A DNA stretch of 55,651 nt, from contig VGHX01000008.1 in the NCBI GenBank assembly GCA_016868055.1, positions 1-55,651 of the forward strand. Reading direction: 5' to 3'. Shown piece after piece: positions 1-55,651 of this stretch (within the stretch, counting starts at the first letter, position 1; every line of letters starts with the position of its first letter). The DNA comes from Betaproteobacteria bacterium (lineage in GTDB: Bacteria > Pseudomonadota > Gammaproteobacteria > Burkholderiales > Burkholderiaceae_D). The position numbers were made by a program, and so were the translations under genes. The notes beneath the pieces were generated by a model. It saw only the letters and a program-made list of their open reading frames with translations. It was not told the origin of the DNA and ran no database searches.

Positions 1-1
1 G

Positions 2-154
2 ATTCTGAATCCGAATGTGCGAATCATGTTCAACTATGCGCAAACCAAGTTTGGTTATTCATTCTTGCCGGTTGATATTGGCACACCCTCAGCACCTGCC
101 AAGCGCGCCGACGAGTCGCATGCGTTCATGATTCGCTCGCAGTTTAATTTCTAA
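2..154 (+). CDS. C-terminal end of an outer-membrane porin, probably phosphate-selective porin O/P family (5' end outside window)
   Basis: An open frame enters from the left edge and ends at TAA 152-154, giving about 50 residues. The tail reads like the last strands of an OprP/OprO-type porin: it has alternating polar and hydrophobic residues (ILNPNVRIMFNYAQTKFGY) and ends in FMIRSQFNF. A C-terminal phenylalanine is the usual signal for BAM-dependent outer-membrane insertion. Only the tail is visible, so the phosphate-selective assignment rests on resemblance to the family's closing strands. A strong intrinsic terminator follows 27 bases downstream. Confidence 0.6.
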   Translation: MLNPNVRIMFNYAQTKFGYSFLPVDIGTPSAPAKRADESHAFMIRSQFNF

Positions 155-180
155 TCGGGCTAATCGGTTCGTTTTTCGGA

Positions 181-206
181 ACGCCCCTTCGGGGGCGTTT
201 TCTTTT
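181..206 (+). terminator. Intrinsic terminator of the porin gene
   Basis: A perfect 7-bp stem (ACGCCCC / GGGGCGT) with a TTCG tetraloop is followed by TTTTCTTTT. It lies just after the porin stop and before the patatin-like gene, so it separates the two transcripts. Confidence 0.9.
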
Positions 207-287
207 GATCGCGAGGTAAAAAACACGTCGGTTGCTAAACATCGGGTTCTATTCGATAGAATGACGGGTCAATACGAGAGGTTATCT

Positions 288-1334
288 ATGCGCGTGTTTT
301 TCACCCTTCCACTGTTGGTGGTCGTTCTTGCGGCTTGCCAAACGGTGCCAACATCGAAACCGACAACGCAGTCATCGACAGTTACCCAGAATTCCTCGAC
401 ATCGCAAGCCGCAACTACAACGAGCACGACTGGCCAGGATGAAACCGCGACGCCACCAACGGCAGAGGATTCCACCACACCAGAATCACCCCCAGCCGTG
501 ACACCGGCGCCGGTGCAAGCAGCACCTTTGCCTGCGCGGCGCAAGGTCAAAGTGGGTTTGGCGCTCGGCGGCGGGGCTGCCCGCGGTTTTGCCCATATTG
601 GTGTCATCAAGGCGCTCGAGGCAAATGGCATCATGCCTGATCTGGTCGTGGGTACCAGCGCTGGCAGCTTGGTGGGTGCGTTGTATGCAGCCGGCAATAA
701 CGGGCCTGCATTGCAGAAAATGGCGATTGATATGGAAGAGGGCGCAATTTCTGATTGGTCTGTCCCATTCTTTTCGGGCCCGACCGGAGTACTGAAAGGT
801 GAGGGTTTACAAGACTACGTTAACCGCGCGGTTCGAGGGCAGCCGATTGAAAAACTCAAACTGCCCTTCGGTGCGGTCGCGACTGATTTGAAAAGCGGTC
901 AGCCGATTTTGTTCAGGCGCGGGAATACCGGCGCTGCGGTGCGCGCATCCTCATCAGTGCCCGGCGTTTTCAAGCCGGTACGCATCGGCACGATCGATTA
1001 CGTTGATGGCGGTTTGGTATCGCCAGTGCCGGCAAGTTTTGCCAGAAAAATGGGTGCAGATTTTGTGATTGCCGTGAATATTTCCGCACAGCCAGAGGCA
1101 CAGCCGTCAACCGGTGCATTTGAAATACTGCTGCAAACTTTCGCGATTATGGGGCAGAGCCTGAACCAGTACGAGTTGCAGCAAGCGGATATTGTGATTC
1201 GCCCTGAGCTAGCGAATATGAAGGGGAGTGATTTTCAGAGCCGGGGTAAGGCGATCACAGCCGGGGAGCGCGCAGCAGTCGCCGCCATCCCAGAACTACG
1301 CAAACGTCTTCAAATCAAGCAGCAAGCGCAGTAG
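288..1334 (+). CDS. Patatin-like phospholipase, RssA/YlbK-type lipoprotein
   Basis: Predicted serine acyl hydrolase anchored as a lipoprotein. I chose ATG 288 rather than the in-frame ATG 261. It has GAGAGG just upstream and gives a clean lipoprotein signal peptide ending in the lipobox VLAAC (Cys17). A Thr/Ser/Pro-rich linker of roughly 70 residues follows. The patatin domain then begins, with the glycine-rich oxyanion loop (GGGAARG), the nucleophile elbow GTSAGS (Ser124) and the DGG motif (Asp240) completing the Ser-Asp dyad. Length is 348 residues. Family members act on phospholipids or acyl esters; the substrate cannot be read from sequence. The gene converges on the NlpC/P60 gene with only six bases between stops. 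Confidence 0.85.
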   Translation: MRVFFTLPLLVVVLAACQTVPTSKPTTQSSTVTQNSSTSQAATTTSTTGQDETATPPTAEDSTTPESPPAVTPAPVQAAPLPARRKVKVGLALGGGAARGFAHIGVIKALEANGIMPDLVVGTSAGSLVGALYAAGNNGPALQKMAIDMEEGAISDWSVPFFSGPTGVLKGEGLQDYVNRAVRGQPIEKLKLPFGAVATDLKSGQPILFRRGNTGAAVRASSSVPGVFKPVRIGTIDYVDGGLVSPVPASFARKMGADFVIAVNISAQPEAQPSTGAFEILLQTFAIMGQSLNQYELQQADIVIRPELANMKGSDFQSRGKAITAGERAAVAAIPELRKRLQIKQQAQ

Positions 1335-1340
1335 AAAAAG

Positions 1341-1874
1341 CTAGCGACGGTTAGCTTCTGTGTTTTCAGCACCGAGCACCCGGCGCGCGCCATTGAAACG
1401 CGCCTTCCAGTAGCTTAAATCCATGCTCTCGATCCGAACGGCACTGCCTGGTGTTGGTGCGTGAATGAACTTGTTATCGCCGAGGTAAATCCCGACATGA
1501 GAAAAAGTATGGCGCAGGGTATTAAAAAACACCAGATCGCCGGGTTGTAGGTCTGTCTTGTCGACTTGCTCGCCGACGCGACTCATTTCAACCGATGTGC
1601 GCGGCAGATCAATGTTATTGGTTTGCTTGAACACGTAACGCACCAAACCGCTGCAATCCAAACCGTGCTCAGGTGAGTTACCGCCACGGCGGTAGTGGAT
1701 TCCAACCAGCGACATCGCTTCAATCGCAAGGCTGGCCGCGCGGTCGGTAAAGCTGCTGATACGCTGCAAAACACCAGAGGAATCAATGGCATCCTGCTCG
1801 GCAGCTCGGGCGCTTGAGGCAGCGAGTGCCATGGCAAGCAGTACGGGTAGTGTGATTGTTCTGAGTGCGCTCAT
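1341..1874 (-). CDS. NlpC/P60 (C40) peptidoglycan hydrolase, exported
   Basis: Predicted periplasmic cysteine peptidase that cuts peptide stems of peptidoglycan. The N-terminus is a Sec signal peptide (hydrophobic VLLAMALAASSARA). The C40 domain covers about residues 45-165. The catalytic cysteine sits in GLDCSGLVRY (Cys74), the histidine in SHVGIYLG (His126), and the third polar residue is probably His138 in FIHAP. PGDLVFF is the other family signature. Length (177 residues) is normal for a single-domain C40 enzyme of the Spr/NlpC kind with no extra binding domain. It may be its own transcription unit, since the neighbours on both sides run the other way. Confidence 0.88.
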   Translation of the reverse strand: MSALRTITLPVLLAMALAASSARAAEQDAIDSSGVLQRISSFTDRAASLAIEAMSLVGIHYRRGGNSPEHGLDCSGLVRYVFKQTNNIDLPRTSVEMSRVGEQVDKTDLQPGDLVFFNTLRHTFSHVGIYLGDNKFIHAPTPGSAVRIESMDLSYWKARFNGARRVLGAENTEANRR

Positions 1875-2114
1875 TCAGTTAGCGGTAGTCGCAAGTTGCA
1901 AAAAAATGCACCAAGCCTTTTCAAAACCTCCACAAATTTACGCGATTCAACCCCAACTTGTCAAAGTTTCACGCGCACTTAGTACATTGTCGAATAAAAA
2001 ACGATCAAATCATTGATTGGTTTTGCATGAAAATCCGGCGTTACGCTGCTTACCTTTTGTCAATCCGTCTTATCGTACAATCCACCACTTTTTATGAAGG
2101 AAAGGAAGTACAGC

Positions 2115-2522
2115 ATGCGAACCAAACCTGCGCTAATACTCGACGACGTCAAGAAAATTGCGGCAGCAGCAGAGGCTGAGGCTGTGGCGCATAAATGGGC
2201 GGTATCGATTGCGATTGTGGACGATGGTGGTCACTTACTGTGGTTACAAAGGCTTGATGGCGCTCCAGCAACGTCGGCAATGATAGGGCCAGCCAAAGCC
2301 CACACCGCTGCGCTGGGTCAGCGTGAGACCAAGGTCTATGAAGACGTGATCAACAATGGTCGGTATTCTTTTCTCTCGGCCCCGGGCATCAATGGCATGC
2401 TCGAGGGTGGCGTGCCTATTATGGTCGGCGGCGAGTGTGTCGGCGCTGTGGGCGTGTCGGGCGTGAAGTCCAATGAGGATGCGCAAATCGCCAGGGCCGG
2501 CATCGCAGCGCTTGGTCTTTAA
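2115..2522 (+). CDS. GlcG/HbpS family haem-binding-like protein
   Basis: Small soluble protein of the GlcG/HbpS fold (135 residues from ATG 2115). An in-frame ATG at 2094 exists, but AAGGAAAGGAAG at 2099-2108 is well placed for 2115. The family signature is clear in the second half: a PGINGMLEGGVPI segment, then VGAVGVSGVKSNEDAQIA. Members include the GlcG protein of glycolate loci and the haem-responsive HbpS. No single biochemical role is established for most of them. It is separated from carA by a promoter region, so it is not part of that operon. Function here is unknown beyond the fold. Confidence 0.8.
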   Translation: MRTKPALILDDVKKIAAAAEAEAVAHKWAVSIAIVDDGGHLLWLQRLDGAPATSAMIGPAKAHTAALGQRETKVYEDVINNGRYSFLSAPGINGMLEGGVPIMVGGECVGAVGVSGVKSNEDAQIARAGIAALGL

Positions 2523-2566
2523 GAGTCTGTTTCAGTGGTTTGACGGCAGGCTTTGGCTTTTGACCA

Positions 2567-2595
2567 TTGGCAGCGGGTTGCCGTCACGATATAAT
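2567..2595 (+). promoter_or_regulatory. Probable sigma-70 promoter of carAB
   Basis: A -35 hexamer TTGGCA (2567-2572) and a perfect -10 TATAAT (2590-2595) are separated by exactly 17 bases. Transcription would start near 2602, giving a carA leader of about 130 nucleotides. I see no clear attenuator in that leader. Confidence 0.72.
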
Positions 2596-2734
2596 TCGAG
2601 GGTTTAACCATTGAACCCGCCTACGGCACCCAATCACTCTTTCTTGTCGCGCAGTTTGCGGATTCGTCACGCCCAACGAGGGCGCGCGCCGTGATTGCCG
2701 GCAGCCCGTGCGGCGGTAACCACAGGAGTTATCT

Positions 2735-3889
2735 TTGCCGCCATTCTTTACGGCCAACCGCACCCCGGCCATTCTCGCACTCGCAGATGGCACAATTTTC
2801 AAGGGTTTTTCCATAGGCGCTGATGGCCACACCAGTGGCGAGGTGGTTTTCAATACGGCAATGACGGGTTATCAGGAAATCCTGACTGATCCAAGCTATT
2901 CCCGCCAAATTGTCACGCTCACGTATCCCCATATCGGCAACACCGGCGTCAACCCGGAAGATGTCGAATCAGACAAAATCCAAGCCGCGGGTTTGATTAT
3001 TCGTGATCTGCCGATTCAAGTATCGAATTTCCGTGCCACGCAAAGCCTGCCCGATTATCTGAAGGCAGAAGGCATCGTTGCGATCGCGGGCATTGACACG
3101 CGTCAGCTGACACGAATTTTGCGTGAAAAAGGCGCGCAAAACGGCGCCATCGTCGCGGGCGCTAACCTGAAAGAATCTCACGCGCTCGACCATGCGCGCG
3201 CATTCCCCGGTTTAACCGGTATGGACTTGGCGAAAGTAGTGTCAACCAAGACGCGTTACGAGTGGACGCGCACTGAGTGGGCCCTCGGCAGTGGTTATGG
3301 GGCGCTGACCATTCCAAAATTTCATGTGGTCGCATTTGATTTCGGCGTGAAGTACAACATTTTGCGTATGCTTGCCGCGCGCGGTTGCAGAGTGACCGTG
3401 CTGCCGGCGCAATCGAGCGCGGCAGAGGCGATGGCGCTAGCACCGGATGGCGTGTTTCTGTCGAATGGCCCAGGTGATCCGCAGCCGTGTGACTATGCGA
3501 TTAACGCAGCGCGTGAAATCATCGAGCGTGGCATTCCTACTTTCGGCATTTGTCTTGGCCATCAGATCATGGCGCTGGCCTCTGGCGCAAAGACAGTCAA
3601 GATGAAATTCGGTCACCATGGCGCCAATCACCCGGTGCAGGACCTCGATACCAAGCAAGTAATGATCACGTCGCAAAACCATGGGTTCGCCGTTGATGTA
3701 ACAACTCTGCCCGGGAATTGCCGCGTAACCCATGTATCGCTGTTCGACGGTTCGCTGCAAGGCTTTGAGCGCACTGATCAACCCGCGTTCTGTTTCCAGG
3801 GACACCCCGAAGCATCACCGGGCCCGCATGATATTGCGTCTTTGTTCGATCGCTTTGTCGCCATGATGGAGAAACGTCAGCATGCCTAA
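2735..3889 (+). CDS. carA: Carbamoyl-phosphate synthase, small (glutaminase) subunit
   Basis: Class I glutamine amidotransferase subunit that releases ammonia from glutamine for carbamoyl phosphate synthesis, feeding arginine and pyrimidines. The start is TTG at 2735, with AGGAG six bases upstream; no better ATG is available. The N-terminal CPSase_sm_chain domain (about residues 8-135) carries DPSYSRQIV, and the amidotransferase domain (about 195-380) has the nucleophile in GICLGHQ (Cys273) and His357/Glu359 in [11 protein letters not shown]. Length of 384 is normal. The last codons overlap the start of carB by eight bases, which indicates translational coupling. Confidence 0.97.
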
Positions 3890-6800
3890 GCGTAACGACA
3901 TACAAAGCATCCTGATTATCGGTGCGGGTCCTATCATCATTGGTCAGGCGTGCGAGTTTGATTATTCCGGCGCACAAGCCTGCAAGGCATTGCGCGAAGA
4001 GGGTTACAAAGTTATTCTGGTTAACAGTAATCCGGCGACCATCATGACGGACCCCGAGATGGCGGATGTCACCTACATCGAACCGATTACCTGGCAGGTG
4101 GTCGAGCGCATCATCGACAAAGAAAAACCGAATGCGATTCTGCCGACGATGGGCGGCCAAACCGCACTGAACTGCGCGCTCGATCTCTGGCGTCATGGGG
4201 TACTCGACAAATATAACGTTGAGTTAATTGGCGCAACGCCCGAGGCGATTGATAAAGCAGAGGACCGTCAGAAATTCAAAGAGGCGATGACCAAGATCGG
4301 TTTGGGCTCTGCGCGTTCCGGCATCGCGCACTCAATGGATGAGGCATGGGCAGTGCAGAAAGAAGTCGGCTTCCCGACAATTATTCGTCCCTCATTCACG
4401 ATGGGCGGCACCGGCGGCGGCATTGCGTACAACGCCGAAGAATTTGAAACCATCTGCAAGCGCGGCCTGGAAGCATCGCCGACGAATGAGTTGTTGATTG
4501 AAGAGTCGCTGCTCGGTTGGAAAGAATTCGAGATGGAGGTGGTGCGCGACCGCAATGACAACTGCATCATTGTCTGTTCGATCGAAAACCTCGACCCGAT
4601 GGGCGTGCATACCGGTGACTCGATTACCGTGGCACCCGCCCAAACCCTGACCGATAAGGAATACCAGATCATGCGTAACGCCTCGCTGGCGGTGCTGCGT
4701 GAGATTGGTGTGGATACCGGCGGCTCGAATGTGCAGTTTGCGGTGAATCCGAAAGACGGTCGCATGATCGTGATCGAGATGAACCCGCGTGTGTCGCGCT
4801 CATCGGCACTCGCATCCAAGGCAACGGGTTTTCCGATTGCGAAGGTTGCTGCCAAACTGGCGGTGGGCTTCACGCTGGATGAGCTGCGTAACGACATTAC
4901 CGGCGGTGCGACGCCTACATCGTTCGAGCCATCGATTGATTATGTCGTGACCAAGGTCCCGCGCTTCGCCTTCGAGAAATTTCCGCAGGCAGATAGCCAT
5001 CTCACCACGCAGATGAAATCTGTAGGTGAGGTAATGGCGATTGGCCGCACCTTCCAAGAGTCGTTTCAAAAAGCCCTGCGCGGACTGGAAGTCGGCGTCG
5101 ATGGCATGAATGAAAAGACCAAAGACCGCGAAGTATTGGAAGAAGAACTCGGCGAGCCGGGGCCGGAGCGTATATGGTACGTTGGTGATGCATTTGCGCA
5201 GGGCTTCAGCTTGGAAGAAGTGCAGCAACTGACCAAGATCGACCCGTGGTTTCTCGCGCACATTAAAGAGATCGTCGATATTGAATTGTGGCTGGAGACG
5301 CAAACCGTCAAAGTACTCGACAAAGACACTTTGTTTGCCTTGAAGCGTAAGGGCTTCTCCGATCGTCGTATCGCCAAGCTGCTGAAAATCGAAGACCGCG
5401 ACGTGCGCAAGCTGCGTCGCATGAATGGCGTGCGTCCGGTCTACAAGCGTGTGGATACCTGCGCCGGCGAGTTCGCTACCGGCACCGCCTATATGTATTC
5501 GACCTACGAAGAAGAGTGCGAGTCCAACCCGACCAACCGTCAAAAAATCATGGTGCTCGGCGGTGGCCCGAACCGTATCGGGCAGGGTATCGAGTTTGAT
5601 TACTGCTGCGTGCATGCGGCGTTCGCGATGCGCGAAGATGGTTACGAAACCATCATGGTCAACTGCAACCCCGAGACCGTATCCACCGATTACGATACCT
5701 CGGACCGTTTGTACTTCGAGCCACTAACGTTGGAAGATGTGCTCGAGATCGTCGACAAAGAGCGGCCTGTGGGTGTGATTGTGCAGTACGGTGGTCAGAC
5801 ACCGCTCAAGCTGGCACTAGATCTTGAAGCGAATGGTGTTCCTATCATCGGTACCTCGCCCGACATGATTGATGCTGCTGAAGATCGCGAGCGCTTCCAA
5901 AAGCTGCTACATGAGCTAGGGCTTCGGCAGCCACCGAACCGAACAGCGCGTAATGAAGAAGAGGCACTCGTGCTGGCGCAGGAGATCGGTTACCCGCTGG
6001 TGGTGCGTCCCTCTTATGTGTTGGGCGGTCGTGCGATGGAAATCGTGCACGAGCAGCGTGATCTTGAACGCTACATGCGTGAAGCAGTAAAAGTATCGAA
6101 TGATTCGCCGGTGCTACTGGATCGCTTCTTGAACGATGCGATTGAGGTTGATGTCGATTGCTTGTCGGATGGTGAGCGCACCTTCATTGGTGGCGTGATG
6201 GAGCATATCGAGCAAGCGGGTGTGCATTCGGGTGATTCAGCGTGCTCTCTACCTCCCTACTCGTTATCGTCTGAGACGATTGATGAGTTAAAGCGCCAGA
6301 CAGCGTTGATGGCACGTGGCTTGGGTGTCGTCGGTCTCATGAATGTGCAGTTCGCGATTCAGCAGCAAGAGATCGATGGCAAGTTGCAAGATATTGTTTA
6401 CGTGCTGGAGGTGAACCCGCGTGCCTCACGTACGGTGCCTTACGTATCCAAGGCCACTGGCTTGCAGCTGGCGAAGATAGCGGCACGTTGCATGGTGGGC
6501 AAGTCGCTCGCATCGCAGGGGATTGCTGATGAGGTGACGCCGGATTATTTCAGTGTCAAAGAAGCGGTGTTCCCGTTTGTGAAATTCCCGGGTGTCGACA
6601 CGATTCTCGGGCCCGAAATGAAGTCGACTGGCGAGGTGATGGGCGTTGGCAAAACCTTTGGTGAAGCTTTCGTCAAGTCACAGCTCGGTGCCGGGGTGAG
6701 ATTGCCGACGTCTGGTAAGGTTTCCTTGTCGGTGAAGAATAGCGACAAGCCGCGTGCTGTCGAGATTGCGCGCTCGCTGGTGGAGATCGGTTTCACGATT

Positions 6801-7115
6801 GTTGCGACCAAGGGTACGGCTGCCGCTATTGCCGCTGCTGGCATTGCTGTTCAAACCGTGAATAAAGTTGCTGAGGGTCGGCCGCATATTGTCGACATGA
6901 TCAAGAATAACGAGATTGCCTTGGTGATCAACACGGTGGAAGAAAAGCGAAATGCCATCAATGACTCGCGGACGATTCGCACGTCAGCGTTGGGTGCGCG
7001 TGTAACGACCTACACCACGATTGCGGGTGCTGAGGCAGCTGTCGCCGGGATGGCACACCTCAATGAGTTACATGTCTACGATCTGCAAGGCATGCACGCA
7101 TCGCTAATCGCTTAA
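3882..7115 (+). CDS. carB: Carbamoyl-phosphate synthase, large subunit
   Basis: Synthetase subunit of the CarAB complex. It uses two ATP, bicarbonate and ammonia to make carbamoyl phosphate in the cytoplasm. It shows the expected internal duplication: two ATP-grasp halves (about residues 1-400 and 555-935), each starting with a [15 protein letters not shown]-type or equivalent [19 protein letters not shown] motif, an oligomerisation segment between them, and a C-terminal MGS-like allosteric domain (about 940-1077). Length of 1077 residues matches the family. It is translationally coupled to carA. No intrinsic terminator follows immediately; the next one sits in front of greA. Confidence 0.98.
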
Positions 7116-7225
7116 CACGCGAGACACGTCTACGTTGGTCTGATAAAGCGGATCCTCTTCGGTGCGTCGGTCCGTGAGCCAGAAGTGATGTTGCGCGCTG
7201 TGTTTGCGGTAGGTAGTTAGGGTGT

Positions 7226-7257
7226 TTGTCACATGCCGCCCAAACACGTCATATAAT
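7226..7257 (+). promoter_or_regulatory. Candidate greA promoter with consensus -10
   Basis: A perfect TATAAT lies at 7252-7257. The best -35-like element is TTGTCA at 7226-7231, but it is 20 bases away, so the -35 match is weak. A start near 7264 would place a terminator hairpin at the beginning of the greA message. Confidence 0.5.
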
Positions 7258-7271
7258 TGCAAAAACTTGAC

Positions 7272-7307
7272 CAGAGGCTGCGTGTTCCGCAGCCTCTGTT
7301 CTTTTTT
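7272..7307 (+). terminator. Strong intrinsic terminator in the greA leader
   Basis: An 11-bp perfect stem (CAGAGGCTGCG / CGCAGCCTCTG) with a five-base loop is followed by TTCTTTTTT. It lies 157 bases after the carB stop and only about 37 bases before the greA ATG. It may end the carAB transcript, act as an attenuator of greA, or both. Confidence 0.9.
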
Positions 7308-7344
7308 ATTTGTGAGAAAAATTTTTAAATTTCTATAAACCACT

Positions 7345-7821
7345 ATGAACACCATTCCCCTCACCAAGGAAGGCGCGGAGATGTTGAAAGACGAATTGCA
7401 TCGTCTGAAAACCAAAGAGCGGCCAGCGGTCATCAGCGCGATCTCCGATGCGCGTGCCCAGGGCGACTTGTCTGAGAACGCCGAGTACGACGCTGCAAAG
7501 GAAAGGCAGAGTTTCATCGAAGGGCGTATCGCGGAATTGGAGGGCAAACTTTCGGCGGCGCAAATCATCGACCCAACGCTGATTGATGGCGACGGTCGCG
7601 TTGTATTTGCGGCGACGGTTACGCTGGAAGATCTGGAATCCGGTGACAAAGTAACCTACAAAATTGTTGGCGACGATGAGGCGGATATCAAACTCAAAAA
7701 AGTATCGATTAGTTCGCCGATTGCGCGCGCCTTGATCGGCAAGTACGCTGGCGACACCGTCGAGGTACAAACACCGGGCGGCACGCGTGAATATGAAATT
7801 CTCGAGGTTCAGTACATCTGA
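7345..7821 (+). CDS. greA: Transcript cleavage factor GreA
   Basis: Rescues backtracked RNA polymerase by stimulating cleavage of the nascent transcript. At 158 residues it has the full layout: an N-terminal antiparallel coiled coil (about 1-75) with the acidic tip region RAQGDLSENAEYDAAK, then the C-terminal FKBP-like domain (about 80-158) with SPIARALIGKYAGDTVEV. Its stop overlaps the ATG of the next gene (TGATG). No convincing Shine-Dalgarno is visible; the leader before the start is AT-rich. Confidence 0.97.
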   Translation: MNTIPLTKEGAEMLKDELHRLKTKERPAVISAISDARAQGDLSENAEYDAAKERQSFIEGRIAELEGKLSAAQIIDPTLIDGDGRVVFAATVTLEDLESGDKVTYKIVGDDEADIKLKKVSISSPIARALIGKYAGDTVEVQTPGGTREYEILEVQYI

Positions 7822-8279
7822 TGCAGTTATCCGCTCCGGTAACTACGCAGCTGCGCGTACTCATCGTGACCTTCTGGGTCGGCAGCATGTGGACCATTGG
7901 CTATCTGGTTGCGCCAACTTTGTTTGCGACGCTGCCAGAGCGCGCGCTGGCGGGCAGTATTGCGGGCAGTTTATTTCGGATCGAGGCGTGGGTATCAGTC
8001 GTCTGTGGTTTATTGCTGCTGGGCTTACTGGTTTGGGATCGTCACTTTGAACACCGCCGCTTTTGCTTGATCGCTGTATTGCTGATGCTGGCGTGCGTGT
8101 CTGTAGGCTATTTTGGTCTGCAGCCGTTCATGGCCGAGCTTCGTGAGGCTGCCGCGTTGAACGGTGGGGTGATGGATGATGCCAGCCGGTCACGTTTTGG
8201 CATGCTGCACGGCGTGGCCAGCCTTTTCTATTTATGCCAAAGTGTGATGGCGGTTGCGCTGGTATTGAAAATTCGCTGA
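7821..8279 (+). CDS. DUF4149 integral membrane protein
   Basis: Protein of 152 residues with about four hydrophobic helices (roughly residues 12-32, 45-75, 82-102 and 130-150). It starts with the ATG that overlaps the greA stop by one base, so it is co-translated with greA, an arrangement common in betaproteobacteria. The segment between helices 3 and 4 (LRE..LNGGVMDDASRSRFGMLHG) is the DUF4149 hallmark. The biochemical role of the family is not known. Confidence 0.8.
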   Translation: MQLSAPVTTQLRVLIVTFWVGSMWTIGYLVAPTLFATLPERALAGSIAGSLFRIEAWVSVVCGLLLLGLLVWDRHFEHRRFCLIAVLLMLACVSVGYFGLQPFMAELREAAALNGGVMDDASRSRFGMLHGVASLFYLCQSVMAVALVLKIR

Positions 8280-8296
8280 GCGTTGGGTCGGGCTTG

Positions 8297-8324
8297 CTGG
8301 ATCCCGGCGTAGGCCAGGATCCAG
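8297..8324. repeat. Dispersed palindromic repeat, single unit (copy 1)
   Basis: CTGGATCC and GGATCCAG form perfect 8-base arms around a 12-base centre that contains CGGCGTAGGCC. The core matches units at 35297-35435 and 48161-48241. It fills the gap between two convergent genes (DUF4149 and yhbY). Confidence 0.75.
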
Positions 8325-8339
8325 TTCTGATAGTTCGGT

Positions 8340-8804
8340 TTACCGTCCCAGTGCGTTTTTCTTGAGGCTCTTTTGCCGCGTCTTGGCCTTGCGCACATTG
8401 CCGCCGGCGGTCAGTCGCTCATTGCCCTTCAGCATGACCTTCTTAACCGTGGGCCGTTTCGTGACATGGGTTGTGACGATGGTGACTTCGCGCACACCCT
8501 TACCGCGCGTCGGGCTGGCGGCTTTGGGTTTGTCGACTCTAGGTCGATAGAGCACCAGCAGCTTGCCGATGTGCTGTACCGGCGCAGCACCGAGCTGTTC
8601 GCATAGCGTTTCATAGTAGGAGACGCGTGCCTCGCGGTCGTCGCCGAATACACGCACCTTGATCAAGCCATGTGCTTTGAGTGCGGTGTCGGCTTCTTTT
8701 ACCACTGCTGGCGTGAGACCGGATTCGCCGATCATGACGACCGGGCTCAGGCCGTGCGCTTGGGAGCGCAGTTCGCTGCGTTCGGCGGGAGTGAGATTAA
8801 GCAT
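8340..8804 (-). CDS. yhbY: YhbY family CRM-domain RNA-binding protein
   Basis: Associates with pre-50S ribosomal subunits in the characterised members. The CRM domain occupies about residues 1-97, with the GxxG-type loop region MIGESGLTPAVV and the KVRVFGDDRE segment. A basic tail of about 55 residues follows (rich in K, R and T), so the protein is longer than the roughly 97-residue Escherichia coli form. Extended basic tails are found in betaproteobacterial homologues. It is transcribed divergently from rlmE, with 100 bases between the starts. Confidence 0.88.
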   Translation of the reverse strand: MLNLTPAERSELRSQAHGLSPVVMIGESGLTPAVVKEADTALKAHGLIKVRVFGDDREARVSYYETLCEQLGAAPVQHIGKLLVLYRPRVDKPKAASPTRGKGVREVTIVTTHVTKRPTVKKVMLKGNERLTAGGNVRKAKTRQKSLKKNALGR

Positions 8805-8904
8805 GAATCGCCTTCAAATAGGCATATTCTATGCTGCTCTGGCGATAGGCCAGTGTTTCAATCAATTGCGTTACCGGCTTAGTGCAGATCGCGAGTGTGA
8901 GTGA

Positions 8905-9549
8905 ATGGTCAGGAAAAGCGTCAATAAGCAGTGGCTGCACGATCACATCAATGATCCCTATGTAAAGCTAGCGCAGAAGGAGGGCTATCGCGCTCGCGCG
9001 GCTTACAAGCTCAAGGAGATCGATGAGGCAGAGAAGCTGATTAAGCCCGGCCAAATCATTGTCGACCTTGGCTGTACACCCGGCAGCTGGGCACAGTACG
9101 CTCGTCGCAAATTGGCGGGCAAAGAGGGCGGCGGCATTCATGGCCGCATCATTGGCTTGGATATGTTGCCCATGGAGCCAATCGCCGATGTCGATTTTAT
9201 TCAGGGCGACTTTCGCGAGCAGGCGGTAGCCGGGCAGCTGGCCGAGTTGCTTGAGGGCCAAAAGCTCGATCTGGTGTTGTCAGATATGGCACCCAACCTG
9301 TCGGGTATTGCCGCTGCTGATGCCGCTCGGATCGAGGATATTGTCGATCTGGCTATCGAATTCGCCTGCCAGCACCTGAAACCTTCGGGCTGCCTACTCG
9401 TCAAATGTTTTAATGGCAGTGGCTATAACCAAATTCTTGGGCAATTTCGGCAAGTATTTCGCGTTGTCAGCCCCAAGAAGCCCAAGGCCAGTCGGGATAA
9501 GTCGTCTGAGTTGTTCTTGCTCGGTCGTGGCCTCAAGCCGGGGCCCTGA
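8905..9549 (+). CDS. rlmE: 23S rRNA (uridine-2552-2'-O)-methyltransferase RlmE
   Basis: Heat-shock-linked methyltransferase that modifies U2552 in the A loop of 23S rRNA, a late 50S assembly step. Its 214 residues show the Rossmann-like fold with the SAM-binding motif [12 protein letters not shown], an SDMAPNLSG motif carrying the catalytic Asp, and the C-terminal [13 protein letters not shown] block. The catalytic K-D-K set appears intact (Lys in SRAAYKL-type region, Asp in SDMAP, Lys in LLVKCF). The pairing with ftsH downstream is conserved in proteobacteria. Confidence 0.95.
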
Positions 9550-9716
9550 ATAGGGTCTCACAGGAAGGGCTCATAGGAAGGGCTCTGGCAAGCAGAGGCA
9601 CCTTGAAAAACCAGGGGCTTAGCCCCATTTGGGCTGTGGCAAGGCCTGAATCTTGAGAGTAGAATCAGCGTTCGTGTCAGGTCGACCGTTTCGGCCGCTT
9701 TCCAGGAGCTCCCCGC

Positions 9717-11597
9717 GTGAATAATATGTTTTCCAAAGCCGCCATCTGGGTCGTCATCGCCCTGGTGCTGTTTACTGTCTTCAAGCAGTTCGATGAGCGC
9801 GGCATTGCAGGTGGCGCTACCCCAATCGCTTATTCCGATTTTCTCGATGAGGTGAAGGCTCAGCATATTCGCGAAGCCACTATCGAGGATCGCACCATTA
9901 TTGCGATCACCAACGATGGCAAGAAAATCAAAGCGACAACCACGAATCTCGATCGCGGCCTGATTGGCGATCTGGTCAATAACGGTGTCAAATTCGACGT
10001 CAAGCAGCCAGAGCCGCCGTCTTTCCTGTCGCAGGTGTTTATCTCCTGGTTCCCAATGCTGCTGTTGATCGGCGTCTGGATTTTCTTCATGCGCCAGATG
10101 CAGGGTGGCGGCAAAGGCGGTGCTTTCTCGTTCGGCAAATCAAAAGCACGCATGCTGGATGAGACCCAAAACGCAGTAACGTTCGCTGATGTCGCTGGTT
10201 GCGATGAGGCTAAAGAAGAAGTCGGTGAGTTGGTCGACTTTTTGCGTGACCCCACCAAGTTCCAAAAATTAGGCGGACGCATTCCGCGTGGCGTTTTGAT
10301 GGTGGGCCCACCGGGTACTGGTAAAACATTGCTGGCGCGTGCGATTGCCGGCGAGGCCAAGGTGCCTTTCTTCACGATCTCCGGTTCCGACTTTGTTGAG
10401 ATGTTTGTCGGTGTTGGTGCTTCCCGTGTGCGCGATATGTTCGAGAACGCCAAGAAGCATTCCCCTTGCATCATCTTCATTGACGAGATTGATGCCGTGG
10501 GCCGTCATCGTGGCGCCGGCATGGGCGGCGGCAATGATGAGCGCGAGCAGACCCTAAACCAGTTGCTGGTCGAGATGGATGGCTTTGAGGCCAACGCCGG
10601 TGTGATCGTGATCGCCGCCACCAACCGTTCCGATGTGCTCGATAAGGCGCTGCTGCGTCCGGGTCGTTTCGATCGTCAGGTTCACGTTGGTCTGCCGGAT
10701 ATTCGTGGTCGTGAGCAAATCCTCAATGTGCACATGCGCAAGGTACCGATCGCGCCGGATGTTCGCGCTGATGTGCTGGCCCGCGGATCCCCAGGCTTCT
10801 CTGGCGCCGATCTGGCCAACTTGGTCAATGAGGCCGCGCTGTTTGCTGCCCGTCGCAATAAGCGTCTGGTTGAGATGCAAGACTTCGAGGATGCGAAAGA
10901 CAAGATCGTGATGGGCCCGGAGCGCAAGTCGGCTGTCATGCGCGAAGAAGAGCGCCGTAACACGGCCTTCCATGAATCTGGTCACGCCGTCGTCGCAAAG
11001 CTGTTGCCGAAGGCTGATCCGGTGCACAAAGTCACCATCATGCCGCGTGGTATGGCGCTCGGTCTTACCTGGCAGTTGCCCGAGCACGATCGGGTCAACA
11101 TGTACAAAGACAAGATGCTCGAAGATATCGCCATTCTGTTTGGTGGCCGAATCGCCGAAGAGATTTTTATGAATCAGATGTCGACAGGCGCATCGAATGA
11201 CTTTGATCGTGCGACCAAGATGGCGCGCGCGATGGTTACGCGCTTCGGAATGTCGGAAGAACTCGGCACCATGGTGTACGAAGACTCAGATCAGGATTCT
11301 TACTTCGGTCGTATGTCGTCCAAGACAGTATCTGAAGCGACTCAGCAAAAGGTTGATGCAGAGATCCGCAAGATTCTTGATCAGCAGTACGAGCTGTCTC
11401 GCCATCTCCTTGAGAGTAATCGTGACAAGGTCGAAGCTATGGCTAAGGCGCTGCTCGAATGGGAGACTATCGACGCGGACCAGGTCAGCGACATCATGGC
11501 GGGCCGCGAGCCGCGTCCGCCTAAAGTAACCCCGACGTCACGTCCGAGTGACGGCCCGTCTGGCGGTGGTGTTGAACCGGCCGCTGCACCGGCCTGA
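9717..11597 (+). CDS. ftsH: ATP-dependent zinc metalloprotease FtsH
   Basis: Membrane-anchored AAA+ protease that degrades misfolded membrane proteins and regulatory proteins. The start is GTG 9717 preceded by CAGGAG. Two transmembrane helices (about residues 5-23 and 103-125) flank the periplasmic domain. The AAA module has Walker A GPPGTGKT (197-204), Walker B IIFIDE (about 252-257) and the second-region-of-homology arginines near 314-320. The protease domain has HESGH (His419, Glu420, His423). The total of 626 residues is typical. A gap of 167 bases after rlmE contains a possible TAGAAT -10 at 9660-9665 but no good -35, so it may have its own promoter as well as read-through from rlmE. Confidence 0.98.
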
Positions 11598-11620
11598 GTC
11601 ATACGAACTTTATACGCTTG

Positions 11621-11649
11621 CGGGGTGGGGAGTGATCCCCACCCCGTTT
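11621..11649 (+). terminator. Terminator-like hairpin between ftsH and folP
   Basis: A perfect 10-bp stem (CGGGGTGGGG / CCCCACCCCG) with the loop AGTGAT is followed by a short, interrupted T stretch (TTTGCTT). It lies 23 bases before the folP start. The weak T tract suggests partial termination, setting the ftsH:folP ratio, rather than a full stop. Confidence 0.65.
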
Positions 11650-11671
11650 GCTTGTGTAGCATCCATCGCGC

Positions 11672-12544
11672 ATGACTCATCACACATCCACTGAATTGCA
11701 ATGCGGGCGTTTTCATCTGCGCCTTGATCAGCATGATCGCCCACTTGTCATGGGTGTGCTCAACGTCACGCCGGACTCTTTCTCGGATGGCGGGTTGTTC
11801 GATGCGCATGATCGCGCGATCGCGCATGCGCGGCAGATGATTGCCGACGGTGCGGACATTATCGATATCGGTGGCGAATCAACCCGGCCCGGTGCGCCTC
11901 CGATCAGCACCGAAGAAGAGCTGCGACGCGTGCTTCCCGTGCTTGATGCTCTGCGCGATTGTGGTAAGCCCTTGTCGGTTGATACCCGTCACGCTGCCGT
12001 GATGCGCGAAGTATTGTCGGCAGGCGCCGACATGATCAATGACATTAGTGGCTTTCGTGATGCGGATGGCTTAGCTGCAGTCAGTAACAGTCAATGCGCG
12101 CTTTGTATCATGCATATGCAGGGTGACCCGCAGAGCATGCAGCTATCTCCTCATTACGTTGATGTACTGGCAGAAGTACGGGATTATCTATTGGATCGCG
12201 TCAATGCCGCGTTAGCAGTGGGTATCAGCAGGCAGCGAATATGCGTTGATCCTGGCTACGGGTTTGGTAAAACTGTTGAGCATAACCTCAGCTTACTTAG
12301 GCAGCAGTCGGCGCTTCAGCAAGCCGTTGCACTGCCGCTGCTGGTTGGCTTATCGCGTAAGAGTACGATCGGTCTGGTTACCGGCAAACCGATACAGCAG
12401 CGGCTCGCCGGAAGTATTGCTGCAGCCGTGGTCGCAGCCGAGCGGGGTGCGCGTATCATTCGAGTGCACGATGTGCCGGAAACGGTTGACGCGCTCAAGG
12501 TCTGGCAGGCCGCGCGTCTAGGCGCATTGATTGACAACGGGTAG
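11672..12544 (+). CDS. folP: Dihydropteroate synthase
   Basis: Condenses p-aminobenzoate with dihydropterin pyrophosphate in folate synthesis, the target of sulphonamides. The 290-residue TIM barrel carries both signatures: MGVLNVTPDSFSDGG near the N-terminus and DIGGESTRPGA around residue 70. The pterin-binding Asp (SVDTRH), INDISGF and the SRKSTIG segment are also present. The order ftsH-folP-glmM is the classic proteobacterial arrangement, and the gap to glmM is only nine bases. Confidence 0.97.
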   Translation: MTHHTSTELQCGRFHLRLDQHDRPLVMGVLNVTPDSFSDGGLFDAHDRAIAHARQMIADGADIIDIGGESTRPGAPPISTEEELRRVLPVLDALRDCGKPLSVDTRHAAVMREVLSAGADMINDISGFRDADGLAAVSNSQCALCIMHMQGDPQSMQLSPHYVDVLAEVRDYLLDRVNAALAVGISRQRICVDPGYGFGKTVEHNLSLLRQQSALQQAVALPLLVGLSRKSTIGLVTGKPIQQRLAGSIAAAVVAAERGARIIRVHDVPETVDALKVWQAARLGALIDNG

Positions 12545-12553
12545 CACAAGACG

Positions 12554-13891
12554 ATGAGCAGACACTATTTCGGGACTGATGGTATTCGCGGGCATGTGGG
12601 GCAGCCGCCAATCACGCCGGATTTCATGATGCGGCTCGGCTATGCCGCCGGTAAAGTATTGGCACATGAAGCATCAAGCAGTGCCCGGCCTACAGTCCTG
12701 ATTGGTAAGGACACTCGACTGTCGGGCTACATGCTCGAGGCCGCACTGGAAGCCGGATTTTCTGCGGCGGGTGTCGATGTGATGCTGGCCGGCCCAATGC
12801 CAACGCCGGCCATCGCCTACTTGACCCGCGCGCTACGCCTGTCTGCAGGTGTGGTGATCTCGGCATCTCATAATCCGTATCACGATAATGGCATCAAATT
12901 TTTTTCGGCATCCGGTAACAAGCTACCTGATGCGGTTGAGCACGCTATCGAAGATGCATTGGAAGCGCCTTTTGCGTGTGTCAGCTCAGAGAAGCTCGGC
13001 AAGGCGCGGCGGCTTGATGATGCACGCGGACGCTACATCGAATTCTGCAAGAGCACTTTCCCGAACGAGCTGGATTTGCGTGGCCTGAAACTGGTGGTCG
13101 ATTGCGCGCACGGTGCCGCGTATCACATTGCGCCCGATGTATTCCATGAGCTCGGTGCCGAGGTGGTGGCGATCGGTAATCAACCCAATGGACTTAACAT
13201 TAACGATGGTGTTGGCGCTACTGAGCCCGAGTCACTCGCTCGAGCGGTGGGCGAGCATCGCGCTGACCTCGGCATTGCATTAGATGGTGATGCTGATCGG
13301 TTGTTGATGGTCGACACGAGTGGGCGTGTTTATAACGGCGATGAGCTCTTGTATTTGATGGTGCGTGACCGTCACCTGAACGGCGGCATTGATGGCGCCG
13401 TCGGTACCTTGATGACCAATATGGCGGTCGAGTCAGCGTTCAACGCCATGGGCATAGGATTCGCAAGGGCTAAGGTCGGGGACCGCTATGTGCTCGAGAC
13501 CCTGCTCGAACGTGGCTGGCAAGTCGGCGGTGAGGGCTCTGGCCATCTGCTGTTTCTTGATAAGCACACGACAGGTGACGGAATCATCTCGGCGCTACAG
13601 GTATTGTCTGCGCTTCGGCGCGCGGATTGCGGTTTGGCCGACGGCATTGCCGAGATGCGCCTGTGGCCGCAGACCTTGCTCAATGTTCGCATACAGCGGG
13701 GCTTTGAGTGGCAGTCGAGTCCGGCGCTACTTGCGGCCAAGCACGCTGCTGAATCGGCGCTGGGTGCAGAGGGAAGGGTGCTGATACGCCCCTCCGGCAC
13801 CGAGCCGCTGCTGAGGGTGATGGTCGAGGCGCGCGACCCTGCCCTGGCGCGCTCGCTGGCTGAGCGCTTGGTCGACGCCGTGGCCGCATGA
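12554..13891 (+). CDS. glmM: Phosphoglucosamine mutase
   Basis: Converts glucosamine-6-phosphate to glucosamine-1-phosphate for UDP-GlcNAc, feeding peptidoglycan and lipid A. At 445 residues it has the four alpha-phosphohexomutase domains. The catalytic phosphoserine is in ISASHNP (Ser105), the metal loop is DGDADR (about 244-249), the sugar loop is GGEGSGH, and the phosphate loop [14 protein letters not shown] is near the C-terminus. It is co-oriented and nearly contiguous with folP. Confidence 0.97.
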
Positions 13892-13933
13892 TCGAACTGG
13901 CAATATCCCATCCCGTAATGAAGGGGTATCGGC

Positions 13934-13939
13934 TATAAT
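13934..13939 (+). promoter_or_regulatory. -10 element upstream of tRNA-Pro
   Basis: Perfect TATAAT ends nine bases before the mature tRNA 5' end. No good -35 is visible 16-18 bases upstream, so this is a partial promoter call. Confidence 0.5.
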
Positions 13940-13948
13940 TACACCACT

Positions 13949-14025
13949 CGGAGTGTGGCGCAGCCCGGTAGCGCACCTGCTTTGGGAGCAGGGGGTCCAA
14001 GGTTCGAATCCTTGTACTCCGACCA
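13949..14025 (+). tRNA. tRNA-Pro(TGG)
   Basis: The 77-base cloverleaf has an acceptor pairing CGGAGTG with TACTCCG-type 3' sequence, the D arm GCGCAGCCCGGTAGCGC, anticodon stem CCTGC/GCAGG with the loop TTTGGGA (anticodon TGG at 13983-13985), the T loop TTCGAAT and an encoded CCA end (14023-14025). Confidence 0.96.
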
Positions 14026-14032
14026 GTAAATC

Positions 14033-14064
14033 AAAGCGGGTTGTCATCGACAACCCGCTTTTTT
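14033..14064 (+). terminator. Intrinsic terminator of the tRNA-Pro transcript
   Basis: AAAGCGGGTTGTC pairs with GACAACCCGCTTT (13 bp) around a three-base loop, followed by more T residues. It sits between the two tRNAs. Its right half contains the promoter proposed for tRNA-Arg. Confidence 0.9.
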
Positions 14065-14069
14065 ATCTT
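14041..14069 (+). promoter_or_regulatory. Candidate promoter of tRNA-Arg embedded in the preceding terminator
   Basis: TTGTCA (14041-14046) and TATCTT (14064-14069) are separated by exactly 17 bases. Initiation near 14076 would leave a leader of about six bases before the mature tRNA-Arg at 14082. The -35 and spacer lie inside the terminator stem-loop. Confidence 0.5.
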
Positions 14070-14081
14070 CCACTCTCGCTT

Positions 14082-14158
14082 CTGCCCATAGCTCAGCTGG
14101 ATAGAGCAACGGCCTTCTAAGCCGTAGGTCGCACGTTCGAATCGTGCTGGGCAGGCCA
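14082..14158 (+). tRNA. tRNA-Arg(TCT)
   Basis: The 77-base cloverleaf has acceptor stem CTGCCCA/TGGGCAG, D arm GCTCAGCTGGATAGAGC, anticodon stem ACGGC/GCCGT with the loop CTTCTAA (anticodon TCT), T arm GCACG/CGTGC, discriminator G and an encoded CCA. A degenerate copy of its last 45 bases recurs at 15086-15130, which suggests it served as an integration site. Confidence 0.96.
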
Positions 14159-14172
14159 ATTAAATCAAGCAC

Positions 14173-14622
14173 TTACAACGATTTGTTGACGAGATAAAAA
14201 CGGCAATAGCGAAAAGACTTTTCGCCATCATGCTTCAAGTAGTCGGTGGGTATCTGAGAAAAAGCTTTGTCACGACTAACCAGCGTTGATTTAACTGACG
14301 CTGCATGAGCAGCAATCATCATGTCGAAATAACTTAAGTTGATGCCTCTAGATTCTAAGTTGTTGCAAAGCTCACCATAACGGACGGCAGCTTGTTGATC
14401 CCAAGGCAGTACATCAATTCGCAATAGAACTTGGGTGAGCGCATTTCTTAGGCGACTGGGTTGGCCTCTGCGGTGCAATCCGGATTCCAGTTCGCCCAAG
14501 GTCACGCTAGACATCGCGACCTGACCGACGGCGACATTGGTTAACCGATTCAGTAAATCATTATCGCGGCCCTGCATGATGTGGCTGATGATGTTGGTGT
14601 CGAGCAGGTAGTGCTGGCTCAT
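14173..14622 (-). CDS. vapC: VapC-type PIN-domain ribonuclease toxin
   Basis: Toxin of a type II toxin-antitoxin pair; VapC enzymes cut tRNA or rRNA. The PIN-domain acidic residues are in place: Asp8 (LLDTN), Glu44 (TLGELESG), Asp100 ([11 protein letters not shown]) and Asp118 (LVSRDKAF). Length is 149 residues, slightly long for the family. The part after FSQIP does not look like the usual ending, so the tail may have been altered when the region was joined to the tRNA. The ATG overlaps the vapB stop by four bases, which couples their translation. Confidence 0.88.
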
Positions 14623-14870
14623 TGTTGGTCGTTCTCAAAGGGGTCGCGACGAGTGTTGGTTTGGCGGCGCTCAATGAGCAATTCTTCTTCAGCGTTGAGT
14701 TTCACAACGTCGATTAAACCTTGCCAATCGGTCGGCTTGCGGGATAGCACTACGTCTCCCATGACGGGATCGCGGCGGATGTAGACTTCGGCGCCGTCAA
14801 ATCGAAACTCCAAAGGCAGGCGTACCGCTTGACTACGGCCGGTGGTGAATATTTTGGCAGTTTGAACCAT
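14619..14870 (-). CDS. vapB: VapB-type AbrB/SpoVT-like antitoxin
   Basis: Antitoxin and autorepressor partner of VapC. The first 45 residues form the swapped-hairpin AbrB DNA-binding domain ([19 protein letters not shown], then [19 protein letters not shown]). The C-terminal part, ending in [11 protein letters not shown], is the usual toxin-wrapping region. The 83-residue length is normal. AGGGG precedes the ATG at 14870. A near-perfect palindrome 20 bases upstream is the likely operator. It is first in the vapBC operon, reading toward tRNA-Arg. Confidence 0.88.
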
Positions 14871-14889
14871 GGCGCACCCCTCTGAAATA

Positions 14890-14917
14890 GATGATATATC
14901 TCACGAGATATACCATC
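14890..14917 (-). promoter_or_regulatory. Probable VapBC autoregulatory operator
   Basis: GATGATATATCTC and GAGATATACCATC form 13-base arms with one mismatch around an AC centre. The palindrome lies directly upstream of vapB, where VapBC complexes normally bind. No convincing -35/-10 pair was found in this stretch. Confidence 0.7.
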
Positions 14918-15085
14918 TCTATGAGTGCCAACTAACCACGACTGCTACGGATGTTGGCGTGAATTGCACGATCTTCAATTGCACTCAACGCCGTTTGGTC
15001 TCGTAGATCACACCACGCGAGATACGGCAGATTACAGGCCGATGTTGCGCGTTGAAAACCCAAAATTCTCAAAAATGCAAGACTG

Positions 15086-15130
15086 CTTCTAAACCTTTGG
15101 CCGCACGTTTTAAACATGCTCGGCAGGTTA
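15086..15130 (+). repeat. Degenerate copy of the 3' half of tRNA-Arg (attachment-site remnant)
   Basis: Aligned without gaps to 14114-14158 of tRNA-Arg, 34 of 45 positions agree, including CTTCTAA, CGCACGTT and GGCAGG. Only the 3' half (anticodon loop to CCA end) is repeated, the pattern left by tRNA-targeting integrases. The repeats are about 970 bases apart and enclose vapBC. The rest of the gap 14871-15251 holds the vapB operator, an AT-rich stretch before the cyclase gene, and no gene I can support. Confidence 0.7.
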
Positions 15131-15251
15131 ATCTTATATTTTCGTTAAGCTAAATTTTGTTCACTGTGCCAATTGTGGCTATAGTGCGGAAACGATCCTG
15201 TTCTTGGTTACTCGCAACAACTTTTTTCTGCCAGATTAAAAGGAACCTAAC

Positions 15252-17198
15252 ATGGCGACGACCGAGAGAAAGATGGCGGCCATTCTCGCAATGGATGTCG
15301 TGTCGTATTCAGAAAAAATGGGTCGGGACGAAGAAGGAACGCTTCGACATCTTCGTGCATGCCGCGAAATCATCGAAGGCGTCGTTGCTGAAAACCGCGG
15401 GCGTATTTTCAATACAGCCGGTGACGCATTCATGATTGAATTTGCGAGTGCGGTATCAGCGGTATCAGCTGCCGTAGATATCCAAAAACTTATTCAATCG
15501 CGAAATGAGTCACTGTCACAGGATCAGGCTATGCAGTTTCGCATAGGGATCAATGTAGGTGACATTATTATTGAGGGGGAAAATTTATACGGCGAAGGCG
15601 TCAATATTGCAGCCCGGCTTGAGAGTATAGCGAGTCCCGGGGGTATTTCGTTGTCCGAAAAAGTGTATTCCGAGGTGAGGCGGAAATTTAATTTCGCATT
15701 TGAAGATACTGGAATTCACGAATTAAAAAATATCGAAGAGCCTGTTCGTGTTTTCCAAGTGAATGTATCAGAACCTACGACTTCAGGATCTGGATTTGGA
15801 TCGGGAAAGACATCGACAAAAAGCTTAAAGTCTTCAAAATTTAATCCAAAAAGTATCGTCTTCATCATCGTCTTGTCTGTCGTTGTGCTCGCCGCAGTCC
15901 TGTTTGGCTATCTAAATGGGTCCAAAACGGATGGTGGTAATCTTGCGTTAAACACGATTCTGGTGTTACCGATCCAATTAAGTGAAGAAGATAAAGAGTT
16001 AAAGAACTTTGCAGCAGGCCTTGCTCAAGATTTGTCGAATGAGCTAAGTAGTATTTCGAAAAATCTAAATATCGTCCGCTCGTCGCAACGCGGTACCGAC
16101 GCATCAACAGCCGGCAAGCAGGCTGGGGCCCAATTTGTTGTAGACGGGAATCTTAGAAAATCAGGAGAAAAATTCCGGCTATCCGTAAGCCTGCTTGATA
16201 CCACTAGCAACAGCATAATTTGGAGTAAATCGTTCGACAGGAAGATTTCTACTGGAGATATTTTTAGTACGCAAGACGAAATCGTCTCAAGTATAGTTCG
16301 CGAAATGGCCGGCAACGCTGGCTCTGCACTTACAAAGGACATCGCCCAAAGAGCTATAAAAAAGGGGAGTGTCAACTTGAGTGCCTATGAGTGTGTGAAT
16401 TATGCAAGAGGAACTTATCTGGTAACAGTGCAGCCGGATGATTATCCAAAGGTGCTGAAATGCCTTAAAGAGGCGGTCAATACTGATCCCAGCTATGTAG
16501 ATGCAAAAATTACTCTCGCTGTCATATTACGATTTGGTTATCTCTCTGGCTCCTTAAAAGACGCCTCAGTGATTGATGAGGCAATTAGACTGATTGATGA
16601 TGGAATCGTAATTGAGCCAAAAAATGCCCAGTTGTATTCTACGAAAGGGACTTTGTTTTTCGCAAAAAAAGACTGGCCTGCAATGTATGCAGCATTTGAT
16701 AGGGCGTACGAGTTGGCGCCAAATAACGTCGCCGTATTGAGTTCAATCAGCAGTTATACGATTTGGGGCGGGGAATGTACGGAAGATCAGGTGAAAGACT
16801 TTCAAGCAAGCGGTGGAAAATACACAACTGGAAATTGTCGTTGGCAAAAGGGATTTGAAATCGCCAAAAAGGCAGATGAATTGGACAAGGCTAACACCGT
16901 GGTTGGAAAGCACTACGGTCTTACTTACGTATTGATACTTGCAGGCAAATACGACCAAGCACTGCAGCAGATTCAGAAAGTCCCAGCCCCGGGGTTTATT
17001 TGGTACGAAATCCATTCTGGCCTTATTCATGCAAAACTCGGCAGTAAATCGTCTGCTGGACGGCATTTCGAGGCAGTAAAAAAATTGATTGGCTCCTCCA
17101 AACTAAAAGATGTTCAGTCGCATTTTTACTTTTACAACATGGAAAAGACTGGCTGGAACATATATCGCCCCACATTTGAGCAATATGGATTTAACTGA
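15252..17198 (+). CDS. Class III adenylate/guanylate cyclase with membrane anchor and TPR-like C-terminus
   Basis: Predicted cyclic-nucleotide-forming signal enzyme. The cytoplasmic cyclase domain spans about residues 1-170. Metal-binding Asp14 (AMDVVSYS) and Asp58 (AGDAF), and Asn118/Arg122 (NIAAR), are intact, so catalysis is plausible. One transmembrane helix (about 202-220) follows. A FlgO-like segment comes next (about 230-370; LVLPIQLSEED...VVDGNLRKSGEKFRLSV), then TPR-like repeats (about 380-640). ATG 15252 has AAAAGGAAC upstream. The 648 residues match a known architecture in proteobacteria and rhizobia. The gene is visibly AT-rich compared with its neighbours, which suggests acquisition. 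Its stop is only ten bases from a broken hicA. Confidence 0.88.
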   Translation: MATTERKMAAILAMDVVSYSEKMGRDEEGTLRHLRACREIIEGVVAENRGRIFNTAGDAFMIEFASAVSAVSAAVDIQKLIQSRNESLSQDQAMQFRIGINVGDIIIEGENLYGEGVNIAARLESIASPGGISLSEKVYSEVRRKFNFAFEDTGIHELKNIEEPVRVFQVNVSEPTTSGSGFGSGKTSTKSLKSSKFNPKSIVFIIVLSVVVLAAVLFGYLNGSKTDGGNLALNTILVLPIQLSEEDKELKNFAAGLAQDLSNELSSISKNLNIVRSSQRGTDASTAGKQAGAQFVVDGNLRKSGEKFRLSVSLLDTTSNSIIWSKSFDRKISTGDIFSTQDEIVSSIVREMAGNAGSALTKDIAQRAIKKGSVNLSAYECVNYARGTYLVTVQPDDYPKVLKCLKEAVNTDPSYVDAKITLAVILRFGYLSGSLKDASVIDEAIRLIDDGIVIEPKNAQLYSTKGTLFFAKKDWPAMYAAFDRAYELAPNNVAVLSSISSYTIWGGECTEDQVKDFQASGGKYTTGNCRWQKGFEIAKKADELDKANTVVGKHYGLTYVLILAGKYDQALQQIQKVPAPGFIWYEIHSGLIHAKLGSKSSAGRHFEAVKKLIGSSKLKDVQSHFYFYNMEKTGWNIYRPTFEQYGFN

Positions 17199-17208
17199 TT
17201 GGTCGTGA

Positions 17209-17259
17209 TCAGTCCAGTACCGGGATGGCCTTGCCTGATAGTCCTGGAAATTTAGGCAT
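17209..17259 (-). pseudogene. HicA toxin remnant (first 16 codons only)
   Basis: ATG at 17259 opens a short frame reading MPKFPGLSGKAIPVLD and then a stop. The first ten residues are typical of HicA mRNA interferase N-termini. It overlaps the end of the hicB-like frame by eight bases, the usual hicBA coupling. The break falls ten bases from the stop of the AT-rich cyclase, so the rest of hicA was probably lost when that DNA arrived. Confidence 0.5.
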
Positions 17260-17455
17260 TAGCTAAATCAAAAGTCGTGATCAGGGGATGCGCAGTGAAT
17301 TTTGCTGGAAACTCATCCAGATACAGCGAGGTCGCCTCTTTAAGGTTGGCAACAGCTTCATCGATAGTTTCGTCCTGAGTGGTTGTGCCCGTTGCCGGAT
17401 TGAGGGCAATACTTTTCGACACTCGGTGGGGCAGCGGCGGTCCGGTCGGCCGCAA
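17252..17455 (-). pseudogene. HicB-family antitoxin remnant (N-terminus lost)
   Basis: The readable part (NPATGTTTQDETIDEA, ANLKEATSLYLDEFP, LITTFDLANA) matches the core and end of HicB/UPF0150-type antitoxins. The expected N-terminal strands, about 15-20 residues with a GGYVA-like motif, are absent. Homology stops near 17412, and the frame upstream (PTGPPLPHRVSK) does not fit the family. With the truncated hicA it is a dead toxin-antitoxin pair. The remaining gap, 17456-17662, has a short AAACGC triplet run and nothing else I can support. Confidence 0.6.
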
Positions 17456-17662
17456 TCAGGGGCCTCTTTCACAACTTGCGCTGCATGCTCGGTTAACTAC
17501 AAACGCAAACGCAAACGCATGCTGCGTTCACGGTTTTTGGCCACATGCCCCTGACGGTAGTCTACAAATGCTTTCTCGCCTGCAATAATCTGAATACAAT
17601 CCTGTTAAACGGATTAAATTTCGATTGTTGCAATAATAATAAAACCTCCGACCGGAGCGGCT

Positions 17663-17959
17663 ATGGAGATTGGTGAGAAGCTGGCAATGCAGCGCAAGCA
17701 ACTGGCGCTGTCTGTCGAGGACGTGGCTGCGACCACGGGCATGAGCGTGCGGCAGGTGCTGGCGATCGAGGCAGGTGCCGAGCAGTTCGCGTCGGCGTCC
17801 GAGATGAGTCGAATGATCAAGCTATACGCGCGCAAGCTCGGGCTGCTGATCGAGCCTGACGCGATATCCCTCGCCTCTCGCAGGCTGGACCCGGAGTTGG
17901 TCGCTCCGCCGCCGATCCCTCGTTTTCTTCTCAAACCAGAAGCCGGTCATGCGGATTAA
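17663..17959 (+). CDS. Small Xre/RodZ-type helix-turn-helix protein
   Basis: Protein of 98 residues whose first 65 form an Xre-like fold (GEKLAMQRKQLALSVEDVA, then MSVRQVLAIEAG), close to the HTH_25 variety seen at the N-terminus of RodZ. The last 30 residues are proline-rich and ordinary, with no membrane segment. It is the first gene of a cluster of five signalling genes on the same strand and ends nine bases before the earliest start of the response regulator. Function unknown; a DNA-binding regulator of this locus is the simplest guess. Confidence 0.7.
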   Translation: MEIGEKLAMQRKQLALSVEDVAATTGMSVRQVLAIEAGAEQFASASEMSRMIKLYARKLGLLIEPDAISLASRRLDPELVAPPPIPRFLLKPEAGHAD

Positions 17960-17968
17960 TAACGTGTA

Positions 17969-18658
17969 GTGGGCAATGCCACTATGCGCGGCTCGGTTCG
18001 CTCAGTAATCATGGTACGAGACGAGCGCGAGGCTATGCGCCACGCGCGCGGCCATATCTCGGTCATCGACGATGACCCCTCAGTGCGCAGTGCGATCCGC
18101 GCCATATTGCTGCATCAGGGTTATGCGGTCGACGAGTTCTCTTCAGCCGCTGATTTCATTGAATTTGAACAGCGAGCCGATCCTATGTTTCCGGGCCCCC
18201 GCTGCTTGTTGTTGGATGTGAAGATGCCAAGCGTGTCCGGTCTTGATCTGCAACGCGAATTACAGCAGCGCGGCATAGCGGTGCCAATTGTGTTCATGAG
18301 TGGTGGCAGCAGCGCCGGCGAAGCGGTGCAGGCGATGAAAGGCGGGGCACTTGATTTTCTGATCAAGCCGTTTGATGACGGCCAGTTACTGGATTCTGTC
18401 GGCAAAGGCTTGCAAAGATACGTGGCGGATGTTCGCAAATCTTTGTCCTCAACCGATATGGAGACGCGGTTTGCGTCGCTGTCTGCGCGCGAAGCGCAAA
18501 TTGCACGTTTGGTATCGCAAGGCTTCATGAATCAACAAATAGCGAAGCAGCTGGGTATCGCCGAGCGTACGGTCAAACTACATCGCATGCATATGATGCG
18601 GAAGCTCGGCGCGACAAATGTTATCGAATTAGTACGCATCCTGGATGCCATCCCTTAA
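17969..18658 (+). CDS. FixJ/NarL-type two-component response regulator
   Basis: The receiver domain (about residues 28-145) has the acid pocket Asp34-36 (VIDDD), the phospho-acceptor Asp83 (LLLDVKMP), Ser111 and Lys133 (LIKPFD). The C-terminal LuxR-type helix-turn-helix (about 165-229) contains LSAREAQIARLVSQG and IAERTVKLHR. All receiver residues needed for phosphorylation are present. The start is uncertain: GTG 17969 gives 229 residues, and ATG 17984, 18011 or 18035 would trim a non-conserved lead without touching the receiver. The natural partner is the histidine kinase at 20253. Confidence 0.88.
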   Translation: MGNATMRGSVRSVIMVRDEREAMRHARGHISVIDDDPSVRSAIRAILLHQGYAVDEFSSAADFIEFEQRADPMFPGPRCLLLDVKMPSVSGLDLQRELQQRGIAVPIVFMSGGSSAGEAVQAMKGGALDFLIKPFDDGQLLDSVGKGLQRYVADVRKSLSSTDMETRFASLSAREAQIARLVSQGFMNQQIAKQLGIAERTVKLHRMHMMRKLGATNVIELVRILDAIP

Positions 18659-18789
18659 TCCATCGCCTTGGGTTACCCTTAGGTGCTATGGTGGATTTTC
18701 TCTGGCGAAGCTATCTTTCACCGCTTGGCGACATTAACAACTATCCTTGTCGCCCGACACCAAGCAATAACAACGATGGAGTGTCCCGC

Positions 18790-19146
18790 ATGACCCCGAA
18801 TTCGATTGCGCTCAATAACGCTGCGCCTGAGATCGTTCCGCCAAACTTGAGTGGGCGTTCGGAAGTTATTGCCGAGATTTCGCGCAAATGGTTAGCCGGG
18901 ATTGATCCTTCGCAGTTCCGAGCGTGTCACGAGTATCTTCTGGCGGTGCGACTGGCGCGTCATATGACCAAGACCGATGTGGTCACTGCCAGCATGTTAG
19001 ATGGTGATCCCGCGTCAGGTGTTTCGTTGCCCACTGTCTCAAAAATCGAGAGCGGTACCTATGGTGAACCAGGCTTCCGTACCATGATCCGGTTAGCGCG
19101 TGGCTACGGCATCAGCATCAGCTCCCTCGAGCGATTTTTTGTGTGA
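18790..19146 (+). CDS. Xre-family helix-turn-helix protein
   Basis: The ATG at 18790 is preferred over upstream 18688 because GGAG lies at 18778-18781 and the upstream part is unlike a protein domain. The 118 residues contain an Xre domain in the second half (LLAVRLARHMTKTDVV, then LPTVSKIESGTYGEPGF and YGISISSLERFF). The first 45 residues are not recognised. The stop overlaps the GTG of the next gene by four bases (GTGA), so it is translated together with the RodZ-like protein. Role unknown. Confidence 0.7.
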   Translation: MTPNSIALNNAAPEIVPPNLSGRSEVIAEISRKWLAGIDPSQFRACHEYLLAVRLARHMTKTDVVTASMLDGDPASGVSLPTVSKIESGTYGEPGFRTMIRLARGYGISISSLERFFV

Positions 19147-20198
19147 GTATCCCCTTCGAATCAGGTGGGCGCCAGCGTCCGGTGAATGTCAGTGTGGACG
19201 ATGCTGATGAGGTCGTCATTGATGGCACACGGCTGAAGCAGGAGCGTATAGAACGCGGATTGTCGGTGTCCGAGGCGGCGCGCATGGCAACCTTGTCGCG
19301 CGAGCAGATCGAACAAATAGAAAATGGTGGTCTACGAGCGTTTTACGGGGCTCGTCATAAATTGCTGGCAGCGCGTAAGTACGCCGATGTATTTGAGATA
19401 GATCTGTCCGAGCTGGTACCGCAGGCACCTCCCCCGGTGAGTCGATCCTACGCACCTGCTGACCCGGTTCCAAGCCCGGCGATGGTCATGGCCCCACCCC
19501 CGGCCGAGAGCGGCAGAGGGATGATGGCGCAGCCGGCTAATCGATCAAATTTTGAATCTCGGCGTGTTCCGCTAATCGCAGTGATTATTGTGGTGCTGGT
19601 GATTTGCTTCTCTATCTTGCGCGGTCTTACGCCCACACCCAAACCGGCGGGTGATCCGATCGATGAGTCCACTGTTGAGCCAGTTGCTACCGAAACCGCT
19701 TCGCCAACTACTGACGGTACTGCCTCAGCGGCGGCAACAGTGACGGCGGCAATGCCCGACCCCGCTGTGTCAGCGCCGCCAAGCGCGACAGAAGACGCGC
19801 CTTCGCCCGCTGTAGCTGCAGTGGCGGTGGACCCAAACCCCGACGAGGGGCCTGACCCGTGCGCAGTCAGTACGGGTGGCGATGTGGCGCGTTGGGCGCC
19901 TGCACAAGTGAGGGCGACTTACACGCGGCTATATCTAGGTAGCTACACCGAGTCGACGCTTTGCGTAATTGATTCGACCGGCGCTGCAAAACCATTCAAA
20001 CTAAAAGCGGGCGCAACCACCAGCCTGTCGGGCAAGCCACCTTATACGATTCATTCCCCACAGCTACCCAAGCTGCAAATTTATTTGCAGGGTCTTAAGG
20101 TGAAGGTACCTGCCGGCGCTGTATCGATACAGCTGTTCACCACGCAATCGATCATTCCGCCAGACGCAGATAAGCCGGCAGAAACGAGCACGCAATAG
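19143..20198 (+). CDS. RodZ-like membrane protein with cytoplasmic HTH domain
   Basis: Layout resembles RodZ: a cytoplasmic helix-turn-helix (about residues 28-92; LKQERIERGLSVSEAAR), a single transmembrane helix (about 142-160), a long Ala/Pro/Thr-rich linker, and a C-terminal periplasmic domain (about 240-351) with LKAGATTSLSGKPPYTI, as in the DUF4115 domain of RodZ. It is not likely to be the cell-shape RodZ itself, because that gene usually sits with ispG/hisS and this one sits in a two-component cluster. It could sense the periplasm and pass a signal to the HTH or kinase. Start is GTG 19143, overlapping the previous stop. Confidence 0.72.
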   Translation: MSIPFESGGRQRPVNVSVDDADEVVIDGTRLKQERIERGLSVSEAARMATLSREQIEQIENGGLRAFYGARHKLLAARKYADVFEIDLSELVPQAPPPVSRSYAPADPVPSPAMVMAPPPAESGRGMMAQPANRSNFESRRVPLIAVIIVVLVICFSILRGLTPTPKPAGDPIDESTVEPVATETASPTTDGTASAAATVTAAMPDPAVSAPPSATEDAPSPAVAAVAVDPNPDEGPDPCAVSTGGDVARWAPAQVRATYTRLYLGSYTESTLCVIDSTGAAKPFKLKAGATTSLSGKPPYTIHSPQLPKLQIYLQGLKVKVPAGAVSIQLFTTQSIIPPDADKPAETSTQ

Positions 20199-20252
20199 GC
20201 AAGTATCCTGAATAAGCCTACCTGAATAGCCGTTAATCACGGTCTATCAATC

Positions 20253-21758
20253 ATGCCGTATTTTCATCCACAAACCGTCATACTCATGATCTGCATGGTC
20301 TATCTGGTCATGCACGCAGTGATCTGGTTTGCGTTATCCGAGCAACGTGATTCACAAGTAAGGCTCTGGTGCCTCTCTGGGGTACTGAGCGGGATTGCAG
20401 TTATCCCGCTGTCAATGCGCGGTATAGTCAGCGAGTGGGCATTCATCTATATCGGACAGATTCCGATGGTGGTTGGGAATGCAGGCCGATGTATTGCGCT
20501 GCGGATGTTTTTCGGCAAGGTGTCTGCCCGAGCAAAATGGTTTTACTCGCTCACAACGATCATTTTTTTAGGTACCTTTATCGGCGCTTACCATGCTGGC
20601 GTCTCCGAGTACTACTTGCGCGTGTATTACTTCGGGTTTTACGCATTTATCTTGATAGATTATTTCCTGCTGGGCTATTGGTTGAAAGGTAATCGGCAAA
20701 GTCTGGGTGCGGACCTATTGATGGCCGCAGGTATCGGATTTTATTCGACACAGGCAGTACGCGCTGTCGGTATAGCGATTGATCCTCAGTCAATGGATAT
20801 CTATTCCAATACGCCTGATCAAGTCTTGATGGTGCTCGGTCAGATGATCTGCATACCGCTCACAAATATCGGTTTCTTGCGGATCTTTCTCGAGCGTCGT
20901 GAGGCCGACCGACTGCAGACCGAGCGTGAGCTATCGGCAGCAGAAACTCGTCAAGCCTTGCTGGGGCAGCACCAGCAAGAGTTAAAGCATCTTCTGCAAG
21001 AGCGCGAAGAGATTATTCGCCAGCTAACCTTGTCGAATAAATCCGCATCTATGGGTGCGCTGGTGGCGAGTTTGGCGCATGAGCTGAATCAGCCACTCTG
21101 CTCGATCCGCTTGAACACACAGCTGGTCGAGCGGCTGCTACTAGAGAAAAAAGCAGCGCCGGAGATAGATGATCAGATCACGCAACTTGTGGTGCAGGTT
21201 AATCGAGATAATCGCCGTGCCGCGGACATTATTGTCAAACTACGCAAGCTATTCGAAGATCGAAGCGGCGCTACAGTCAGGCTGGATATCAACGATCTGG
21301 TGCGGGATTGTGCTGCCTTGATCATGCCGTACGCCACCTCCAAGCAAGTACAGTTGCAGTATCAATGTGGTGATCCTTGCCCGGTCATCGGTGATCAGAC
21401 TCAGCTTCAGCAGGTTGTGTTGAATGTCATGAACAATGCTGTCGAGGCCGCATCAGAGGCATCACTCAAGCCCGGTCGCGTGGAGGTGAGTAGTATCTGT
21501 GTCGATAGCGAAGTTGTGCTGACAGTCACCGACAACGGTCCCGGTATCAGCCAAGACATGCAGCAATCGATTTTTGAATTATTCAAGACCAGCAAGACCG
21601 ACGGTATGGGCGTCGGACTATGGCTATCAAAAACCGTGGTCAATGCGCATCTTGGAGATATTCATTTCGACAGCCGCCCTGGTGTCGGTGCGAGTTTCGA
21701 AGTTCGTCTGCCACTTGATCTTGGCGGCGTAGCACAGCCAAGTCGACTCACTGCCTAA
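20253..21758 (+). CDS. Seven-helix membrane histidine kinase
   Basis: The N-terminal half has about seven transmembrane helices (about residues 8-27, 38-58, 62-85, 96-114, 121-146, 152-176 and 191-212) and no PAS or HAMP domain. A coiled coil (about 213-262) leads to the dimerisation domain with the H box LAHELNQPL (phospho-acceptor His276). The ATPase domain has Asn394/Asn395 (NVMNNAVEAA), Asp427 (DNGPGIS) and a GMGVGLWLS glycine box. All catalytic motifs are intact. The ligand of the seven-helix module is unknown. Partner: the FixJ-type regulator at 17969. Confidence 0.88.
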   Translation: MPYFHPQTVILMICMVYLVMHAVIWFALSEQRDSQVRLWCLSGVLSGIAVIPLSMRGIVSEWAFIYIGQIPMVVGNAGRCIALRMFFGKVSARAKWFYSLTTIIFLGTFIGAYHAGVSEYYLRVYYFGFYAFILIDYFLLGYWLKGNRQSLGADLLMAAGIGFYSTQAVRAVGIAIDPQSMDIYSNTPDQVLMVLGQMICIPLTNIGFLRIFLERREADRLQTERELSAAETRQALLGQHQQELKHLLQEREEIIRQLTLSNKSASMGALVASLAHELNQPLCSIRLNTQLVERLLLEKKAAPEIDDQITQLVVQVNRDNRRAADIIVKLRKLFEDRSGATVRLDINDLVRDCAALIMPYATSKQVQLQYQCGDPCPVIGDQTQLQQVVLNVMNNAVEAASEASLKPGRVEVSSICVDSEVVLTVTDNGPGISQDMQQSIFELFKTSKTDGMGVGLWLSKTVVNAHLGDIHFDSRPGVGASFEVRLPLDLGGVAQPSRLTA

Positions 21759-21800
21759 CAACAAAGTATTTGATCAGCAAAGATTTTTCTAGGAAGTCTA

Positions 21801-21916
21801 TAGCCGTAGCGCTCAATGAGCTTTTTATTTTTCAAGGAATTCTGTAGCTATAGTGCCCAATAACTTTTTTATTGCTCAAGGAATTCTGTAGCCGTAGCGC
21901 TCAATAATTTTTTTCG
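21801..21916. repeat. 44-bp tandem repeat at the 3' end of modA
   Basis: Two full 44-base units (21801-21844 and 21845-21888) and a partial third (21889-21916) share TAGCCGTAGCGCTCAAT and TCAAGGAATTCTG. The unit furthest into modA encodes its closing residues KKIIERYGYRIP; the outer units lie beyond the stop. The array looks like a tandem duplication of the last codons of modA. Confidence 0.85.
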
Positions 21917-22718
21917 ATTTGTCTGACTTTAGATAGTCGATCAGTGCAGAGGCAGCTTGCGATTCCTTACCCGGGTTGAGTAGTACGATATCTTGCTTGA
22001 GTTGTTCATGCATCGCCTCTGGGACAAGCCAGGCAGAGCCGGACTTGATCTTGCCACTATCCCACACCTGAGAGAGGGCGACGAAGCCAAGCTGCGCATT
22101 ACCTGTCGTAACAAATTGGTGCGCTTGCGTGATGCTCTCGCCTTGGACGACGCGCGGCTCGATACTGCTGAGTACGCCAAGTTTCTGCATCGTCTGCACT
22201 GCAGCGCGTCCGTAAGGTGCAAGCTTGGCGTTGGCGATCGATAAGAACTTGAACTTATCGCTCTTTAGCACAGCGCCGCCTTGATCCACTAATTTATCGT
22301 CTGGTGACCACAGCACCAAGCGCCCGATTGCATAGGTAAATTGGCTACCCGACACTGCCTTACCTTCTTTGATCAGCCTGGCAGGGGTTTCATCATCCGC
22401 TGATAGAAATACCTCGAACGGCGCGCCGTTAGTAATCTGCGCATAAAACTTGCCAGTGGCGCCCTGTGACAGATTAAGCCTATGCCCGGTATCTTTTTCG
22501 AACTCAGCGGCGATGTCTTTCATCGGCTGAGCGAAATTACCTGCTACAGCGACCTTGACTTCAGCAGCATTGACACTCGTGAATATCAATAGAAAGAATG
22601 CAAACCAAAGCGGTATGCTGATTTTTTTGTCGTTACATGCTGTATCTGTAAATTTCATATGAGTGAACGTCATATTAGTAAATTTCGTACAAGTGAATTT
22701 CATACCAGTGAATTTCAT
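21876..22718 (-). CDS. modA: Molybdate ABC transporter substrate-binding protein
   Basis: Periplasmic oxyanion-binding lipocalin-like (type II) binding protein. The mature part begins near AEVKVAVAGNFAQP, and family motifs LSQGATGKFYAQI, EVFLSADDETPARL and FVALSQVWDSG are present, about 230 residues in all. The N-terminus is odd: five iterated MKFT-like units (15-bp tandem repeats) precede the hydrophobic signal helix (LWFAFFLLIFTSVNA). I chose ATG 22718 because AAGG is eight bases upstream. The last repeat ATG at 22658 would give a normal signal peptide and could be used instead. No modB or modC follows, so the permease and ATPase must lie elsewhere or be absent. Confidence 0.85.
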   Translation of the reverse strand: MKFTGMKFTCTKFTNMTFTHMKFTDTACNDKKISIPLWFAFFLLIFTSVNAAEVKVAVAGNFAQPMKDIAAEFEKDTGHRLNLSQGATGKFYAQITNGAPFEVFLSADDETPARLIKEGKAVSGSQFTYAIGRLVLWSPDDKLVDQGGAVLKSDKFKFLSIANAKLAPYGRAAVQTMQKLGVLSSIEPRVVQGESITQAHQFVTTGNAQLGFVALSQVWDSGKIKSGSAWLVPEAMHEQLKQDIVLLNPGKESQAASALIDYLKSDKSKKIIERYGYRIP

Positions 22719-22722
22719 ATTG
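22648..22722. repeat. 15-bp tandem repeat over the translation start of modA
   Basis: Five units (22648, 22663, 22678, 22693 and 22708, each 15 bases) follow the pattern GTGAATTTCATATTA with small changes. Read on the minus strand each gives a MKFT-like pentapeptide, and three begin with an in-frame ATG-AAA. Because the unit is a multiple of three, gain or loss keeps the frame and only lengthens the n-region of the signal peptide. Confidence 0.9.
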
Positions 22723-23068
22723 CTTACCTTGAATGCCAATAGGATGCGGCAGTAGAACTTGTATTCCGCGCCAACTGAGACCCCAGTTTGACTTGCCTAG
22801 CCACCTGCACACCGGCCAAGCGCTAGCGCCATTTGGTTCAGCGAATTTTTCATCTTATGAGCTTTTCCTGGCCTTGAAAATGTATTTGAATATATTTTGA
22901 TAAACGCGACTCCACCGCCGCTTACGCATGAAAATCCGAGTTGATGTAACCCTGAACCGATTCTAAATATATCAAAGTAAATCTTGTTCAAAGTTTATTG
23001 AGGTTTATTTTGCTTGTCAACTCAGGTAGATTAGAAAAAGCTAACGCAATCGCTTCACTATTTTTTAA

Positions 23069-23887
23069 ATGACAACTTATAGAGATGCTTCATTGCCGCT
23101 CGCGCTGGACGCCGAGCTGACGCTGCGCCATGGTGACGCGGTGCTCGCCAACCGAAAGCGCATCGAGCTGCTGAGGCAGATTGGGCTCACCGAAAATCTC
23201 ACCAAGGCGGCAAAGATCGCTGGCTACAGCTACAAAGGCGCGTGGGACACGATTGATCAAATGACGCAGCTGACCGGCGACCGACTACTCGAGCGGCACG
23301 CCGGTGGCAAAGGCGGTGGCCGCACCCGGCTGACCGAGCGCGGCAAGCAGCTACTGAAAAATTTTGACTTGATTAGCGCCGAGCATGAACGCTTTATTCA
23401 ACGCCTCAATCGTTTAGCCAATGATCTGGAGGCTGACTATGCGCAGCTCACCGACATTGCAATGAAAACCAGCGCACGTAATCAATTCGGCGCCATCATT
23501 GTCGCTATGCTGCAAGGCCCTGTGAATGATGAAATTGGTCTGCAGCTGAACGACAACCTCAGGCTGACCGCCTCGATCACACACGAGAGCTGCCGTGAGC
23601 TACAGCTAAACATCGGTGCCAAGGTGTTTGCCTTGATCAAGGCATCTGCGATAAAGATAACACTGCCGTCGGCATCAACCGTTCATGGTGTGAACCAGTT
23701 ACGCGGGCAGATTATGCTACTGATGCGTGGTGAACGTAGAGCCGAGCTTCAGATCACTACTGATGACGGACTACCCTTAGTTATTACCATCGACAACTCC
23801 GTCATTGATGCGTTGCAGCTTGCAACGCTGTCGCGTGTTAATTGTTATGTTGATCCATCGGACGTGATCCTTGCTGTCGCTGCTTGA
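23069..23887 (+). CDS. modE: ModE-type molybdate-responsive transcriptional regulator
   Basis: Protein of 272 residues with a LysR-like winged helix at the N-terminus (about residues 18-125; LRQIGLTENLTKAAKIAGYSYKGAWD, LTERGKQLLK) and two TOBE/mop molybdate-binding modules (about 135-200 and 205-270; SARNQFGAIIVAM and VFALIKASAIKITLPS). Typical ModE represses molybdate uptake genes when molybdate is plentiful. It is divergent from modA with 350 bases between the starts, consistent with control of modA. The intergenic region 22723-23068 is AT-rich; I could not find a clear ModE box. Length is normal for ModE. Confidence 0.87.
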   Translation: MTTYRDASLPLALDAELTLRHGDAVLANRKRIELLRQIGLTENLTKAAKIAGYSYKGAWDTIDQMTQLTGDRLLERHAGGKGGGRTRLTERGKQLLKNFDLISAEHERFIQRLNRLANDLEADYAQLTDIAMKTSARNQFGAIIVAMLQGPVNDEIGLQLNDNLRLTASITHESCRELQLNIGAKVFALIKASAIKITLPSASTVHGVNQLRGQIMLLMRGERRAELQITTDDGLPLVITIDNSVIDALQLATLSRVNCYVDPSDVILAVAA

Positions 23888-24089
23888 GTACATCGCTGCG
23901 CAGCATCATCCTCGTGTATCGATCGATCTCACTCATCGTACATATTTAGTCAGATCAAGTTGATACCGGTTTACGTGCTTTGAGCAGCCGCACCTGCGCG
24001 CCTGTTCAGGGAAATTATCGAAAAGATTTGCTCTAGTATCGCCTCCATCTTTCCGCTGACATGCGGTAATTCAGGTGAAGGGGAGCACT

Positions 24090-24876
24090 ATGCAAACACT
24101 ACAAACGTCGATCGATGAAGCAGTCGAACATCGCGCTGTTGGCGATATCGGTCGCTATTCACGAATGGCCGATAATTTTCCGCGGCTATGGTCAAACGTC
24201 GAGCAGGTCTACCAAATACTTCGCATCGAGGCCGATGACTCACTTGGTACTGATGCGTACCGGTTTCAACACATCAAATCAAGAACCGGCTCGCGCGTGT
24301 ATACCGGCGGTGATCGCTGTGATGCAATTTTTATCGTATATGCAGGTTTTCTCAAGACCTCGTGGATTGATAAATACGGGAATGAGAAAATTCTTGATTT
24401 TCCGATGAAGGGTGATCTGATCGGTTTCGATGGTATCGAGTCCAAGACGTTCAAGAACACCTTAGTCGCTTTGTCGGATATCGAATTGATCGTCGTGCCG
24501 CTAGAGTTTTTTAGTGGTACTGGCGGTAAGGCGCATGGCTTCCGCCGTCGCCTGATGGAGCTGATGAGTCAGGCTGATCAGTGGTCAAAAAGTTGGCTAT
24601 ATGATGGGCACGCTACCGGCCGAAGCGCGCGTTGCGAAATTCCTGCTATCGATCTCGCAAAAATTTCGGGGGATGGGCTTCTCGGACAAGTAATTTCATT
24701 TACGCATGACGCGCGAAGACATTGGCAGTTATCTTGGGCTCACGCTGGAAACGGTGAGCCGCACGCTGTCCGGCTTCGCCCGCGGCGGGTATATCCGTGT
24801 CGATCAGAAATACATTGAGATCGTCGACCCCGATGGCCTCAAGCTATTGCGGCGCCTGCCTGCATTGAAACGATAG
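24090..24876 (+). pseudogene. Crp/Fnr-family regulator broken by frameshift and stop
   Basis: The cyclic-nucleotide-like sensory domain is readable from ATG 24090 (AAGGGGAG upstream) to about 24599. A single-base shift near 24600 then moves the homology to another frame, where MMGTLPAEARVAKFLLSISQ and the HTH (MTREDIGSYLGL, ETVSRTLSGFARGGYIR) continue to a proper stop at 24874-24876. In that frame a TAA interrupts the segment before FHLRMTRED (near 24690). No CxxC cluster for an Fe-S centre is visible in the N-terminus. Two independent lesions argue for true decay rather than a sequencing slip. Confidence 0.82.
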
Positions 24877-25039
24877 AGCGTGTTAACAGCCAGCGCTGGG
24901 GCGCCAAAGGCTCCCCGGGCTGGCGCGGGTAGCGCTCACGTTACGGGGTGGATAAGGTATATTTTTGGTGCAGATGTGGCCACGCCAGTTAGAATAGAGC
25001 AGCCTTTATTGCGGTGACCCCGCCGATCGGAGTGTGCTC

Positions 25040-25420
25040 ATGTCTGACGAAGCCAAGATTTTTCGTGGGGATCACGATCCCCAAATCGGTGCCGCCGAAA
25101 GCGCGCCGCGCCCGCGCCGTCAACCACCCGCCCAACCTCAGCCGGTACAGAGCACCGTAGTGCCCGAGCCGGTGCCGGCGGCAACGGCGGGCACTGCACA
25201 GGCCGATGACGCTGTTAAGCCTGTCGTGCCGCCGGTAGCGGCCGCCAAGGTAGAGCCAGAGCTGGATTTTCATATCGACGAATCACAGCTTTGGCACTCA
25301 TCAGAGGCGGTCAAGAAGCGTATCAGTGAGATGGCGTCGGTAGCGCATCAAACAGCCCACTTGCTCGATGAGCAGGCCGAGGAGGCCGCGCGAATTGCGC
25401 AGCGGATCAAGTCAATTTAA
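25040..25420 (+). CDS. Conserved-looking small protein, Pro/Ala-rich with coiled-coil C-terminus
   Basis: ATG 25040 (GGAG at 25029-25032) gives 126 residues; an earlier GTG at 25034 is less well placed. Residues 1-80 are low-complexity, rich in Pro, Ala and Gln. The last 45 (from LWHSSEAVKKRISEM to ARIAQRIKSI) look like an amphipathic helix or coiled coil. No signal peptide, membrane helix or known domain is evident. I do not recognise the family. It is followed 37 bases later by a winged-helix gene and may form a two-gene unit with it. Confidence 0.5.
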   Translation: MSDEAKIFRGDHDPQIGAAESAPRPRRQPPAQPQPVQSTVVPEPVPAATAGTAQADDAVKPVVPPVAAAKVEPELDFHIDESQLWHSSEAVKKRISEMASVAHQTAHLLDEQAEEAARIAQRIKSI

Positions 25421-25457
25421 AGTGGCATCTATCTGATCCGCTCGTTTCGCTACCGCC

Positions 25458-25826
25458 ATGAATCGATCAACAACGACCACGATGGACGTTAAACATATTG
25501 CCCGCTTCCTGGGGGCCTTGTCTATCGAGGAGCGTGTTCAGATCATTCAGCAATTGCTTGCGGTAGGTAGTGACGGCCTGTCGGTGCAAGATATCGCGGT
25601 GCGCACCGAACTGGGCGCCTCTGCCGTGTTTAAACAATTAGAGGCGCTCGCGGGTATCGAGCTGGTATTCGTCAAGTCGGTCGATAACACCAAGGTTTAC
25701 ATTGCCAATACGCTGCTGCTTGATGAATTGTTTGCATCGTTGTACCAGCAATACGGGCCATCCATTCATGCCCGACTGGCGCAGCAACTGCGCGAGGCGC
25801 TGGAGAATCAGTCGGCTCAGCCTTAG
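25458..25826 (+). CDS. Winged-helix (ArsR-like) transcriptional regulator
   Basis: Protein of 122 residues with an ArsR/MarR-type winged helix: FLGALSIEERVQIIQQLL forms the first helices and LSVQDIAVRTELGASAVFKQ the recognition part, followed by a wing (LVFVKSVDNTKVYIAN). No ELCVC-type metal site is seen, so it is probably not an arsenic sensor. A second in-frame ATG at 25482 (MDVKHIAR) is an equally possible start. Function and target unknown; the neighbour upstream has no known role. Confidence 0.65.
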   Translation: MNRSTTTTMDVKHIARFLGALSIEERVQIIQQLLAVGSDGLSVQDIAVRTELGASAVFKQLEALAGIELVFVKSVDNTKVYIANTLLLDELFASLYQQYGPSIHARLAQQLREALENQSAQP

Positions 25827-25920
25827 GTGTAAAACGCTCCTCTAATCAGCTGTCACCCTGTTCAAGGCGATTGGTAGTGGTTTTCATGCTACCGAGGTAT
25901 CGCAGGATTATCTAAGCGAC

Positions 25921-26331
25921 TTATCGGCACTCGCTGTCAAATTTTTCGGTAGCGCGCCTAAGCCGAATTTTCGCCTTATGGGCTTTGTCGAGCGTCGACT
26001 CGCGCACATCTTCTTCCCGCCACTTGACCTGTAATGCCAATGATCGGCATTTGCGTTCACGAGCTGCCGCGCCGCGTGCAGCGAGGTCACGAATCTGCTG
26101 ATCTTGCCGCTCACGTTGCTCTCGCAATTTTTGCAAGCGACTTACCTCGCTGCGTTCATTTTTACTGACGGGATCAGCGCTATCTGTTGTTGATGACGCT
26201 TGTGATATGTCGAGTTGGCTGCCAGCACAAGGCAGATCGGAGTAGCTGATTTTTCCGCTCGATTCACATCGGTACACGGCGTAAGCTACAAACGGTTGCA
26301 GCAGTAATGACAACACCAGAAAAAACTTCAT
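25921..26331 (-). CDS. DUF4124-type exported protein
   Basis: Signal peptide (MKFFLVLSLLLQPFVAYA), then the DUF4124 core (YRCESSGKISYSDLPC; two cysteines that could form a disulphide), then a long charged helical part from about residue 58 to 136, rich in Arg and Glu. The family is common in beta- and gammaproteobacteria and has no assigned biochemical activity. It is probably monocistronic; the next gene (FAD oxidase) ends 38 bases upstream of its start. Confidence 0.72.
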   Translation of the reverse strand: MKFFLVLSLLLQPFVAYAVYRCESSGKISYSDLPCAGSQLDISQASSTTDSADPVSKNERSEVSRLQKLREQRERQDQQIRDLAARGAAARERKCRSLALQVKWREEDVRESTLDKAHKAKIRLRRATEKFDSECR

Positions 26332-26368
26332 AGCAACCCCCGAGACAGTAAGTGCCCGGGAATCTTGC

Positions 26369-27775
26369 TTAAACGACCTTCCCGGGGTTCATCAAATCAA
26401 GCGGGTCTAGTGCCCGCTTGATGGCTATCATCATTGCCATCTCGGTCTCGGTTTTGTAGCGCAAAATTTCTTTATGCTTGAGTGCGCCTAGGCCATGCTC
26501 AGCAGAGATCGAGCCACCGTAGTGATGTACACGATCGTGCACGATTCTGTTAACCGACTCTTGCTGATTCAAAAATGATTCATCATCCTGACCAACTGGC
26601 GCGGAGACATTGTAATGAAGATTTCCATCGCCGAGATGACCGAATGTCACCATTCTGCAACCCGGAAAAGCGCGCTGTAGCTCGGCATCAGTATGACTAA
26701 CAAAGTCTTGAATAGCTGAGATAGGTAGCGCGATATCGTGCTTGATATTTTTTCCTTCAGACGCTTGTGCTTCGGAGATATGCTCACGAAGTTCCCAAAG
26801 CGCCTTCGATTGCGATAACGAGGTCGCGATGATGACATCACGCGCGATGGCTTGCTCCATGGCCTGCGACGCTACCGCCTCCAGCTGCGCAATAGCATGA
26901 GCCTCGGGCTCAGGTGTCGATAGCTCTATGAGAACATATTGCGGGTAGTGCTGCGCAAACGGTCGTCGTTGTGTACTGAAGTGACGCTCGACCAGCTGCA
27001 GACAAAAGTCAGACATCAACTCAAAGCCCGTCAGGTTAGCGTCGCAGCGCGTTCGTGCCAGACTCAGCAGCTTGAGCGCATCACTGACTGACGCTAACGC
27101 AAATAGCGCGGTTGTGCGGGCGGCCGGTCGCGCAAATAGCTTCAGCACTGCAGCAGTAATGATGCCGAGTGTGCCCTCGGAGCCTATGAACAAATCACGC
27201 AGATCGTAGCCGGTGTTGTCCTTGCGAAGTCCGCGTAATCCGCTCCAGACTTCGCCTTGCGCAGTGACTACCTCCAGCCCCAGCGTCAGCTCGCGGGCAT
27301 TGCCATAACGAAGTACGGCGGTGCCACCGGCGTTGGTTGCCAGGTTGCCGCCGATACTGCAGCTACCCTCGGAGGCGAGTGATAAGGGGAATAAACGGTC
27401 ATGCGTTTCAGCCGCCTGTTGCACCTGATGCAGCGTGCAACCTGCTTCTGCGGTCAGCGTGTTGTTGATGGGATCGACAGCGCGAATACGATTTAATCGC
27501 GACAGTGATAGCACCACCGCCGTGCCGCTCTGGTCTGGAACGCTACCCAGCACCAGTCCGGTATTGCCGCCCTGCGGGACGATCGGTACGCGATGCTGTG
27601 AGCACAGCTGCACCAGCGCAGCCACTTCGTCTGTTGATGCAGGCCGCAACACGGCGCGAGCGCGTCCGGTGGAGCGACGCCGCCAGTCGGTGAGATAGCC
27701 TGCCATGACATCACCGACGAGCACATGCGGGCTGCCGATGAGTTGCGTGCAGAGCGCGAGAAACTCAGTGCTCAT
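26369..27775 (-). CDS. FAD-linked 2-hydroxyacid oxidase/dehydrogenase (GlcD/D2HGDH family)
   Basis: Enzyme of 468 residues with the VAO/PCMH FAD-binding fold. The PP-loop is PQGGNTGLVLGSVP (about residues 66-79), followed by the second FAD region GSCSIGGNLATNAGG and YDLRDLFIGSEGTLGI. The C-terminal FAD-linked oxidase domain includes the metal-site pattern GHLGDGNLHYN and ends in the HGLGALKHKE segment. Candidates are D-2-hydroxyglutarate or D-lactate dehydrogenase; sequence alone does not decide. Its 5' end overlaps the DUF2069 gene by 11 bases, so the two are coupled. Confidence 0.85.
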   Translation of the reverse strand: MSTEFLALCTQLIGSPHVLVGDVMAGYLTDWRRRSTGRARAVLRPASTDEVAALVQLCSQHRVPIVPQGGNTGLVLGSVPDQSGTAVVLSLSRLNRIRAVDPINNTLTAEAGCTLHQVQQAAETHDRLFPLSLASEGSCSIGGNLATNAGGTAVLRYGNARELTLGLEVVTAQGEVWSGLRGLRKDNTGYDLRDLFIGSEGTLGIITAAVLKLFARPAARTTALFALASVSDALKLLSLARTRCDANLTGFELMSDFCLQLVERHFSTQRRPFAQHYPQYVLIELSTPEPEAHAIAQLEAVASQAMEQAIARDVIIATSLSQSKALWELREHISEAQASEGKNIKHDIALPISAIQDFVSHTDAELQRAFPGCRMVTFGHLGDGNLHYNVSAPVGQDDESFLNQQESVNRIVHDRVHHYGGSISAEHGLGALKHKEILRYKTETEMAMMIAIKRALDPLDLMNPGKVV

Positions 27776-28172
27776 GAGGCTCAGCTGCGCGCTGAATCAC
27801 TTCTTGTGCAAGGCGCTTTGCCTCGCGCTTGTACGGCCGCAGGAAAAAAATTGCAGCGAAAAAGTACAGCGTCGAGAGCAGAATCTCAGCACCGGCAAGC
27901 CATTGCGATAATCCTTGCTCGCTCCAAGCGCGAACCACGCCTTCGGTGAAATACATCAAGACCATCATCGACGCCCACTGCATGGTGTAGATATTTCTGC
28001 GCAGCGTGCCCGGCAGCGGCGCCAGAAGCGGAAGCGCCTTGATCACCATCCACGAGCCGCCTGGCCGCAGAGGTGCCAGCAGCCATTCCCACAATATGCA
28101 CAACACGATCAGCAGCACCAGGCTGACGCTTGCTAGCTGATGCAGCCGATGCTGCAGGGGCGTGACTTCCAT
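27765..28172 (-). CDS. DUF2069 inner-membrane protein
   Basis: Small membrane protein of 135 residues with about four helices (about residues 14-34, 40-55, 62-78 and 92-112). Family motifs WEWLLAPLRPGG and WASMMVLMYFTEGVVRAW are clear. No function is established. It overlaps the following FAD oxidase gene by 11 bases and starts three bases after wrbA stops, so wrbA-DUF2069-FAD oxidase reads as one minus-strand operon. Confidence 0.82.
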   Translation of the reverse strand: MEVTPLQHRLHQLASVSLVLLIVLCILWEWLLAPLRPGGSWMVIKALPLLAPLPGTLRRNIYTMQWASMMVLMYFTEGVVRAWSEQGLSQWLAGAEILLSTLYFFAAIFFLRPYKREAKRLAQEVIQRAAEPHEH

Positions 28173-28175
28173 TGG

Positions 28176-28787
<612 letters not shown>

Positions 28788-28847
28788 TTACTATTATAGG
28801 CGCGCGCTTCATTGCATTCAGCGCTACCCCTTGGCGCGACCCTCACC

Positions 28848-30143
28848 ATGACACCACGCTCCCCTCATCCCTCTGGTCGTTGGACCGGCTCGCAAGTGCG
28901 TGATCTTGCGGGTTTTGTTGGGATTCGGCTGCGTGAAGAGCATCTATTCGAGGTGGCCGGCAGCCTGACGTACACCACGGTGTTGGCGCTGGTACCGGTG
29001 CTGACTATCGCGTTTGCGATCTTCACGACGTTTCCGCTGTTCACGACCTTTCGCGATTCACTCGAAACGTATTTCGTGCAGTCGGTGATGCCGAAAGGGA
29101 TCGCCAACACCATTCTCGATTACCTGACACAATTCTCTGCCAAAGCCAGTCGTCTGTCTGCGGTAGGTGCTGTGTTCTTGATGGTGACGGCGATCCTGAT
29201 GTTCAGCATGGTGGATCGCACGCTGAACCGTATCTGGCGCGTGCGTGAGTCGCGGCCTTTGCTGCAGAGTTTAGTGGTGTACTGGGCTGTCATGACTATC
29301 GGGCCGCTGTTGTTAGGTGCCTCGTTGACCGCCGCTTCCGAGGCATCCGAATTCTTGCCCATGCTTGGCGGCACGCTTCGTCAGCCATCACTGCTGTACT
29401 CGAGCGTCACGCTGCTGTTATCGCTATTGCTGTCGACATTAGCGTTTGCCTTGCTTTACCTGACGGTACCAAATCGTTTTGTTGATTGGCGCGAGGCGCT
29501 CATTGGCGGGCTGGTGGCAGGCATCGCGTTCGAGATTGCGCGTCGTCTGTTTTCGTTCTCGATATCGATGGGCGGCGGCTACCGTGCGATCTATGGTGCA
29601 CTGGCAGCATTTCCGGTGTTTTTAATTTGGATATATCTGTTTTGGCTGATTACTTTGCTCGGTGCAGTGGTCGCAGCTGCGCTGCCGTCAATTCGGTATG
29701 AGCGTTGGTGGCATCGGCCCGGTCCAGGTGATGATTTTGTTGATGCGGCGGCGCTGCTACGGGTGTTATTCGCAGCGCGAGCAGATCACGCCGCAGTAGA
29801 TGTGTGGCTAATGCGTGAACGTACTCAGTTGGGGTTTGATGAGATCGAGCACCTGTTACAGCGCATGCTGGAAGCGGGCTGGGTGGGTCGGGTACGACCA
29901 CAGCGCTCGGGGATAATTTCTCTACGCCGACGCGCACAAGCCAAACAAGACAAATGGGTCTTGCTAGCCAATCCAGACAAGCTCACACTGGCCGAGGTAT
30001 TTCGTTTATTTGCATTTAGTCCGGCAACGGATTCCGCTTTATCGCAGCAGGTAGCCGAGTTACTGCACCGCGATTTATCGAATTCGCTTTCAGATCATTT
30101 CAATACACCACACGAAAAAGCGAACAGCTCATCAAGTACTTGA
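28848..30143 (+). CDS. YihY family inner-membrane protein
   Basis: Protein of 431 residues from ATG 28848; a TTG at 28812 would add 12 unconvincing residues. The N-terminal half is the YihY/BrkB domain with six hydrophobic helices and the motif AGSLTYTTVLALVPVLTIAF, followed by LNRIWRVRESRPLLQS. A cytoplasmic tail of about 140 residues (from VDAAALLRVLFAARADH) resembles a winged helix. Proteins of this class were once labelled ribonuclease BN, which is now regarded as wrong. The 3' end overlaps the convergent hydrolase gene by 49 bases. Confidence 0.87.
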   Translation: MTPRSPHPSGRWTGSQVRDLAGFVGIRLREEHLFEVAGSLTYTTVLALVPVLTIAFAIFTTFPLFTTFRDSLETYFVQSVMPKGIANTILDYLTQFSAKASRLSAVGAVFLMVTAILMFSMVDRTLNRIWRVRESRPLLQSLVVYWAVMTIGPLLLGASLTAASEASEFLPMLGGTLRQPSLLYSSVTLLLSLLLSTLAFALLYLTVPNRFVDWREALIGGLVAGIAFEIARRLFSFSISMGGGYRAIYGALAAFPVFLIWIYLFWLITLLGAVVAAALPSIRYERWWHRPGPGDDFVDAAALLRVLFAARADHAAVDVWLMRERTQLGFDEIEHLLQRMLEAGWVGRVRPQRSGIISLRRRAQAKQDKWVLLANPDKLTLAEVFRLFAFSPATDSALSQQVAELLHRDLSNSLSDHFNTPHEKANSSSST

Positions 30144-30910
30144 TCCGGTTGCTCTGCCATCAAGTCGTGGCCACAGGCCTGTAGTGTCACTGTCCTCGAT
30201 TGTTTGATTGCGGAGGATAGTGATGTTGCTGCCTTGGCGGGTGTCATGATGTCTTTGCGGCCGAGCAGAAACAGGGCAGGGCAGTTGATTGCTGCGGCGG
30301 CTTGCTCACCGTTGCTGTAGTTATTGCAGGCCGCGAAGTCGGTATAAAAAACCTGCGCCGGATTGATCTCGGAGATGCGCTGCATCAGCCGCCGGCTACC
30401 GCCATGGACATAAAATCCCGGGCCTGGCGCAGACGGTTTTTGTGCAATCGTTGAGTGCGACCAGATATTTACCATGTCGATAGCGACCGGTTCGCGCTCG
30501 CGCGATGTCTCGAGCAGCGCGGGCGATACACGCATGGGATAGGCCGTACCCACCATCGCTAGTCCTTTGACGCGCTCATGACAGCGCGCAGCAGCCTCCA
30601 GCGCAATCAGCGAGCCCATGCTGTGACCGATCAGGATCGGTTGTCCGATCTTGGCGGCATCAAGTACCTGATTCAACCAATCTGCCATCGCTTCGACCGA
30701 GGTCAGCGCATCACCACGACTGCGACCATGCCCGGGCAAATCGACTGCGACTACAGAAAATCCGTGATGGGCAAAATAGCGGGTTTGCAAAATCCAGACC
30801 GAGTGATCATTCTGTGCGCCATGAATGAAGACTGCAGTTGGTAAGGCGTTGTCGAAGGGCTTGCCCCCTGTGTAGGCGTAGGCACGCTGTTGGTTGATCT
30901 CAAGCTCCAT
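30095..30910 (-). CDS. Alpha/beta-fold hydrolase
   Basis: Cytoplasmic alpha/beta hydrolase of 271 residues. The oxyanion region is FIHGAQNDHSVW, the nucleophile elbow GHSMGS (Ser100 or so), the acid probably Asp in FLLGRKDIMTP and the base His in QACGHDLMAEQP. The substrate is not evident. It starts one base before metY stops, so it is probably transcribed from the metY side (metY then this gene). The 3' end overlaps yihY by 49 bases in opposite orientation. Confidence 0.82.
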   Translation of the reverse strand: MELEINQQRAYAYTGGKPFDNALPTAVFIHGAQNDHSVWILQTRYFAHHGFSVVAVDLPGHGRSRGDALTSVEAMADWLNQVLDAAKIGQPILIGHSMGSLIALEAAARCHERVKGLAMVGTAYPMRVSPALLETSREREPVAIDMVNIWSHSTIAQKPSAPGPGFYVHGGSRRLMQRISEINPAQVFYTDFAACNNYSNGEQAAAAINCPALFLLGRKDIMTPAKAATSLSSAIKQSRTVTLQACGHDLMAEQPDQVLDELFAFSCGVLK

Positions 30911-30911
30911 C

Positions 30912-32222
30912 TCACGCTCCCTTCTGCGCTGCTTTCAAGCCGCGCTTGAGATCACCAATCAGATCATCGGCATCCTCCAGGCCAACCGAGAGGCGCATTG
31001 TGCCTTCGGTAATGCCAGAGGCAGCGAGCTGCTCGGTCGGCACACGGAAATGGGTTGTCGAGGCAGGGTGAATGACCAATGACTTTGCGTCTCCGACGTT
31101 AGCGAGATGCGAGAATACCTGCAGCGATTCGACAAAACGCCGGCCGGCAGCACGATCGCCTTTTAACGAGAATGAAAACACGGCGCCGCAGCCGCGCGGT
31201 AGTAATCGCTTAGCCAGTGCGTGATCAGGATGATCGGGTAGCTCGGGGTAGGCAACCGATTCAATCGCCGGGTGCGACACTAAAAATTCGACTACCTTAC
31301 GCGCATTGGCGACATGCTTTTCCATACGTATCGAGAGTGTCTCGATTCCCTGCAAAATAGTGAATGCATTATGCGGGCTCATCACAGCACCAAAGTCGCG
31401 CAGACCTTCGCGCCGAGCACGCAATGCAAATGCTGCGACGGTTGATTCTTCCGAAAATACCATGCCATGAAACCCGTCATAGGGCTCGCATAGCTCTGCA
31501 AATCGACCAGTCGCTTCATACGCGCGTTGCCAGTCGAAGCTGCCGCCATCAATCAGCAGCCCGCCAACTGCGGTGCCATGGCCACACAAAAATTTAGTGG
31601 CCGAGTGAAAGATCAGGTCAGCGCCGTGGTCCAGTGGTTTTAACAGATAAGGCGTGGTGAAGGTGGCGTCCACCATCAGTGGCAGGTGATGTTCATGCGC
31701 GATCGCTGCAACGCTATCGATATCGAGTACGTCCAGGCCAGGGTTGCCGAGTGTCTCTGCAAATAAAACCTTGGTGTTGGGACGAATGTTATTGCGCCAG
31801 GCATCCAGATCGCGTGGATCAATGAAGGTAGTCTCAATTCCGAAGCGCCGCATGGTGTAACCGAGCAGGTTTTGCGAGCCACCGTACAACGCACGCGACG
31901 CCAGCACATGCGAGCCAGCACCGGCAATTGTTGCCAGCCCAAGATGCAAAGCGGCCTGACCGCTGGCCACTGCTAAGCCGGCAACGCCGCCCTCGAGCGC
32001 TGCGATACGCTCTTCCAGTACCGCGTTGGTCGGGTTCGAGATGCGCGAGTACACATGACCCGAGCGCTCCATGTTGAACAGTGATGCGGCATGGTCCGAA
32101 TCACGAAACACAAACGAGGTCGACAGATAAATCGGTGTCGCACGTGCACCGGTTGCCGGGTCTGGCGCGCTACCGGCGTGTAGCGAAAGGGTGTCAAAGC
32201 CGGGATAACGTGGATCGCTCAT
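30912..32222 (-). CDS. metY: O-acetylhomoserine sulfhydrylase (MetY type)
   Basis: PLP enzyme of the Cys/Met metabolism family that makes homocysteine from O-acetylhomoserine and sulfide. Its 436 residues include the long insert characteristic of MetY and the motifs YLSTSFVFRDSDHAASLF, YSRISNPTNAVLEERIAALEGG, and FHSATKFLCGHGTAVGG with the PLP lysine. The C-terminal KSLVIHPASTTH is also typical. A metZ paralogue sits at 52969. I see no SAM riboswitch in the 159 bases upstream. Confidence 0.88.
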   Translation of the reverse strand: MSDPRYPGFDTLSLHAGSAPDPATGARATPIYLSTSFVFRDSDHAASLFNMERSGHVYSRISNPTNAVLEERIAALEGGVAGLAVASGQAALHLGLATIAGAGSHVLASRALYGGSQNLLGYTMRRFGIETTFIDPRDLDAWRNNIRPNTKVLFAETLGNPGLDVLDIDSVAAIAHEHHLPLMVDATFTTPYLLKPLDHGADLIFHSATKFLCGHGTAVGGLLIDGGSFDWQRAYEATGRFAELCEPYDGFHGMVFSEESTVAAFALRARREGLRDFGAVMSPHNAFTILQGIETLSIRMEKHVANARKVVEFLVSHPAIESVAYPELPDHPDHALAKRLLPRGCGAVFSFSLKGDRAAGRRFVESLQVFSHLANVGDAKSLVIHPASTTHFRVPTEQLAASGITEGTMRLSVGLEDADDLIGDLKRGLKAAQKGA

Positions 32223-32381
32223 GCGGGCGGTCTCCGTAGCGGTAAATGGTGGCGACCATTATAGGCCGCAGCGCGCTTGATTAGCGTGGATGAGTCCCGA
32301 GCGGGTATGGCTTTTTCAGGTTGAGTCAGCTACATTGCTCACGGTGAGCCACGGCAGTGCGCATAACTCAGGGGTGATGTC

Positions 32382-32831
32382 ATGAAAGTCGCAGACATAC
32401 TGAAGGTCAAGGGCGATGGTCTTTACACCGCCACGCCGGAAACCTCTTTACGAGATGCTATCCATCTCATGACTGCGAATGATATTGGTTCGCTGGTGGT
32501 GCTGCGTGATAGCCATGTGTGCGGGATGCTCAACTTCCGCGAGGTGATGAACGCGATTGATGTTGAGAGCGGGGCTGTTCGTGATGGCACCGTTGGGCAG
32601 CACATGGCGACTGATATTGATGTCATCTCACCCGAGACAGACCTCAACGACATACGCCGCAGAATGCTGGAGTACCACTCGCGCTATGTACCGGTCGTCG
32701 ACGCGAGCGGTGCACTGCTCGGTGTGATGTCGTTTTACGATATTGCCAAGGCAGTGCTCGATGCGCAATCCTTTGAAAACAAGATGTTGAAAGCCTATAT
32801 CCGTGATTGGCCGGCGGAGACCGAGGAGTGA
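32382..32831 (+). CDS. CBS-domain protein
   Basis: Protein of 149 residues made of a tandem CBS pair (about residues 8-65 and 78-135), likely binding an adenosine ligand (ATP, AMP or SAM). Typical elements are NDIGSLVVLRDSHVCGML and HSRYVPVVDASGALLGVMS. No catalytic domain is attached. Its stop overlaps the GTG of the MFS transporter (GTGA, four bases), so the two are coupled. It may regulate that transporter, but this is inference. Confidence 0.85.
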   Translation: MKVADILKVKGDGLYTATPETSLRDAIHLMTANDIGSLVVLRDSHVCGMLNFREVMNAIDVESGAVRDGTVGQHMATDIDVISPETDLNDIRRRMLEYHSRYVPVVDASGALLGVMSFYDIAKAVLDAQSFENKMLKAYIRDWPAETEE

Positions 32832-34174
32832 CTCAGTCAACACCATCACGCTCCCAATTTGCGCTACTAACCCAGCGTCGCTTTGCGCCTTTCTTTGGTG
32901 CTCAATTTTTCGGTGCTTTTAATGACAACCTGTTCAAGACTGCTTTAGTCACCGCGATTACGTTTGACGCCGCTTCCTGGACCGACCTGAATGTCGGCTT
33001 GCTGAACAACCTGATCGCCGGCTTGTTTATTCTGCCGTTTGTGTTGGCCTCAGCAACCGCAGGCCAAGTTGCTGACAAAACGGATAAAGCCTTTCTGATG
33101 CGCGCCGTGAAGCTGATGGAAATCGCCATCATGCTGATCGCAGCGTTCGGGTGGGCGATGCATAATTTGTGGCTGCTGGTGGCGGCCGTCATGGGTATGG
33201 GTTTGCACTCTACTATTTTTGGGCCGGTCAAGCATTCCTATCTACCGCAGCATCTCTCTCAGCAAGAGCTCATCGGCGGTAATGGCTTGGTGCAGATGGG
33301 TACCTTTGTCGGTATTCTCACCGGACAGTTGCTGGGTGCCGCAGCAATGGCGTTGGGGAGCGCCGGAGTCACGGTGATCGTAGTCGCCACTTTAGCGGTT
33401 GCGGTGATTGGCTGGTTGCTTACTTTATTGGTGCCATCATCGCCGCCTGCAGCGCCCGATCTTCATATCAGCCGCAATATTTTTGCCGAGAGCGTGCGTA
33501 ACTTGCGTTTTTCGGCATCGAATCGCGACGTATTCATTGCCATGCTTGCCAATTCATGGTTCTGGTTTTTTGGCGCAATGATTCTGGCGCAGTTTCCTGT
33601 CTACGCACGCGATGTTTTACACGGGGTACCAGAAGTTTTTGCGGTACTACTCACTGCGTTCTCGGTGGGTATTGGTGTTGGCTCGTTACTGTGCGAGCGC
33701 TTGTCAGGGCGGCGACTTCATCTGGGGCTAGTGCCGATCGGCGCACTCGGGCTCAGCATTTTTGGTATGGATTTGTACGTTGCCAGCACGGTCACGATGC
33801 CGGCTCAGGTTACAGCGTCCTCGTTATTATTTGGTGAGCAATGGCGCGTGCTACTCGATTGCTTCCTGCTGGGCGGTTTCGGCGGTATTTATGTCGTACC
33901 TTTATTTGCGCTGATACAGACACGCTCCGAGCCCAGCCATTTATCGCGCACCATTGGGGGCATGAATATCCTCAATGCGCTATTCATGGTGGTAGCCGCA
34001 TTAATCGCAATGGTCTTGCTGTCGATCGGAGTATCGGTACCGGGAATTTTTTTGTTTACTGCGCTTGCAAATAGCTTGTTGCTGATTATGCTGTGCGCGA
34101 TTCAGCCTGAATATCTGCGCGAGGCGCGTCGCTGGGTAATCGAGTGTTTCAGCAGACAGCGGCTGGTAGAATGA
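32828..34174 (+). CDS. MFS transporter, LplT-like (lysophospholipid transporter family)
   Basis: I chose GTG 32828 over the in-frame TTG 32807 because it overlaps the CBS stop, has GACCGAGGAG upstream and gives the family's N-terminus ([21 protein letters not shown]). The 448 residues form about 12 transmembrane helices. That N-terminal pattern is found in LplT and in the transporter half of LplT-Aas fusions, which move lysophospholipids across the inner membrane. No acyltransferase domain or aas gene follows, so substrate assignment is tentative. Confidence 0.75.
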
Positions 34175-34205
34175 CGGCTTTCATTCAACTGCCGCGCACG
34201 CATCC

Positions 34206-35285
34206 ATGTCTGGTAATACTTTCGGCACGCTGTTTACTGTCACGACTTTCGGTGAATCTCACGGACCGGCCATCGGCTGCGTGATTGACGGCTGCCCGCC
34301 CGGCATGCCACTCGATGAATCCGACATACAGCCCGACCTTGATCGCCGTCGCCCTGGCACTTCGCGTCATGTCACCCAACGCAACGAGCCCGACGCGGTA
34401 GAGATCTTATCTGGCGTTTATGAAGGGCTGACCACCGGTACACCGATTGCATTATTGATCCGTAACCAAGATCAGCGCAGCCAGGATTACGGCAACATCG
34501 TTGATCGGTTCAGACCGGGTCATGCTGACTATACGTACTTCCATAAATACGGCCTACGTGATCCGCGTGGCGGTGGCAGATCGTCTGCGCGTCTGACTGC
34601 GCCGGTGGTGGGTGCGGCAGCAGTCGCCAAGAAATGGCTGAAGCATCACTACGGGACCGAGATTCATGGCTGCATGAGTCAGCTCGGTGAACTGCCGATT
34701 CCGTTTCAGTCATGGGAGCATGTTGAGCACAATCCCTTTTTTGCTGCCAACGCCGAGATTGTTCCGCAACTCGAAACCTACATGGATCAGCTGCGCAAGG
34801 CGGGTGACTCGTGTGGTGCGCGAATTGATGTGGTCGCACACAAAGTACCCGTCGGTTTAGGTGAGCCGCTGTTCGATAAGTTAGATGCTGATATCGCCTA
34901 TGCCATGATGGGTATCAACGCGGTGAAAGGTGTTGAGATTGGTGCAGGATTTCGCTCGGTCGCGCAGAAAGGTACTGAGCATGGTGATGAGATGACGCCT
35001 GAGGGTTTTCTTACCAATAACGCGGGTGGTGTGCTGGGTGGTATTTCATCCGGTCAGGACATCACGGTATCGATAGCGATCAAGCCAACCTCCAGCATTC
35101 GCACGCCACGGCGCTCGATCGACTGTGACGGTAATCCGGTCACGGTGGAGACCTTTGGTCGTCATGATCCCTGCGTCGGCATTCGCGCCACGCCTATCGC
35201 CGAGGCGATGCTGGCGCTGGTGCTGATGGACCACGCGCTGCGGCATCGGGCGCAGTGTGGGGATACTCGAGCCCATCGTGCTTGA
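34206..35285 (+). CDS. aroC: Chorismate synthase
   Basis: Last shikimate-pathway enzyme; converts EPSP to chorismate with reduced FMN. Its 359 residues contain the three family signatures: [35 protein letters not shown] near residue 115, and the C-terminal [20 protein letters not shown]. The length is normal. It is co-oriented with the upstream transporter, with 31 bases between, and is followed by a repeat element. Confidence 0.97.
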
Positions 35286-35296
35286 GCGGTGAGTGT

Positions 35297-35435
35297 CCTG
35301 GATCCCGGCCTGCGCCGTGATGACCCGCTAGTAAAGCAGAGGCAGACGCAATTTTTTCCCCCAGACCTATGTCGGGTTAAACAGCAATATCCCAACGCAC
35401 TTGATATCGCCACCCCGGCGCAGGCCGGGGTCCAG
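35297..35435. repeat. Dispersed inverted-repeat element, paired units (copy 2)
   Basis: The left unit CTGGATCCCGGCCTGCGCCG (from 35298) and the right unit CGGCGCAGGCCGGGGTCCAG (to 35435) are reverse complements with two or three mismatches, separated by about 85 bases. The same paired arrangement occurs at 48161-48241, and a single unit lies at 8297-8324. It fills the gap between aroC and the MFS gene, whose GTG start (35454) lies just beyond. Confidence 0.8.
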
Positions 35436-35453
35436 TAACTTTTCCCAAATTCA

Positions 35454-36644
35454 GTGACCCCCGGATCCAAGCCTCCTCAGTCGTTTAATTTCGCGCTGTT
35501 CTTCTTCGCCTACTACGGCTACGTCGGTGTGTTCTCGCCGTATGCCAGTTTGTACTTCGCGGATAAAAACATTTCTGCGACGCAGATCGGCATATTAATG
35601 TCGATGATGCAGGTGATGCGCATCTTCGGCCCTAACTTGTGGGGCTGGGTCGCTGACCATACACGGCGACGAGTGCTAGTACTTCGCCTCACCTCGGTCG
35701 CTGCGGCCTGCGTGTTCACCGGTATGTTCTGGGGTGAATCTTTCGCGTATTTTTTTGCGCTGCTGATTCTGTTGAATCTTTTCACCAGTGCTCAAGGACC
35801 ACTGTCAGAGGCACAGATGCTATCGGCGATGCGCGGCGATTTAACCCACTATGGTCGTTTGCGATTATGGGGTTCGGTCGGTTTCATCTTTGCGGTCATG
35901 CTGTCGGGGCAGTTGCTGGATACATTTGGTATCGCGTTAATGCCGACAATCGCGCTTCTGCTATTGCTATTAGTGGTGGTGGCAGCCGTTGGCATGCGTG
36001 AAGAGGTTCAGCAGGTGCATCCTCATGCTGTGCCTTCGGTCAGAGCGCTGTTGAAACAGCGCGAGGTGATGGCCTTCTTTGCCTCCACCTTCTTGATGGT
36101 GGCAGCGCATGCTGCGCTCTATGTGTATTTTTCTTTGTACCTCGCACAAATTGGCTATAGCAAGACAGTCATCGGCCTGATGTGGTCGCTAGGTGTGATC
36201 GCTGAAATTTTATTCTTCTACTGGCAAGCACCGATTTTTCGGCGCTATAGTTTGCGTTTTCTGATGCTGATGAGCTTAGGTGTTGGTGTTATACGGTTTG
36301 CATTAATCGGCTTTGCGGCAGACTCTTTGCTTTTGTTGTTATTTGCTCAGTTACTTCACGCGGCGACTTTCGGGGTGCATCATTCAGCCTCGGTAGCGGT
36401 ATTGCAGCGCTGGTTTTCCGGGCCATTGCAGGCGCGCGGGCAAGCACTCTATATCAGCGTTTCTTACGGGTTGGGCGGTAGTTTGGGTGGATTGCTGTTG
36501 TCTGCGTGCTGGGATAAATTTGGCGCAGCGTCGGTCTACATGTTGGCGTCTGGGCTGTGCGCGATCGGCTGGGTTACTGCATGGTTGAGTTTTCAGTGGC
36601 AGCGTGCGATGCCATCATCGATTTTTGGAAGGGGTCAGGCATGA
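35454..36644 (+). CDS. MFS transporter, HcaT-like (3-phenylpropionate transporter family)
   Basis: Protein of 396 residues with 12 predicted transmembrane helices. The early motif YVGVFSPYASLYFADKNISA and the loop WGWVADHTRRR are characteristic of the MFS_1-like/HcaT subfamily; the substrate is not known for most members. The only plausible start is GTG 35454, just after the repeat element. Its stop overlaps the ATG of the protease gene by four bases (ATGA), so they are co-translated. No aromatic-acid catabolic gene is nearby to support phenylpropionate as substrate. Confidence 0.82.
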   Translation: MTPGSKPPQSFNFALFFFAYYGYVGVFSPYASLYFADKNISATQIGILMSMMQVMRIFGPNLWGWVADHTRRRVLVLRLTSVAAACVFTGMFWGESFAYFFALLILLNLFTSAQGPLSEAQMLSAMRGDLTHYGRLRLWGSVGFIFAVMLSGQLLDTFGIALMPTIALLLLLLVVVAAVGMREEVQQVHPHAVPSVRALLKQREVMAFFASTFLMVAAHAALYVYFSLYLAQIGYSKTVIGLMWSLGVIAEILFFYWQAPIFRRYSLRFLMLMSLGVGVIRFALIGFAADSLLLLLFAQLLHAATFGVHHSASVAVLQRWFSGPLQARGQALYISVSYGLGGSLGGLLLSACWDKFGAASVYMLASGLCAIGWVTAWLSFQWQRAMPSSIFGRGQA

Positions 36645-37459
36645 ATATCCAATGGCGCGGTCTGATTGCGCTATTTCTGAGCGGCTTGTTGCTGACCGGT
36701 TGCAAGACAGAGAACACGACGCAAGCCGGCATGGTCGGTGTCAATCGCGAGCAGCGCATGGCGATTTCCAGCAGCACCATGAGCTCGGCTGCTACCAAGC
36801 AGTACGCGCAGCTCATGGCAGAAGCCGATAAAAAGGGTAAGTTGAACGCTGATCCTACCCAGGTTGCGCGCGTCAAAGCGATTGCCGACAGACTGATCGC
36901 ACAATCTACAGTGTTTCGGCCAGACGCGCAGAACTGGAAGTGGGAAGTGAATGTGATCACCGCCGCCGATGTGAACGCGTGGTGTATGCCGGGCGGGAAG
37001 ATTGCGGTCTACACAGGCCTGATTGAAAAACTTCGCCTCACCGATGATGAGTTGGCCGCTGTGATGGGGCACGAGGTGTCGCACGCCTTACGCGAGCACT
37101 CGCGTGAGCGGGCATCAGAGCAAGCCGTGGCGAGTGTCGGTATCAGCGTGGTGGCCGCAGTCGTCGGCGTGGGCTCGTTGGGCCAGAGGGGTATGGAGTA
37201 CGCGTATCAGGGCTTGCTTGGCCTGCCGAACTCGCGCACCCATGAAATCGAGGCCGACCGCATGGGCGTAGAGCTGGCAGCACGTGCGGGTTACGACCCG
37301 CGTGCTGCCGTCAGCCTATGGAAAAAAATGGGCGAGGTGGGTGGCAAAGAACCGCCCAAGTTCATGTCGACGCACCCGCTACGCGGAGAGCGTATGCAGG
37401 ATCTGACCGCGTACAGCGAGAAAGTCCTGCCGCTGTACCAACAGGCCAAGCGCCAGTAG
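36641..37459 (+). CDS. M48-family zinc metalloprotease, lipoprotein
   Basis: ATG 36641 overlaps the transporter stop; the upstream in-frame start at 36557 is a shadow. The lipobox is LLTGC (Cys21). The protease domain has HEVSH (His144, Glu145, His148) and the third zinc-ligand region HEIEADRMG (Glu202/Glu204). Length is 272 residues, without TPRs, so it resembles LoiP/YcaL-type M48 lipoproteins of the envelope rather than BepA. Likely in periplasmic quality control, by family. It is the end of a two-gene unit; leuC has its own promoter. Confidence 0.88.
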   Translation: MNIQWRGLIALFLSGLLLTGCKTENTTQAGMVGVNREQRMAISSSTMSSAATKQYAQLMAEADKKGKLNADPTQVARVKAIADRLIAQSTVFRPDAQNWKWEVNVITAADVNAWCMPGGKIAVYTGLIEKLRLTDDELAAVMGHEVSHALREHSRERASEQAVASVGISVVAAVVGVGSLGQRGMEYAYQGLLGLPNSRTHEIEADRMGVELAARAGYDPRAAVSLWKKMGEVGGKEPPKFMSTHPLRGERMQDLTAYSEKVLPLYQQAKRQ

Positions 37460-37579
37460 CGCCCGCCGCAGACAGCCGCTGAACAAGCGGCTGCTGAACC
37501 ATGCCGTTACGCGCTTAGCGCGGGCCACACCATGCGTTCTGCTTGGCTCTCTGCCAGCGGCTGAGCCGACCGGTCGCTA

Positions 37580-37588
37580 TGGCATAAT
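37580..37588 (+). promoter_or_regulatory. Possible extended -10 promoter of leuC
   Basis: TGGCATAAT contains a TGn extension and a CATAAT -10 hexamer. The -35 region is poor, as expected for extended -10 promoters. A start near 37595 leaves a 42-base leader. A 7-bp hairpin without a T tract lies at 37474-37492; it is not a clear terminator. Confidence 0.45.
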
Positions 37589-37636
37589 CGCGGGCTTCTC
37601 TGTTCGTTTCACCGCGCAGCTCAGCGCGACATTGCG

Positions 37637-39037
37637 ATGGCCAAAACCCTGTACGACAAACTCTGGGAATCCCACGTGGTGCACACGTCGGATGACGGCA
37701 CCACGATCCTCTACATAGACCGCCACCTGGTGCACGAAGTCACCAGCCCGCAGGCTTTTGAAGGCCTGAAACTGGCGAACCGTAACCCCTGGCGCAATGC
37801 CGCGAATCTGGTGGTGGCTGATCACAACGTACCCACCACGCACCGAGCTGGCGGTATAGAAGACCCGGTCTCGCGCCTACAGGTCGAGACGCTGGATGCC
37901 AACGCAAAAGCGTACGGCCTTACCTATTTCAATATGCAGGACAAGCGCCAAGGCATCGTGCACGTGATCGGCCCGGAGCAGGGCGCGACCTTGCCCGGCA
38001 TGACCGTAGTCTGCGGTGATTCGCATACCTCGACCCATGGTGCCTTCGGTGCGCTGGCACATGGTATTGGCACCTCGGAGGTTGAGCATGTGCTGGCAAC
38101 GCAAACACTGCTCGCTAAAAAATCAAAAGCCATGTCGGTGCAGGTGGAAGGCAAACTGGGCACCGGCGTCACCGCTAAAGACATTGTGCTGGCCGTGATC
38201 GGCAAGATAGGCACCGCCGGCGGTACCGGCTACGCGATCGAGTTCGCGGGTTCAGCGATTCGTTCGCTGTCGATGGAGGGCCGCATGACCGTCTGCAATA
38301 TGGCGATCGAAGCAGGCGCGCGCGCAGGTATGGTGGCGGTAGATGACACCACCATCAACTACGTCAAAGGTCGTCCGTATTCACCCGTGGGCCCGCAATG
38401 GGAGCAAGCGGTTGCGTATTGGCGCACGCTGCATTCCGATGCGGATGCGAAGTTCGATGCTGTGGTGCTGATTGATGCTGCCGAGATTATTCCGCAAGTG
38501 ACTTGGGGTACCTCGCCGGAGATGGTGGTGTCTGTGGATGCGCGGGTGCCGGATCCTGACAAAGAAAAAGATCCGGTCAAGCGCGATGCCATGGAAAAGG
38601 CGTTGGTCTACATGAACCTCAAGCCCAACACCGCCATGACGGATATACGCATCGACAAAGTATTTATTGGCTCTTGTACTAACTCACGCATTGAAGACTT
38701 ACGCGCAGCGGCCTCCGTCGTTCGTGGAAAATTTCGCGCGTCCAATGTGAAACTGGCGATGGTCGTTCCCGGCTCTGGTTTGGTAAAAGAACAGGCTGAG
38801 CGCGAAGGTCTTGACAAGATTTTTAAAGAAGCGGGCTTTGAGTGGCGCGAACCCGGTTGCTCGATGTGCCTGGCGATGAATGCTGACAGGCTCGAGCCCG
38901 GCGAGCGATGCGCCTCTACCTCCAATAGAAATTTTGAAGGCCGACAAGGCGCCGGTGGCCGTACCCATCTAGTCAGCCCGGCGATGGCGGCTGCGGCGGG
39001 GGTTGCGGGTCATTTTGTGGATGTGCGCGCGCTGTAG
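37637..39037 (+). CDS. leuC: 3-isopropylmalate dehydratase, large subunit
   Basis: Aconitase-family enzyme that isomerises 2- to 3-isopropylmalate in leucine synthesis. Its 466 residues include the 4Fe-4S cysteines in FIGSCTNSR and in CSMCLAMN, and the [19 protein letters not shown] segment. LeuC pairs with LeuD; the two genes are separated here only by an entericidin-type gene. It is the first gene of a long plus-strand run. Confidence 0.97.
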
Positions 39038-39085
39038 TCAGTGTGTGGCATCGGGTGGATATCTTTGATCACGGAGAAACGCACC

Positions 39086-39208
39086 ATGAAAAAATTTGCA
39101 ATGCTGATTTTGTCCGTAGCAGTTCTCGCAGCTTGTAACACCATCAACGGCATCGGCAAGGATGTCGAACAGCTAGGCGAAAAAGTGCAGGGCGCCAGCA
39201 AGAAATAA
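39086..39208 (+). CDS. Entericidin-type small lipoprotein
   Basis: A 40-residue gene too short for the usual ORF cut-off. It begins ATG 39086 with GGAG upstream and ends TAA 39206-39208. The first 17 residues form a lipoprotein signal ([17 protein letters not shown]) with Cys17. The rest ([18 protein letters not shown]) is the amphipathic helix typical of the EcnA/EcnB family. Entericidins of Escherichia coli are linked to stationary-phase lysis; here a role is inferred only. Its insertion between leuC and leuD is a known betaproteobacterial arrangement. Confidence 0.88.
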
Positions 39209-39233
39209 ATCGTTCTACATTTATTCAAAGACC

Positions 39234-39884
39234 ATGACGCCATTTACCGTACTTGAAGGCTTAGTTGCGCCGCTCGATCGTGCCAACGTCGATACTGATG
39301 CAATTATTCCCAAGCAGTTTTTAAAATCGATCAAGCGTACTGGCTTTGGGCCGAATCTGTTCGATGAGTGGCGCTATCTGGATGTGGGTCAGCCGGGTGT
39401 TGACAACAGCAAGCGCCCGCTCAACCCCGACTTTGTGCTCAACCAGCCGCGCTATCAAGGTGCTTCGGTGCTGTTGACCCGCAAAAATTTCGGTTGCGGT
39501 TCTTCGCGCGAGCATGCGCCATGGGCGCTGGAGCAGTACGGTTTTCGAGCGATCATTGCGCCTAGCTTCGCCGATATTTTCTTTAATAATTGCTATAAAA
39601 ACGGCTTGCTTCCGATCGTACTGTCGGAGCAGGCGGTCGATCAGCTATTCAATCAGGTGAAAGCCTTCCCGGGTTATCAATTGCGAATAGATTTACCTGC
39701 GCAGACCGTAAGCACGTTGAATGGCGACGCAGTTCATCACTTCGAGATTGATGCCTTTCGCAAGCACTGCTTAATTAACGGCCTGGACGATATTGGGCTG
39801 ACATTGCAGCATGCTGACAAGATTCGCAGCTACGAAGAGCGCCATCTCGCTGCTTTTCCGTGGCTGACTAATACGATTACCTAA
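39234..39884 (+). CDS. leuD: 3-isopropylmalate dehydratase, small subunit
   Basis: Small subunit completing the LeuCD isomerase. Its 216 residues have the swivelling-domain signature: [14 protein letters not shown] near the N-terminus, then [19 protein letters not shown] and [20 protein letters not shown]. Length is standard for proteobacterial LeuD. Genes order leuC, entericidin, leuD, leuB. Confidence 0.97.
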
Positions 39885-39898
39885 ACCTTCTTACACTC

Positions 39899-40969
39899 AT
39901 GAAAATCGCTATTCTGCCGGGTGACGGCATCGGTACCGAGATCGTTGATCAGGCCCTGAAAGTGCTGAACGTTCTCGATCAACAATTCGAGATGGAGAGC
40001 GCACCCGTCGGTGGTGCGGGCTATGAGGCGTATGGCCACCCGCTGCCGGATCCAACGCTGAAGCTGGCCAAGGAAGCCGACGCGATTTTATTTGGTGCGG
40101 TTGGTGACTGGAAGTACGACACACTCGATCGGCCGTTGCGACCCGAGCAAGCGATTTTAGGCCTGCGTAAACATCTCACGCTGTTTGCAAATTTCCGCCC
40201 GGCGATTCTCTACCCCGAATTGGTAGGCGCTTCTTCACTGAAGCCGGAGATTGTCTCGGGGCTGGATATTCTGATCGTGCGGGAACTAAACGGTGATATC
40301 TACTTCGGCCAGCCACGGGGTGTGCGTGAAGCGCCTGATGGCCCTTTCAAAGGCGCGCGCGAGGGCTTCGACACCATGCGGTATTCGGAGCCTGAAATCC
40401 GTCGTATTGCGCATGTCGCGTTTCAGGCCGCCCAAAAGCGCAGCAAGCGCCTCACGTCGGTGGACAAGGCCAATGTGCTTGAGACCTTTCAATTCTGGAA
40501 GGACATCATGACCGATGTCCATAAAGATTATCCTGACGTCGAGCTGGATCACATGTACGTCGACAATGCAGCGATGCAGTTGGTACGCGCGCCGAAAAAA
40601 TTCGATGTCATCGTCACCGGCAATATGTTCGGCGATATTTTGTCGGATGCAGCCGCCATGCTGACAGGTTCTATCGGCATGCTGCCGTCCGCTTCGCTTG
40701 ATGCGAACAATAAGGGCCTGTACGAGCCCTCGCACGGCTCGGCACCGGATATTGCGGGGAAGGGCATCGCCAACCCACTGGCAACGATTTTGTCAGCAGC
40801 AATGATGCTGCGTTTCTCGTTGAATTTGCCTGCGGAAGCGGATCGTATCGAGAGCGCGGTCAAGAAGGTACTTGCGCAAGGGTGGCGGACACCAGATATC
40901 TACGAAGCCGGTACTACCAAGGTGGGCACCGCCGAGATGGGTGATGCGGTGGTAAAGGCACTGGCATAA
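39899..40969 (+). CDS. leuB: 3-isopropylmalate dehydrogenase
   Basis: NAD-dependent oxidative decarboxylation of 3-isopropylmalate, the third leucine-specific step. Its 356 residues show the N-terminal [12 protein letters not shown], the substrate-binding arginines in [14 protein letters not shown], the [15 protein letters not shown] motif and the divalent metal Asp loop [15 protein letters not shown], with NAD binding in [19 protein letters not shown]. It lies 14 bases after leuD. Confidence 0.97.
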
Positions 40970-41008
40970 GGCCGGGTCCAGGAACGGTAAGCGAATAAGG
41001 AAACATCA

Positions 41009-42145
41009 ATGAAACTCGTCGGTCTGGTCGGTTGGCGCGGTATGGTGGGCTCGGTGCTGCTGCAGCGCATGCAGGAAGAAAATGATTTCGCGCACATCGA
41101 GCCGGTATTTTTCTCGACATCGAATGCGGGCGGCAAGGCGCCAGCGCTGGCAAAGAACGAGACGTCGCTGAAAGATGCGAATGATATTGACGCGCTAAAG
41201 AAGTGCGACATCATTCTCACCTGCCAGGGTGGCGACTACACTACCGAGATCTTCCCCAAGCTACGCGCTGCCGGTTGGAATGGCTATTGGATTGATGCTG
41301 CTTCTACGCTGCGCATGAAAGACGATGCCATCATCGTGCTTGACCCGATTAACCTCGGGGTGATCAAAGACGGTTTGGCCCAGGGCGTTAAGAACTACAT
41401 CGGCGGCAACTGCACGGTATCGTGCATGTTGATGGGTCTCGGCGGCTTGTTCAAGCATGACCTGGTCGACTGGATGACCTCAATGACCTACCAAGCCGCA
41501 TCCGGCGGCGGCGCGCAGCATATGCGCGAGCTGCTCACGCAATTCGGTAGCATCAATGCAGAGGTCAAAGCGCTACTTGATGATCCGGCCTCGGCCATTC
41601 TTGAGATTGATCGCAAAGTATTGGCCAAGCAGCATGCGTTCAGTGCGGACGAGACACAGCAGTTTGGTGTGCCGCTCGGTGGTAATTTGATTCCCTGGAT
41701 TGATAAAGATCTGGGTAATGGCCAATCTCGCGAAGAATGGAAAGCGGGTGCTGAGGCCAACAAAATCCTCGGCCGAGGTGAGGCTTTCGGTGCAGCTGCA
41801 CCGAAGGCGATTGCGATTGACGGTCTGTGTGTGCGTATCGGCGCCATGCGCTGTCACTCGCAGGCGCTCACCATCAAGCTGAAGAAAGATGTGCCACTGG
41901 ACGAGGTAAACGACATCATCGCGAGCGATAACGCTTGGGTGAAGCTGGTGCCGAATACCCGCGATGCGTCGATGCATGATCTGACCCCCGCAGCAACCAC
42001 TGGCAAGCTGACTATTCCGGTTGGTCGTGTCCGCAAAATGCAAATGGGTGAGCAGTATCTGTCTGCATTTACGGTGGGCGATCAGCTGCTGTGGGGCGCT
42101 GCCGAGCCGCTGCGCCGCATGCTGCGTATCCTGCTCGACGCTTGA
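41009..42145 (+). CDS. asd: Aspartate-semialdehyde dehydrogenase
   Basis: Reduces aspartyl phosphate to aspartate semialdehyde, feeding lysine, threonine, methionine and diaminopimelate. Its 378 residues have the NADP-binding [15 protein letters not shown] and the active cysteine in [10 protein letters not shown] (about residue 135), plus the histidine region near [13 protein letters not shown]. The length and the GAMRCHSQ segment place it in the gammaproteobacterial-type ASADH group. It begins 39 bases after leuB and precedes fimV. Confidence 0.96.
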
Positions 42146-42269
42146 TTGTTGTTAGCCCACAACCGAACTTGCGCGATGTTCGAACGATCGTAAACCATCT
42201 GGATTTTTCTCCGACCTTCGGACCGCGACGTACTTGCGGCGTAGTTTGTCGTAGTGTTATGGTCTCGCG

Positions 42270-44393
42270 ATGCTTCATCGCCTCCCTTTCCCCCGGTATG
42301 TTTTTCCAGTGACCCTTTTTGCGCTGACGTGTGCGGCACTGGTCGTGCTGGTCGCGCCCACAAATGCGCAAGCCGCAGCACTCGGCGACGCTAGTGTCCG
42401 TTCAACGCTAGGCCAGCGGCTCGACGTTGAAGTCGATATTGCCGCGCTTTCGCCGGCTGAGGCCGCGTCGGTCTCAGTCAAGCTGGCGCCTCCTGAGGCT
42501 GAGTCGAGTGCCGGTATTGATCTTGGTGGGTTACAGCGTTCGCTACGCCTCGCGGTAGAAAAAAAAGAAGGTCGTTATCAGGCTCGTATTACCTCGGATC
42601 TCGCGATCAACGAGCCTTTCATGCACCTGCTGATTGAACTCAGCGCGAATGGTGTGCGTACCATTCGCCAGTACGTGCTGCTGATCGACCCACCCGAATT
42701 ATTCAATCCGCCGAGCGGGGTCGCGAACACCGCGGTTGCCCAAGTTGAGCAAGCGCCAGTAAAAGCTGCCAGCACCCGCAGCGATCAAGTCGACGACACC
42801 GCCGCCCGACAACACAGTGTCAAACGCGGCGAGACGCTGCGCACGATAGCGCAGCAGCTGCAAATCGACGGTGTCGAACTGGAGCAATTGATGGTCGCGC
42901 TCATCGATAGCAATCCGGACGCCTTCGCTGGCAACAATATGCATCGCTTGCGAAGGGGTAGCCTGTTGACCGTGCCATCGCCCGAGGTGATCCGCGCAGT
43001 TGAACCCGACCAAGCGCGGCATGTTCTGCGAACACACACCAAAGATTTTGCAAGATACCAGCGCCAACTTGCCGAGCATAGTGCGCTCAGGCCCTCATCG
43101 AAATCAGCTGCGCCGACTGATACCGTCAAGCCCGCTACGACGCAAAGCAGCGGCGGCAGCGTCACTGTAAAAATGACGGATGCCGGCCCAACGCCCAAGT
43201 CGCAAGACAAACTGACCCTATCGCCGCCGGCAGATCAACAGCGTGGTGCTCGCGCTTCAGACACCGCAAAAGCGACTGACGCAGTGGTGACCGACAAGGC
43301 GCTGGCAGATGCGAATGCACGCATCGCGACACTGGAAAAAAACATCAGCGAGATGCAGTCCTTGCTCGAGACTAAAAACCGGGTACTGTCCGGATCGCAG
43401 CCACCTACAGCGTCTGACGCAACATCTATCCAAAACCTACCCACACCTTCAGTCGAAGGCGCAGCAGAGAAATCTGGTGCCAACCCGCCGGTGGTGCCAA
43501 GCGCGGCGCCGCACTCTGCGCCAACCTCGAAGCAAGTTCCGAAGCAGGTCCCGACGCAGGTACCGAAGCCAGCGACCTTGCCGGGCGCGGTAGCGGATCA
43601 GGGGGTCAGCTTGCCGCAGATCGATCCCTGGGTGGGTGCGATTGCGGCCGGAGGCCTACTCACGTTCGCGATACTGTGGCGACTGCAACGCCGCAACCAC
43701 AACCGCGCTGATGGCGCTGCTGCGGCACCTGTAGAGCCGACGCTCGCGCAGACCATGATGGCCGGCGCGGGTGGTCAGCAGATCGATACCGCGCATAGCG
43801 TATTTCATTCTAATTTCGTGCCCTCGCTCAGTCAGATCGATACGCATGAGGTCGATGCGGTCGCCGAGGCCGATGTTTACATTGCCTATGGCCGTGATGA
43901 GCAAGCCGAGGAGATATTGCGCGATGCTCTGCGGCTGCACCCGGAGCGGCACACGCTGCGCGTCAAGTTGCTGGAGATTTATGCAGCGCGAAAAGATCGT
44001 CAGCGGTTCAATACGCTGGCGGCTGAATTACACGTGCTGACCCAGGGACAAGGTCCAGACTGGGCGCGCGCGGCCTTGCTCGGGCAATCCCTCGAGCCGC
44101 TTGATGCGCTCTACCACGCCAGCACTAGCGCCGCACCTGTGCAGGCATCAGCATCGATCATCCGTTCGTCGCCGATGAGTGCGCCGTTGAGCGACAGCTC
44201 AGTTGGAGATCGCAATATCATCCATCCGCCAGAGACTACGAGTCCGCATGTAATTGACTTCAACTTGTTACCCATCACGCAGACCGAGCGCTCGCTTGAT
44301 CCCTCAAAGTCAGCAGCCGGCGATAGGCCAACCACGCTCGGGCCGATGACACAGAGTGCGGCGAGTAGCTCAATGTTAAACACCAAGCTCTAG
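42270..44393 (+). CDS. fimV: FimV/HubP-type pole-organising protein, ended early by an amber stop
   Basis: Polar peptidoglycan-binding protein needed for type IV pilus function in Pseudomonas. Visible parts are a signal peptide (about residues 9-35), the FimV N-terminal domain (LGDASVRSTLGQRLDVEVDI, about 37-150), a LysM domain (HSVKRGETLRTIAQQL, about 186-230), a long Ala/Thr/Pro-rich region with a coiled coil, one transmembrane helix (about 453-470), and an acidic cytoplasmic part with an ADVYIAYGRDEQAEEIL TPR motif. At TAG 44391 the frame stops in the middle of the conserved C-terminal module (LNTKL, then LALACREIG). The following 41 codons stay in frame (see next entry). Start at ATG 42270 fits, without a clear Shine-Dalgarno. 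Confidence 0.88.
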   Translation: MLHRLPFPRYVFPVTLFALTCAALVVLVAPTNAQAAALGDASVRSTLGQRLDVEVDIAALSPAEAASVSVKLAPPEAESSAGIDLGGLQRSLRLAVEKKEGRYQARITSDLAINEPFMHLLIELSANGVRTIRQYVLLIDPPELFNPPSGVANTAVAQVEQAPVKAASTRSDQVDDTAARQHSVKRGETLRTIAQQLQIDGVELEQLMVALIDSNPDAFAGNNMHRLRRGSLLTVPSPEVIRAVEPDQARHVLRTHTKDFARYQRQLAEHSALRPSSKSAAPTDTVKPATTQSSGGSVTVKMTDAGPTPKSQDKLTLSPPADQQRGARASDTAKATDAVVTDKALADANARIATLEKNISEMQSLLETKNRVLSGSQPPTASDATSIQNLPTPSVEGAAEKSGANPPVVPSAAPHSAPTSKQVPKQVPTQVPKPATLPGAVADQGVSLPQIDPWVGAIAAGGLLTFAILWRLQRRNHNRADGAAAAPVEPTLAQTMMAGAGGQQIDTAHSVFHSNFVPSLSQIDTHEVDAVAEADVYIAYGRDEQAEEILRDALRLHPERHTLRVKLLEIYAARKDRQRFNTLAAELHVLTQGQGPDWARAALLGQSLEPLDALYHASTSAAPVQASASIIRSSPMSAPLSDSSVGDRNIIHPPETTSPHVIDFNLLPITQTERSLDPSKSAAGDRPTTLGPMTQSAASSSMLNTKL

Positions 44394-44519
44394 CTTGCCT
44401 TGGCTTGCCGGGAGATTGGTGACCATGCCGGCGCGCGCGAGTTACTGACCGAGGTTGCGAACGCGCGCGACCCCGAACTCGCTCAACGCGCGCAGAGCCT
44501 GTTATTGCAATTGGCGTAG
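44394..44519 (+). pseudogene. Severed C-terminal module of FimV (in frame after TAG)
   Basis: Directly after the amber codon, 41 codons in the same frame read like the FimV C-terminal domain (LALACREIGDHAGARELLT, then RAQSLLLQLA) and end at TAG 44517. Intact proteins usually show TKLDLARAYxxMGDxxGAR, so TAG sits where Asp is expected. It could be a recent nonsense mutation, read-through, or a sequencing error. Confidence 0.82.
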
Positions 44520-44565
44520 AATCGCGGGCTGCCGGCCCACCCCGGGCCACTACGCTCGATACCTC

Positions 44566-45375
44566 TTGAGACGCATCGCACTCGGCCTTCAGTACGACGG
44601 TACGCCTTGGCAAGGCTGGCAAACCCAGCCCCATCGGCAGACGGTACAAGACAGACTGGAGCAGGCGCTGGACAAATTCTGTCAGTGCGCATTGATCACC
44701 ACGTGTGCCGGCAGAACCGATGCCGGCGTGCATGCGCTCGGCCAAGTGGTGCACCTGGATACTTCCATTGAGCGCGAGCCTTTCTCATGGGTGAGAGGCG
44801 TCAATGCATTTCTTCCTGCCTCGATTGCGGTTCGTTGGGCGACCGAGGTAGCCGGTGGTGATGAAGGTTTTCATGCGCGGTTTTCTGCTGTGGTGCGCAC
44901 CTATCACTATGTGATCTACAACCACCCGGTGCGATCGCCATTGTGGGCGGGGCGCGCTGGTTGGGTGTTCAGACCGCTGGATGCTGATGCCATGCACGCA
45001 TCAGCGCAAGCCTTATTGGGTGAGCAGGACTTCTCTGCTTTTCGAGCTGCGGAATGTCAGGCCGCATCGCCACGTCGTACCATGTATTCAGTGGCGGTGT
45101 CTCGGCAACGTGACACAGTCATCGTGACCTTGCGCGCTAACGCGTTCTTGCAGCACATGGTGCGAAATATCGTTGGCTCTTTGATTCAGGTAGGCACGGG
45201 TAATCGTCCGCAGGCCTGGGTAGGTGAACTGCTTACCAGTCGCGATCGTGAACTCGCCGCGCCGACCTTCAGTCCTGACGGCTTGTACCTGGCGAAAGTC
45301 GACTACGATGCGCGCTGGGGTCTGCCGCAAGAGAATGAGTCCTCGCATACCCTGCCGTTCTCATTATCTTTCTGA
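44566..45375 (+). CDS. truA: tRNA pseudouridine(38-40) synthase
   Basis: Converts uridines 38-40 in the anticodon stem of many tRNAs. The start is uncertain: TTG 44566 gives RRIALGLQYDGTPWQGW directly at the N-terminus, as in other TruA proteins, while a longer frame back to 44455 adds residues unlike the family and overlaps fimV. From TTG 44566 there are 269 residues. The catalytic Asp52 is in CAGRTDAGVHA, and KAGSFLQHMVRNIV-type C-terminal sequence (NAFLQHMVRNIVG) is present. It lies between fimV and trpF as in other betaproteobacteria. Confidence 0.93.
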   Translation: MRRIALGLQYDGTPWQGWQTQPHRQTVQDRLEQALDKFCQCALITTCAGRTDAGVHALGQVVHLDTSIEREPFSWVRGVNAFLPASIAVRWATEVAGGDEGFHARFSAVVRTYHYVIYNHPVRSPLWAGRAGWVFRPLDADAMHASAQALLGEQDFSAFRAAECQAASPRRTMYSVAVSRQRDTVIVTLRANAFLQHMVRNIVGSLIQVGTGNRPQAWVGELLTSRDRELAAPTFSPDGLYLAKVDYDARWGLPQENESSHTLPFSLSF

Positions 45376-45419
45376 CTGCTAATGCAATTGTCTGCTAACT
45401 GCCCTTCAGCTGAGTCATT

Positions 45420-46082
45420 ATGAGCGCACGCACCCGGATCAAGCTTTGCGGTCTGACCCGACGGCCGGATGTCGAAGCGGCAGTTGCGCTCGGCGCCGAT
45501 GCGATTGGCTTGGTGTTTTATCCGCCATCACCGCGCAGCGTCACTGCACAGACAGCCGGGCAGATACTGGCGCAGCTACCCGCGTTCGTCAGCGCGGTAG
45601 GGTTGTTCGTCAACCCCACGCTAGCGGAGGTGCAGGCGTGTATCGATGCTGCACCGATATCGATATTGCAATTCCATGGTGATGAAACGCCGGCGCAGTG
45701 CGCCGCGATCGCTCAGCAGGTACGTAGGCCCTTCTTGCGCGCGCTGCGGATCAGGCCGGAAATGAACGCCTCAGATTTGTTAGAATTCGAGCACGCCTAC
45801 CGCACGTCCAGCCCGTTATTCGCCGGGTTGCTGCTCGATACCTGGAGCGACGCTTACGGGGGCACTGGAAAGGTGTTTGATTGGTCTCTCATTCCCGCCG
45901 AACTCGCGCATCGGGCCGTTTTAAGTGGTGGCTTGAACGCGCAAAATGCGACTGGCGCAGTGCGTCAGTTGCATCCGCACGCGGTTGATGTCAGTAGTGG
46001 CATTGAATCTGCGAAGGGCGTAAAAGATGTCGCGCTGATGCGCGCATTCATCGCAGCGGTCCGCAGCGCGGACCAAGAGTAA
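45420..46082 (+). CDS. trpF: Phosphoribosylanthranilate isomerase
   Basis: Amadori rearrangement step of tryptophan synthesis. The 220-residue TIM barrel has the catalytic Cys in IKLCGLTRRPDVEAA, QFHGDETPAQC, the catalytic Asp in LLLDTW and the phosphate-binding LSGGLNAQN and VDVSSGIES motifs. It is followed by trpB after 21 bases, in an operon with trpA and probably accD and folC. Confidence 0.96.
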   Translation: MSARTRIKLCGLTRRPDVEAAVALGADAIGLVFYPPSPRSVTAQTAGQILAQLPAFVSAVGLFVNPTLAEVQACIDAAPISILQFHGDETPAQCAAIAQQVRRPFLRALRIRPEMNASDLLEFEHAYRTSSPLFAGLLLDTWSDAYGGTGKVFDWSLIPAELAHRAVLSGGLNAQNATGAVRQLHPHAVDVSSGIESAKGVKDVALMRAFIAAVRSADQE

Positions 46083-46103
46083 CCCGGCATTCAAGAGGCA
46101 CCC

Positions 46104-47333
46104 ATGGACCATAATCCTGCGCACGTAGGCGCATACCAATACCCCGACGCGTCCGGACACTTCGGCCCTTACGGCGGAAGTTTCGTCTCCGAGACCCTGA
46201 CCTATGCGCTGGAGAATCTGAAAGCGGCCTACGCCCACTACCAGCATGACCCCGAGTTTCTGGAAGAGTTTCATTACGAGCTCAAGCATTTCGTTGGCCG
46301 CCCGAGCCCGGTTTATCACGCCAAGCGCTGGTCGCACGAGATTGGTGGCGCACAGATATTCTTCAAGCGCGAAGACCTGAACCACACCGGTGCGCACAAA
46401 ATCAACAATGTAATCGGGCAGGCCTTGCTGGCAAAACGTATGGGCAAGCCGCGCGTGATTGCGGAAACCGGTGCGGGTCAGCACGGCGTAGCAACCGCCA
46501 CCATCTGTGCACGCTTTGGTTTGGAATGCGTGGTGTACATGGGCGCAGAGGACGTCAAGCGCCAGGTGCAAAACGTTTACCGCATGAAGCTGCTGGGCGC
46601 GACGGTGGTGCCAGTTGAGTCCGGTTCAAAGACACTGAAAGACGCGCTGAACGAAGCAATGCGTGACTGGGTCACGAACGTCGAGAACACGTTTTATATC
46701 ATCGGCACTGTGGCGGGACCACACCCGTATCCGATGATGGTGCGTGATTTTCAGTCAGTGATTGGGAATGAGTGTATCGAGCAGATGCCGCAGATGACCG
46801 GCCGTCAGCCGGATTATGTGATGGCGTGTATTGGCGGTGGCTCGAATGCGATGGGTATTTTCCATCCCTACCTCGCGCATCCCGAGACGAGGTTGATTGG
46901 TGTCGAGGCGGCAGGTGAGGGTATTGCGACAGGCAAGCATTCCGCATCACTGAGCGGCGGCAGCCCCGGCGTCTTGCACGGCAACCGAACCTATCTCTTG
47001 CAAGACGAGAATGGTCAGATCATTGAAACGCACTCCGTCTCTGCTGGACTGGATTACCCCGGGGTGGGACCCGAGCATGCCTGGTTGAAAGACTCACACC
47101 GTGCCGAATATGTGAGCGTCACCGATGGTGATGCCATCAAAGCGTTTCATGATTGCTGCCGTATCGAGGGCATTATCCCGGCACTTGAAACCAGCCATGC
47201 GATTGCCTACGCTGTGCAGTTCGCCAAGACGCTACCGAAAGACAAAATCATTCTGGTTAACCTGTCGGGTCGTGGTGATAAAGACATGCACACGGTTCAA
47301 GAGTACGACAAGCACGGATCGGCGCACCATTGA
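46104..47333 (+). CDS. trpB: Tryptophan synthase beta chain
   Basis: PLP enzyme that joins indole with serine. Its 409 residues have the PLP lysine in [10 protein letters not shown], the [12 protein letters not shown] loop, the GGGSNAMG phosphate-binding glycine loop and [12 protein letters not shown] near the C-terminus. AAGAGG precedes the ATG. One base separates its stop from the trpA ATG, so the alpha-beta complex is made from coupled genes. Confidence 0.98.
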
Positions 47334-47334
47334 T

Positions 47335-48141
47335 ATGTCCAGAATCAAGCAAACCTTCGACGCGCTGCAGTCGAAAAAAAAGAAAGCACTGATTACCTTC
47401 ATTACCGCAGGTGATCCGAGTCCTGAACTGACCGTGCCGTTAATGCATGCGATGGTGGAATGTGGCGTTGATATCCTGGAGCTCGGTGTGCCTTTCTCCG
47501 ACCCGATGGCCGAGGGGCCGGTAATACAACGTGCCAACGAGCGGGCGCTGAGGTTCAATGTCGGTATGCGCGATGTGCTCGAGTACGTACGCGTGTTTCG
47601 TCGTGATGATGCCCATACGCCGGTAGTGTTGATGGGATATGCCAACCCGATTGAACGCCTGGGTATTGATCGTTTTGTATCTGAAGCCAAGGCGGCGGGT
47701 GTTGATGGCGCTATCGTGGTGGATTACCCGCCGGAGGAGGCGCAAGAGTTCGCCGACAAGTTACGCGCGCAGGAGTTGGACTTGATCTTCCTGCTGGCAC
47801 CGACTTCAACCGAGGAACGCATCAAGCAGGTGGCGCAGATCAGCAGCGGCTTCAGCTATTACGTTTCATTGCGCGGTGTGACGGGTGCGGGCCATATCGA
47901 TACCTCGGAGGTGTCAGAGCGTCTCGCCGCCATTCGGCAGCACGTGAAATTGCCGATTGGGGTTGGCTTCGGCATTCGCGACGCGGCCACCGCCAAGACC
48001 GTGGCCTCGGTATCCGATGCGGTGGTGATCGGCAGCCGGATCATTCAGGAGCTGGAAAACACGCCGCAAGACAAGGCGGTCGATGCGGTACGATCATTCC
48101 TGACCGGCATCAGGACAGCGATTGACGAGGTTGCCGCTTGA
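47335..48141 (+). CDS. trpA: Tryptophan synthase alpha chain
   Basis: Cleaves indole-3-glycerol phosphate to indole and glyceraldehyde-3-phosphate. ATG 47335 follows the trpB stop by one base; a longer in-frame frame back to 47125 only re-reads trpB. The 268-residue barrel carries the catalytic Glu in [18 protein letters not shown], an FLLAPTS segment, the GVTGAG loop and GFGIRD. The repeat element at 48161 follows. Confidence 0.97.
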
Positions 48142-48160
48142 GGCCAGTGGTTGACCGACC

Positions 48161-48241
48161 ATGGATCCTGGCCTGCACCGGGATGACCGCGTAAAGGTGG
48201 ATAGTCATTGCACCGTCACCCCGGCGAAGGCCAGGGTCTAG
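48161..48241. repeat. Dispersed inverted-repeat element, paired units (copy 3)
   Basis: ATGGATCCTGGCCTGCACCG (48161-48180) and the opposed CCGGCGAAGGCCAGGGTCTA (48221-48240) are imperfect reverse complements and match the copy at 35297-35435. The element lies between trpA and accD. Remaining bases of this 213-base gap show nothing else. Confidence 0.75.
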
Positions 48242-48354
48242 GGCCTTAACTATTTCCCGTTTGGTAATTCTCCGCAAGGCTAGCCCGGGGGCCACTGCCA
48301 CGGTTACAATTCGGGCCAACCCGGCCAGCGCGCCGATCTCAGAAAGTGAGTCCC

Positions 48355-49227
<873 letters not shown>

Positions 49228-49235
49228 TCTTTCCG

Positions 49236-49250
49236 GATCACGGGATCCAG
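49236..49250. repeat. Degenerate fragment of the dispersed repeat
   Basis: GATCACGGGATCCAG resembles one arm of the repeat family with an internal deletion. It sits in the 46-base gap between accD and folC. The match is short, so this is a weak call. Confidence 0.35.
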
Positions 49251-49273
49251 CCGCTTCGCTACTGCATCCCTTC

Positions 49274-50566
49274 ATGTCTGATTCACCGTCATTAAGCCAA
49301 TGGCTGGAACGCCTCGAGTCCATGCACTCTGTGGCCATCGACATGGGTCTGGACCGTGTTGCAACGGTGGCTGCGCGTCTTAATCTTCGCTTCGATTGCC
49401 CTGTGATCACGGTAGGCGGTACCAATGGCAAAGGCTCGACCTGCGCCATGCTGGAATCCATGCTGATGCAGGGAAGTTATCGCGTAGGTTTATATACCTC
49501 GCCGCATATCATTGACTTCAATGAGCGCGCACGCATCGACGGGCACAGTGTGAGTGATGCAGCGTTGTGTGACACCTTTGCAGCGGTTGAGGCGGTGCGT
49601 GCTGATGTGTCGTTGACTTACTTCGAGTTCACGACGCTCGCAATCTTGAAATTGTTTGCAGATGCCAAACTCGATGTCGTGATCTTGGAAGTGGGCCTCG
49701 GCGGTCGTTTAGATGCGGTAAATATCATCGACCCCGATGTCGCGATTGTGACCAGTGTCGATCTTGACCACCAGCAGTACCTGGGTGACACACGCGAAAA
49801 AATCGGCTTCGAGAAAGCCGGTATTTTCCGCTCGCAGCGGGCAGCGATTTGTGGTGACCCCTCGCCGCCGCAGTCGCTGGTCGAGCATGCCAACGCTATT
49901 GACGCTGATCTTTGGTTGTTTGGTCGCGACTTCAATTACTCGGGCGATCGTCAGCAATGGAGCTATGGAGGCCGCGCAGTTCGACGACATGCGCTGGCCT
50001 ACCCGAGTCTGCGCGGCGCAAATCAGCTGTTGAATGCCAGTGCAGCGTTAGCCGCGCTTGAGGTCTTGCGCGATCGTTTACCGCTTGGCGCGCAAGAGAT
50101 TCGTGCCGGCCTGGTGTTGGTTGAGCTACCTGCGCGGTTTCAAGTGTTGCCGGGTCGGCCTGCGGTGATTCTTGATGTTGCGCATAACCCGCATGCAGCA
50201 GCAACGCTCGCACAAAACCTTGATCAGATGGGTTTCTTTCCTTACACCTACGCAGTGTTTGGTGCGATGTCCGATAAGGATATCAACGGCATGCTTCTGC
50301 ATTTGAAAGACAAAATCGATCACTGGTATCTGTGCGACTTGCCCTTGCCGCGCGCGGCAAGTGCGGAATCGCTGGCGCACGCGTTGGATACCGCGGGCTT
50401 CATGGCGGGTACTGAAGGCGGCACTGAGCGCAGCGTTCAGTGCTTCGGAACGCCTGCAGAAGCCTACGCAGCTGCGCGGGATAGCGTAGGCGAGAATGAT
50501 AGAATCGTCGTCTTCGGATCCTTCCTCACGGTGGCCGGTGTGATGGCGGCGCGCGCGGCGCAGTAG
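49274..50566 (+). CDS. folC: Bifunctional folylpolyglutamate synthase/dihydrofolate synthase
   Basis: Adds glutamate to dihydropteroate and folates. ATG 49274 gives MSDSPSLSQWLERLE; an earlier frame from 49220 only re-reads the end of accD and the repeat fragment. The 430 residues have the ATP loop GGTNGKGSTCAMLES, LYTSPHIIDFNERARI, the Mur-ligase signature LEVGLGGRLDAVN and the C-terminal domain with ILDVAHNPHAA. It is followed by dedD after 33 bases. Confidence 0.96.
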   Translation: MSDSPSLSQWLERLESMHSVAIDMGLDRVATVAARLNLRFDCPVITVGGTNGKGSTCAMLESMLMQGSYRVGLYTSPHIIDFNERARIDGHSVSDAALCDTFAAVEAVRADVSLTYFEFTTLAILKLFADAKLDVVILEVGLGGRLDAVNIIDPDVAIVTSVDLDHQQYLGDTREKIGFEKAGIFRSQRAAICGDPSPPQSLVEHANAIDADLWLFGRDFNYSGDRQQWSYGGRAVRRHALAYPSLRGANQLLNASAALAALEVLRDRLPLGAQEIRAGLVLVELPARFQVLPGRPAVILDVAHNPHAAATLAQNLDQMGFFPYTYAVFGAMSDKDINGMLLHLKDKIDHWYLCDLPLPRAASAESLAHALDTAGFMAGTEGGTERSVQCFGTPAEAYAAARDSVGENDRIVVFGSFLTVAGVMAARAAQ

Positions 50567-50599
50567 TCGACATCTCTATCGTCCTACTCACTTAGATTT

Positions 50600-51388
50600 A
50601 TGGGTTTGTTTTCATTCGGTGGCAACGCACAGCAGGACGCTGACGACGAGCAGCCGCCGGTTCGACCAAGGCGCAGCGCCAGAGCGCCGGAAGAAGAGCC
50701 GATGGATCCGATGCTGCCGGAGAAGAAGCGTGCTCGCCGTCGCTTGATCGGAGCAACCGCTCTGGTGCTGGCGGCAGTGATTGGGCTGCCGATGATTTTT
50801 GATTCCGAGCCGCGCCCCATCTCGCAAGACATTACGATTCAGATTCCGCCGCGCGATAAAGCACCGCCGATGAGCGCGAGCCCAATGCCGCTGCCGCCTG
50901 GGCCTATGGCGCCGGTCGAGCCGCCAGGTGCCAACTCGGCGACGAGCACCAACGCCGCTACGGTCGCGGCGAACACCAAGCCGGACACTAAGCCTGATAC
51001 CAAGCAAGCAGATGGCACTACGGCCGCAACAGAGTCAGATGCTGCGGCCAGGGACAAGGCTGCGACAATCGCCGTGGGCGAGAAGCAGCGGGTCGATAGC
51101 TTGGTCGACAAGCCTGGCGCTACGCCTTCAGAAGCGACCAAGTCAGCCGACAAAGACAAGAGCCGCTACATCGTGCAAGTCGCGGCGGTATCGAGCAAGG
51201 CCAAGGTCGATGATCTGCTGCAGAAGCTGAAGCGCGGTGGTATCGAGGGCTACTGGCAGAAGGTGAATACCAAAGAAGGCGAACGTTTTCGGGTACGTGT
51301 GGGGCCTTTCGCTAGCCGCGATGAGGCCGAGAAGATGGCCAAGCGTATCGACAAACTCGGTCTTCCGGGTACGATTCAGGCGATTTAA
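50600..51388 (+). CDS. dedD: SPOR-domain protein, DedD type
   Basis: Inner-membrane protein that binds glycan strands at the division septum. Its 262 residues have a charged cytoplasmic N-terminus (rich in Arg/Pro), one transmembrane helix (about 48-67; LIGATALVLAAVIGLPMIF), a Pro/Ala/Thr-rich linker and the SPOR domain (about 186-262; YIVQVAAVSSKAKVDDLLQK and RFRVRVGPFASRDEAEKMA). The place is standard: between folC and purF. In many relatives cvpA lies between dedD and purF, but it is absent here. Confidence 0.9.
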   Translation: MGLFSFGGNAQQDADDEQPPVRPRRSARAPEEEPMDPMLPEKKRARRRLIGATALVLAAVIGLPMIFDSEPRPISQDITIQIPPRDKAPPMSASPMPLPPGPMAPVEPPGANSATSTNAATVAANTKPDTKPDTKQADGTTAATESDAAARDKAATIAVGEKQRVDSLVDKPGATPSEATKSADKDKSRYIVQVAAVSSKAKVDDLLQKLKRGGIEGYWQKVNTKEGERFRVRVGPFASRDEAEKMAKRIDKLGLPGTIQAI

Positions 51389-51433
51389 GACAATTCGGCC
51401 AGTTGGCCGCCGAGTAATCTGAGGGAGCCCACC

Positions 51434-52951
51434 ATGTGTGGCATTGTTGGTGTTGTTTCGCACAGCCCAGTGAATCAGCTGATCTACGACGCCTTGCTAC
51501 TGCTGCAGCATCGTGGTCAGGATGCGGCCGGCATTGCGACCAACCACGGCAGTACTTTCAGCATGTACAAGGCCAATGGCTTGGTGCGTGACGTTTTCCG
51601 GACGCGTAACATGCGCTCGCTGCCGGGTAACTCTGGCATCGGCCAATGTCGTTATCCGACCGCCGGTTCTTCCAGCGAAGAGGAAGCGCAGCCGTTTTAT
51701 GTGAATGCGCCATTCGGCATCACGCTGGCTCATAACGGCAACCTGACCAACGCCGAGCAGCTGAAGATTGATCTGTTCAAGAACGATCGCCGCCATATCA
51801 ATACCGATTCCGATTCCGAAGTCTTGTTGAACGTTCTCGCGCACGAGATACAGCAATGCTCCAGTGGTTTGTCGCTGGATCCTGCTGCCATTTTCAACGC
51901 CGTCTCGACCCTGCACAAGCGTGTACGCGGCTCGTATGCGGTAGTTGCACAGATTGCGGGCTACGGCATGCTGGCTTTCCGTGATCCTTACGGCATACGT
52001 CCGTTGTGCATCGGCTTTGCCGATACCGAGATGGGTCCGGAGTATCTGGTTGCGTCTGAATCTGTAGCGTTGGAGGGACTGGGCTTTCACTATTTGCGTG
52101 ATGTGATGCCGGGTGAGGCCATCTTCATTGATAACGACGGCAAGCTCTACAACCAGCAATGCGCTGACAACCCGACGCTCAATCCGTGCGCGTTCGAATT
52201 TGTTTATCTGGCGCGACCTGACTCGGTGATTGACGGCGCATCGGTGTATGCCACGCGTCTCAAAATGGGCGAGTACCTGGCCGAGAAGATACGACGCGAA
52301 ATTCACTCGGGTGAGATCGATGTTGTGATGCCGATCCCGGATTCGTCGCGTCCGGCGGCAATGCAACTCGCACTGAAACTCGGTATCGAGTACCGCGAGG
52401 GCTTCATCAAAAATCGCTATATCGGCCGCACGTTTATCATGCCGGGTCATAGCGTGCGCCGAAAGTCAGTGCGCCAGAAGCTGAACGCAATCGGTTCCGA
52501 ATTTAAAGGCAAGAGCGTTTTGCTGGTGGATGACTCGATCGTGCGCGGCACCACCAGTCGCGAAATCGTACAAATGGCGCGGGATTCTGGCGCGCGTCGT
52601 GTAATTTTTGCCTCTGCTGCGCCGCCGGTGAAATTCCCCAACGTGTATGGTATTGACATGCCGACCCGTGGTGAGTTAATCGCTTACGGCCGCAGCGAAG
52701 AAGAAGTTTGTCGCGAGATCACCGCTGATGCGCTGGTGTATCAAGACATCGAAGCGATGAAACAATCGATCTCCGACGTGAACCCGGCGCTCAAGCGTTT
52801 CGAGGCCTCTTGCTTCGACGGTCACTATGTGACCGGTGATATCTCGATGGATTATCTGGACCGTGTCGAGTACGCCCGTGCTCACCCGAAAATCGTTGCT
52901 GAGGATATCGTCCGCACACAGCTCAACCTGAATCTCGCGCGTGCGGAGTAA
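51434..52951 (+). CDS. purF: Amidophosphoribosyltransferase
   Basis: Commits PRPP to purine synthesis by adding an amide from glutamine. Its 505 residues start with the nucleophile Cys2 (MCGIVGVV), continue with the class II amidotransferase domain (about 2-230; HRGQDAAGI, IGQCRYPTAGSS) and the PRTase domain with the PRPP loop VLLVDDSIVRGTTS (about 360-375). GAGGGAG precedes the ATG. It follows dedD by 45 bases without cvpA. Confidence 0.97.
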   Translation: MCGIVGVVSHSPVNQLIYDALLLLQHRGQDAAGIATNHGSTFSMYKANGLVRDVFRTRNMRSLPGNSGIGQCRYPTAGSSSEEEAQPFYVNAPFGITLAHNGNLTNAEQLKIDLFKNDRRHINTDSDSEVLLNVLAHEIQQCSSGLSLDPAAIFNAVSTLHKRVRGSYAVVAQIAGYGMLAFRDPYGIRPLCIGFADTEMGPEYLVASESVALEGLGFHYLRDVMPGEAIFIDNDGKLYNQQCADNPTLNPCAFEFVYLARPDSVIDGASVYATRLKMGEYLAEKIRREIHSGEIDVVMPIPDSSRPAAMQLALKLGIEYREGFIKNRYIGRTFIMPGHSVRRKSVRQKLNAIGSEFKGKSVLLVDDSIVRGTTSREIVQMARDSGARRVIFASAAPPVKFPNVYGIDMPTRGELIAYGRSEEEVCREITADALVYQDIEAMKQSISDVNPALKRFEASCFDGHYVTGDISMDYLDRVEYARAHPKIVAEDIVRTQLNLNLARAE

Positions 52952-52968
52952 GTGTAGGCGCGACGTTC

Positions 52969-54207
52969 ATGGATAAAACACGTCAATTCGGTTTCACCAC
53001 CACGATTCTGCATAGCGACCGGCAAAAGAATATCGAGCACGGCTCGCTGCATAAGCCTATTCATACGGCAGTCGCGTACGGCTATAAAGATGCGCGCGAG
53101 CTGGCTGACGTCTTCCAAGGCAAGAAGCTTGGATATCGCTACGGTCGTCAGGGTAATCCGACCGTCTCAGCGCTGGAAGACAAGATCACTCGCATGGAGG
53201 GTGGTCTGGTCACGCTATGCTTTTCTACCGGCATGGCGGCGATTGGTGCGTTGGTACAGGGTCTGCTGCGTGCGGGTGATCATGTGGTCTCTTCATCCTT
53301 CCTGTTCGGTAATACCAATAGCCTGTGGCAAACGGTTGAGCTGCAAGGCATGCCGGTATCGTTCGTCGATCCGACGGATGTGGCGAATGTTGACCGTGCA
53401 TTGCAGCCGAATACGCGTTTGGTATTTGTTGAGACCATCGCTAACCCTCGTACTCAGATCGCAGATCTCGATCGTATCGGCGCTTTATGCCGTGAGCGCG
53501 GTATTTTGTACGTGGTCGACAACACCATCACCTCGCCTTATCTGTTTCAACCGAAAACGGTGGGCGCAAGTTTGGTGATCAACGCGTTGACTAAATCAAT
53601 TGCGGGTCACGGTAATGTGCTGGGCGGTAGCCTGACTGACACCGGTTTATTCGACTGGACGCAGTTTCCGAATATTGCACCGAGCTACAAGCGCTTCCCG
53701 CCGCAGAACTGGGGCATTGCGCAGCTACGTGCGAAAGCGCTGCGCGATTTTGGTGGTGCGCTCGGCCCCGAGGCCGCGCATCATATTGCGGTGGGTGCGG
53801 AGACCATGGCATTGCGTATCGAGCGCGAGTCGTCGAATGCGTTAGCGCTTGCGAAGATGCTTGATGCGGACGATCGTGTGGCGGCGGTGTATTACCCCGG
53901 CTTGCCACATCACCCGCAGCACGCGATTGCCACTCAATTATTTCGAGCCTATGGCGGCATACTCAGCTTTGAGTTGAAATCCGGTATCGATTGCTTCGAT
54001 TACATGAACCGGCTTCAAGTTGCTATCCGGGCCAGCAATCTTGGTGATACCCGCACCTTGGTGATACCTGTCGCGCACACGATTTTTCATGAGATGGGTC
54101 CGGAACGACGCGCATCGATGGGCATTGCAGAATCGTTGATTCGTATCTCGGTGGGCATCGAAGAGACTGAGGACCTGCTGCAGGATTTTCAGCAAGCGTT
54201 TAGCTAA
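52969..54207 (+). CDS. metZ: O-succinylhomoserine sulfhydrylase
   Basis: PLP enzyme of transsulfuration-type methionine synthesis that makes homocysteine from O-succinylhomoserine and sulfide. Its 412 residues have YGRQGNPTVSALEDKITRMEGG, FSTGMAAIGALVQGLL, the PLP lysine in NALTKSIAGHGNVLGG and C-terminal SLIRISVGIEETEDLL. Position after purF is the betaproteobacterial norm. A metY paralogue sits at 30912. Its stop is directly next to the stop of the convergent LOG gene. Confidence 0.92.
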   Translation: MDKTRQFGFTTTILHSDRQKNIEHGSLHKPIHTAVAYGYKDARELADVFQGKKLGYRYGRQGNPTVSALEDKITRMEGGLVTLCFSTGMAAIGALVQGLLRAGDHVVSSSFLFGNTNSLWQTVELQGMPVSFVDPTDVANVDRALQPNTRLVFVETIANPRTQIADLDRIGALCRERGILYVVDNTITSPYLFQPKTVGASLVINALTKSIAGHGNVLGGSLTDTGLFDWTQFPNIAPSYKRFPPQNWGIAQLRAKALRDFGGALGPEAAHHIAVGAETMALRIERESSNALALAKMLDADDRVAAVYYPGLPHHPQHAIATQLFRAYGGILSFELKSGIDCFDYMNRLQVAIRASNLGDTRTLVIPVAHTIFHEMGPERRASMGIAESLIRISVGIEETEDLLQDFQQAFS

Positions 54208-54816
54208 CTACGGGCCCAGCGTGCTCGCCGCTTTTCGGCTGAACACGCTCACGCCTTCCGGCATCTCGAATGCCACCATCCGGTCCAGCAGCTTGCTGAT
54301 GTCCGTTTCAATCATGAGTAGCGCATGATGTGCCGGCTTCAAAAAACCTGCGTCACGCTGCTTGTCCAGCAGCCGTACCAGGTCATCGTAAAAACCTAGA
54401 GTGTTCAGCAGCCCGACCGGTTTGCGGTGATAACCCAGCTGCAGCCAGGTCATCACTTCGAATAACTCTTCCAGCGTACCAATGCCACCGGGAAGCGCAA
54501 CGAAGCCGTCGGCTAATTCAGCCATCAAGGCTTTACGCTCGTGCATGTCTTTCACCACATGCAGCTTCGTCAGACGCGCGTGCCCGACTTCGCTATCCAT
54601 CAATGCGCTGGGAATGACACCAGTAACTTCAGCACCCGCCGCCAGCGCTGCATCGGCAACAACACCCATCAAGCCCACATGGCCGCCGCCATTCACCAGC
54701 GACATACCGCGTCGTGCGATGTCTTGTCCAAGCGCTCGCGCAGACTCGGCATAGACGGCATCATGACCCGTGGCCGAGCCACAGTAAACGCACAGGCGTT
54801 GAATATGTGCGGGCAT
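54208..54816 (-). CDS. LOG-family protein (TIGR00730), probable nucleoside 5'-monophosphate phosphoribohydrolase
   Basis: Rossmann-fold enzyme of the LOG family, known for cleaving cytokinin or nucleoside monophosphates. Its 202 residues contain VYCGSATGHDAVYAESARALG at the start, LVNGGGHVGLMGVVADAAL, ERKALMAELADGFVALPGG and the hallmark PGGIGTLEELFEVMTW. All catalytic elements are present. The gene abuts metZ with no gap and is followed upstream by the RDD gene. Confidence 0.9.
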   Translation of the reverse strand: MPAHIQRLCVYCGSATGHDAVYAESARALGQDIARRGMSLVNGGGHVGLMGVVADAALAAGAEVTGVIPSALMDSEVGHARLTKLHVVKDMHERKALMAELADGFVALPGGIGTLEELFEVMTWLQLGYHRKPVGLLNTLGFYDDLVRLLDKQRDAGFLKPAHHALLMIETDISKLLDRMVAFEMPEGVSVFSRKAASTLGP

Positions 54817-54818
54817 GT

Positions 54819-55421
54819 CTAGGGATTACTCCGCTCGCTTATTGGTTTGCCTTCACGCAGGTCCTTTGCGGCAGCGCCGATGACCAGTCGTGTACCGGCG
54901 ATGCGATCATGAAGAAATTGTCGATCCGGATCGAGACGACTGGTCAGCGCCCACAGCGCCGCACTCAGCATCGGTAGCAGCAACAGCATGGCACCTTGTG
55001 CATTGATCCACCAAGCGAGCGCGAGACCAGGCAGGAACCACAGCCATGCCAATGCGTATCGAAGCAGCGCGCGCGGCCAGCGCAGCGCTTGTCCATTCCG
55101 CATCACCACTCGTACCCGCCAGGTTTTCATGGCCAGTGTTTGCCCGCCGTGCGTCCAGAACCAGCCGAAGTAAATCGCCAGCACAATGAATTGCCACACC
55201 TGCTGCGCATGCCTGAGTGCCAGCGCGTGGCGCTGCTGCAGCAGTGTCGAGAACAACCATCCCGCGATGAACACCACGCCGAACAGCAGCATGGCCTCGT
55301 ACACCATGCAGAGCAATCGGTTCTTCAGTGGTGCTGTGGGCAAGCTTATGGGCAGGATGTCCGGCATGGGATCGGGCAGGGCATCGGGCGAGGTGGTTGA
55401 CGCGGGGTCGGCGGTGGTCAT
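54819..55421 (-). CDS. RDD-family membrane protein
   Basis: Protein of 200 residues; the first 30 are Pro/Asp/Ser-rich and probably cytoplasmic. The RDD domain (about 32-185) has four or five hydrophobic helices with LKNRLLCMVYEAMLLFGVV, a WTHGGQTLAMKTWRVRVV segment and the arginine-aspartate region RLDPDRQFLHDRIAGTRLV. RDD proteins may act in transport or membrane stability; the substrate is unknown. It starts two bases before the LOG gene's 5' neighbour, so both form a minus-strand pair. The last 230 bases of the window upstream of this gene hold no gene I can support. Confidence 0.85.
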   Translation of the reverse strand: MTTADPASTTSPDALPDPMPDILPISLPTAPLKNRLLCMVYEAMLLFGVVFIAGWLFSTLLQQRHALALRHAQQVWQFIVLAIYFGWFWTHGGQTLAMKTWRVRVVMRNGQALRWPRALLRYALAWLWFLPGLALAWWINAQGAMLLLLPMLSAALWALTSRLDPDRQFLHDRIAGTRLVIGAAAKDLREGKPISERSNP

Positions 55422-55588
55422 GTCGGCAGCGGCGGAGGGGTTCGCGGCGCATTGTAAGCGCAGCGCGCCGGTGGCTTGAATTGCCCGATTGGCAATGCCT
55501 CAGCTGCCCGGCAGATACGGGTGTGTATTGAAGGTCGAGACTGCAGGCCAAAACGCTTGATTTCATTGGCTTTTTTAAAAGAATTTTC

Positions 55589-55651
55589 TTGACCTTATTG
55601 CTGCAACGCATTAACTTATGCGCTCCCTCGCCACCGCGAGGGATATTTTTT
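55589..55651 (+). promoter_or_regulatory. Promoter-like sequence followed by a terminator-like hairpin at the window edge
   Basis: TTGACC (55589-55594) and TAACTT (55612-55617) are 17 bases apart. A perfect 8-bp stem (TCCCTCGC / GCGAGGGA, 55624-55643) with a four-base loop and TATTTTTT follows at once. No plus-strand gene precedes the hairpin in the window, so its role is unclear; it could close a short RNA or sit in a leader. Confidence 0.35.

Follow-up and report, generated by a model that had tools for sequence, protein, structure and literature searches.

The locus described here raises the question of why a sensor histidine kinase and a FixJ-type response regulator should be encoded together with a membrane protein resembling RodZ, a cell-shape protein of the elongasome, and two small proteins with Xre-type helix-turn-helix (HTH) domains. 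It occupies positions 17663-21758 of the window, by which we mean the whole 55,651-nucleotide stretch of DNA that was analysed. A sequence-only reading had described five genes on one strand with short gaps or overlaps between them, and the coordinates of the open reading frames agree with this, placing xre1, fixJ, xre2, the rodZ-like gene and the kinase gene in that order on the + strand:

17561..17589, + strand: promoter-like site (TCTACA-17-AATAAT) 5' of xre1 (pattern scan, conserved block)
17663..17959, + strand: xre1, a 98-aa soluble HTH_25 (RodZ-type HTH) protein with a C-terminal P-x-F-L motif (Pfam, hhalign, family alignment)
17969..18658, + strand: fixJ-type response regulator (receiver and LuxR HTH), 229 aa (Pfam, NCBIfam, receiver residues)
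18790..19146, + strand: xre2, most likely a 118-aa Xre-type HTH protein; open frame from 18688 (HTH_3, selection pattern)
19143..20198, + strand: RodZ-like membrane protein (AlphaFold2 model; HTH by fold match; HTH and C-terminus by profile comparison)
20253..21758, + strand: seven-helix sensor histidine kinase (HisKA, HATPase_c), 501 aa (Pfam, alignment, model)

The spacing is 9 nt between xre1 and fixJ, 131 nt between fixJ and xre2 (taking 18790 as the xre2 start) and 54 nt between the rodZ-like gene and the kinase gene. The four-base overlap of xre2 with the rodZ-like gene, also claimed earlier, was found at 19143-19146 and is present in all four close genomes, the window counted among them. 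All five genes are under purifying selection, pN lying far under pS in the comparisons with G145 and with G167. The pattern scan gave one match for the promoter-like site against a shuffle mean of 3.8, and the site is therefore not in excess of chance; the block is kept in four close relatives and partly in the diverged contig L047.

The kinase (Pfam HisKA and HATPase_c) and the regulator (Response_reg and GerE) were said to keep every phosphotransfer residue, and this is borne out: the D35/D36 acidic pair, D83, S111 and K133 of the receiver are in place, as read from the sequence, and an alignment of 15 kinases shows no variation at the kinase's H276, N391, N395 and glycine-box residues. These intact residues, and the shared neighbourhood of the kinase gene and fixJ in the cluster, in G004 and, outside the cluster, in G243, make a two-component pair likely, as had been proposed. 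The HELNQPL-type kinase core and the FixJ-type receiver–LuxR regulator resemble those of FixL–FixJ and HisKA–FixJ systems, from which the window cluster differs by its seven-helix sensor and its extra RodZ-type and Xre proteins. The seven N-terminal helices are predicted by a structure model and are without any Pfam match, and the 50 rows listed from a fold search with the kinase model were mostly kinase cores, which is uninformative on the seven helices. Among 294 genomes searched, the seven-helix kinase occurs in 15 genomes of the genus and, outside it, weakly in two of g23, where Pfam identifies one match as a GGDEF protein and inspection by eye the other.

The first reading counted two soluble Xre proteins, which stands for XRE2 and needs amending for XRE1. 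XRE2 matches Pfam HTH_3 at 31.5 bits (cut-off 23), has 56 invariant positions across 13 homologues and is classed as an Xre-family regulator by its Cro/C1 HTH, its DNA binding being putative. Selection on codons 18688-18789 of its open frame is weak, dN/dS being about 0.57 in one comparison and 0.73 in another; it is strong from 18790 on (dN 0.039 and dS 0.645 against G145), and a conserved GGAG lies 5' of 18790, so the protein most likely starts there rather than at 18688. XRE1, by contrast, is by profile comparison itself a soluble RodZ-type HTH, matching Pfam HTH_25 at 32.5 bits (cut-off 24.6) and RodZ HTHs with an hhalign probability of 98.9. Two of the three Xre-type proteins, XRE1 and the membrane protein, are thus closest to RodZ in profile comparisons. 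At the level of the order, XRE1 has matches in 89 of 250 genomes, counting its own and G004; of the ten such loci whose open reading frame was inspected, seven have a RodZ C-terminus by eye (one of them G004) and three are unclear or short.

The membrane protein carries an HTH_25 domain, and its AlphaFold2 model places the HTH at residues 26-95, a single predicted transmembrane helix at 135-159, a low-confidence linker at 163-236 and a C-terminal beta domain at 249-331. Its HTH is closest to RodZ HTHs in both fold search and profile comparison, the fold search bearing on the HTH, as HTH matches filled the list. The C-terminus falls below the Pfam RodZ_C cut-off, with a weak match in one of 18 members (E 0.08) and another in L047 (E 0.047); compared with RodZ_C by hhalign it reaches a probability of 90.1, higher than shuffles. 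The earlier description of a membrane HTH protein with a RodZ-like end is upheld by the HTH match, the predicted helix and, more tentatively for the C-terminus, profile–profile comparison. At the positions of F60 and Y64 of Escherichia coli RodZ, which are MreB-contact residues according to excerpts of PMC4047632 and PMC6946637, the cluster protein has H72 and A76, both invariant in the family alignment and neither aromatic. Canonical RodZs of the same genus have an aromatic residue at the second of these positions only, and the canonical rodZ of the same genome (L126) stands separately, upstream of ispG-hisS (named by eye). By profile comparison the protein is a diverged RodZ paralogue coexisting with a canonical rodZ elsewhere: it shares the HTH_25-type HTH, the one transmembrane helix, a low-complexity linker and a predicted beta domain with a putative RodZ_C-like pattern, but differs by lacking the aromatic at the Y64 position, by the rarity and weakness of Pfam RodZ_C matches, by its non-ispG locus and by its two-component neighbours. 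It has matches in 28 of 294 genomes at family level (E 0.001), 18 in the genus and 10 others weak (E 2.9e-5 or worse), and in 18 of 369 at class level (1e-6, its own included), where the two matches inspected (L192, L193) are canonical RodZ by eye.

Gene order in related genomes shows how far these genes belong together. The full five-gene order is present in four genomes (the window, G145, G178 and G167) of one uncultured Oxalobacteraceae-type genus of freshwater bacteria, and again on L047, at 45, 58, 58, 32 and 58% identity for xre1, fixJ, xre2, the rodZ-like protein and the kinase; because it recurs in three close genomes and at such distance, the order is beyond chance. Other members of the genus retain most of the set in a reshuffled order. 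In the dispersed arrangement fixJ-xre2-rodZ-like precedes a Liv-type transporter, with the kinase gene located apart; in four dispersed genomes the rodZ-like gene and the transporter occur with no fixJ or xre2 adjacent. G243 links the cluster's gene types again, and G004 has fixJ-xre2-kinase with neither xre1 nor the rodZ-like gene at the locus, so these two look like accessories rather than core. The association thus outlasts the close relatives, on L047 and as rearranged parts within the genus, and the lack of such conservation that the first reading named as a refutation is not what was observed. By plain counts the parts co-occur across the genus; family- to class-level genome searches found no association beyond it and L047, to which, on this evidence, the module is restricted. 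No description of a set of RodZ, histidine kinase, XRE and FixJ was found in the portions of open-licence PMC literature covered.

The explanation that we favour, at somewhat under an even chance, is a genus-restricted two-component module of kinase, FixJ and XRE2 with RodZ-derived accessories that would tie its signalling to the envelope or cytoskeleton. The kinase would phosphorylate FixJ, which would act on promoters with XRE2 as co-regulator, while the RodZ-derived proteins, not chiefly DNA-binding, would hold or tune kinase and regulator according to envelope or cytoskeleton state, and any cytoskeletal partner would more probably be bactofilin than MreB.

The bactofilin link comes from relatives, in which the kinase gene and some xre1-type genes adjoin bactofilin genes. 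The dispersed kinase gene sits behind one in ten of ten such genomes; nine of these loci look orthologous and amount to roughly a single event. The kinase-linked bactofilin (L080) has an orthologue in the window's own genome, in L123. Among xre1 relatives outside the cluster, 4 of 14 adjoin a bactofilin gene, three of the four apparently orthologous. Bactofilins with M23 peptidases form a described module, according to excerpts of PMC10945521. Several observations weigh against our favoured explanation: the window cluster has no bactofilin gene, such genes are common in these genomes, at 2-10 in each, the independent adjacencies are as few as just given, G004 keeps its three genes without the rodZ-like one, and in the four dispersed genomes the rodZ-like gene stands apart from fixJ and xre2. 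A more specific version, which we think unlikely, is a cytoskeleton-gated two-component system in which RodZ-type HTHs would have been duplicated and redirected away from MreB, to bactofilin or else to kinase and regulator, with polymer and membrane state then setting the activity of the seven-helix kinase, FixJ and XRE2.

The dispersed loci could also suggest a metabolic system, in which the Liv-type ABC transporter would be under the control of fixJ, xre2 and the RodZ-like protein, the last of these also linking the regulator to the state of transport. In 13 of the 14 dispersed loci a LivK-like gene comes 3' of the rodZ-like gene (the contig of the 14th ends there), livH is present in 12 of 14 and the L026 binding protein is a Peripla_BP_6 protein. 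However, no transporter gene match was found in the window, in the stretches from three close relatives, in L040 or in L047, the window clade has modA, modE and a crp-type gene downstream, and four dispersed genomes combine rodZ-like gene and transporter away from fixJ and xre2; we regard this reading as doubtful.

It is likewise improbable that the membrane protein senses the periplasm as a one-component transcription factor and shares FixJ's promoters, the Xre proteins being additional regulators. CadC and ToxR are membrane-bound one-component regulators with a cytoplasmic HTH, one transmembrane helix and a periplasmic domain, an arrangement that the RodZ-like protein resembles, but theirs is a winged helix whereas the cluster protein has a RodZ-type Cro/C1 HTH, whose DNA binding is putative. 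All three accessory proteins have HTH domains, the rodZ-like gene overlaps xre2, the putative recognition helix begins with a conserved Ser-Arg and Gln, and the near-neutral HTH charge is compatible with DNA binding, although charge did not separate DNA-binding from other roles. The HTH and C-terminus are, however, closest to RodZ, whose HTH is reported in excerpts of PMC6946637 not to interact with DNA. Nor was a recurrent operator shared by FixJ, XRE2 and the membrane protein found in the upstream alignments listed or in an exact inverted-repeat count, and the original idea of a further, periplasm-derived signal reaching those promoters gains no direct support. A TGYTATCTT element, which may be a promoter, lies 60-81 nt 5' of the rodZ-like gene at 7 of the 14 dispersed loci; the other genes examined lack it upstream.

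Quite unlikely is an ordinary kinase–regulator pair in which the rodZ-like gene and xre1 are passengers of a genus-level neighbourhood. The locus of G004 and the four dispersed genomes would fit it, but the order is maintained to L047 at 32-58% identity, the 4-nt overlap is kept in close genomes and the same gene types are linked again in G243. A toxin–antitoxin reading of the Xre genes was rejected: XRE1 scored 19.6 bits against a HipB-type antitoxin model with a cut-off of 71.65, no adjacent toxin-like gene was recognised, and a PIN-domain gene at 14173-14622 is about 3 kb off, apparently with its own partner gene (by eye).

To our knowledge, how gene expression in bacteria is informed of the state of the cytoskeleton or envelope is largely open, and the proposed two-component module with RodZ-derived accessories is a specific candidate for this link that can be tested. 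In the host genus, the RodZ HTH has apparently multiplied as a stand-alone protein, as the cluster suggests, and gene control may be connected to cell shape or the cell skeleton.

The sequence-only reading had placed five genes on one strand, and this was borne out in the window (contig C8; genome size 2.7 Mb):

17663-21758, + strand: xre1, fixJ, xre2, the rodZ-like gene and the histidine kinase gene, in that order
xre1 to fixJ, +: 9 nt
fixJ to xre2, +: 131 nt
xre2 to rodZ-like, +: -4 nt
rodZ-like to kinase, +: 54 nt

The most likely start of XRE2 is 18790 rather than 18688, since selection on the codons before 18790 is weak and a conserved GGAG lies ahead of it. In all five genes the per-site frequency of non-synonymous changes is below that of synonymous ones in comparisons with G145 and with G167, two close relatives. 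At 17640-17665, CCTCC and GGAG flank the xre1 ribosome-binding site and could pair, as they could in three close relatives. A Crp-type gene at 24075-24818 has its C-terminal third out of frame relative to the orthologue in the genus member G004, with a stop in the homologous frame too, and would reflect either gene decay or a misassembly. The small ORF at 25458-25826, 3' of the cluster and without a Pfam match, resembles by eye an ORF (L183:3744-4070) that adjoins an xre1 relative in G047.

The kinase is predicted to have seven N-terminal helices, a domain that gave matches in 17 of the 294 genomes of the family, namely 15 of the genus and two of genus g23, where the matches are weak and fall in GGDEF proteins (one by Pfam, one by eye). 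Phosphotransfer residues had been described as intact and are so: the 15 aligned kinases show no variation in the phospho-acceptor histidine, the N box or the glycine boxes, and FixJ keeps its receiver residues.

The membrane protein was divided as follows in its predicted structure (mean pLDDT 65; most of the HTH exceeds 85, and the beta domain lies at about 66-89):

26-95: HTH
135-159: TM helix, followed by a low-confidence linker
249-331: beta domain

The best fold matches of its HTH are RodZ structures, then SinR. Its C-terminus falls below the Pfam RodZ_C cut-off, with a weak match in one of 18 members, and aligns by profile to RodZ C-termini (probability 90.1, score 38.4, against a maximum of 17.2 in 30 column shuffles). 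Canonical RodZ is encoded by a separate gene, 5' of apparent ispG and hisS genes, and RodZ_C occurs in 19 of 21 genus genomes. According to two papers (PMC4047632, PMC6946637), the aromatic F60 and Y64 of the E. coli RodZ HTH are required for MreB binding; the aligned residues here, His72 and Ala76, are invariant in 18 members; the canonical RodZs of the genus keep only the second aromatic, so the difference at the first position is weak evidence. A second membrane-HTH and two-component locus (L201:718-4683, G000 contig C56; also in G145, as L202) encodes a 161-aa HTH protein, with a TM helix seemingly at its end, overlapping by 4 nt a 468-aa multi-TM protein, then a LuxR-type regulator; on the opposite strand is a kinase-like gene with, by eye, a receiver-like end.

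XRE1 is also nearest to RodZ HTHs (hhalign probability 98.9), in agreement with an order-wide search, and its relatives have in common a C-terminal P-x-F-L motif (eight aligned rows). Once canonical RodZ had been set aside by frame length, 18 matches with E below 1e-13 were left in the genus, four of them cluster genes.

The genus is represented by metagenome-type assemblies in the collections searched. The five-gene order, for which a search of related genomes had been suggested, is kept in the window, in G145, G178 and G167, and in the diverged contig L047 (45, 58, 58, 32 and 58% identity in cluster order), but other genus loci are reshuffled. In G004 the order is fixJ-xre2-kinase followed by a crp-type gene, with no xre1 at that locus and no rodZ-like match anywhere in the genome. 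Among the 14 further rodZ-like loci, eight retain fixJ-xre2-rodZ-like (L025-L028, L030, L035, L036, L038), two have xre2, one a fragment, ahead of rodZ-like near a contig end (L031, L032), and four have neither fixJ nor xre2 beside it (L029, L033, L034, L037). A LivK-like gene lies 3' of rodZ-like in 13, the contig stopping in the fourteenth. Eight (L025-L030, L037, L038) carry a small conserved ORF of about 110-160 aa 5' of fixJ or rodZ-like, with the core REQYLLRE in L026 and L027; Pfam gave no match for the L026 copy.

Across the 21 genus genomes fixJ was counted in 16 (one a fragment), xre2 in 14, rodZ-like in 18 and the kinase gene in 15, with all four together in 12; G004 lacks only rodZ-like and G211 has none. 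These are plain counts, and absences are weak because several genomes are incomplete. XRE2 was present in two of 300 order-level genomes, both of the genus, and an XRE2-alignment search returned 14 loci, 12 titled Oxalobacteraceae, Burkholderiaceae, Burkholderiales or Polynucleobacter, one 'uncultured bacterium' and one, L047, 'Bacteroidetes'. L047 is probably mis-binned, because one of its flanking ORFs shares 55% identity with a G047 gene and because its FixJ, its kinase and its XRE2 all fall, on long branches, with the window lineage. In unrooted trees the dispersed genomes are set apart by a single branch from the four full-order genomes, G004 and L047 (support 100/100 for FixJ, 100/100 for the kinase, 93/94 for XRE2).

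Ten genomes carry the kinase orthologue at another site, where it is always preceded by a bactofilin gene in the same orientation. The window's own genome and G145 keep the usual bactofilin orthologue (about 72% identical) beside the same downstream genes without the kinase, which makes it probable that the kinase gene was relocated from one of these sites to the other, whichever the direction. In G243 the bactofilin gene ahead of the kinase is another one, and the locus has an xre1 relative on the upstream side and fixJ on the downstream side. Four of the 14 xre1 relatives outside the cluster adjoin a bactofilin gene, three in places that look orthologous (4-nt overlap or 2-nt gap) and the fourth, at 76 nt, in the G243 kinase locus; nine others inspected (G272 left out) have no adjoining bactofilin gene, L188 having one about 2.7 kb off. 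There are two kinds of bactofilin-adjacent locus for the kinase and two for xre1, G243 C18 being counted in both. Each of the 21 genomes has 2-10 bactofilin genes, a number that seems high, and four of 14 control genomes gave matches. Elsewhere, an OmpR-type regulator and 7TMR-DISMED2 kinase are directly followed by a bactofilin gene (L128:3860-6881, G000 contig C46; L149, G145 contig C74).

The proposal that the RodZ-like protein acts as a second transcription factor looks less likely, because the RodZ HTH is reported (PMC6946637) not to bind DNA. Upstream alignments and an inverted-repeat search identified no operator for any cluster protein. Pairs of a kinase and FixJ are familiar, as are RodZ and Xre proteins. 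Their combination occurred, in the collections searched, only in one genus and L047, and no description of it was seen in the open-licence literature consulted, in line with the earlier reading, which was aware of no described system of this composition. The parts of the cluster, their nearest relatives and their co-occurrence are established from sequence. We suggest that the kinase would phosphorylate FixJ, that XRE2, the best-conserved accessory, may bind DNA together with FixJ, and that XRE1 and the RodZ-like protein may link the kinase-FixJ pair to the envelope or cytoskeleton, the bactofilin connection being inferred from the gene neighbourhood of relatives, with no such neighbourhood seen in the window itself.
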